29,840 nucleotides of DNA from positions 1-29,840 of the IMG/VR virus record IMGVR_UViG_3300035698_015017; one strand, 5' to 3'. Positions 1-29,840 of the stretch are shown here, in pieces. The notes under the pieces were generated by a model. The model saw only the letters and a list, made by a program, of their open reading frames with translations. It did not search any database and was not told where the DNA came from. How positions within the stretch are numbered: position 1 is the first letter of the stretch; every line of letters starts with the position of its first letter. Both the position numbers and the translations under genes were made by a program. Origin of the DNA: a virus.

Positions 1-58
1 CGAACCAGGGTCGTAGCTCAATGACCTTCTCCGCGTCGAAAGATTGGTGGAGTGGGAT

Positions 59-80
59 AATAATGTTGAATAACATTATT
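59..80. repeat. Perfect 9-bp inverted repeat with 4-nt loop
   Basis: AATAATGTT (59-67) and AACATTATT (72-80) are exact reverse complements around the loop GAAT. The stem is AT-rich and has no flanking T-run, so it looks more like an operator or protein-binding palindrome than an intrinsic terminator. No gene abuts it on either side. Confidence 0.5.
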
Positions 81-130
81 GGGTAGGCGCGAGCAGCACA
101 TTGTTGCTATGCACAAGATGGTCTGGCAAA

Positions 131-154
131 CGGGACAATCCGGGACGATCCGGG
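131..154. repeat. Tandem 10-bp repeat CGGGACRATC
   Basis: CGGGACAATC (131-140) is followed directly by CGGGACGATC (141-150) and a partial third copy CGGG (151-154). The 10-bp period is about one helical turn, so a protein could bind the same face repeatedly. The function is unknown. Confidence 0.4.
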
Positions 155-344
155 CAAGCCCTTGATTTATAAAGGCTCTGTAATCCGGGAATAACCCCCC
201 TGCACAACATGGTTTGTCCGGAAACATGCGGTTTGCACCGTTTGGTTTGGCAATTAATCAAAGCAACACCCTGGCTCGAAAACTGATCTAACGGATTGAT
301 CTATAAAGGATTCGATGCCTAGACCGCTCAAAACACGAGCGATC

Positions 345-484
345 CATTAAGGGCCAACTGAGGGACACATTAAGGGACACCGGATGAAAATGTCCCCCAA
401 TATGTTAACTAGTTGTTACTGCTGCTTTATTCCAATTCACACGGACGACTTAAACACGGACAAGAAAACTCATTGAGGGACACC
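345..484. repeat. Cluster of CATTRAGGGACACC-like motifs
   Basis: Related copies lie at 345-353 (CATTAAGGG), 357-368 (ACTGAGGGACAC), 368-381 (CATTAAGGGACACC) and 471-484 (CATTGAGGGACACC). One inverted copy (TGTCCCCCAAT) begins at 391. The first three are spaced 11-12 bp apart. Candidate roles are transposase-binding repeats of the phage left end, the end of a separate insertion element, or a host repeat. Comparison with the unseen right end would decide. Confidence 0.4.
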
Positions 485-491
485 AGGCTGC

Positions 492-947
492 CTATCTGAG
501 CTTTCCGGGATCTCCATACAAAAATGCGCTGGCCCAGTCTGGAGAGTTGGCTGAGGTATGCTCAGAAGGCTTTACTTTCCCGTCGCGATAGACCAGAAAA
601 TCCACAAGGGTGGTCATGTCCTTTGTGGGATAGAAAATCATGGTCACCATTGTGTACTCCGACTCAGCAGGACCAACCACAAAAAGCTTTGAATCATAGT
701 CAGAATAAAACGAACCGCTGAACTCAAAGATTCTATGCCAGAGCAGTTTCGGCTGCCCGGGAATCCGAAAAGCAAGAAAATCATGCAGGGCTTGTTTTTC
801 GACGGCGGTGCCTGTCCAATATTCTACTCTACTATTTGGGTCGAAATTTTCCAGCGTAAGCACTCCCGTAGGGTCGCGAAAAGTTCCAGCTGCACCTCCG
901 GCAGTGAGCAAAGCGCAAACACACAAGCAGGCGACAGTTCGGATCAT
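492..947 (-). CDS. Small exported protein downstream of the repressor, possible lysogenic-conversion gene
   Basis: The 151-residue protein starts with a typical signal peptide: basic residue, hydrophobic core rich in A/L/V/C up to about residue 16, then small residues (AGGAAG) fitting a signal peptidase I site near residue 20. The mature part has many aromatic residues and no recognised domain. It lies 13 nt behind the repressor stop, in the same direction, with a GGAGGG ribosome site about 8 nt before the ATG, so it is probably co-transcribed with the repressor in the lysogen. That position is typical of morons that change the host surface or exclude other phages, but its activity is unknown. 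It could instead be a host gene left of the phage end. Confidence 0.6.
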   Translation of the reverse strand: MIRTVACLCVCALLTAGGAAGTFRDPTGVLTLENFDPNSRVEYWTGTAVEKQALHDFLAFRIPGQPKLLWHRIFEFSGSFYSDYDSKLFVVGPAESEYTMVTMIFYPTKDMTTLVDFLVYRDGKVKPSEHTSANSPDWASAFLYGDPGKLR

Positions 948-960
948 AGCTCTATCCCTC

Positions 961-1677
961 CTACAGCAACGGGCTGGAAAACCAGAAGGCCCGGCCCACG
1001 ACCGACTTGTCCCATTCCCGTTTTTTAATCAATGCTCGCGGAGTGCCGGAAGCCAAATTGTCAGGAACGAGAGCGATCGCATCATCACCAAACCGATAGA
1101 CCCTCTTTACCGTGCACTCGTCGCCAAGGCGCAGTGCGTAGATTTTTCCCTCGACCAGCGTGCGATCCTCGCGGTCGATTATTACAATTGCCCCGTCGTG
1201 GATCGTCGGCTCCATACTGGAGCCCTTAACTCTAACGGACACCAAATTAGATCTCCCACCAAGCATCGAGCGATGCACCACGGTCCAATCGTCAATGTCG
1301 TCGTCCACGACGCACGGAGGTCCTGCGGCGATGGCACCGGCCACTAAAGGGACGGCTAAAAATTCTGCGTCCAGCCGAGCCCTCTCTGGATGCAATTTAA
1401 TCTCGGCTAGGCCACTGAGAACGAATGGCCCAACAAGGTCAGCGTCGCGCGGAAGGTCGGAAAATTTTAACCACTCAAAGCGGACCCTAAAGGTGACGGC
1501 GATTGAATGAATCACGGCGTTTGCCGGAAACTTTGTTCCAGCCTCGATATGAGTGACGTAGGAACGCGACATGTGGATCGCGTCGGCAAACTCCTCCTGG
1601 TTTAGACCGGCACGCACACGGACCTCTCGTATGCGGTCCCCAATAGCGAGCTTAACTTTTTTGCCCCTGGTCACCAA
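961..1677 (-). CDS. Phage repressor, XRE helix-turn-helix plus S24/LexA-type autoprotease
   Basis: The 238-residue protein has an N-terminal XRE-type HTH (about residues 11-65) and a C-terminal S24 peptidase domain (about 105-235). The expected catalytic serine is S154 in the GSSMEP motif and the general base lysine is K191 in CTVKRV. A likely self-cleavage site is Ala118-Gly119, as in LexA/CI proteins. It would hold the lytic operon silent and be inactivated by RecA-stimulated self-cleavage, unlike the classical Mu repressor, which is not of this type. It is transcribed away from the early operon. The start is a TTG at 1677 or a GTG at 1674; an AAGGGG element lies just upstream. Confidence 0.88.
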   Translation of the reverse strand: MVTRGKKVKLAIGDRIREVRVRAGLNQEEFADAIHMSRSYVTHIEAGTKFPANAVIHSIAVTFRVRFEWLKFSDLPRDADLVGPFVLSGLAEIKLHPERARLDAEFLAVPLVAGAIAAGPPCVVDDDIDDWTVVHRSMLGGRSNLVSVRVKGSSMEPTIHDGAIVIIDREDRTLVEGKIYALRLGDECTVKRVYRFGDDAIALVPDNLASGTPRALIKKREWDKSVVGRAFWFSSPLL

Positions 1678-1683
1678 AACCCC

Positions 1684-1713
1684 TTGACAGGTGTTACTCA
1701 GTAGCTTTATCGT
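1684..1713 (+). promoter_or_regulatory. Candidate rightward early promoter
   Basis: A consensus -35 box TTGACA (1684-1689) is followed after 18 bp by TATCGT (1708-1713), which matches four of six positions of the -10 consensus. It points toward the Ner-like gene and overlaps the small palindromes TACT-C-AGTA (1695-1703) and GTGA-G-TCAC (1712-1720), so it would be open to repression. No transcript data support it. Confidence 0.45.
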
Positions 1714-1714
1714 G

Positions 1715-1744
1715 AGTCACATGAAAACAACTTTTCAAGTGACT
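1715..1744. promoter_or_regulatory. 30-bp palindromic operator candidate
   Basis: AGTCACATGAAAA (1715-1727) and TTTTCAAGTGACT (1732-1744) pair at 12 of 13 positions around the loop CAAC. The palindrome sits in the divergent control region between the repressor and the Ner-like gene. Its AGTCAC half-site also occurs in the overlapping 9-bp palindrome at 1712-1720. It is a strong candidate for the repressor or Ner binding site. Confidence 0.55.
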
Positions 1745-1751
1745 AAGAAAC

Positions 1752-1988
1752 ATGCCACCTGCTGAAATCAAAATCCTCCTCATTAGACAAGAGACGAGCC
1801 AAGTTGATATCGCCACGCGGCTAAAGCTCAGCCCCGGTGCGGTGTCAAACATCTTGTCCGGCCGGAGGCGAAAATCTCCCCACATCGACCAGATCGCGCA
1901 ACTGCTCGGAGTCGCACCCTCACTGATGCGCGCGATGCTCACTCGGACTAAAACCGTATCCCACCTCCAGGAGGCGGTCAATGGCTAA
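1752..1988 (+). CDS. Ner/Cro-like small DNA-binding regulator
   Basis: This 78-residue protein is essentially one helix-turn-helix. Residues about 8-58 include a TSQVDIATRLKLSPGAVSNIL segment that reads as the two DNA-contact helices, followed by a PHIDQIAQLLGVAPSLM helix. It is the first gene transcribed rightward from the switch region, where Mu has ner. By position it should damp early and repressor transcription. The ribosome site is weak, so low-level synthesis is possible. The stop overlaps the next start within ATGGCTAA. XRE/Cro family membership is well supported; direct Ner homology is not proven. Confidence 0.72.
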   Translation: MPPAEIKILLIRQETSQVDIATRLKLSPGAVSNILSGRRRKSPHIDQIAQLLGVAPSLMRAMLTRTKTVSHLQEAVNG

Positions 1989-2430
1989 ACGAACACGAAA
2001 ATCAGATAGGGGTCCATCTGGCCAGTTGGAGTTTCCGGAGCTATCGGAAGCAAAGGCCGGGTCATTAGATCTCGACCACGAGCTGCGGGCTTGGCTGGTG
2101 CGCGCAGCGTCGCGCAGTTCGTTTAGCCGGGCGATTGTCGCCGCCCGTGTTGGCGAGCTGGTGGGGCGCACCGACCTAAGCCAAGCGGTATTCGACGCCT
2201 GGTGTGCCGAGAGCAAAGAGGGCTACCGGGTGCCGGCCGCGTACATCCCCGCGCTTTGCGTGGTGCTGAGGGACGACGGCGGGCTGCGCATCATGGCGCA
2301 GGCGCTGGGCTGCGACGTGATCGGACCACAGGAGAGGGACGCTCTAGATCTCACGCGCAAGCGGCTGCAACTCGAACGCCTGCAAGATGAAGTGCGCACG
2401 ATCGAGACCCACGTGCGGAGCCAACGTTGA
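1981..2430 (+). CDS. CII-like early regulatory protein
   Basis: The 149-residue protein overlaps the previous gene by 8 nt and has a clear AGGAGG ribosome site (1969-1974) six nt before the ATG. The centre (about residues 40-75) resembles the part of phage CII-type regulators that selects an HTH, and residues 80-110 contain the YxPAAYIPALCVVL...DDGGLRIMAQALG pattern of that group. The last 35 residues are strongly charged and probably helical, suggesting oligomerisation. It lies between the switch gene and the transposase, where many Mu-like phages carry such a regulator. The family call is by eye; its target DNA is unknown. Confidence 0.5.
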   Translation: MAKRTRKSDRGPSGQLEFPELSEAKAGSLDLDHELRAWLVRAASRSSFSRAIVAARVGELVGRTDLSQAVFDAWCAESKEGYRVPAAYIPALCVVLRDDGGLRIMAQALGCDVIGPQERDALDLTRKRLQLERLQDEVRTIETHVRSQR

Positions 2431-4442
2431 GTCATCCCGAAGCGGCTGAACGAGGAGCGTGGTTAACAACCAATCAGGTTGTCGGATTGACAGAACAGTC
2501 CTACCGAACCATCAAGCGCAAGCTCAGCGAGGGGCGCTTTGAAACGTCTGAGGCCTCAAGTACCGCAAGGGGCGGGCGGAGTGGAAAGCGAGTACTAATC
2601 GCGCTGCACAGCCTGCCGACGGCGGCGCAGAACCGGTATCACGAACAGCAGTTGCAGGCCCACCTGATTCATGAGGGGCATCTGGTTGTGGACACGCGCA
2701 CGGGCGAGGTTGTGCGCGACGACACGCCGCAGCCCACGCCCAATCTCGACGGCCTGCCAAAGGTCAAACGCACCAAGGCGCTGCGCCGGTTGCAGGTATT
2801 AAACGACTTTGAAACATGGCGCGCGGGCCGTCGCGGAAACTGGCAACAGCAGGCCGAGGATTATCTACAGCAGGCCAAGATACCAACGAGCCTCAAGCGC
2901 CCGTCGCGCCGCACGCTGTACAGATGGTGGCAGCAGTACCGCGACCAGGGACCAGCCGGGCTGATCGACAACTACGGCAACCGCGCAGGCGACTGCGTGC
3001 TGCACGAACTCGCGCAGCAGTACATCCGCGCGCTGTGGTTTGAGGGCCTGGCGGCGCGGCGATGCGCGAAGCTATACGCCCGCAAGGCGTTGGCAGTCGG
3101 GTGGCCGGCCGCATCTGACGGAACTGTCGCCAGGGTTATCAGGGAGATCCCGGACGAGGTGAGCTGCCTGATGCGAGAAGGGGAGGACGCCTGGTTTGAC
3201 AGGTATTCGTCCTATCTCGAACGGGACTACACCACGATCGCGGCCAACGATTGGTGGAACTCCGACCACGTGCAGCTCGACGCCGCGTGCCGAGGCCTGA
3301 ACGGCCGCAACATCTACCCCTGGCTGACGCTGTGGATGGACGTGCGCAGCCGGTTGATCGTCGGCTGGTGCCTGGCGCCGACGCCCTCGGGAGCGTCGAT
3401 CAACGTGGCGCTGCGCCGAGCCATCGAGCGCTACGGAGTGCCGCGCCACGTGTACCTTGACAACGGCAAGGATTACACGTCGCGCTCGTACATGGGTCAG
3501 ACGAAGCGCGGGCGGATCGTGGTCGACGAGACGACGGTGCGCGGTATTTATTCGCTGCTGGGCATCGCTCCCCACCTAGCCACAAAATACCGCCCGCGAT
3601 CCAAACCGATCGAGAGTTTAAACCGGACTTGGCACGCGCACTTTGATGTCGCGTTCCCGACCTATCGCGGGTCGGGAGTCGAACACCGTCCGGCGAAGGC
3701 CGACAAGTCCCTCAGGGCGGGAGAGGTCTACAACTGGGCCGAGATGATCCAGCTCGTGGAACAGGGCGTCGCGGAATACAACACCAACGAACACACCGGC
3801 CAGGGGATGAACAAGCGCACGCCCAACGAGGTGTATGCCGAGACGCTGACGGTGCGCGAGGTCGTGCCGGACGAGTCGGCGCTGCGATTGCTGATGATGA
3901 AGCTCGGCATCCCGCGCACGGTCCACGGCCAGGGGGTGAAGCAGTTTGATCGCTGGTACAAAGGCGATTGCTTGCTGCTGCGTGCAGGCGAGAAGGTGCA
4001 GCTCCGCTACGACCCGCAGGATATAAGCACGCTGTACGTCTACGACAAGGACGACCGTTACGTCGGCCAGGCAGTCGAGCGCGATAAGGGCGGCTGGGGC
4101 ACGACAACCGACGACCAGTACCGCGAGGCTGCGCGCGAGAACCGCCAGGCGCGCAAGGCCGCGAAACAAGCGGCACACGTGCTCAGCGGCGGCCTGCGCC
4201 TCGACGTCCGCGAGAAGGCGGGCATTACCTACATGCCGACCGATCAACCCAAAGACGATCCGCAGGTGGTGCGCATGCGGCGCGACCCGCTGTTCGAGGC
4301 CAACGCGCGGGCGATGCACGACGACGTCGAGCGCGGCAAGCGCCGAGATCGCGGAGCACGACGCGCGCAGATCCCGGTTGACGACAAAAGACCAAAGAGG
4401 CGCGACCTGTCCCAGGTCCGCTTAGTGCCGAAAAACAAGTAA
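2427..4442 (+). CDS. A: MuA-type DDE transposase
   Basis: The 671-residue product is close to Mu A (663). An N-terminal winged-helix segment (about 10-75) resembles the Mu end/enhancer-binding region and is followed by further helical DNA-binding domains. The catalytic core contains D285 (in VQLDAACRG), D345 (in VYLDNGKDY) and E396 (in KPIESLNRTWH), with spacing close to D269, D336 and E392 of Mu A. The C-terminal part is basic, fitting the Mu-type C-terminal domain and its B-contact tail. The protein should join phage ends to target DNA during integration and replicative transposition. The start is a TTG that overlaps the preceding TGA, six nt after GGAG. The B gene follows 16 nt later. Confidence 0.95.
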   Translation: MSHPEAAERGAWLTTNQVVGLTEQSYRTIKRKLSEGRFETSEASSTARGGRSGKRVLIALHSLPTAAQNRYHEQQLQAHLIHEGHLVVDTRTGEVVRDDTPQPTPNLDGLPKVKRTKALRRLQVLNDFETWRAGRRGNWQQQAEDYLQQAKIPTSLKRPSRRTLYRWWQQYRDQGPAGLIDNYGNRAGDCVLHELAQQYIRALWFEGLAARRCAKLYARKALAVGWPAASDGTVARVIREIPDEVSCLMREGEDAWFDRYSSYLERDYTTIAANDWWNSDHVQLDAACRGLNGRNIYPWLTLWMDVRSRLIVGWCLAPTPSGASINVALRRAIERYGVPRHVYLDNGKDYTSRSYMGQTKRGRIVVDETTVRGIYSLLGIAPHLATKYRPRSKPIESLNRTWHAHFDVAFPTYRGSGVEHRPAKADKSLRAGEVYNWAEMIQLVEQGVAEYNTNEHTGQGMNKRTPNEVYAETLTVREVVPDESALRLLMMKLGIPRTVHGQGVKQFDRWYKGDCLLLRAGEKVQLRYDPQDISTLYVYDKDDRYVGQAVERDKGGWGTTTDDQYREAARENRQARKAAKQAAHVLSGGLRLDVREKAGITYMPTDQPKDDPQVVRMRRDPLFEANARAMHDDVERGKRRDRGARRAQIPVDDKRPKRRDLSQVRLVPKNK

Positions 4443-4445
4443 CAA

Positions 4446-4454
4446 GGAGGTACT
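4446..4454 (+). promoter_or_regulatory. Extended ribosome-binding site of the B gene
   Basis: GGAGGTACT lies five to thirteen nt before the ATG at 4459. With the preceding A (4445) it is a ten-nt exact complement of AGTACCTCCT at 10114-10123 in the structured intergenic region. It shares the TACT extension with the ribosome site of the gene at 5542. Confidence 0.7.
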
Positions 4455-4458
4455 CATC

Positions 4459-5520
4459 ATGGGAGAAGCAGCGACGAAGCTGGACCCACAGAAGCGCGAC
4501 AAGCCCGGCAGTCCCGGCAGGCCGAGGACGAGACCGGAGGGCGCTCCTAAGCGGGAGAACTGGGAGTCGAGGTTTGGGAAGCTGGGGCCGGACCAACAGA
4601 GGTTTGTCGACCAAGCGATCAGCGACCTGACGAGCTACGTCGCGGCCAGCGGAACGGTGCTCAATGTTGTCGCCCACTCGATGGCCAACATGTCCCATGC
4701 CAGGCTGCGGCAGTTCTACGAGCGCAAATACCCCGGCGACATCCTGCGCGTTGCGCGCCAGGTGCGGACCCACATTGAGACCGAGGCCGCGCGGGCCGAG
4801 GTCGCGCCGCGCCGGGGCCTGATCGAGACGGCGATCACTGCGCGCGTCGCCGAGGCGATGCAGGCCGCACAGCTCGACCACACGATCAACCTGATCTACG
4901 GCCCAAGCGGAATTGGTAAGAGCAGCGGGATCAAGCTGCTGCAAAAGCAAAATCCCGACTCAGTGCGGGTGGTCCATGCGCCCCTCAAACTGGGGCTGCT
5001 CGGCGCCCTACGCACCGTGGCGCGCGAGCTTAACGTGCCGCTGGCCGGGCGCTCCGAGACGCTGGCACACAACCTGATCGACCGCATCGGCGCGCAGGAA
5101 CTGACGCTGATTCTCGATGATGCGCAGCGGCTGAGCCTGGATGCGATCGAAGCACTGACCGGGATATATGACGAATGCGACAACCTGTCGATGGTGCTCT
5201 CCGGGCAGCCCGAGCTGTTCACCGCGATCTACTCGCACCGCCGTGAGGGCTACGCCCAGGTACGCAGCCGGATCAGCATGCGTGTCGATCTGGTGCGCAA
5301 CCTTGAGTCAAAGGATGTGCGCGAGATCCTCAAGCTCTCGCTGCCCGGCCTGCCCGCCGACGTATCCAACATGCTCGTCGACGAGGGGATGGTGCCCGGT
5401 CACGGGACGATCCGACGGATGCTCAATGCGGGCCGCGCGGCCGTGAGAATTGCTAAAGCCGAAGACTGCCCGCTCGACCTGGATCTGCTCCGGGACGTGC
5501 TCGAGCAGATGATCCTTTAA
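4459..5520 (+). CDS. B: MuB-type AAA+ ATPase, target-DNA selector
   Basis: The 353-residue protein has a Walker A motif GPSGIGKS at 148-155 (K154) and a Walker B motif LTLILDDAQ around D220-D221. Sensor-like residues follow in a SMVLSGQPELF segment. The N-terminal 140 residues include a basic, proline-rich leader and a probable HTH region, as in the Mu B/IstB-like group. Mu B (312 residues) polymerises on target DNA, stimulates A and gives target immunity; the same role is inferred. The extra N-terminal length is mainly a low-complexity R/P/K segment. The start is supported by a strong AAGGAGGT site. It follows A directly and should share its early transcript. Confidence 0.92.
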   Translation: MGEAATKLDPQKRDKPGSPGRPRTRPEGAPKRENWESRFGKLGPDQQRFVDQAISDLTSYVAASGTVLNVVAHSMANMSHARLRQFYERKYPGDILRVARQVRTHIETEAARAEVAPRRGLIETAITARVAEAMQAAQLDHTINLIYGPSGIGKSSGIKLLQKQNPDSVRVVHAPLKLGLLGALRTVARELNVPLAGRSETLAHNLIDRIGAQELTLILDDAQRLSLDAIEALTGIYDECDNLSMVLSGQPELFTAIYSHRREGYAQVRSRISMRVDLVRNLESKDVREILKLSLPGLPADVSNMLVDEGMVPGHGTIRRMLNAGRAAVRIAKAEDCPLDLDLLRDVLEQMIL

Positions 5521-5531
5521 CCGCTGATCAA

Positions 5532-5541
5532 GGAGGTACTG
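5532..5541 (+). promoter_or_regulatory. Extended ribosome-binding site complementary to intergenic motif
   Basis: GGAGGTACTG ends directly before the ATG at 5542. With the preceding A (5531) it is an eleven-nt exact complement of CAGTACCTCCT at 10113-10123. The first nine bases are identical to the ribosome site of the B gene. Confidence 0.7.
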
Positions 5542-5937
5542 ATGAAGCGGAGAGCAACAACGGTAATAGCGATCGCGCTGGCGATCATGGTGATCACTGC
5601 CACGGCCTGGGCGGCAGAGCCGCAGATCCGGCCGAGCATGGAACCGCGCCCGGAGCTGATCGCGGCGGGCGAGATCGACGCCGGCGGACTGATCGAGGGC
5701 TGGGGCGTGCGCGGCGTGGAATGGACCAGCGCGGGCCGCTGCGAGCTGATCGTGACCACGGGCGAGGTTGTGCTGGTGCTGGTGACGCCCGTCGATCCAC
5801 AGGGCTACGGCGACGAGGCGCGGCTGGGCGTGAAGTGGGAGGACGCGTTCGAGGTCTACACCACACGCGACGGCCACGACAGCGCGTCGGGTTTCACATT
5901 CATGGTCTACGGCTGGCCGCTGGGAGGCGGGCAGTGA
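5542..5937 (+). CDS. Small exported early protein of unknown function
   Basis: The 131-residue product begins with a textbook signal peptide: MKRR, a hydrophobic stretch to about residue 22, and an AWA-AE cleavage site near residue 24. The mature part of about 107 residues is acidic, rich in beta-prone residues and has a single cysteine (C68). I recognise no family. It follows the B gene by 21 nt with a nearly identical AAGGAGGTACT ribosome site, so it is an early protein sent to the periplasm or outside. Early exported phage proteins often block superinfection, which is a possible but unproven role. The stop overlaps the next GTG. Confidence 0.68.
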   Translation: MKRRATTVIAIALAIMVITATAWAAEPQIRPSMEPRPELIAAGEIDAGGLIEGWGVRGVEWTSAGRCELIVTTGEVVLVLVTPVDPQGYGDEARLGVKWEDAFEVYTTRDGHDSASGFTFMVYGWPLGGGQ

Positions 5938-6074
5938 AGGCGAACGAGTCGGCGAGGAAACGCGCGCTGTGCGGATCGACCAGGACCCTGCGCGCGCTCC
6001 TCGCCCGGTCACCCCGTCTGCGGGGATTAACCGTCTTGGAGTTTATCAAACTCCGGGCAAAGGAGGGCAGATGA
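5934..6074 (+). CDS. 46-residue basic protein, unknown
   Basis: A GTG start at 5934 overlaps the previous TGA (GTGA) and follows GGGAGG by six nt. The stop overlaps the next ATG (ATGA at 6071-6074). Coupling on both sides is the main evidence that this is translated. The product is strongly basic, with many R/K/L residues and a helical LRALLARSPRLRGLTVLEF segment. Its 3' half contains two perfect hairpins (6012-6025 and 6038-6054). It may instead be a leader whose translation controls the downstream gene. Confidence 0.48.
   Translation: MKANESARKRALCGSTRTLRALLARSPRLRGLTVLEFIKLRAKEGR
6012..6054 (+). promoter_or_regulatory. Two tandem hairpins before the wHTH gene
   Basis: CCCCG-TCTG-CGGGG (6012-6025) and GGAGTTT-ATC-AAACTCC (6038-6054) are both perfect stems. 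The second ends a few nt before the AAGGAGG ribosome site (6060-6066) of the gene at 6071. They lie inside the small overlapping frame 5934-6074, so ribosome passage would melt them. No T-run follows, so termination is unlikely. Confidence 0.4.
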
Positions 6075-6445
6075 ACGACGGCAACGACGGCAACGACCTT
6101 CTGAGCATCAACCCGATGGACGACGGCTTTCAGCGACACCTACAGCAGGTCATCTCACGCGCCGCGAGCCCGGAGCGGCCGCTGACCGCGCGCGAGCTGG
6201 CGCGGCGCATGGAGCGGCATTGTGTGAGCAAGCCGCACGAGCGCCAGGTGCGCAGGGCGATCCGCGAGCTGGTCGCGCAGAAGTTCCCCGTAGTCGGGAG
6301 CTCCCGGGGATACTACGAGGCCAACATCACCGAGCTTTGGCGTTACAAGGCCCGCCTGATTCAGGCGGGCGTCGCCCACCTCGATCGCTCCGAGGCCGTG
6401 CAGCGGGTGATCGAGGAATACTCCGGCCCGTCACTCCTGCGATGA
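6071..6445 (+). CDS. Winged-helix phage protein
   Basis: The 124-residue product is preceded by AAGGAGG four nt before ATG 6071, which I prefer to longer upstream starts. Residues about 40-90 (TARELARRM...RQVRRAIRELV...PVVGSSRGYYEA) read as a winged helix: two helices, the recognition helix, then a beta wing with a GSSRGYY turn. This pattern is common in small phage proteins that sit near replication genes. The C-terminal third is helical (LWRYKARLIQAGVAHLDRSEAV). It probably binds DNA in early regulation or replication. The stop overlaps the next ATG by 4 nt. Confidence 0.65.
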   Translation: MNDGNDGNDLLSINPMDDGFQRHLQQVISRAASPERPLTARELARRMERHCVSKPHERQVRRAIRELVAQKFPVVGSSRGYYEANITELWRYKARLIQAGVAHLDRSEAVQRVIEEYSGPSLLR

Positions 6446-6651
6446 AGTGCGGCCGCAAGACCGAGGTCTATTCGCGCGTGGTCGGCTACTACCGACCCGT
6501 GCAGCAGTGGAACAAGGGCAAGCGCGAGGAGTACGTACAGCGGCGCACGTTCCGCGCTGAGCCGGGCGGGACGGAGACCGACAACGACAAACGACGGGCC
6601 GATTTGGAGGCCTCAACGGCGAGGATCAAGTACGCCTGCGAGGCCCCCTGA
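6442..6651 (+). CDS. Stand-alone NrdD-type glycyl-radical tail domain
   Basis: The 69-residue product starts at an ATG overlapping the previous TGA. Residues 9-37 (VYSRVVGYYRPVQQW, then NKGKREEYVQRRTF) match the C-terminal glycyl-radical region of class III anaerobic ribonucleotide reductases, where the glycine of RVxGY carries the radical; here that is G15. No reductase barrel is present. The CxxC...CxxC zinc site usually just before the loop is reduced to one cysteine (C3). The last 30 residues are charged and unlike NrdD. Possible roles are a spare radical domain for host NrdD, as GrcA/YfiD provides for pyruvate formate-lyase, or a reused fold with another job. The family resemblance is strong; function is inference. 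Confidence 0.68.
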   Translation: MKCGRKTEVYSRVVGYYRPVQQWNKGKREEYVQRRTFRAEPGGTETDNDKRRADLEASTARIKYACEAP

Positions 6652-6684
6652 TTTAACACACGCCACGGCGTGCTGGAGGTGCTG

Positions 6685-7371
6685 ATGAAAAAGATCGCAA
6701 CGCAAATGCAGGAGATGCTCAGGGCTGCGGGCCTGGGCTGGACGGTTAATTACGACGTCCCCGGCAAGAGCTGTATCGTTTCGAGCGAGACGGATGTGGT
6801 CGGAAGGATGTGGGAGGATTCGACCCCGTCCAGCAGGGGGTGGACGGCAGTCTACTCCGTCGAGAGAGCTGGAGTCGCGCTACTCTGGTCGGCTAAAGCC
6901 TGCATCCCCCAAGCCGCCAGATATGCCTACTCCGACGACTGGCGGTGGGCGCTGGCCTGGATCGTCGCCTGTGACCGTGAGCTGCGCGAGCAGCGCGATC
7001 CGCGCGAGGCCGAGATCGAGCAGCTGCGCAACAAGATCGGGACTCTCGCGGAGGACGTCGCGACGCGCACCCGCGCGATGCACGATCAACACCAGACGAT
7101 CCTGCGGCTCATGACCGAACTCAAGCGGCTGCGGAGCGAGAATGAAACTCTGAGCGAACAGGCCTTCGAGTGGGCCGCGCGGCTCAACGACCTAGAAATG
7201 CGCCTGAGCTGGATCGGGTATGAGCGATGCGACGTGTGCGGCGGCACTGGTGCTGACGGCGACGTGGCCTGCGAAAACTGCGCAAGCATCGGCCTGCAAC
7301 CGTGCGAGTCCACGCTGAGGACCGACAACGGCAGAGACTACCGCACCCCGCCAGATCGGGGGCAGTCATGA
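6685..7371 (+). CDS. Coiled-coil protein with DnaJ-like zinc motif
   Basis: I start the gene at ATG 6685, which follows GGAGG (6675-6679) by five nt, giving 228 residues. The first 90 residues form a W-rich globular part containing a WRWALAWIVACDREL segment. About 98-175 is a long heptad-rich coiled coil. Near 180-205 is CDVCGGTG...CENC, two CxxC pairs like the zinc-binding repeats of DnaJ. The family is unknown. A coiled coil plus zinc knuckle suggests protein-protein or nucleic-acid contacts. The stop overlaps the next gene by ATGA. Confidence 0.6.
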   Translation: MKKIATQMQEMLRAAGLGWTVNYDVPGKSCIVSSETDVVGRMWEDSTPSSRGWTAVYSVERAGVALLWSAKACIPQAARYAYSDDWRWALAWIVACDRELREQRDPREAEIEQLRNKIGTLAEDVATRTRAMHDQHQTILRLMTELKRLRSENETLSEQAFEWAARLNDLEMRLSWIGYERCDVCGGTGADGDVACENCASIGLQPCESTLRTDNGRDYRTPPDRGQS

Positions 7372-7586
7372 GCCAGAGGAAGTTTGGCAAGTCCGTAACC
7401 TGCTCGCAGTGCGGGAGATCGACAGTGCTGTCGCTGACGCTCAGCACGCGCTCGCCCGCCTCCTATCTCGACGGCGCTTTCGACGCGGAACTGTTGAGCA
7501 GGGGGTGGGGAATTCGCTTGAAGTTCGGCGGTCGAGCCAGCGCGATCTACACCTGCCCCAATTGCAATCGGAAGGCTCGGCCATGA
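7368..7586 (+). CDS. Small zinc-ribbon protein
   Basis: The start at 7368 overlaps the previous stop (ATGA), giving 72 residues. CSQC (12-15) and CPNC (64-67) form a clear four-cysteine zinc ribbon flanking a basic, beta-prone centre. Such proteins are common in phage early regions and often bind nucleic acid or host RNA polymerase. No family name can be given. It is coupled to both neighbours. Confidence 0.6.
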   Translation: MSQRKFGKSVTCSQCGRSTVLSLTLSTRSPASYLDGAFDAELLSRGWGIRLKFGGRASAIYTCPNCNRKARP

Positions 7587-7885
7587 GCGCGCAGCATCGG
7601 TGTCAACGGTGCTGCTCAGCGGACGACCAGCGCACCGACCTGCGGATTAAGCTGGATTGCGTCCATGGCCAAGGGGCACCCGGTGTGTACATCGATCCCT
7701 GCCTGGCGCAGATCGTCCAGGCGCTCAATGACGCGGGAATCCCCACACGCTCAAGCTGTTGCGGGCACGGAAAAGTCGTCGGCTGCATCGCCCTCGAGGA
7801 CGGTCGCGACCTGCTGATTATGACGCGCGAGGAGTTGCTCGAATTCATGGACGCCGTGGCCCGTATGCGGCCGGGAGTGGCGTGA
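7583..7885 (+). CDS. Small cysteine-rich phage protein with CCGHGK motif
   Basis: The 100-residue product starts at an ATG overlapping the previous TGA. It has an N-terminal CQRCC cluster, then PCLAQIVQALNDAGIPTRSSCCGHGK and GCIALEDGRDLLI. The GIxTxxSCCGHGK...I.L.DGR pattern is one I have seen in many uncharacterised phage proteins, and its cysteines and histidine suggest metal binding. Enzymatic activity is unknown. It overlaps the PolX-like gene by one nt (TGATG), so the two are translationally coupled. Confidence 0.62.
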   Translation: MSAQHRCQRCCSADDQRTDLRIKLDCVHGQGAPGVYIDPCLAQIVQALNDAGIPTRSSCCGHGKVVGCIALEDGRDLLIMTREELLEFMDAVARMRPGVA

Positions 7886-8448
7886 TGAGCGCGCCCCAGG
7901 GCGCGCTGTTCCCAGGCGTACCCGCTCCTCGGCCTGCGGCCAAGGCCGCGCAGCACGAGCTGGCCGTGGCCGAGCGCGTGGCGCAGCGGCTGGTCGAGGA
8001 GCTGAGCCCGGCCTGCGATCGCATCGAGATCGCGGGCTCGATCCGCAGGCGCCGGCCACTCGTTCACGACATCGACCTTGTGCTTATGCCGCAAAGCACA
8101 AAGATCAAAGTGCAGCACTTGGTCTCGCAGTGGGCGACGGACGGCCGCTGCCGGATCATGGCTCTGGGCAGCAAGGTGCTCCGCCTACACCTGGTCAAGC
8201 CGCAGATCGACGTTGATCTCTACATCGCGTGGCCCGCGACCTGGGCGACCCTGCTGCTGATCCGCACCGGCTCCAAGGATCACAACATCGAACTGTGCTG
8301 CCGCGCAAAGGAGATGGGCTTCTCGCTTCATGCCGACGGCTCAGGCCTCGAGGACAATACAACCGGCCGCTACATCCATCCCCGCGACGTGAGCGAGATC
8401 TTCTTCCACCTGGATATGGACTACGTGCCGCCCGAGAGGAGGGACTGA
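7885..8448 (+). CDS. Minimal PolX-family nucleotidyltransferase
   Basis: The 187-residue protein carries the DNA polymerase beta-type signature. GSIRRRR at 51-57 corresponds to the GSxRRG helix, DID at 62-64 gives two metal-binding aspartates, and IDVDL around D109-D111 gives the third. RTGSKDHNIEL at 127-137 matches the TGSxxxN segment, followed by AKEMGFSL. This equals the palm and a short thumb. The lyase (8-kDa) and finger domains of Pol beta, and the PHP domain of bacterial PolX, are absent. It could fill short gaps left by strand transfer or add single nucleotides. Polymerase activity is not proven; it may be a different nucleotidyltransferase. Confidence 0.78.
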   Translation: MSAPQGALFPGVPAPRPAAKAAQHELAVAERVAQRLVEELSPACDRIEIAGSIRRRRPLVHDIDLVLMPQSTKIKVQHLVSQWATDGRCRIMALGSKVLRLHLVKPQIDVDLYIAWPATWATLLLIRTGSKDHNIELCCRAKEMGFSLHADGSGLEDNTTGRYIHPRDVSEIFFHLDMDYVPPERRD

Positions 8449-8450
8449 TC

Positions 8451-8696
8451 ATGTCAATCTATGAAAGGTCGCTAATCAACCAATTAAGCGCTGCGGCTGC
8501 GGACGGAGAGCCCGGGGGTCGCCAGGACCTGCTACGAGCAGCAGCGACACGAATCGAAACCTACATGGACGCGGAGCACACCCGGGACAAGCGCGACGCG
8601 GAGCGTCTGCGATCAGACCTGGAGACCGCCAACGAATCTAACCGTGCGCTGGCAAAGGCTCTGCTCTGCCTGCTGCCAATGATCGACCACAGGTGA
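8451..8696 (+). CDS. 81-residue helical protein, unknown
   Basis: ATG 8451 follows the PolX-like gene by two nt, with the purine-rich GAGAGGAGGGAC ribosome site inside that gene's end. The product is almost all helix: an N-terminal SLINQLSAAAADG segment, then a charged DLLRAAATRIETYMDAEHTRDKRDAERLRSDLETANESNRALAKALL run with coiled-coil character. No family is recognised. Its stop overlaps the next GTG. Confidence 0.5.
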   Translation: MSIYERSLINQLSAAAADGEPGGRQDLLRAAATRIETYMDAEHTRDKRDAERLRSDLETANESNRALAKALLCLLPMIDHR

Positions 8697-9055
8697 AACT
8701 ACTGCGCCGCGTCCAGGGCCAGGGACCGCTCGAGCCCGCGCAGCTAATCGCGCGCGGCACAGGCCCCGGCCCGCGAAACGTGCTCGTCGAGTTTTGCAAC
8801 GGCGAGCGAGTGATTAAAACCGGCGCCGCGTGGCGCTTCGGGGGGAAAATGAAAACGACGAAGCAGGATGTGAGGGTACTGTTGAGGTACGCGCGGCAAC
8901 TCGATCGGCAGGCGAGCGCGCACCGAGAGGCGGCCAATTGTCAGACGGCGCGTCGGGCTGCGCGCAGATTGATGGACCGCGCGACGCACTACGACATGAC
9001 GGCTCATGTAATCCGCCAAGGCCTGAGCGAGCTGGGCCTGTTGGACGCGAGCTGA
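8693..9055 (+). CDS. 120-residue phage protein, possible two-part fusion
   Basis: The GTG start overlaps the previous TGA. The first 50 residues contain GPRNVLVEFCNGERVIKTGAAWRF, a small beta module seen at the end of many short phage proteins. The second part from M53 (KTTKQDVRVLLRYARQLDRQASAHREA) is helical and basic. A separate start at ATG 8849 with a weak GGGGG element is possible, so this may be two genes fused or one continuous protein. Function unknown. Confidence 0.45.
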   Translation: MKLLRRVQGQGPLEPAQLIARGTGPGPRNVLVEFCNGERVIKTGAAWRFGGKMKTTKQDVRVLLRYARQLDRQASAHREAANCQTARRAARRLMDRATHYDMTAHVIRQGLSELGLLDAS

Positions 9056-9699
9056 TGGACCAGCGGCGCAGGCTGTACATCCGCAGCGCTACGCTGACGG
9101 CGGATCTGGCGCTGGCCGTCGGCGGCAAGGACGCTGCCGATCAGGTGCTGCGCGACATTCTGTCAGCGCGCTTTCAAGCCGAGTCGCGCAAACAACTGGA
9201 CATCTTCGATCTACACAACCTATGCGAAGACCTTGTCGACGCGCTGCACCAGGCGGGGGGGCAGCCGGGAGCCGCCAAGACCGCGCGCAAGCGGTCGGCG
9301 CGAGAGGGCGAGCGCCCGTGCACCAGCGGCAACCCGCTCCACACGATCGGCGCGGATCAGCTCGAGCTGATCGAGGCGCTGCGGAAGGTCCTGGGCTTAT
9401 CGACCAAGTACGTGCAGGGAATCTCAGTTCGCGCAACGGGGCACCCCTGGCCGCAGACGCGGCGCGAGGGCGTGATCATAATAGAGGCCCTCAAGGCCAA
9501 GTTGTTTAGGCAACTGCGCGAGCGCGGAGACGAGGTCGACCCGGCGCGCCTGCTCGATATGCGTGGCGACCTGAGCAAGTGGGAGATTGACTTCCTGCGC
9601 GACCTGCGCGGCAAAGCGCTGCGCGGAGAATCGATTAACAAACTAACGATCGGCGCGGCGATCAAACTGGCCGAGATCGCGGGGCCGCAGTCGGCATGA
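9055..9699 (+). CDS. gemA: GemA/gp16-like regulatory protein
   Basis: The 214-residue product starts at an ATG overlapping the previous TGA (TGATG). The centre, about residues 98-150, contains TIGADQLELIEALRKVLGLSTKYVQGI and then HPWPQTRREGVIIIEALKAKL. This is the pattern of the Mu gp16/GemA family (DUF1018): a Q...I..L...LGL helix followed by a tryptophan and a second helix. The family is reported to affect host gene expression and DNA supercoiling in Mu. The C-terminal part (LSKWEIDFLRDLRGKAL) is an extra helical module often seen with this family. The assignment is moderate because the N-terminal 90 residues are not typical. Confidence 0.6.
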   Translation: MDQRRRLYIRSATLTADLALAVGGKDAADQVLRDILSARFQAESRKQLDIFDLHNLCEDLVDALHQAGGQPGAAKTARKRSAREGERPCTSGNPLHTIGADQLELIEALRKVLGLSTKYVQGISVRATGHPWPQTRREGVIIIEALKAKLFRQLRERGDEVDPARLLDMRGDLSKWEIDFLRDLRGKALRGESINKLTIGAAIKLAEIAGPQSA

Positions 9700-9974
9700 G
9701 CGCGCCCCGCCCGCTGTGGGATGATCTGCCGGATAAAATGGAAGTCCGGCGCGACCCTCGCACCTACCGCCTTCCCGCCCGCGACTTTCTCACGATCGAT
9801 CAGGTTGCGGCCTACCTCGGCTGCTCCCCCAGCCACGTCCGCAATCTGGTCGATCTGGGCGATCTGGATTCAATCGACATCGCCCGCGACGGCGTCGAGC
9901 GGGCCGCCCTGCGCGTCCCGCGCCAGGCGCTGCTCGACTTCTGTGACCGACGCAAGCGCGACCCTCTTAAATAG
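9696..9974 (+). CDS. Excisionase-like helix-turn-helix protein
   Basis: The ATG overlaps the previous TGA. The 92-residue product contains LTIDQVAAYLGCSPSHVRNLVDLGDLDSIDI at about 31-62, the MerR/excisionase-type HTH, followed by a short beta wing and a LRVPRQALLDFC helix. It is the last early gene before the structured intergenic region. In Mu this position holds the middle-gene activator Mor; the protein is not Mor-like by sequence but could take over that job. DNA binding is well supported; the regulatory target is inference. Confidence 0.7.
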   Translation: MSAPRPLWDDLPDKMEVRRDPRTYRLPARDFLTIDQVAAYLGCSPSHVRNLVDLGDLDSIDIARDGVERAALRVPRQALLDFCDRRKRDPLK

Positions 9975-10225
9975 TTTCCACCGAAAACACCGACACCACC
10001 GACGCCACTGACGCTTGGTCCCCCGGCGTCCCGCCGGGCTACGGTGGACACTATGAACGGGCTCAATACCTCCTATCGATCTCTGGTTACCGGCAGCTCG
10101 GCACCTGCCGGTCAGTACCTCCTATACCTCCATATTTTGCGGAACGGTCGGGGTAAACCCGAGCCGGCCTTCGAGCCCGTAGGTCGGCGCTCCGGCCGTT
10201 CCGCACCTCCTACACCGGAGTGCGA
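9975..10225 (+). ncRNA. Structured intergenic region with four anti-SD-like ACCTCC motifs
   Basis: No gene is credible here. Perfect hairpins occur at 10022-10038 (CCCGGCG-TCC-CGCCGGG) and 10089-10112 (ACCGGCAG / CTGCCGGT). A larger folded unit at 10141-10202 is closed by GGAACGG/CCGTTCC and contains an inner stem TCGGG/CCCGA and a second stem GCCGGCC/GGTCGGC with one G-U pair. Between these lie ACCTCC copies: TACCTCCTAT at 10067 and 10116, ACCTCC at 10126, and CACCTCCTAC at 10204. ACCTCC is the anti-Shine-Dalgarno sequence. A regulatory RNA, a long leader of the late operon, or repeated activator-binding DNA are all possible. Confidence 0.35.
10067..10213. repeat. Four direct repeats of (T)ACCTCCTA
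   Basis: TACCTCCTAT occurs exactly at 10067-10076 and 10116-10125. A near copy TACCTCCATAT overlaps at 10125-10135, and CACCTCCTAC lies at 10204-10213. They fall between, not within, the stems described for this region. The last copy could also pair with the GGAG ribosome site (10217-10220) of the next gene. Confidence 0.7.
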
Positions 10226-10588
10226 ATGAACCTCCCCGCCAACGTCTACACCGTGGCCCTGATGTGGGGTCCGGGGATTCTGATCCTGGCCGGACTGTAC
10301 GCGATCATCCGGCCGATTAGTCGGAGGCTCACTGATGCACGCATTCAGCACGACAACCGTCTGGTCGGCGCGTTCGAGCAACAGGCCGCTGCGATCGACC
10401 GACTGAGCCGGGGATTCGAGGAGCACATACACCACGACCGCGAGGAACGCAGAAGCTTGATGATTGCGATCCGCGCGCAGAACGGAGACATCCGCGACCT
10501 GTCAGAGCGGCTCAACCTGATATTGCTCAGAGAAGGTTGTTCCCCGCCTGCGGCCACAAATAGAAAACAGGAGGCCGCCAATGGCTAA
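10226..10588 (+). CDS. Membrane-anchored DUF2730-like phage protein
   Basis: ATG 10226 is preferred because CGGAG lies five nt upstream. The 120-residue product has one transmembrane helix (about residues 9-32, VALMWGPGILILAGLYAII), a basic stop-transfer RRL, then a helical coiled-coil-like domain ending in a cysteine- and proline-containing tail. A small protein of this shape precedes the small terminase genes in many Mu-like phages (DUF2730 group, near Mu gp25). Role unknown; holin function is possible but not supported by number of membrane spans. Its stop overlaps the next start in ATGGCTAA. Confidence 0.6.
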   Translation: MNLPANVYTVALMWGPGILILAGLYAIIRPISRRLTDARIQHDNRLVGAFEQQAAAIDRLSRGFEEHIHHDREERRSLMIAIRAQNGDIRDLSERLNLILLREGCSPPAATNRKQEAANG

Positions 10589-10901
10589 GTCCACCAAACC
10601 GTTCGAGCGCGGACGAATTATACGCGCACTGTATCTGGCGCGGGGGGACTCGGAAAGCAACGAGGTCGCGTTCCAGGTACTGCACTCGACGCTGGATCTA
10701 TGGGGCTTCCCGGTGCACACCGATGATCTCGATACCGAGCTGCTCTATCTCGAGGATTCCGGCCTGGTGGCGCTGCGCCGCATCGACGATCACGGCCGCA
10801 GCACGTGGGCCGTCAAGCTGACCCCGACCGGCGTCGACATCCACGAGAAGACCGTGGACGCTCCGCCGGGCGTCGTCGTCGTACGCCTCAAAGGGGAATA
10901 G
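10581..10901 (+). CDS. Winged-helix protein, gp26-like position
   Basis: AGGAGG lies seven nt before ATG 10581. The 106-residue product resembles an ArsR/winged-helix fold: FERGRIIRALYLARGD, then a LLYLEDSGLVALRR recognition region and a TWAVKLTPTGVDIHEK wing. It lies between the DUF2730-like gene and the small terminase, the place of Mu gp26 and of similar small winged-helix proteins in related phages. A role in packaging regulation is possible; no more can be said. Confidence 0.62.
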   Translation: MAKSTKPFERGRIIRALYLARGDSESNEVAFQVLHSTLDLWGFPVHTDDLDTELLYLEDSGLVALRRIDDHGRSTWAVKLTPTGVDIHEKTVDAPPGVVVVRLKGE

Positions 10902-10907
10902 ACCTCG

Positions 10908-11516
10908 ATGCGCAAACGCCGCCCCTCCTCGATCGACGCGCTCGGAATCGATGGGCAGCTGCTCGTCGACTCGATGCTGTTCGGCGAGCCGTCGGCAACG
11001 CTGAGGCGGATCATCGAGGCGGTGCGCGAACAGTGCGACGAGGTGGTGACGGTCTCGGCGTTGACTCGCTACCGCGTGGCGCGCGGGGCCGAGCTGCGCG
11101 AAAAGGAGGCGCTTGTAAAACGCGCGTTGCTTGAAAGCCGGGGACTGATCGCGGCGCTGAAGGACGGCAGCGCAGACGCGACCACGCTTGTGAGCAGCCT
11201 GGTGCTCGAGGGCATACTGCAAAGCGAGCAGGAGCTGCGCGAGACCGAGCCGATCAAATTGGTCGGCGCCCTGGCGCGACTGAAAAAGATCGACAACGAG
11301 AATAAACGGCTGCAAGCCAGGCTCGCGGGCGACGGGCAAGGCGAGACCGACCTGCGCGCGGTATTCACGGCGGCGGCAAAGGCCGTGCTCGACGCGCTCG
11401 ACGGCTATTCCGAGCTGCGGCCGCTGCTGCGCAAGTATCAGCGGAACATCTCCGCGCGTCTGGCCGCCGACGCCGAGCGCTTCGACGCTCCGGCTGCCGG
11501 GATTGCGAATGGCTAA
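10908..11516 (+). CDS. Small terminase subunit, DUF3486/Mu gp27-like
   Basis: The 202-residue product starts with basic RKRRPSSIDAL, typical of the family, and is followed by an HTH-like region (about 28-60) and a long charged helix. It lies directly upstream of the large terminase and overlaps it by 8 nt, with the recurrent ATGGCTAA junction. Mu gp27 family proteins recognise the phage end for headful packaging; the same is inferred. The ribosome site AAGGGG is modest. Confidence 0.75.
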   Translation: MRKRRPSSIDALGIDGQLLVDSMLFGEPSATLRRIIEAVREQCDEVVTVSALTRYRVARGAELREKEALVKRALLESRGLIAALKDGSADATTLVSSLVLEGILQSEQELRETEPIKLVGALARLKKIDNENKRLQARLAGDGQGETDLRAVFTAAAKAVLDALDGYSELRPLLRKYQRNISARLAADAERFDAPAAGIANG

Positions 11517-13116
11517 ACGCACCGCGCCCCGCGCCGACAGGCTGCGCGCCGCGCGGCAACTATTCCGCACGCTGATCGCGGGCGACGATGATCTGCTAAA
11601 CCTGCGCGGCGCTTCGCAGCGCGAGCTGCTCAAGCTCTACGACGACGCGCTGGCGATCGCGGAGTGGGCGTTAAAGTTCTGCGGCCACCTGATCCGCGAC
11701 CAGCGCACCGGCCGCACCGTGCCGTTTGCCAAGGTTCACAAGCTGCTGTTCGCGGTGCTGCTCACGCAGCAGCGCGTGCTGGCGGTGCTGCCGCGCGGCT
11801 TCGGCAAAAGCACAATCTGCACCACGATCTACCCGCTGTATCTCGCCTGTGAAAAACGCGCACGCTACATCATGGTCGGCTCGTTTGCCGCGTACAACGC
11901 GAGCAAATTCCTGGGCAACATCCGCGAGGAGATGGAGTCCAACGCCGCGATAAGTGCGGCCTACGGCGACCAGAAAACGATGGATGGCAAGTGGACCGAC
12001 GAGCTGATCGAGACCAGCGACGGCGTGGTGATCGAGGCGATCTACTACGGCAAGGCTGCCGTGCGCGGCGCGTTGCGCAACGGCATGCGCCCCGAGGTCG
12101 TGATCGTCGACGACCTGGAGACTAAGGAGGAGGCCCGCAATCCCGAGCGCGTGCAGCAGGTGCTCAACTGGATTGACGACGAGCTGGCCAAGCTCTACCT
12201 CGACGTGCAGATCATTGTGGTCGGCACGATCCTCGCCGACGGCTCGGCGATCCACCAACTGATCGAGCGCGCCGAGGGCGAGCAAAGCCTGGAGAGCGCG
12301 GGCCTGCCCATCAGCCCCGGACGCTGGCGCCTGGTGATGGTCGAGGCCTGCGACGCCGAGTTCGGCAACCTGGCCTGGCCTGAATATTTCAGCGAGCAGG
12401 TGCTGCGGCGCATGGCCGCCGACAACCCGGAGAGTTTCGACCAGGAGATGCGCCACCTGCCGCGCTCGCGCAAGCAGCGCGCGTTTCACACGTTCCACTA
12501 CTTTGACCCCGACGACCTGGCCAAGGGCAACCTGAACATCGTGCGCATCGTCAATTATCTCGACCTGATCCCCGGCATCGGCGAGGGGCGCACGCGCCGG
12601 GGCGACACGGACTACTACGCCCGCACGCACGTGGGCGAGACCGACGACGGCCGACTGCTGGTGCTCGAGGCCTACCGCGAACGCGACCTGACTAAGTCGC
12701 AGATGATCGCCGACGCGCTGGTCGCGCACCAGCGTTGGCAGCGCCGCGACGCGGGGCTGCGCATCGGCTGCGAGGCTAACGTGTTCCAAGTCTGGTTCGC
12801 GGACGAGCTGCGCGAGGTCGGCAGCGAGCAGGGCCTGTATCCGGCCGTCGACGCGGTCAGGGCCGTGGGCAACAAGGTTGATCGCATCCTGAGCCTGGAC
12901 CACCTGGTCAACACCGGCCGGCTGCTGTTTATCGAGGACTGCCCGTTCCAGCGCGTTTTGCGCGAGGAGCTAAAGCGCATCGGCACGCGCTTTCACGACG
13001 ACCTGGCCGACACGCTGTCCGGCTGCGTAACGCAAGTGCGGACCAGCCCGCGACTGCCGCAGGATATTGAGATCTGCGGCGAACGCTCCTGGGGCCGCGC
13101 GGCGAGGGGCTTCTGA
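11509..13116 (+). CDS. Large terminase subunit, Mu gp28-like
   Basis: From ATG 11509 the protein is 535 residues; an in-frame TTG six nt upstream is an alternative start. The ATPase domain has a Walker A variant LPRGFGKST at 95-102 (K100) and a Walker B motif VVIVDDLE with D201, D202 and E204. The C-terminal half (from about 345) contains the acidic residues expected of the RNase H-like nuclease, including the YLDLIPGIGE and GDTDYYA region and a late DDLADTLSGC segment. It should translocate and cut DNA during packaging. The stop overlaps the portal start (TGATG). Confidence 0.9.
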   Translation: MAKRTAPRADRLRAARQLFRTLIAGDDDLLNLRGASQRELLKLYDDALAIAEWALKFCGHLIRDQRTGRTVPFAKVHKLLFAVLLTQQRVLAVLPRGFGKSTICTTIYPLYLACEKRARYIMVGSFAAYNASKFLGNIREEMESNAAISAAYGDQKTMDGKWTDELIETSDGVVIEAIYYGKAAVRGALRNGMRPEVVIVDDLETKEEARNPERVQQVLNWIDDELAKLYLDVQIIVVGTILADGSAIHQLIERAEGEQSLESAGLPISPGRWRLVMVEACDAEFGNLAWPEYFSEQVLRRMAADNPESFDQEMRHLPRSRKQRAFHTFHYFDPDDLAKGNLNIVRIVNYLDLIPGIGEGRTRRGDTDYYARTHVGETDDGRLLVLEAYRERDLTKSQMIADALVAHQRWQRRDAGLRIGCEANVFQVWFADELREVGSEQGLYPAVDAVRAVGNKVDRILSLDHLVNTGRLLFIEDCPFQRVLREELKRIGTRFHDDLADTLSGCVTQVRTSPRLPQDIEICGERSWGRAARGF

Positions 13117-15455
13117 TGGGCGCGCGCGAGGCGTTCCAGCGCACGGTGCGCAAGCTGGCCGGCATCGAGGTTGCGCCACAGGGCCGCGAGATGCGCGACC
13201 GCCGACCGGCCGACTCCGCGCTTAACCCCTCGACCTTGACCTCGGCGCTACGCAACGCCGATCAGGGCGAGATCTCGCAGTTGCAGTATATGGGCGAGGA
13301 GTCGCTGACCAAGTTCACGCACCTGGCGTCGGTTGTAGAGACGCGTCGCCTGAAAGTTCTCGGCACTCCGTGGAGCATCGAGCCGTCCGACCTTGAGGAC
13401 GCGCGCGCCGTGGAGATCGCCCAGGACGTGGAGCAGCGCATCCGCCGGATCAAGGGAGTCGAGCGGGCGCTGGAGCAACTGACGTATGCGCCGTTCGCGG
13501 GCTTTGCCTGGGCCGAGATGATGTGGAGCCCCGAGGGCCTGGCCGAGCTGCGGCCGCGATCCAACACGCAACTGTGCATCGACCGCCTGGCCGACGGCGA
13601 GGAACTGCGGCTGTATCGCACGTTCGACCCGCACGGCGAGCCGCTCGAGCCGCTCAAGGCTCTGATCCACTCCCGCCCGCAGCACGGGTCGCTGTTGCGC
13701 GCGGGCCTGATCCGCCCGGCGCTGTGGCTGCACGCGCTGTGGACGTTCAACCTGATGCAGTGGGCCTCGATCGTCGAGGCCTACGGACACCCGATCCGCA
13801 TCGGCAAGTACACTCGTACCGCCTCGCCCAAAGATATCCAGGTGCTCAAGGACGCGGTGCTGCGCATGGCGCGGGCGCAGGGCGCGGTGATCAGCGAGAC
13901 GACCGAGATTGAATTTCAGCACGCGCTGCAATCGGGCTCGTCCGTACTGCCACTTTCATTTCACAAGGCGCTTGACACCGAGGCGAGCAAGCTGGTCCTC
14001 GGGCAAACCGAGACCACCGAGAGCAGCGGTTCGTCGGGCTATGCCCAGGCCAAAGTGCATGAGGGCGTGCGCGAGGACCGTTGGATTGCAGACTGCGGCT
14101 CGCTCGCGGGCGACCTGACCGGCGACGCGACCGGCGGCCTGGTGGTTCCGCTGACGATTTATCACCACGGCGAGCAGGAGCTTTATCCGTACTGGCATTT
14201 TCACACCGAGCCGCCCGAGGACGAGACCGCCAAAATCGAGCGCCAGCAAAAGCGCGCGACCGTGCTGCGCAACGCGGCTGACCTGGGGGCGGACGTGACG
14301 ATCGCGCAGGTGCGTGAAGAGCTGGAGATCCGCGAGCGTCGGGGCGGCGAGCCGATCGTGGACGTGACAGCACCTGTTCCGGCGCCGGGGTCGGCGCAAC
14401 AAAATCAATTGCAACGCAACAGCCAAGCACGATTGTGGGATCTCGAGGGCAGTCAAACGGGGCTCGGGACGCGGGCGCATCGGTGGGGATCGCCCATATC
14501 AACACTCTATAAGCTGAGCCTCGACGAGCAGGTCAAGCTGCTGGCGCAGGACGCGGGGCGTTCGGACGAGCACGCGGCAATCGATCTGCTCGTGCCGACG
14601 TTCGCCGATCGCGCGCGGCCGTTCTATCAGGACCGCTGCGAGCAGTTGATCGAGTACGCGGCCAAACGCTTCGACGCGCTGGCCGAGCTCGATTTGCAAC
14701 ACACCACGCCGGACTACCCCAGCGGGCACGTGTTCCGCACCCACTTCGCCGGGCTTCTGGGTATCGGCTACCAACTCGGCGCGCTCGACGGCGTGGGCCA
14801 GGTGCAGGACGAGACCGGCGTGCGGATTATCGAGCTGGCGCAGGGCAAGATCCCGCCGCACATCGAGTGGGCGGCGCTGCCCCCGGAGGAGGCGCTCGAA
14901 CATCTGCGCGGGCAGCTCGCGCTGCAACGTTCTGACTACGAGGCGCTCGAGGGCGTGGCGCGGCGCAAGGCGTTTGTGATCGGCGACTACGAGGACCAGG
15001 CGCTGGTGCAGGAGCTGCACGGCGAGCTGGTGCGCGTGGTGCAGGAGGGCGGCACGGCGCGCGACTTCCGCAAGGCCGCCGAGGAGCGGTACGGCCGCAA
15101 AATCGACAGCGAGCAGCGGCGCTACCACGACTTCGTGTTCCGGCAAAACCTCGACACGGCGCTGAGCTACGGGCGGTTCAAATCGCAAAGCTCGCCGTCG
15201 GTGACCGCGCTGCTGCCGTGGTGGGAATATCAATCGATCCTCGACGATTCGACGACCGAGATCTGCGTGCATCTGCACCAGTTCACCGCGCGCCACGATG
15301 ATCCGGCCTGGGGGTCGATCTACCCGCCCAACCATTTCCAGTGCCGCGCCCTGGTGCGCGCCAGCACTCAGGGCGAGCAGATGCGGCTCCCATCCGACAT
15401 CGTGCCGGCGCGTGGATTCGACGGCAGCCCGGCGGATTTTATGGAGGTAGCGTGA
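13116..15455 (+). CDS. Portal (DUF935, gp29-like) fused to Mu F-like head morphogenesis domain
   Basis: The 779-residue protein is too long for a portal alone (Mu gp29 is 512). Residues about 25-420 resemble the DUF935 portal: EESLTKFTHLASVVETRRLKVLGTPWSIEP, later TFNLMQWASIVEAYGHPIRIGKY and ADCGSLAGDLTGDATGG. A proline/glutamine-rich linker near 420-455 leads to a C-terminal part resembling Mu gp30/F: RRKAFVIGDYED, a FRQNLDTALSYGRFKSQ helix and a YPPNHFQCRALVR end. The frame is continuous with no stop or second start between them. It should form the DNA-entry ring and bring the F minor head protein with it. Confidence 0.85.
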   Translation: MGAREAFQRTVRKLAGIEVAPQGREMRDRRPADSALNPSTLTSALRNADQGEISQLQYMGEESLTKFTHLASVVETRRLKVLGTPWSIEPSDLEDARAVEIAQDVEQRIRRIKGVERALEQLTYAPFAGFAWAEMMWSPEGLAELRPRSNTQLCIDRLADGEELRLYRTFDPHGEPLEPLKALIHSRPQHGSLLRAGLIRPALWLHALWTFNLMQWASIVEAYGHPIRIGKYTRTASPKDIQVLKDAVLRMARAQGAVISETTEIEFQHALQSGSSVLPLSFHKALDTEASKLVLGQTETTESSGSSGYAQAKVHEGVREDRWIADCGSLAGDLTGDATGGLVVPLTIYHHGEQELYPYWHFHTEPPEDETAKIERQQKRATVLRNAADLGADVTIAQVREELEIRERRGGEPIVDVTAPVPAPGSAQQNQLQRNSQARLWDLEGSQTGLGTRAHRWGSPISTLYKLSLDEQVKLLAQDAGRSDEHAAIDLLVPTFADRARPFYQDRCEQLIEYAAKRFDALAELDLQHTTPDYPSGHVFRTHFAGLLGIGYQLGALDGVGQVQDETGVRIIELAQGKIPPHIEWAALPPEEALEHLRGQLALQRSDYEALEGVARRKAFVIGDYEDQALVQELHGELVRVVQEGGTARDFRKAAEERYGRKIDSEQRRYHDFVFRQNLDTALSYGRFKSQSSPSVTALLPWWEYQSILDDSTTEICVHLHQFTARHDDPAWGSIYPPNHFQCRALVRASTQGEQMRLPSDIVPARGFDGSPADFMEVA

Positions 15456-16669
15456 TGGACCTCGAAGTAATCTTTGATAAAGGCCAGCTGTACTTCTGCT
15501 CGCAGGAGCTGGCCGGGCGCAAAGCGCCCGAATGGATCAGCATCGCGCCGCGCGGATCGTGGGTGTACACGCACGCCGACGGCAAACGTAAGCGCCTGGT
15601 CTACGACGACAAGACGTTGGGCGAGATGGTCGAGATGTTCGCGCGGCAGACGACCAGCCTGGTGATTGACTTCGACCACCAGACCAACCTCACCGCCCGG
15701 CAGGTTCCCGGCGCATCGGCTCCGGCGGCCGGGTTCGTCGACCGGTTGGAGATCCGGGCCGACGGCCTGTACGGCCACGTCGAGTATTGGACCGAGCGCG
15801 GCCGCCAGGCCGTTGAGTCCGGCGAGTATCGTTACATCTCGCCGACGCTCGCTACGCGCTTCGTCGATCGCGCCACAGGCAAGACCGAGAACAAATATTT
15901 ACTGATGAGCGTGGCGCTGACCAACCTGCCGTTTCTCCCGACTCAAAAAACGGTGCTCATGTCTCAAATCAACCCCGAGGGGGGCGCCCCTCTTAATCCA
16001 CCTTTGGAGGAATCCATGGATCCCAAAGATCTGAAAGCTCTCGGCCTGGCCGAGGGTGCGACTGATGAGCAGGTCCGCGAGGCTGTGTTGCAGCTCTCGC
16101 AGCGGCCCGCGAACTCGGCGGTCCTGGGAGCCCTCGGTATGAACGAGGGGGCTTCCGAGCAGGACGTGCTGGCGGCAATCAAGCCGCAGAGCGCTCTGCC
16201 CCAGGAACTGATCGCCGAACTCAAGCTGTCGGGCAAGGCCACGTCGGCCGACGCCGTGACCGCGATCAAAACACTGCGGCAAGGGGCGGGCGAGGCCAAC
16301 GAGGCCAAGTCCGAATTGGAGCAGCTCCAGGAGCAGGTCGGGGGGCTCCAGCAGTCCCTGACCGACGAGCGGGTCGGAGCGCATCTGCTCAGCCTGCAAT
16401 CGCGCGGAGTGGTCGGCGAGCAGGGCAGGGAGCGCAGCGCGGCCGAGAAGATGCTGCGCGCCGACTTCGACACCGGCGTCGAGCTGACCCAGGACTGGCC
16501 GGTCAAATTCCCGGTCAATCAGAAGCTCGATCTCGTGGCCGGAGACGCACCGATCCAGATGTCCCGCGACGATCGCGATGCAATGACCAGCGCCGGACTC
16601 GACCCCGACGACAAAGACCAGGTCAAGTCCTACCAGTCCGCCATGGCCGGTCTCAAAGGAGGTGAGTGA
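15455..16669 (+). CDS. I: Head maturation protease, Mu I-like, with C-terminal scaffold
   Basis: The ATG at 15455 overlaps the portal stop, giving 404 residues. The N-terminal half matches the Mu I-like protease group, with the LVIDFDHQTNLTARQVPGASAPAAGFVDRL region, EYRYISPTLATRF and LTNLPFLPTQKT. The C-terminal half from about residue 188 is acidic and helical with a coiled-coil (NEAKSELEQLQEQVGGLQQSL), fitting a scaffold. In Mu the scaffold Z is made from an internal start in I; the same arrangement is visible here at 16016. It should trim the scaffold and capsid during prohead maturation. Confidence 0.86.
   Translation: MDLEVIFDKGQLYFCSQELAGRKAPEWISIAPRGSWVYTHADGKRKRLVYDDKTLGEMVEMFARQTTSLVIDFDHQTNLTARQVPGASAPAAGFVDRLEIRADGLYGHVEYWTERGRQAVESGEYRYISPTLATRFVDRATGKTENKYLLMSVALTNLPFLPTQKTVLMSQINPEGGAPLNPPLEESMDPKDLKALGLAEGATDEQVREAVLQLSQRPANSAVLGALGMNEGASEQDVLAAIKPQSALPQELIAELKLSGKATSADAVTAIKTLRQGAGEANEAKSELEQLQEQVGGLQQSLTDERVGAHLLSLQSRGVVGEQGRERSAAEKMLRADFDTGVELTQDWPVKFPVNQKLDLVAGDAPIQMSRDDRDAMTSAGLDPDDKDQVKSYQSAMAGLKGGE
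16016..16669 (+). CDS. Internal in-frame scaffold start, Mu Z-like
   Basis: Inside the I gene an ATG (16016) follows TTGGAGGAATCC, a strong ribosome site with five nt spacing, and lies in the same frame (residue 188). The product would be 217 residues, acidic and helical, starting MDPKDLKALGLAEG. Mu makes its scaffold Z in this way. The sequence directly before it is glycine/proline-rich (GGAPLNPPLEES), like an interdomain linker. Proof would need N-terminal mapping. Confidence 0.68.
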   Translation: MDPKDLKALGLAEGATDEQVREAVLQLSQRPANSAVLGALGMNEGASEQDVLAAIKPQSALPQELIAELKLSGKATSADAVTAIKTLRQGAGEANEAKSELEQLQEQVGGLQQSLTDERVGAHLLSLQSRGVVGEQGRERSAAEKMLRADFDTGVELTQDWPVKFPVNQKLDLVAGDAPIQMSRDDRDAMTSAGLDPDDKDQVKSYQSAMAGLKGGE

Positions 16670-17907
16670 TGGGTGCCACCGTTGACCGCGATCCTCAACT
16701 CAAACCCGGACACCTGACCAGCGTTGCGGTGGCCGCCGCGACCACGATCTACGCGGGCACCAAGGTGGGCCTCGACGCCACGGGCTACGCGATCCCCGCG
16801 TCCACAAGCGCTGTCAGCGTGATCGGCGTGGCCGACGAGCAGGTGGACAACTCCGCCGGGCTCGACGCCGCGCTGTACATCAAGGTGCGCAGCGGCGAGA
16901 GCTACGTGCTGGACAACAGCGAAATAAACCCGGTCGACCTGACCATGCTCAACCAGGCGGTCTACGTCGAGGACGACCAGACTGTTGACGACGGCACGGC
17001 AGGCGGCCCGCAGGCTGGCATCCTGATCCGCATCGAGGACGACGGCCCGCGCGTGTTCATCCCGCACGGCGCCGGAGTCGAGGCGATCACCGGCAGCGAG
17101 ATCGCCGACGGCTCGATCACCACGGCCAAGCTGGCCGCCGACGCGGTGGACGGCACGAAGATCGCCGACGACGCGATCGACTCCGAGCACATCGCCGACG
17201 GCGCAATCGATCCGGCGCACCTGGCCGACCTGGCCGTGGAGACCGGCAAAATCGCGGCCGACGCGGTGGACGGGACCAAGCTGGCCGACGACGCGGTCGA
17301 CAGCGAGCACATCACCGACGGTTCGATCGATACGGCGCACCTGGCTGCCGACGCGGTGGACGGCACGAAGCTGGCCGACGACGCGGTCGAGTCCGAGCAC
17401 ATCGCCGACGGCGCAATCGACCCGGCGCACCTGGCCGACCTGGCCGTGGAGACCGGCAAAATCGCGGCCGACGCGGTGGACGGGACCAAGCTGGCCGACG
17501 ACGCGGTCGAGTCCGAGCACATCGCCGACGGCGCAATCGACCCGGCGCACCTGGCCGACCTGGCCGTGGAGACCGGCAAGATCGCGGCCGACGCGGTGGA
17601 CGGGACCAAGCTGGCCGACGACGCGGTCGACTCCGAGCACATCGCCGACGGCGCGATCGACAACGCACACATCGCCAACAGCACGATCGAAAGCGGCAAG
17701 CTGAGCGTGTTCAAGTCCACGGAGCAGTCCGGCTCCGGCAGCGAGCAGACCATCGCCCACGGCCTGGGACGCACCCCGGCCCTGGTGATGGTGCTGCCCT
17801 CCGAGGGCGACGGCAACGCCTGGGACTACGCCGAGGGCACGCACGACGGCACCAACTGCTACGTCACGGCGTCCTCCGCGCACAAATACACCGTCGTGGC
17901 CCTGTAG
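16669..17907 (+). CDS. Capsid decoration protein with decapeptide-repeat head fibre
   Basis: The 412-residue protein follows a near-perfect AAAGGAGGTGA ribosome site. Residues 1-140 resemble the DUF2190-like decoration proteins that sit between protease and capsid genes in many Mu-like phages. Residues 146-345 are 20 consecutive decapeptide repeats of the form ADxAIDxxHL. Residues 346-412 form a small domain with HGLGRTPALVMVLP and a HDGTNCYVTASS motif, like the tips of phage fibres. Similar ADGSIT-type repeats occur in phage head fibres. The protein may stud the head and bind host or environment surfaces. Its position before the T gene supports a head rather than a tail role. Confidence 0.78.
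   Translation: MGATVDRDPQLKPGHLTSVAVAAATTIYAGTKVGLDATGYAIPASTSAVSVIGVADEQVDNSAGLDAALYIKVRSGESYVLDNSEINPVDLTMLNQAVYVEDDQTVDDGTAGGPQAGILIRIEDDGPRVFIPHGAGVEAITGSEIADGSITTAKLAADAVDGTKIADDAIDSEHIADGAIDPAHLADLAVETGKIAADAVDGTKLADDAVDSEHITDGSIDTAHLAADAVDGTKLADDAVESEHIADGAIDPAHLADLAVETGKIAADAVDGTKLADDAVESEHIADGAIDPAHLADLAVETGKIAADAVDGTKLADDAVDSEHIADGAIDNAHIANSTIESGKLSVFKSTEQSGSGSEQTIAHGLGRTPALVMVLPSEGDGNAWDYAEGTHDGTNCYVTASSAHKYTVVAL
17104..17703 (+). repeat. Coding tandem repeat, 30-bp unit in 120-bp super-repeat
   Basis: The GACGCGGTGGA marker recurs at 17140, 17260, 17350, 17470 and 17590, giving spacings of 120, 90, 120 and 120 bp. Each full unit codes four decapeptides; the 90-bp unit lacks one. 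Successive units are nearly identical at DNA level, so slippage or recombination probably changes their number. All length changes are multiples of 30 bp, keeping the frame. Confidence 0.92.
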
Positions 17908-17931
17908 GGCCTGGCGAAGAGGAGACACTAA

Positions 17932-18816
17932 ATGTTGAACCAAGCTGCAATCGACCGCGCGTTCAGCGCCTGGACGGCGAGGTTTGAACAGCTGACCCAG
18001 GGCGCGCAGTCGGAGATCTACAAACAGTTCATCATGGACATTCCCGGCGCCAAGGGTAAGTCGTCCGTCGACTTCACATTCCTTGAGAAACTGCCGATGT
18101 TCAAGAAGTTCGTCGACGAGCGGACCAGGCGGAAGCTCAAGGGCGGGAAATACACGGTGCGCAGCGAGCCCTGGGAGCTGACGTTCGATGAAGATCGATT
18201 CACGATCGAGAACGGCGACACCGTGGGCATCATGGCCCTCCTCGCGACCTGCCCCGACCAGGCCAACGTGCTGTACGACCAGGAGGTCGCGCGGGTGTTC
18301 GGCGAAGGGTTCACCGAGCTGGGGCCGGATGAAAAAATGTTCTTCGCCACCAACCACCTGGTGGGACCGAAGACCACGGCGAGCAACAAGGGCACGGCCG
18401 CGCTGTCCTCGGCAGCGCTGCAAGCCGGTCGTCAGGCGATGGCCGGGCTCAAATATTCGGACAAGCAGCCGATGGGCGTGCGAGCTTCGCTGCTCGTTGT
18501 CCCCACGGACCTCGAGGATCTGGCCGACGCGCTCGTGTCGGTCGAGAAGCTCGATGACGGCAAGACCAACAATCCAAACCGAAACAAGTGCAAGGTCGTG
18601 TGCCTCGATTGGCTCCCCTCCAGCACCGCATGGTTCCTGGTGGATGCCCGCCGGGCGGTTATCCGACCCTTCATCTTCGGCGAGTCCGAGCCGGTACGGA
18701 CGGTGAACTACCTGGATCAGGACAAGGACAAGGTGGTCATGGGCGCGCAGGAGCGGCACATGATCGACTACAGCCACTGGTGGCCGCTGGCCTACGGCTC
18801 CACCGGCGCGGCCTGA
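17932..18816 (+). CDS. T: Major head (capsid) protein, Mu gpT-like
   Basis: The 294-residue product is close to Mu gpT in length and shows its features: MLNQAAIDRAFSAWTARF at the start, a FLEKLPMFKKFVDERTRRKL segment, FTIENGDTVGI, a PDEKMFFATNHL insert, and PMGVRASLLVVPTDLE and an HMIDYSHWWPLAYG end. It follows a GAGGAG ribosome site. It forms the HK97-fold icosahedral shell. It is the last gene before a non-coding block, so it probably ends a head transcript. Confidence 0.92.
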   Translation: MLNQAAIDRAFSAWTARFEQLTQGAQSEIYKQFIMDIPGAKGKSSVDFTFLEKLPMFKKFVDERTRRKLKGGKYTVRSEPWELTFDEDRFTIENGDTVGIMALLATCPDQANVLYDQEVARVFGEGFTELGPDEKMFFATNHLVGPKTTASNKGTAALSSAALQAGRQAMAGLKYSDKQPMGVRASLLVVPTDLEDLADALVSVEKLDDGKTNNPNRNKCKVVCLDWLPSSTAWFLVDARRAVIRPFIFGESEPVRTVNYLDQDKDKVVMGAQERHMIDYSHWWPLAYGSTGAA

Positions 18817-18966
18817 TCCAGGGCAAATAAAGAATGAGCACCCCATGGAATCGAGGGCGGCAATGATGGCTGGGTCGGAAGCTTCCCCGTTGACGGCGGC
18901 AGGGTCTCGCCGCCCTCGGTTTCATGATTTATCTCAAACGCGCCACAAGGCCCCAGGATCGACGAT

Positions 18967-19006
18967 CGGGGAGGTCCCCGCCCGTGCAACGGGGCTTGCT
19001 TGTTTT
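18967..19006 (+). terminator. Two hairpins followed by a T-rich run
   Basis: CGGGG-AGGT-CCCCG (18967-18971, 18976-18980) is followed directly by CCCGT-GCA-ACGGG (18981-18993) and then by GGCTTGCTTGTTTT-like T-rich DNA ending at 19006. The T-run is interrupted, so termination may be partial. It lies after the capsid gene, where a head transcript could end. Confidence 0.5.
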
Positions 19007-19022
19007 AAATCGGTTACGGCCA

Positions 19023-19040
19023 TTTACACGCCGTTTACAC
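19023..19040. repeat. Direct repeat TTTACAC, 11 bp apart
   Basis: TTTACAC occurs at 19023-19029 and 19034-19040, about one helical turn apart, 29 bp upstream of the gp36-like gene. It may be an activator site or part of a promoter for the tail genes; no clear -10 box is seen. Confidence 0.35.
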
Positions 19041-19068
19041 AAATCCACGGGGGCGTCCGGGGGGCTAT

Positions 19069-19527
19069 ATGGCAGATCCCAGCTATGAACTGACCGTCGA
19101 GACCCTACAAACGGCCTTGGGCGAGACCCGTTTGCGCCAGTTGACCGACGACTCGGGCACCGGCGAGATCGACGAGGGCGTGGTTAATCAGGCGATCGCC
19201 GAGACCAAGGGCGAGATGCACGCGCTGGTGGCCGGGCGCCTGCGCACGCCGCTGCCGGACAACGCCGTGGTGTTCGGCCTGGGCCGCGCCATCGTCACGT
19301 TCAAACTCTACTGCCGCCACGAGGACGAGACCCCAGATCCGGTGGTGCGCGCGCACAAGGCCGCGCTGCAAATGCTGCACGACGCGCACGACGGCCGGGC
19401 GGTGATCGAGGGGACCGTGCAGGTTGACGCGGCCTCCTCGCTGACCAACCCGACGACCGAGAGTGCCGGCGGCATGACTGCCGGCCAGCGGCTGACCTTC
19501 GACCGCGACGACACGAAGGGATTTTAG
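19069..19527 (+). CDS. Head-tail connector protein, gp36/DUF1320-like
   Basis: The 152-residue product has the DUF1320 pattern: LTVETLQTALGETRLRQLTDD, GEIDEGVVNQAIAETKGEMHALVAGRL and FGLGRAIVTFKLYCRHE. This is a helical connector that sits next to the capsid gene in Mu-like phages and fits the head-completion/adaptor class. The ribosome site is poor (G-rich). The ATG begins directly after the non-coding control block. Confidence 0.84.
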   Translation: MADPSYELTVETLQTALGETRLRQLTDDSGTGEIDEGVVNQAIAETKGEMHALVAGRLRTPLPDNAVVFGLGRAIVTFKLYCRHEDETPDPVVRAHKAALQMLHDAHDGRAVIEGTVQVDAASSLTNPTTESAGGMTAGQRLTFDRDDTKGF

Positions 19528-20022
19528 ATGAGCATCTGGGCGCACTGCCAGGCGATCCAAGACCCGGAGTTCAAACGGATGCTCTCGCGGCTGCATCGCG
19601 CGGGCTCGGACACCAAGCAACTGATGGACGGCATCGGCCACGCGCTGCTCGAATCCATCGACCGCAACTTTGAGGAGCAGGGGCGACCCGAGCCCTGGGC
19701 GCCACTGAGTTGGGCGGGCCTGCGCAATCGCGTGCGCGGTCGCCTGAGCAAACGCGACGGCACCATGCGCGCCGCGCCGCTGCGCAAGATGGCGGCGGTG
19801 AAAATCCTGCAATGGACCGGCCGCCTGCGCCGCTCGATCAAGACCAAGGCCGACGCCAACCGCGTGGCCGTGGGCACCAACCTGATCTACGCCCGCTATC
19901 AGCAGGAGCCGTGGGACGGGCACAAGCCCGGCCGCCCGTTCCTGATGGTGCAGCAGCAGGATTGGCAGACGATCCGCGACATGGCGTTTAGGTTTTACGA
20001 GATGCAAATGGCGGGGGCCTAA
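19528..20022 (+). CDS. Virion morphogenesis protein, Mu gpG/phage tail S-like
   Basis: The 164-residue product starts directly after the previous TAG. It has the family pattern of a helical N-terminus, GHALLESIDRNFEEQGRPEPWAPLSW, a basic KMAAVKILQWTGRLRRSI segment, then VAVGTNLIYARYQQ and a GRPFLMV end. The family (Mu gpG, P2 S) completes tails or the head-tail joint. Position after the gp36-like gene agrees. Confidence 0.86.
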   Translation: MSIWAHCQAIQDPEFKRMLSRLHRAGSDTKQLMDGIGHALLESIDRNFEEQGRPEPWAPLSWAGLRNRVRGRLSKRDGTMRAAPLRKMAAVKILQWTGRLRRSIKTKADANRVAVGTNLIYARYQQEPWDGHKPGRPFLMVQQQDWQTIRDMAFRFYEMQMAGA

Positions 20023-20023
20023 C

Positions 20024-20611
20024 GTGTCCGTGGCCGGATACACCGCGATCGAGCAGGCGATCCGCCAGGCGTTGATCGACGGCCTGAGCTATCTCAACGC
20101 CGACCGCGTGATGGTCGGTCGCGGAGATCCCAAAGCGATCCTCGACCACGTCTACACCGATCCACCGCGCGTGGGCGTGCTGGTGATGGGCGGGCAATGG
20201 GGACGGGCCTCATCGAAGCACCGCCAGCGCGAGCTCAAGGTGACGATCATCTGCTGCGTGCGCCACCTGGCGGGCGCGGCCCAGGCCAAGCACGGCACGG
20301 CCGCCGGAGACCTGGGCCTGCACGAGATGGTCTCGGACGTGCTCGAGCACGTGGGCGCGGCCAAGCATCTTGGCGGCTTGCTGTACACGCCGCTCGAACC
20401 ACAGCGCGACTATCAGGACTACGACCCGCAGTTCGACAAGCAGCGGCTCACCGCCTGGGTGATCGAGTGGAGCTGCTCGCAGCTCGTGGATTGGCCGCCG
20501 GTCCTGACCGAGCCCACGGACCCGCAGGTGCTTGAGACCGAGTTCCGCCTCAAGCCCGGCGACGACGTGGCCGACTACACAACAAAACAAACCTTCACGG
20601 AGGACGAGTAA
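20024..20611 (+). CDS. Mu gp37-like (DUF1834) tail protein
   Basis: The GTG start lies one nt after the previous stop, giving 195 residues. The order gpG-like, this gene, DUF2635, sheath is the Mu order for gp37. Features include YTAIEQAIRQALIDGL at the N-terminus, a PPRVGVLVMGGQWG strand and a LTAWVIEWSCSQLV strand near the end. These fit tail-terminator-type proteins that join the tail to the head. The call rests more on position than on a decisive motif. Confidence 0.7.
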   Translation: MSVAGYTAIEQAIRQALIDGLSYLNADRVMVGRGDPKAILDHVYTDPPRVGVLVMGGQWGRASSKHRQRELKVTIICCVRHLAGAAQAKHGTAAGDLGLHEMVSDVLEHVGAAKHLGGLLYTPLEPQRDYQDYDPQFDKQRLTAWVIEWSCSQLVDWPPVLTEPTDPQVLETEFRLKPGDDVADYTTKQTFTEDE

Positions 20612-20835
20612 TGATTTACGAGGTAAGGCCCGCGAACGGTAAGCGCGTGCCGATACACAATCAGCCGCGCGAGCCGCTACCGCAGGGCGTCTGGACCCCG
20701 GTGCGCGGCAACGGCGCGCTGACCTACTACAAATGGATCGCGCGCTCCAAGGACGTGGAGCTGCGCAAGGTCAAGGCCGCCAAGCCGCAGCCGTCTGCGC
20801 CGCCGCAGCTCGAAAAAAAGGGAGGTGACAAGTGA
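20611..20835 (+). CDS. Mu gp38-like DUF2635 protein
   Basis: The 74-residue product overlaps the previous stop by one nt (TAATG). VRPANGKRVPIHN...PLPQGVWTPV and YYKWIARSKDVEL follow the DUF2635 layout, in which a short protein precedes the tail sheath. The C-terminal 20 residues are K/P-rich and appear unstructured. The end of the gene carries the ribosome site AAAAGGGAGGTGAC for the sheath gene. Confidence 0.76.
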   Translation: MIYEVRPANGKRVPIHNQPREPLPQGVWTPVRGNGALTYYKWIARSKDVELRKVKAAKPQPSAPPQLEKKGGDK

Positions 20836-22292
20836 CGCACCCATTCGGCTCCAACCATCGATTCGACCCGACCATCCGGCGTCCGGGCTCGCAGATCAAG
20901 GTCAACGCCAGCCAGGCGCGCACCGCCTCGGCCTATTCCGACGTGGTGTTCGTGGTGGCCAACATGCTCAGCGCGGGCTCGGCCACGGCGAATCAGATCG
21001 TCGAGGTGCCCGACGACACCTACGCCCGCGACTACTTCGGCAAGGGCAGCCTGGCTGCCAACATGTGCCTCGCCGCACGCCGACAGTACAACGCCGTGCG
21101 GCTGTACTGTCTGCCGATGGCCGACGCCGCCGGCGTCGCGGCCACGGGGCAAGCCACCTGCGCCGGCGCGGGAGCTGCGGCCGACGGCACGTTCTACGGC
21201 AAGATCCACGATCAGGGCTTTATTGTGGCGCTGCCCGCCGAGATGACGCCCGCCGAGTTCGCGGCCGCGATCGCCGCCGCCACGACCCAGGCCAAGATGC
21301 CCGACCTGATGCTATCCACGGCCCAGGGCGAGGGCGAGGACACCGACAAGGTCAACTTCACCGCACGCAACAAAGGCGAGCACGGCAACGCCATCGCGAT
21401 CAGCGGCGAGTTCAGCGACGGTTTCAGCGGCCTGACCTTCACGGTCAACACCGCGATGACAAACGGCGCGACCAACCCCAGCCTCGACGACGTGGACGCT
21501 ATCGTTCTCGCCTCGGGTCTGGCCGACCAGATCGTTTGCCCGTGGGACGACGACGATAACCTGGGCTACCTCGAGATTCTGCAAAACGAGATGGCCGAGC
21601 CGGTCAACCGTTTCCTCTCGCTGGCCACGATCGCCAGTGTCGAGAGCTACGCCACGGCCACGGGCAAGGCCGACACCTGGAACAGCCCGTTCGGGCAGAT
21701 GCCGTGGATCGAGCACACCGCGACGCACCCGGCCGAGATCGCCGCGTACTACGCCGCAGCGTTGGCCTCGCTGATCAACCCGGCCTACGACGCCGACGGC
21801 CTGCAACTGCCGTACATCGACGTGCCGGAGCCGCACAACCTGCCCAGCGGCACGGTGATCGAGAACGCGCTGCACAACGGCCTGAGCCCGCTGGTGGTCA
21901 AGGACGGCGTGGTCTGCATCGAGCGCGCGATCAGCGTGCATCAGACCACCGACAGCGTCGATGACACGCGGTTCCTCGACGTGCAGCCCGTGCGCTGTCT
22001 CAAAGCGTTGAGTCGGCGGTTCGACCAGATGAAGGCCACGACCTTCGGCACGCCCGAGGCGCGCCACGCGCTGGCCGCCGATCCGCGCCAGCTCGCGGTC
22101 TCGACCTACGCTCTGGCCCGCTCGGTGGACGTGGCCGACGACCAGGACAACGGATACCTGCGCAACGTCGAGGCGAACAAGGCCGGATTTGTCCACGAGG
22201 AGATCGACGGCGGAATCAAGGTCACGGTCCCGGTCCCGGTGCTGCCGCGCATGCACACGTTCTGGGCCGAATTCATGTACCTCACCGCCTAA
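20832..22292 (+). CDS. L: Contractile tail sheath protein, Mu gpL-like
   Basis: The 486-residue product starts at a GTG overlapping the previous gene by 4 nt, after GGGAGGTGA. The pattern fits Mu gpL: the N-terminal RRPGSQIKVNASQARTASAY, an inserted domain, a central FLSLATIASVESYATATGKAD and AAYYAAALASLINPAYDADGLQLPYIDV, then NALHNGLSPLVVKDGVVCIERAIS and SVDDTRFLDVQPVRCLKALSRRF. It should form the contractile outer sheath, so the virion is a myovirus. Confidence 0.9.
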   Translation: MTHPFGSNHRFDPTIRRPGSQIKVNASQARTASAYSDVVFVVANMLSAGSATANQIVEVPDDTYARDYFGKGSLAANMCLAARRQYNAVRLYCLPMADAAGVAATGQATCAGAGAAADGTFYGKIHDQGFIVALPAEMTPAEFAAAIAAATTQAKMPDLMLSTAQGEGEDTDKVNFTARNKGEHGNAIAISGEFSDGFSGLTFTVNTAMTNGATNPSLDDVDAIVLASGLADQIVCPWDDDDNLGYLEILQNEMAEPVNRFLSLATIASVESYATATGKADTWNSPFGQMPWIEHTATHPAEIAAYYAAALASLINPAYDADGLQLPYIDVPEPHNLPSGTVIENALHNGLSPLVVKDGVVCIERAISVHQTTDSVDDTRFLDVQPVRCLKALSRRFDQMKATTFGTPEARHALAADPRQLAVSTYALARSVDVADDQDNGYLRNVEANKAGFVHEEIDGGIKVTVPVPVLPRMHTFWAEFMYLTA

Positions 22293-22307
22293 CCAAGGAG
22301 CAAACAG

Positions 22308-22691
22308 ATGAGCGGAGTAATCGAATACGCAGGCGAACACGAGATGCTGATCAACGACATCCCGTTTCCTTACGCCAAGGCTCGTGTGCGCGGAGGCAAG
22401 GGCGGTTACAAGAAGATCCCCCACCAGACGCGCAGCAAGGTCAAGTTCGGCAAGGCCAAGAAGCGGCCCACGCCGGTCTCGATCAGCCTCGATTTCGGCA
22501 TTTTTCTCAACGACGCCCCCGACCTCACCGGCCTGGCCGACGCGACGTTCAAGTTTTCGCCGACCGAGTCCGGCGGCAAGACCCACGTGATCTTCAACGT
22601 CGATTTCAGCGGCGACCCGGAGACCTCTCATGACGGCGAGGACAGCAGCGAAGCGCTGACCTTCGAGGGGACGCACGATGATTGGGTCTGA
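22308..22691 (+). CDS. M: Tail tube protein, Mu gpM-like
   Basis: The 127-residue product has the tail-tube pattern LINDIPFPYAKARVRGGKGG, then SVKFG...ISLDFGIFLNDAPDLTGLADATFKF and a FNVDFSGDPETSHDGEDSSEALTFEG end. AAGGAG lies about eight nt before the ATG. It directly follows the sheath gene, as in Mu. It forms the inner tube through which DNA passes. Its end overlaps the next gene by 14 nt. Confidence 0.86.
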   Translation: MSGVIEYAGEHEMLINDIPFPYAKARVRGGKGGYKKIPHQTRSKVKFGKAKKRPTPVSISLDFGIFLNDAPDLTGLADATFKFSPTESGGKTHVIFNVDFSGDPETSHDGEDSSEALTFEGTHDDWV

Positions 22692-23235
22692 TCGGCGCGG
22701 CCCGTTCGCGGGCGAGGTCGAGCTGCAAACCGGCATCGAGCATAACGGCGAACTGATCAAGTCCATCGTGCTCGACGAGGAGCGGGTCGAGTGTTACGAC
22801 CACATCGACGCCGATCCGCTCACAGCGCAGGAGGGGACGGCCGGGATGCAGCGCTGTCTGCAAATCTTCATGCTGCACCGCCTGGCTGAGGGCGGCTCGC
22901 TGTCCGGCCTCGACCCGCGCGCGATCGAGGACGTCGGCGCCTGGTTCGCGCGGCTCCGGGGCACGGACCAGCTACTGCTGTCCAAAGGCAACGGCGAGCT
23001 GGTAGACCGCCTCAATCGGTTTCGTATCGCAAACGAAATCGGCGTGCTCCTCCCGTTCGGCCCGGAAACAAGCCCGAGAATCAAGCCCCCGCGAGGAGGC
23101 GACGAAGATGCTGGCGCTGGCGAGCCTGCTGATCGAGAAGGGCTGGCCACCGGCGACGGTGATGCGGATGCGCAGCTCAGAGATGATGCGCTGGCTGCGG
23201 GCGCGAGCGAAGCTCGGCAAGATGATGAGCGGTAA
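22678..23235 (+). CDS. Tail assembly chaperone, Mu gp41-like
   Basis: The 185-residue product starts within the end of the tube gene. The N-terminal part (VELQTGIEHNGELIKSIVL and a MQRCLQIFMLHRL helix) and the GAWFARLRGTDQLLLSKGNGEL segment fit the chaperones that coat the tape measure. The last 40 residues (from about 145) are low-complexity G/D/A/E-rich, which suggests they come from an out-of-frame continuation of the true gene. A second frame (23006-23377) overlaps this tail and carries the normal C-terminal chaperone part. Confidence 0.72.
   Translation: MIGSDRRGPFAGEVELQTGIEHNGELIKSIVLDEERVECYDHIDADPLTAQEGTAGMQRCLQIFMLHRLAEGGSLSGLDPRAIEDVGAWFARLRGTDQLLLSKGNGELVDRLNRFRIANEIGVLLPFGPETSPRIKPPRGGDEDAGAGEPADREGLATGDGDADAQLRDDALAAGASEARQDDER
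23006..23235 (+). other. Overlap of chaperone frames, candidate recoding region
   Basis: The frame of the gene at 23108 is open from 23006 to 23377. The first frame ends at 23235. Switching needs a +1 or -2 shift, the same direction as the -2 shift reported for Mu gp41/gp42. A CCCCC run at 23086-23090 lies in AAG-CCC-CCG of the first frame. AGGAGG at 23094-23099 lies eight nt before ATG 23108, so separate initiation is also possible. Confidence 0.5.
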
Positions 23236-23377
23236 GGGCGGGCGGCGCGGCCGCGACGACGACGAGCGCGACGAGCACGTGTACGAGGCCTCGCCCGAGG
23301 CCTACGACCGCGCAATCAAGCGCTACCGTGCGCACGTGGCCGCCCACGGCACGCCGGACTTCGGCGGCAGAGGCTGA
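23108..23377 (+). CDS. Second tail-chaperone frame, Mu gp42-like
   Basis: The 89-residue product begins at an ATG with an excellent AGGAGG ribosome site. MLALASLLIEKGWPPATVMRMRSSEMMRWL fits the short C-terminal chaperone module that normally follows the first chaperone through a frameshift. The rest is basic, with a stretch of G/R/D and a helical YDRAIKRYRAHVAAHG end. It lies between the first chaperone and the tape measure, the standard position. It may be made as a free protein, as a frameshifted extension of the preceding gene, or both. Confidence 0.66.
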   Translation: MLALASLLIEKGWPPATVMRMRSSEMMRWLRARAKLGKMMSGKGGRRGRDDDERDEHVYEASPEAYDRAIKRYRAHVAAHGTPDFGGRG

Positions 23378-23379
23378 CA

Positions 23380-25371
23380 ATGGCAATGGGCGGCGCCATG
23401 CGCTACTCGATGACGATGTCGATGTACGGCAACGTCGCCAGTCAGGTCTCGCAGTGGACGAGCAAGCTAAGCTCGGCCACCGGAGCGGCCGACAAGTTCG
23501 GCGACGCCTGGCCGGGCATCGCCAAAGACATCGGCATCGCCGCCGGTGCGCTGCTGCTTTTCGGCAAGGGCGTGAGCCTGCTTTCGCAAGCAGAGGACGT
23601 GAGTGGCGACCTACAGTATTCGCTTCGTCAATTACAAATTGAGCTGTGGGACGCCAACAAACCCGCCGAGCAATTAAAGAACGAGCTGGCCGGGATCGGG
23701 GCCAATGCCTCCAAGCTCCAGGCCATCAGCCCGTTTGACAAACAAGGCGTGGTGCAGGGAGCGACGGCGCTGCTCAAGGCAGGATCTGCCCCGGAGCCGT
23801 TGCAGCGCAAGGGCGGCGATCTCGAGGCGGCGGTCTATCTGGCCACCGTCTACCCTGAACTTTTCCAGATCGCCGGGGCCGGAGAGTTAACGGCGAAGAT
23901 CGGCTCTCAATTCGGCATGTCCGGTCAGGGTTACGCAGTTGCGGACACGCTGACGCGCTACGCATCGGCCTCTCCAACCAATCCGCTCGAGATGGGGGAA
24001 GCGACAAAAATGGTCGGTCCCATCACGGGCAAGCAGTACCACATGACGCTCGACGACATGACGCTGCTCCTCGCGGCTCAAGCTTACTCGGGGATGAGCG
24101 GAACAATGGCCGGCACGTCGTCCCAGGCCTTCCTGCAAGGGCTCAACCCACGGCCCGGCACGCAACAGCGCGAGGCGGTCGAGGGTTTGGGGATGGAGTT
24201 TTTTGCAGACGGCAAGCTCAAACCACTGGACGAGATCAAGAGCGAGCTGCAACGCACACTCGGCGGCATGTCCGACGAGCAAAACGGGATGATCCTCGAC
24301 CTGCTGTTCGGCAATCGCGGCAGCCGCGCCGCGCTCTCACTTATGAGTGAGGGGGAGAATTCGATCGAGCGCATTCGTGAGAACGCTCGCGCGCGGATGG
24401 ATCTCGAGGGCCGCGTTTATACGATGATGAAGGCGACCAACTCGCAGTCGCGCAGTATGGAGGGCACGCTTAAAACCATCGTCGGCGACCTGTTCATGCC
24501 GATGGCCGAGCAGACGCAGGCGGTTAAGGAAAATATCAACGAGATGCTCGGGCCGGTGAGCGAGATCGCTTCCAAGCGCGGCACGCAGGAGGCGGCGACG
24601 TACGGCTCAGAGCTTGGCCTGCTGGCGCTGCTGGGCGTCGGCGGAATGTTCGGCGCGCGCGCCTATCGCGGCGCGGGCGGCTGGCGCGGGATTCGCGGGC
24701 TGTTCACCGGCGGGCTGTTCAGCGGCGTGGCCAAGGGTACTGCGGTCTCGACCGTTGCCAAGCAGGCGGGCATCGAGATCCAGCAGGTCTACGTCAGCAA
24801 CTTTGCCGAGCTCAAACCCTGGCTCGCAGCCAATGCGCTCGGCGGCCCAAAAACCAGCCTATCGGACAAGACCCTCATCACTGCCGGAGCTGGGTGGTTG
24901 GCCAAGCACGCCGGACTGGCGCGCTTCGCCAAGTGGGCCACGCCGGTGGGTTTAGGGCTGGCCGTCGTGCTGCATTCCACCGATACGGCGGACGGCACCC
25001 AGGATCGACCTGACGGGCTCAGTCCCGAGAAAGCCGCCTACTGGGAGGCGCAGTACCTGGGCGGCGAGCTCGGCGGCACTGCGCGTTACTTGACCAACAA
25101 GCGCGACCTGATGACCGGCGGCATGCGCGACGCGTCGAACCTCGGGGCGACCGACTTCGTCAACGCGCTGGGCACGGGCAACCGCACAGGCGGATTCTGG
25201 CTCGACGAGGCGCAGCTCGCGCAGCACATCGGCGAGCAGTTCCGGCTCAGCGGCGCGGCGCAGAAGGCCAACGTGCGCATCGAGATTATCGACAACCGCG
25301 CGGTGCGCGTGACCACCAGCAGCGGCACGGTGGATATTGATCGCGGAATGCCGCGAGGATCGCGCTTGTGA
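23380..25371 (+). CDS. Tail tape measure protein
   Basis: The 663-residue product is the longest in the tail region and lies directly after the chaperones. It has two hydrophobic stretches: IAAGALLLFGKGVSLL near 50 and GLLALLGVGGMFGARAY near 410, followed by glycine-rich segments. The middle (100-380) resembles the phage minor-tail TP901/lambda-like core: LMSEGENSIERI, MMKATNSQSRSMEGTLKTIVGDLFMPM. Tape measure length sets tail length; at about 1.5 A per residue this would predict roughly 100 nm. The stop overlaps the next GTG. Confidence 0.87.
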   Translation: MAMGGAMRYSMTMSMYGNVASQVSQWTSKLSSATGAADKFGDAWPGIAKDIGIAAGALLLFGKGVSLLSQAEDVSGDLQYSLRQLQIELWDANKPAEQLKNELAGIGANASKLQAISPFDKQGVVQGATALLKAGSAPEPLQRKGGDLEAAVYLATVYPELFQIAGAGELTAKIGSQFGMSGQGYAVADTLTRYASASPTNPLEMGEATKMVGPITGKQYHMTLDDMTLLLAAQAYSGMSGTMAGTSSQAFLQGLNPRPGTQQREAVEGLGMEFFADGKLKPLDEIKSELQRTLGGMSDEQNGMILDLLFGNRGSRAALSLMSEGENSIERIRENARARMDLEGRVYTMMKATNSQSRSMEGTLKTIVGDLFMPMAEQTQAVKENINEMLGPVSEIASKRGTQEAATYGSELGLLALLGVGGMFGARAYRGAGGWRGIRGLFTGGLFSGVAKGTAVSTVAKQAGIEIQQVYVSNFAELKPWLAANALGGPKTSLSDKTLITAGAGWLAKHAGLARFAKWATPVGLGLAVVLHSTDTADGTQDRPDGLSPEKAAYWEAQYLGGELGGTARYLTNKRDLMTGGMRDASNLGATDFVNALGTGNRTGGFWLDEAQLAQHIGEQFRLSGAAQKANVRIEIIDNRAVRVTTSSGTVDIDRGMPRGSRL

Positions 25372-26618
25372 GCGCCACAGTGCGTTACGTCGCGGCGTTC
25401 AAGGGCTTCGAGTTTAAGGACGCCGGAGTCACGCCGTCGGTCAACACCGGCAACGTGCCGCGCGAAACACTGGGGCGCAGCGGCGCGGAGATCGCGCGCG
25501 AGGCCGACGGCGCGGAGAGTGCGGAGATCCGTGCGCTGTTCGGCTTGTCCGACGACTACGCCGATCACCTCGAGTTCGTGCGGCTGCTGCTCGCCGGGCC
25601 GGGGACGTTCGTGCATCCGCTCTACGGCCCGTGGCAACAGGCGGCTGCCGTGGGCACGATCCGCGTCAATCACCCCGACGACACCGAGGACTACTGCGAG
25701 GTCGACGTCACGTTCGTGCGCGATCGATCGCCCGAGCAGGTGCTGTTCGGCGGAACGATCACGGCCGTCGACGTTGAGGCCGCTGCGGTCGAGCTGAGCG
25801 ACATGACGCCTGAGCTGATCGAGGGGCTGCCCGGCTTCGCCTTGCCCGCGTGGCTGGTCGAGCTGCGCTCCAAGCTGGGCGCGGCGCTGTTCGCGCTCGA
25901 CCTGGCGTTGCGCCGGATCTCACGCGGCGCGCGCACGGTCTCGGTGGCGATTTCCGGGCTGACCGAGTTCCCGGCAGTGTGGGCCGACCGCGCGGCAGGC
26001 GCGCTCGATTCAATATTCGACGCGATCGAGGATCTGCACGACGCGCCCGCCGACTTTGTCGATTCCTGCCGCGCGGCAGGCGACGAGCTGCTCGACGTGT
26101 ACGCGCGCGACCAGCTCATCGGCGCCGCCGACCTCGCGGCCCTGCTCAACGGCACGGCGGCTTATGATTCCTCGCACCCGTCGGCGCCCGCGATCTCGGC
26201 CTACGCGACGTTGCGCCTGCTGACCTCGGGACGCTTGGCGCGTCGCGCCGGGCTGTCGATCGAGAACCTGCCCGCCGACGTTGATCCGCAAACGGTGCGC
26301 CGCATCGAGAGAGTTGCGCGCGGGCACGGACGCAGCACGTTGACCCTGGCGCGCGCGGTGTGGGCCGACACCACGGCCGACGCTGCCGAGCCGCTGCGCG
26401 TTGCGATCGCCGCACTGCGCGAGCTGGCCGAGACGCGGATTTGCAACCGCCCGACGCTGGTCGCCTATCAACTCCGCACCGACACGCCGCTGGTGCTGTT
26501 CGCCCATGATCTGTACGGCGACGCCGATCGCGCCGACAAGATCGAGCGGCTCAATCCCGAGATCCACACGCCCTACCTGGTGCCCGCCGGCACGTGGGTG
26601 CGGGTCTACGCCGCATGA
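25368..26618 (+). CDS. N: DNA circularisation/injection protein, Mu gpN-like
   Basis: The GTG start overlaps the tape-measure stop, giving 416 residues. The N-terminal 130 residues contain the family pattern VRYVAAFKGFEFKDAGV, YADHLEFVRLLLAGPGTFVHPLYGPWQ and VDVTFVRDRSPEQVLF. The rest is helical, ending IERLNPEIHTPYLVPAGTWVRVY. Mu gpN family proteins sit in the baseplate and were linked to DNA circularisation after injection. The stop overlaps the P-like gene by 4 nt. Confidence 0.86.
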   Translation: MSATVRYVAAFKGFEFKDAGVTPSVNTGNVPRETLGRSGAEIAREADGAESAEIRALFGLSDDYADHLEFVRLLLAGPGTFVHPLYGPWQQAAAVGTIRVNHPDDTEDYCEVDVTFVRDRSPEQVLFGGTITAVDVEAAAVELSDMTPELIEGLPGFALPAWLVELRSKLGAALFALDLALRRISRGARTVSVAISGLTEFPAVWADRAAGALDSIFDAIEDLHDAPADFVDSCRAAGDELLDVYARDQLIGAADLAALLNGTAAYDSSHPSAPAISAYATLRLLTSGRLARRAGLSIENLPADVDPQTVRRIERVARGHGRSTLTLARAVWADTTADAAEPLRVAIAALRELAETRICNRPTLVAYQLRTDTPLVLFAHDLYGDADRADKIERLNPEIHTPYLVPAGTWVRVYAA

Positions 26619-27703
26619 GCGCCGAGCCCGAACTGCGCCTGTTCCTCGACGGCAACGAGCTGCTGCCGGTGGAGGCGATAACCGTGGACTCGGACATCGA
26701 GCTTCCCGCCGACGCCTGGTCCTCCACGGTCAGCCCGGCCAAGCTCGACGCGGCCGCGATTGCAACGCTGCGCACAGCGGTTGAAGCTGAGGCCTGGATC
26801 GGCAATCAGCGCGTGCTGCGCGGAATCCTCGACAGCGTGACCGGCGACGACTCAAAGGCGTATCGCACGCTCTCGATCAGCGGGCGCGATCGCGCGGCGC
26901 TGATGGTCGACGACGAGCCGCCGCCGTGCGAGATCAACGCGCAGACGCTCGTTGCGCTGGCGCGTCGCATCGCGGCGCCCTACGGCATCGAGGTCGTCAC
27001 CAGCGGCACGCTGCCCGCCGTGCGCACCGTGACGCGCCGCACGACAAAGGCCAGTCCCCTGGCCAAGCTGATCGGAGATGCTCCGGCAGCCGGATCGACC
27101 GCGCCCAAATCCGTGCGCGAGACGTTCTCGATCGACGCCGGGCAATCGGCCTGGGATGCCCTCGACCGCGTGATCGAGGACTACGGCCTGTACATGTGGT
27201 TCCGGCCCGACGGCGCGCTGGTGCTCGGCGAGCTGAGCCTCGACGCGCATCCGGCCTTTCAACTTCGCTACTACCCGGCGGGCGATCCGCGCGCCGACCA
27301 GAACAACGTGCTCAGCGCGTCGCCCTCGTGGTCGCCAAAGGAAAGGCTAAGCCAGGTATCGGTGCGCGGCGCAAACGACAAGGTGATCGGCACGGCTTCC
27401 GCCGAGACCGCGCTGCTGCGTCGCGCCGAGCATCAGGACGGCGATGTTAAAACCGTGGCCGCCGCCCGGCGCCGGGCTGCACGCATGCTCTCGGTCGCAC
27501 GGTCGCGCGTTGAGCGCCACACCTACACGGTCCAGGGCTTCGGCCAAGGGGACGCGCTGTACGCGCCCAACGCCACGGTGCTGATCGACGATCAGGTGTG
27601 GGGCATCTGCGGCAAGTACTTCATTCTCTCGCGCTCGTTCGTGCGCAGTCGTGAGGGGCACACCACCACGTTGACCGTATGCCCGCCCGAGGAGCTGAGA
27701 TGA
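26615..27703 (+). CDS. P: Baseplate hub protein, Mu gpP/phage late D-like
   Basis: ATG 26615 overlaps the N stop (ATGA) and is preferred to the longer start. The 362-residue product has LFLDGNELLPVEAITVDSD at the N-terminus and RVIEDYGLYMWFRPDGALVLGEL, then VSVRGANDKVIGTA and ERHTYTVQGFGQGDALYAPNATVLI near the C-terminus, as in gp44/gpP hub proteins. It forms the baseplate hub that the spike sits on. The stop overlaps the spike gene by 4 nt. Confidence 0.85.
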   Translation: MSAEPELRLFLDGNELLPVEAITVDSDIELPADAWSSTVSPAKLDAAAIATLRTAVEAEAWIGNQRVLRGILDSVTGDDSKAYRTLSISGRDRAALMVDDEPPPCEINAQTLVALARRIAAPYGIEVVTSGTLPAVRTVTRRTTKASPLAKLIGDAPAAGSTAPKSVRETFSIDAGQSAWDALDRVIEDYGLYMWFRPDGALVLGELSLDAHPAFQLRYYPAGDPRADQNNVLSASPSWSPKERLSQVSVRGANDKVIGTASAETALLRRAEHQDGDVKTVAAARRRAARMLSVARSRVERHTYTVQGFGQGDALYAPNATVLIDDQVWGICGKYFILSRSFVRSREGHTTTLTVCPPEELR

Positions 27704-28248
27704 GCGCCCTGGCCGATCTGCGCCGCGAGCTGCACCGCCGGATCTCCCGGCTGCCGGCAGCCGCGATGCAGGCCACGACCAACCTCGTCTCGCGCGCGGG
27801 TGCGGGATTCGTTGCGCAGATCTCAACGCCGCAAGGCACGATCAGCGGCGGGTCCGGCGTGCCGATCGCTCAGGGGTTTGGGTTCAAAGCCCGCGCACCG
27901 CACGGCTCGCGCGGCGTGTTCCTGCGACTTGGCGGACGTAACGGCGTGCTGTTGGCCGTGGGCGAGATCCCGCTGCTCTCCGAGCTGGCGTCCGGACAAT
28001 GGGCGCTGCACGACCAGGCGGGCAACGTGCTGCTGACCAACGACCCGAGCACCCCGCTGGTGCTCGAGGGCGGAGCGCTGGCCACATTCCGCCTGGTGTC
28101 CGGCGCGGCCACGCCCGTGGCCCGCGTGGGCGACACGGTCACGGTGTCGGTTGCCGGGGTGCAGGCCGGAGAATCGACGATCGTCGCCACGGGCACGATC
28201 ACCAGCGGTTCGGCGCGCGTGCTGGCCGACGCGGTGGGAGGCGGCTGA
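27700..28248 (+). CDS. Baseplate spike/assembly protein, Mu gp45-like
   Basis: ATG 27700 overlaps the previous TGA (ATGA). The 182-residue product begins with a helical RRELHRRISRLPAAA part, then beta-rich repeats including GFKARAPHGSRGVFLRLGGRNGVLLAVG and VSVAGVQAGESTIVATGTITSGSARV. This fits the OB-fold plus beta-helix of the gpV/gp45 spike. It pierces the host envelope. No iron-binding HxH motif is visible at its end, so a separate tip protein may be needed. Confidence 0.82.
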   Translation: MSALADLRRELHRRISRLPAAAMQATTNLVSRAGAGFVAQISTPQGTISGGSGVPIAQGFGFKARAPHGSRGVFLRLGGRNGVLLAVGEIPLLSELASGQWALHDQAGNVLLTNDPSTPLVLEGGALATFRLVSGAATPVARVGDTVTVSVAGVQAGESTIVATGTITSGSARVLADAVGGG

Positions 28249-28622
28249 TGCGCGACCGCGTGAGCAAGCTCGGAGTTGACGGCGATTATGTGCAGACCGA
28301 TCGCAACGCGATCGCACTCACCTCGCGCGGCTGGGCTTGGTTTATTTCAGCGCTGCGCGTGCAGCGCGGAACCTGGTGGGCCGATCCTCTGATGGGCGCG
28401 CGCTGGGATCTGCTCGACAAGCCCTGCGCCGATCCGGCAGCCACGACCAAGCAACTGTTGACCGAGGCCCTCGAGGAGGGCCGTCGGCGCGGGCTGATCG
28501 TCGAGCACGACTTGACCGCGACGCAGCCCACGGCCGAGGCCGTGCGCATCACCGGCCACGTGACCGGCGAGCGCGGCGACCGGCACGAGATCGACCACTT
28601 CATCCCGCTTATTCGGAGCTGA
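28248..28622 (+). CDS. Baseplate wedge protein, GP46 family
   Basis: ATG 28248 overlaps the previous TGA (TGATG). The 124-residue product contains DPLMGARWDLLDKPCADPAATTKQLLTEALEEG, matching the GP46/gp25-lysozyme-like wedge class, and no lysozyme catalytic residues. It joins the wedge to the sheath base. It lies between spike and gp47, as in Mu. Confidence 0.85.
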   Translation: MRDRVSKLGVDGDYVQTDRNAIALTSRGWAWFISALRVQRGTWWADPLMGARWDLLDKPCADPAATTKQLLTEALEEGRRRGLIVEHDLTATQPTAEAVRITGHVTGERGDRHEIDHFIPLIRS

Positions 28623-28624
28623 GC

Positions 28625-29840
28625 ATGTCCGGAACTACCAGCCGTTTTTCGATTAGGACCCGGACGCAGATCCTCGACCGCATGGTGCAAACCATGCGCG
28701 ACCAGGACGAGGACCTGGCCGTCACGCCCGAGAGCCCGGAATACATCGAGCTGCTGGCCGTGGCCGAGGCGGTGCGCGGGCTGCACCAGCACTCTCAATG
28801 GGCCTACGAGCAGTGGTTCATTCGCCACGCCGCGCGCGCGGCGCTGATCGAGCACGGGGCCGACGAGAATATCCAGCCCGAGGGCGCGACCGGCGCAACC
28901 GGAAGCGTTACGGCGTCGGCAACCGACGGCACGGTGGTGCCTGTCGGTGCGCGGGCCGTGGTCGGCGAGCTCGAGTTCGAGAGCACCGAGGAGGTCGAGT
29001 TCGATGTGGGCGAGGGACCGGGCGAGGACCTGGTCGAGGCGAGCATCCCGATGCGCGCCCTGGACACGGGCGCGATCACCTGCCTGACCGAGGACGTTGA
29101 GCTGCCCTGGACCGATCCGGTCGAAGGGCTCGAGGCCACGGCCACGGCCGAGGACGACTGGTCCGGCGGCGACGACGAGCAGGAGACCGAGGACTTCCGC
29201 CAGGCGGTGCTCGCACGCAAGCGGCTGCGCCCGGCCGGTGGTCGCAGCGAGGATTATTACTTCTGGACGACGGATGTGGAGGACGTGGCCACGGCGCAGG
29301 TGTTCCCGCGACTGCTCGGGCTGGGCACTGCGGTGGTGATCCCGCTCACCGCGAGCAAGGGCAACGTCAGCGCGCCCAAAAAAACCGAAGTCGAGGAATC
29401 GATCGAGGCCAACCGTCCGATCACGGCCAAGGCGGTCGAGGTCTGGAGCTACACGGACAAGACGACGGACGCGACGCTCGCTGTCGAGACCGACGACGAC
29501 TACGAGTGGGCCGATTTCGAGGCGGCTGCCGTGGGCGACGACTCGACCCTCACGCGCATTTACCTAGACGCCACGACCGGCATCGTCGCGGGCGATTATG
29601 TGTTCATTTCGGGCGTGTACTGCCGCCCGGTTAAGTCGGTCAATCCCTCGCCCGCATACATCGACCTGGACGATGACGACGCGCTGCCGGTCGCGCCGAG
29701 CAACGGCGACGCCGTGCGGCCCGCGCCGCCCAACGGCCAGTGGATCATCGACGCGGTGGTCGGCGTGTTCGACGGGCTGTTCCCCGGCGACGAGCTGGTG
29801 ATCTCGCATGTCGAGGGCGACGTAACGCACACCGACGGCG
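28625..29840 (+). CDS. Baseplate J-like protein, Mu gp47-like, truncated by window end
   Basis: The frame is open from ATG 28625 to the last base, so only about 405 residues are seen. It begins SIRTRTQILDRMVQTMRDQDEDL and has VVPVGARAVVGELEFESTEEVEF and EQETEDFRQAVLARKRLRPAGGRSEDYYFW, the pattern of baseplate J proteins. From about residue 270 the sequence holds VEESIEANRPITAKAVEV, another J-type feature. It forms the wedge/periphery of the baseplate. The stop and the C-terminal part lie beyond the window. Confidence 0.86.
   Translation, partial: MSGTTSRFSIRTRTQILDRMVQTMRDQDEDLAVTPESPEYIELLAVAEAVRGLHQHSQWAYEQWFIRHAARAALIEHGADENIQPEGATGATGSVTASATDGTVVPVGARAVVGELEFESTEEVEFDVGEGPGEDLVEASIPMRALDTGAITCLTEDVELPWTDPVEGLEATATAEDDWSGGDDEQETEDFRQAVLARKRLRPAGGRSEDYYFWTTDVEDVATAQVFPRLLGLGTAVVIPLTASKGNVSAPKKTEVEESIEANRPITAKAVEVWSYTDKTTDATLAVETDDDYEWADFEAAAVGDDSTLTRIYLDATTGIVAGDYVFISGVYCRPVKSVNPSPAYIDLDDDDALPVAPSNGDAVRPAPPNGQWIIDAVVGVFDGLFPGDELVISHVEGDVTHTDG

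Follow-up and report, generated by a model that had tools for sequence, protein, structure and literature searches.

At the Pm promoter of phage Mu, the protein Mor acts from a dyad whose centre lies at -43.5 (PMC4287176). BldC, a member of the HTH_17 family, sits head to tail on direct repeats of 9 bp (PMC5859096), and a common fold joins it to RdfS and Pukovnik Xis (PMC11963761). On the RNA side, the alpha-r14 small RNAs (NfeR1 and SmelA075, with loops CCUCCUCCC) carry identical anti-Shine-Dalgarno (anti-SD) motifs that stay unpaired between differing stems (PMC10746234), and the put RNA of HK022, two stems in about 70 nt in early operons, is a precedent for an element working as nascent RNA (PMC9378689). 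Which of these systems does a repeat-rich, folded gap between the early and late genes of a Mu-like phage resemble? And would it work as DNA, as RNA or as both?

The window, i.e. the whole stretch of DNA analysed, is the complete virus record IMGVR_UViG_3300035698_015017 (positions 1-29,840; 29,840 bases). The phage is a Mu-like transposable phage (Table 1), with a head protease and a major head protein encoded downstream of the portal gene. A gap of 251 nt (9975-10225) separates the early block (GemA/gp16-HTH_17) from the late packaging and head genes, a region of ~19 kb, and the middle/late switch of Mu-like phages sits at this same genome position. The product of the first gene past the gap (gene 10226) has a relative at 30% in one other locus (L324), encoded ~1.4 kb upstream of the TerL gene of that locus. 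Elsewhere in the record, a free-standing protein of 69 aa (6442-6651, +) matches only the C-terminal 36 residues of the anaerobic ribonucleotide reductase NrdD and carries the RVxGY glycyl-radical loop (PF13597, 3.9e-10; TIGR02487, 2.1e-9); GrcA is a spare glycyl-radical domain for pyruvate formate-lyase, and by analogy this NrdD-end protein could be a spare domain of the GrcA kind. The early region also encodes a free-standing PolX-like polymerase beta palm/thumb protein (7885-8448, +; PF14791, 8.1e-12; NF006375, 2.5e-17), and an AT-rich palindrome, AATAATGTTGAATAACATTATT, lies at 59-80, near the left end of the record.

The gap is non-coding, none of its six frames reaching the codon score of real genes. 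An ORF of 61 aa (10044-10229) with an ATGA overlap with gene 10226 was rejected as a gene, its GC content being flat by codon position (0.63/0.58/0.61), and the motifs described below were rejected as ribosome-binding sites of the minus strand, where no fitting start codon lies at the usual distance. The sequence-only reading had pointed to four ACCTCC motifs among strong hairpins, and this description holds: on the + strand the motif starts at 10068, 10117, 10126 and 10205, and a fifth time at 10230, barely inside gene 10226, and the + strand of the gap folds with a minimum free energy of -106.4 kcal/mol (z -4.55 versus shuffles, against a weaker -2.19 for the - strand). All three occurrences of ACCTCCTA in the window fall inside the gap (expected 0.14). 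Dinucleotide shuffling of the gap gave four ACCTCC in none of 5000 sequences, and in 3.4% of the same shuffles some 6-mer of any kind reached four copies. Copies 1 and 2 lie in direct repeats of 14 nt that differ at one base (10063-10076 versus 10112-10125), a repeat that arises in 0.8% of gap shuffles, and the two copies have TCARTACCTCCTAT in common, more than pairing with an SD requires. Copies 2 and 3 are 9 bp apart and identical at 7/9 bases; copies 2 and 4 each come straight after a stem, with a 28-nt direct repeat at 79% between them. The array of 9-bp units at 9978-10012 matches itself at lag 9 in 22/26 positions, equalled by 0/3000 shuffles at any lag of 6-13. The repeat-rich gap is a real feature. 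In one frame, which has no usual start codon, the array would translate as TDTTDATD.

Table 1. Genes and DNA or RNA features of the window, with the basis of each call
Feature	Position	Strand	Basis or remark
S24 repressor	961-1677	-	protein-family search
MuA	2427-4442		protein-family search
MuB	4459-5520		protein-family search
GemA, weak match	9055-9699		protein-family search
HTH_17 (excisionase/MerR-like) protein, 92 aa, proposed regulator	9696-9974	+	PF12728, 1.9e-8
Tandem array, 9-bp unit, 3.9 copies of CCACCGACA	9978-10012
GC-rich hairpin CCCGGCG-tcc-CGCCGGG, without T-run	10021-10038	+	fold prediction
ACCTCC copy 1, TCAATACCTCCTAT, first half of 14-nt repeat	10063-10076	+	mean unpaired 0.71
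Segment predicted to hide the SD of gene 10226	10080-10086	+	pairing probability 0.93 with 10217-10220
Perfect dyad ACCGGCAG-N8-CTGCCGGT, RNA hairpin or DNA dyad	10089-10112		centre 10100.5
ACCTCC copy 2, TCAGTACCTCCTAT, holds 12-nt complement of 5542 ribosome site	10112-10125	+	mean unpaired 0.91
ACCTCC copy 3, TACCTCCAT, 9 bp past copy 2	10125-10133	+	mean unpaired 0.91
CATATT, weak -10-like hexamer, speculative	10131-10136	+	by-eye reading of sequence and AT profile
Large branched hairpin, TGCGGAACGG ... CCGTTCCGCA	10138-10205	+	fold prediction and repeat search
ACCTCC copy 4, CACCTCCTAC	10204-10213	+	mean unpaired 0.89
GGAG, SD of gene 10226, predicted fully paired	10217-10220	+	unpaired probability 0.00
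Gene 10226, first past the gap, small protein with single membrane span	10226-10588	+
TerL	11503-13116		protein-family search
Portal	13116-15455		protein-family search

What would such a region do? Most likely it is a cis-acting control region at the early/late boundary of the late operon, a reading favoured because the gap lies at the usual switch position of Mu-like phages, is non-coding, and holds an array and a motif cluster that are both beyond shuffles. The fuller version, in which operator sites for the HTH_17 protein are combined with a folded leader masking the SD of gene 10226, is put forward tentatively, with somewhat less than even confidence. The HTH_17 protein would take the place of Mor as late activator and would bind the direct repeats, namely the array and the ACCTCCTA copies (2 and 3 at 9 bp); we infer this binding as well as the position of the promoter. 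Binding would turn on the late operon, whose transcript would carry a strongly folded leader in which the SD of gene 10226 stays paired up to the onset of translation. The earlier suggestion that the motifs are repeated sites of a late activator stays live, and so does the involvement of the GGAG at 10217, the SD for this gene.

The HTH_17 family takes in excisionases and BldC-like regulators; the protein encoded next to the gap matches the excise family TIGR01764 at 7.9e-6, just under the cut-off, and its best PDB match is Pukovnik Xis (4j2n), at a non-significant E of 0.39. Direct repeats at 9 bp, as expected of an HTH_17 operator, are found both in the array and in the pair formed by copies 2 and 3. 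The locus is like the BldC, RdfS and Xis operators in placing a small single-domain HTH_17 protein beside 9-bp direct repeats, but the half-site of BldC is AATTNNNN(C), whereas the repeats of the window are ACCGACACC and TACCTCCTA and are putative binding sites. As the array differs in sequence from the ACCTCC motif, one protein need not bind both. Counted against operator sites are the irregular spacing of the ACCTCC copies (49, 9 and 79) and the outcome of a consensus scan of 9700-10600, of sigma-70 type only, which found no sigma-70 promoter. The same stretch gave no + strand T-run terminator.

The comparison with the middle and late promoters Pm and Plys of Mu, and with their activators Mor and C, goes both ways. 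The gap is alike in its position, after GemA and a gene for a small DNA-binding protein and ahead of the late genes, and may be alike in its dyad close to a weak, putative -10-like hexamer with no -35. It differs in its direct-repeat arrays, in the 250-nt folded gap, and in the putative activator gene: the Pfam, PHROGs and NCBIfam matches include no Mor/C-family gene beside the gap, the neighbour being HTH_17/excisionase-like. The -10-like hexamer falls in an AT-rich island (10123-10137), and the consensus promoter scan did not pick it. The dyad centre comes to -43.5 if +1 is set at 10144, a start chosen to fit rather than mapped and no evidence by itself.

Does the arrangement recur in other phages? 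Megablast found no nucleotide relatives in phages, blastn gave one short chance match, and in plasmids only the 9-bp array drew matches, all short and of chance level. Searches with single protein sequences (the 10226 protein, TerL, MuB, MuA) brought up no relative. Alignment scans gave MuA relatives of 33-35% at best and a TerL match of 37% over a short segment; TerL had no match in Myxococcota and relatives of about 30% in Desulfobacterota prophages. When viral contigs were scanned for paired TACCTCCTA as a DNA pattern, the matches listed and examined were either repeats internal to long frames or sites with two copies, and in none did a third copy lie in non-coding sequence. Among 236 related loci that were screened, no non-coding gap holds an ACCTCC cluster; loose CCTCC clusters on the + side occur in two prophages and by eye are unlike the element of the window. 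Two very distant loci have the same gene order as the window. One of them (L040), among the best MuA matches over most of the protein, has a Mor-like helix-turn-helix gene (by our reading of the translation) at the HTH_17 position, then a plain hairpin-T-run terminator, and its corresponding gap contains no ACCTCC; the other (L149) also has a Mor-like gene and a plain terminator there, in a folded gap of 94 nt. Within the collections searched, from which very near records may be absent, the element is found in one genome only, and closer relatives may exist. The distant Mu-like phages or prophages L355, L294 and phiRTG5 likewise carry HTH_17-like genes close to their late block, with no such array or element beside them. 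As a separate observation made by eye, small HTH_17-like genes lie directly ahead of packaging genes in L294 (5651-5840, +) and L291 (about 2391-2210, -), both prophages from the L142 phylum sample, which suggests that proteins of this family are a recurrent presence where early genes give way to late ones.

Could the gap instead work chiefly as RNA? If late transcription crosses the gap from end to end, a leader acting in cis might hold the SD of gene 10226 in a helix (10080-10086/10214-10220), while the exposed ACCUCCUA linkers would dock a phage or host factor or pair with the SD alternatively, switching translation on or off. We regard this model as doubtful, though next in likelihood to the operator one. 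It fits the stronger fold of the + strand and the predicted pairing of the SD, whose main partner is 10081-10084 (0.93), and it fits the placing of the ACCTCC copies in predicted single-stranded linkers, two of them right after stems. Their mean exposure is 0.84 versus 0.56 +/- 0.11 in shuffled sequences, reached by 0/300, in a control that kept the motifs and the SD and shuffled all else base by base, so that the flanks fold into weaker hairpins than the real ones. This exposure argues against a pure DNA site, which would not need it. The pairing of the SD, however, is ordinary among the same shuffles (P 0.22). The sequence-only reading had gone further, with a late RNA that could shut off early genes by masking their ribosome sites. 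A trans-acting small RNA of this kind would expose CCUCC linkers and mask phage or host ribosome sites in the manner of alpha-r14, which the gap resembles in repeating an identical anti-SD motif, predicted to be unpaired, between unlike strong stems; it differs in carrying ACCUCCUA in linkers and not in apical loops, and in being an element of a phage intergenic gap with neither a terminator nor an Rfam match (nothing at gathering score, two chance-level matches at a relaxed threshold). The complementarity that had been noted is there: AGGAGGTACT is found at 4445 and 5531, and the complement of the B ribosome site measures 10 nt, while that of the 5542 site runs to 12 nt and not 11 (TCAGTACCTCCT, 10112-10123) and is the longest for any of the gene starts, which were listed by hand from the ORF table. 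Late gene 15455 has a further match of 10 nt (TACCTCCATA, in copy 3). All of these amount to pairing potential only. The claim that the TACT extension exceeds chance does not hold up, as matches of at least 12 nt arise in 46/1000 sequences when the cores ACCTCCT/ACCTCC are kept and the flanks shuffled, and 29/600 flank shuffles (4.8%) yield at least three gene starts matching at least 10 nt, which leaves the longer complementarity at the margin of significance (P about 0.05). Nor is a specific shut-off of early genes upheld: the late sites of 15455 and 16666 (the latter with an 8-nt match) match equally, and no promoter or T-run terminator delimits a small RNA. The strong SDs at 4445, 5531 and 16658 are AAGGAGG, for which full pairing calls for ACCTCCTT, but three of the four copies are ACCTCCTA, with a conserved eighth base, A after ACCTCCT, that mismatches the A ahead of AGGAGG at all three sites. 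This shared mismatch argues that the copies are kept alike by something other than these ribosome sites. No such RNA was found in the relatives, which are very distant. The repeats more probably mark a late-gene switch than an early-gene shut-off RNA, and a trans-acting anti-SD RNA seems improbable; quite improbable is a phage-encoded RNA that mimics the ribosome tail, with four exposed anti-SD linkers, and reprograms late-phase translation. We know of no phage-borne RNA of multi-anti-SD design.

An element that modifies RNA polymerase or prevents termination (put- or nut-like) would also be at home at the head of a late operon, and the row of strong hairpins without T-runs directly ahead of the late region recalls the strong hairpins with which put RNA heads a long phage operon. 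The likeness is one of layout, and put is smaller and of another shape; no antiterminator protein was recognised, no feature of the gap specifically predicts such an element, and we judge it very improbable here. Might the gap be an ordinary one, and its ACCTCC cluster no more than an accident or the remains of decayed sequence? No close relative was found in which it could be seen conserved, the examined pattern matches were coding repeats or paired sites, and some 6-mer does reach four copies in a small share of shuffles. Against this stand the shuffle results for ACCTCC itself, for the 14-nt repeat and for the exposure of the motifs, and we judge chance or decay unlikely.

What would each outcome mean? 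Were the trans-RNA reading true, it would reveal a new means by which a phage silences its early translation. If the favoured cis-control reading is true, this phage line has exchanged the Mor/C late activator of Mu for a filament-forming protein of the Xis/BldC type acting on direct repeats, a swap that would show how transposable phages exchange late switches.
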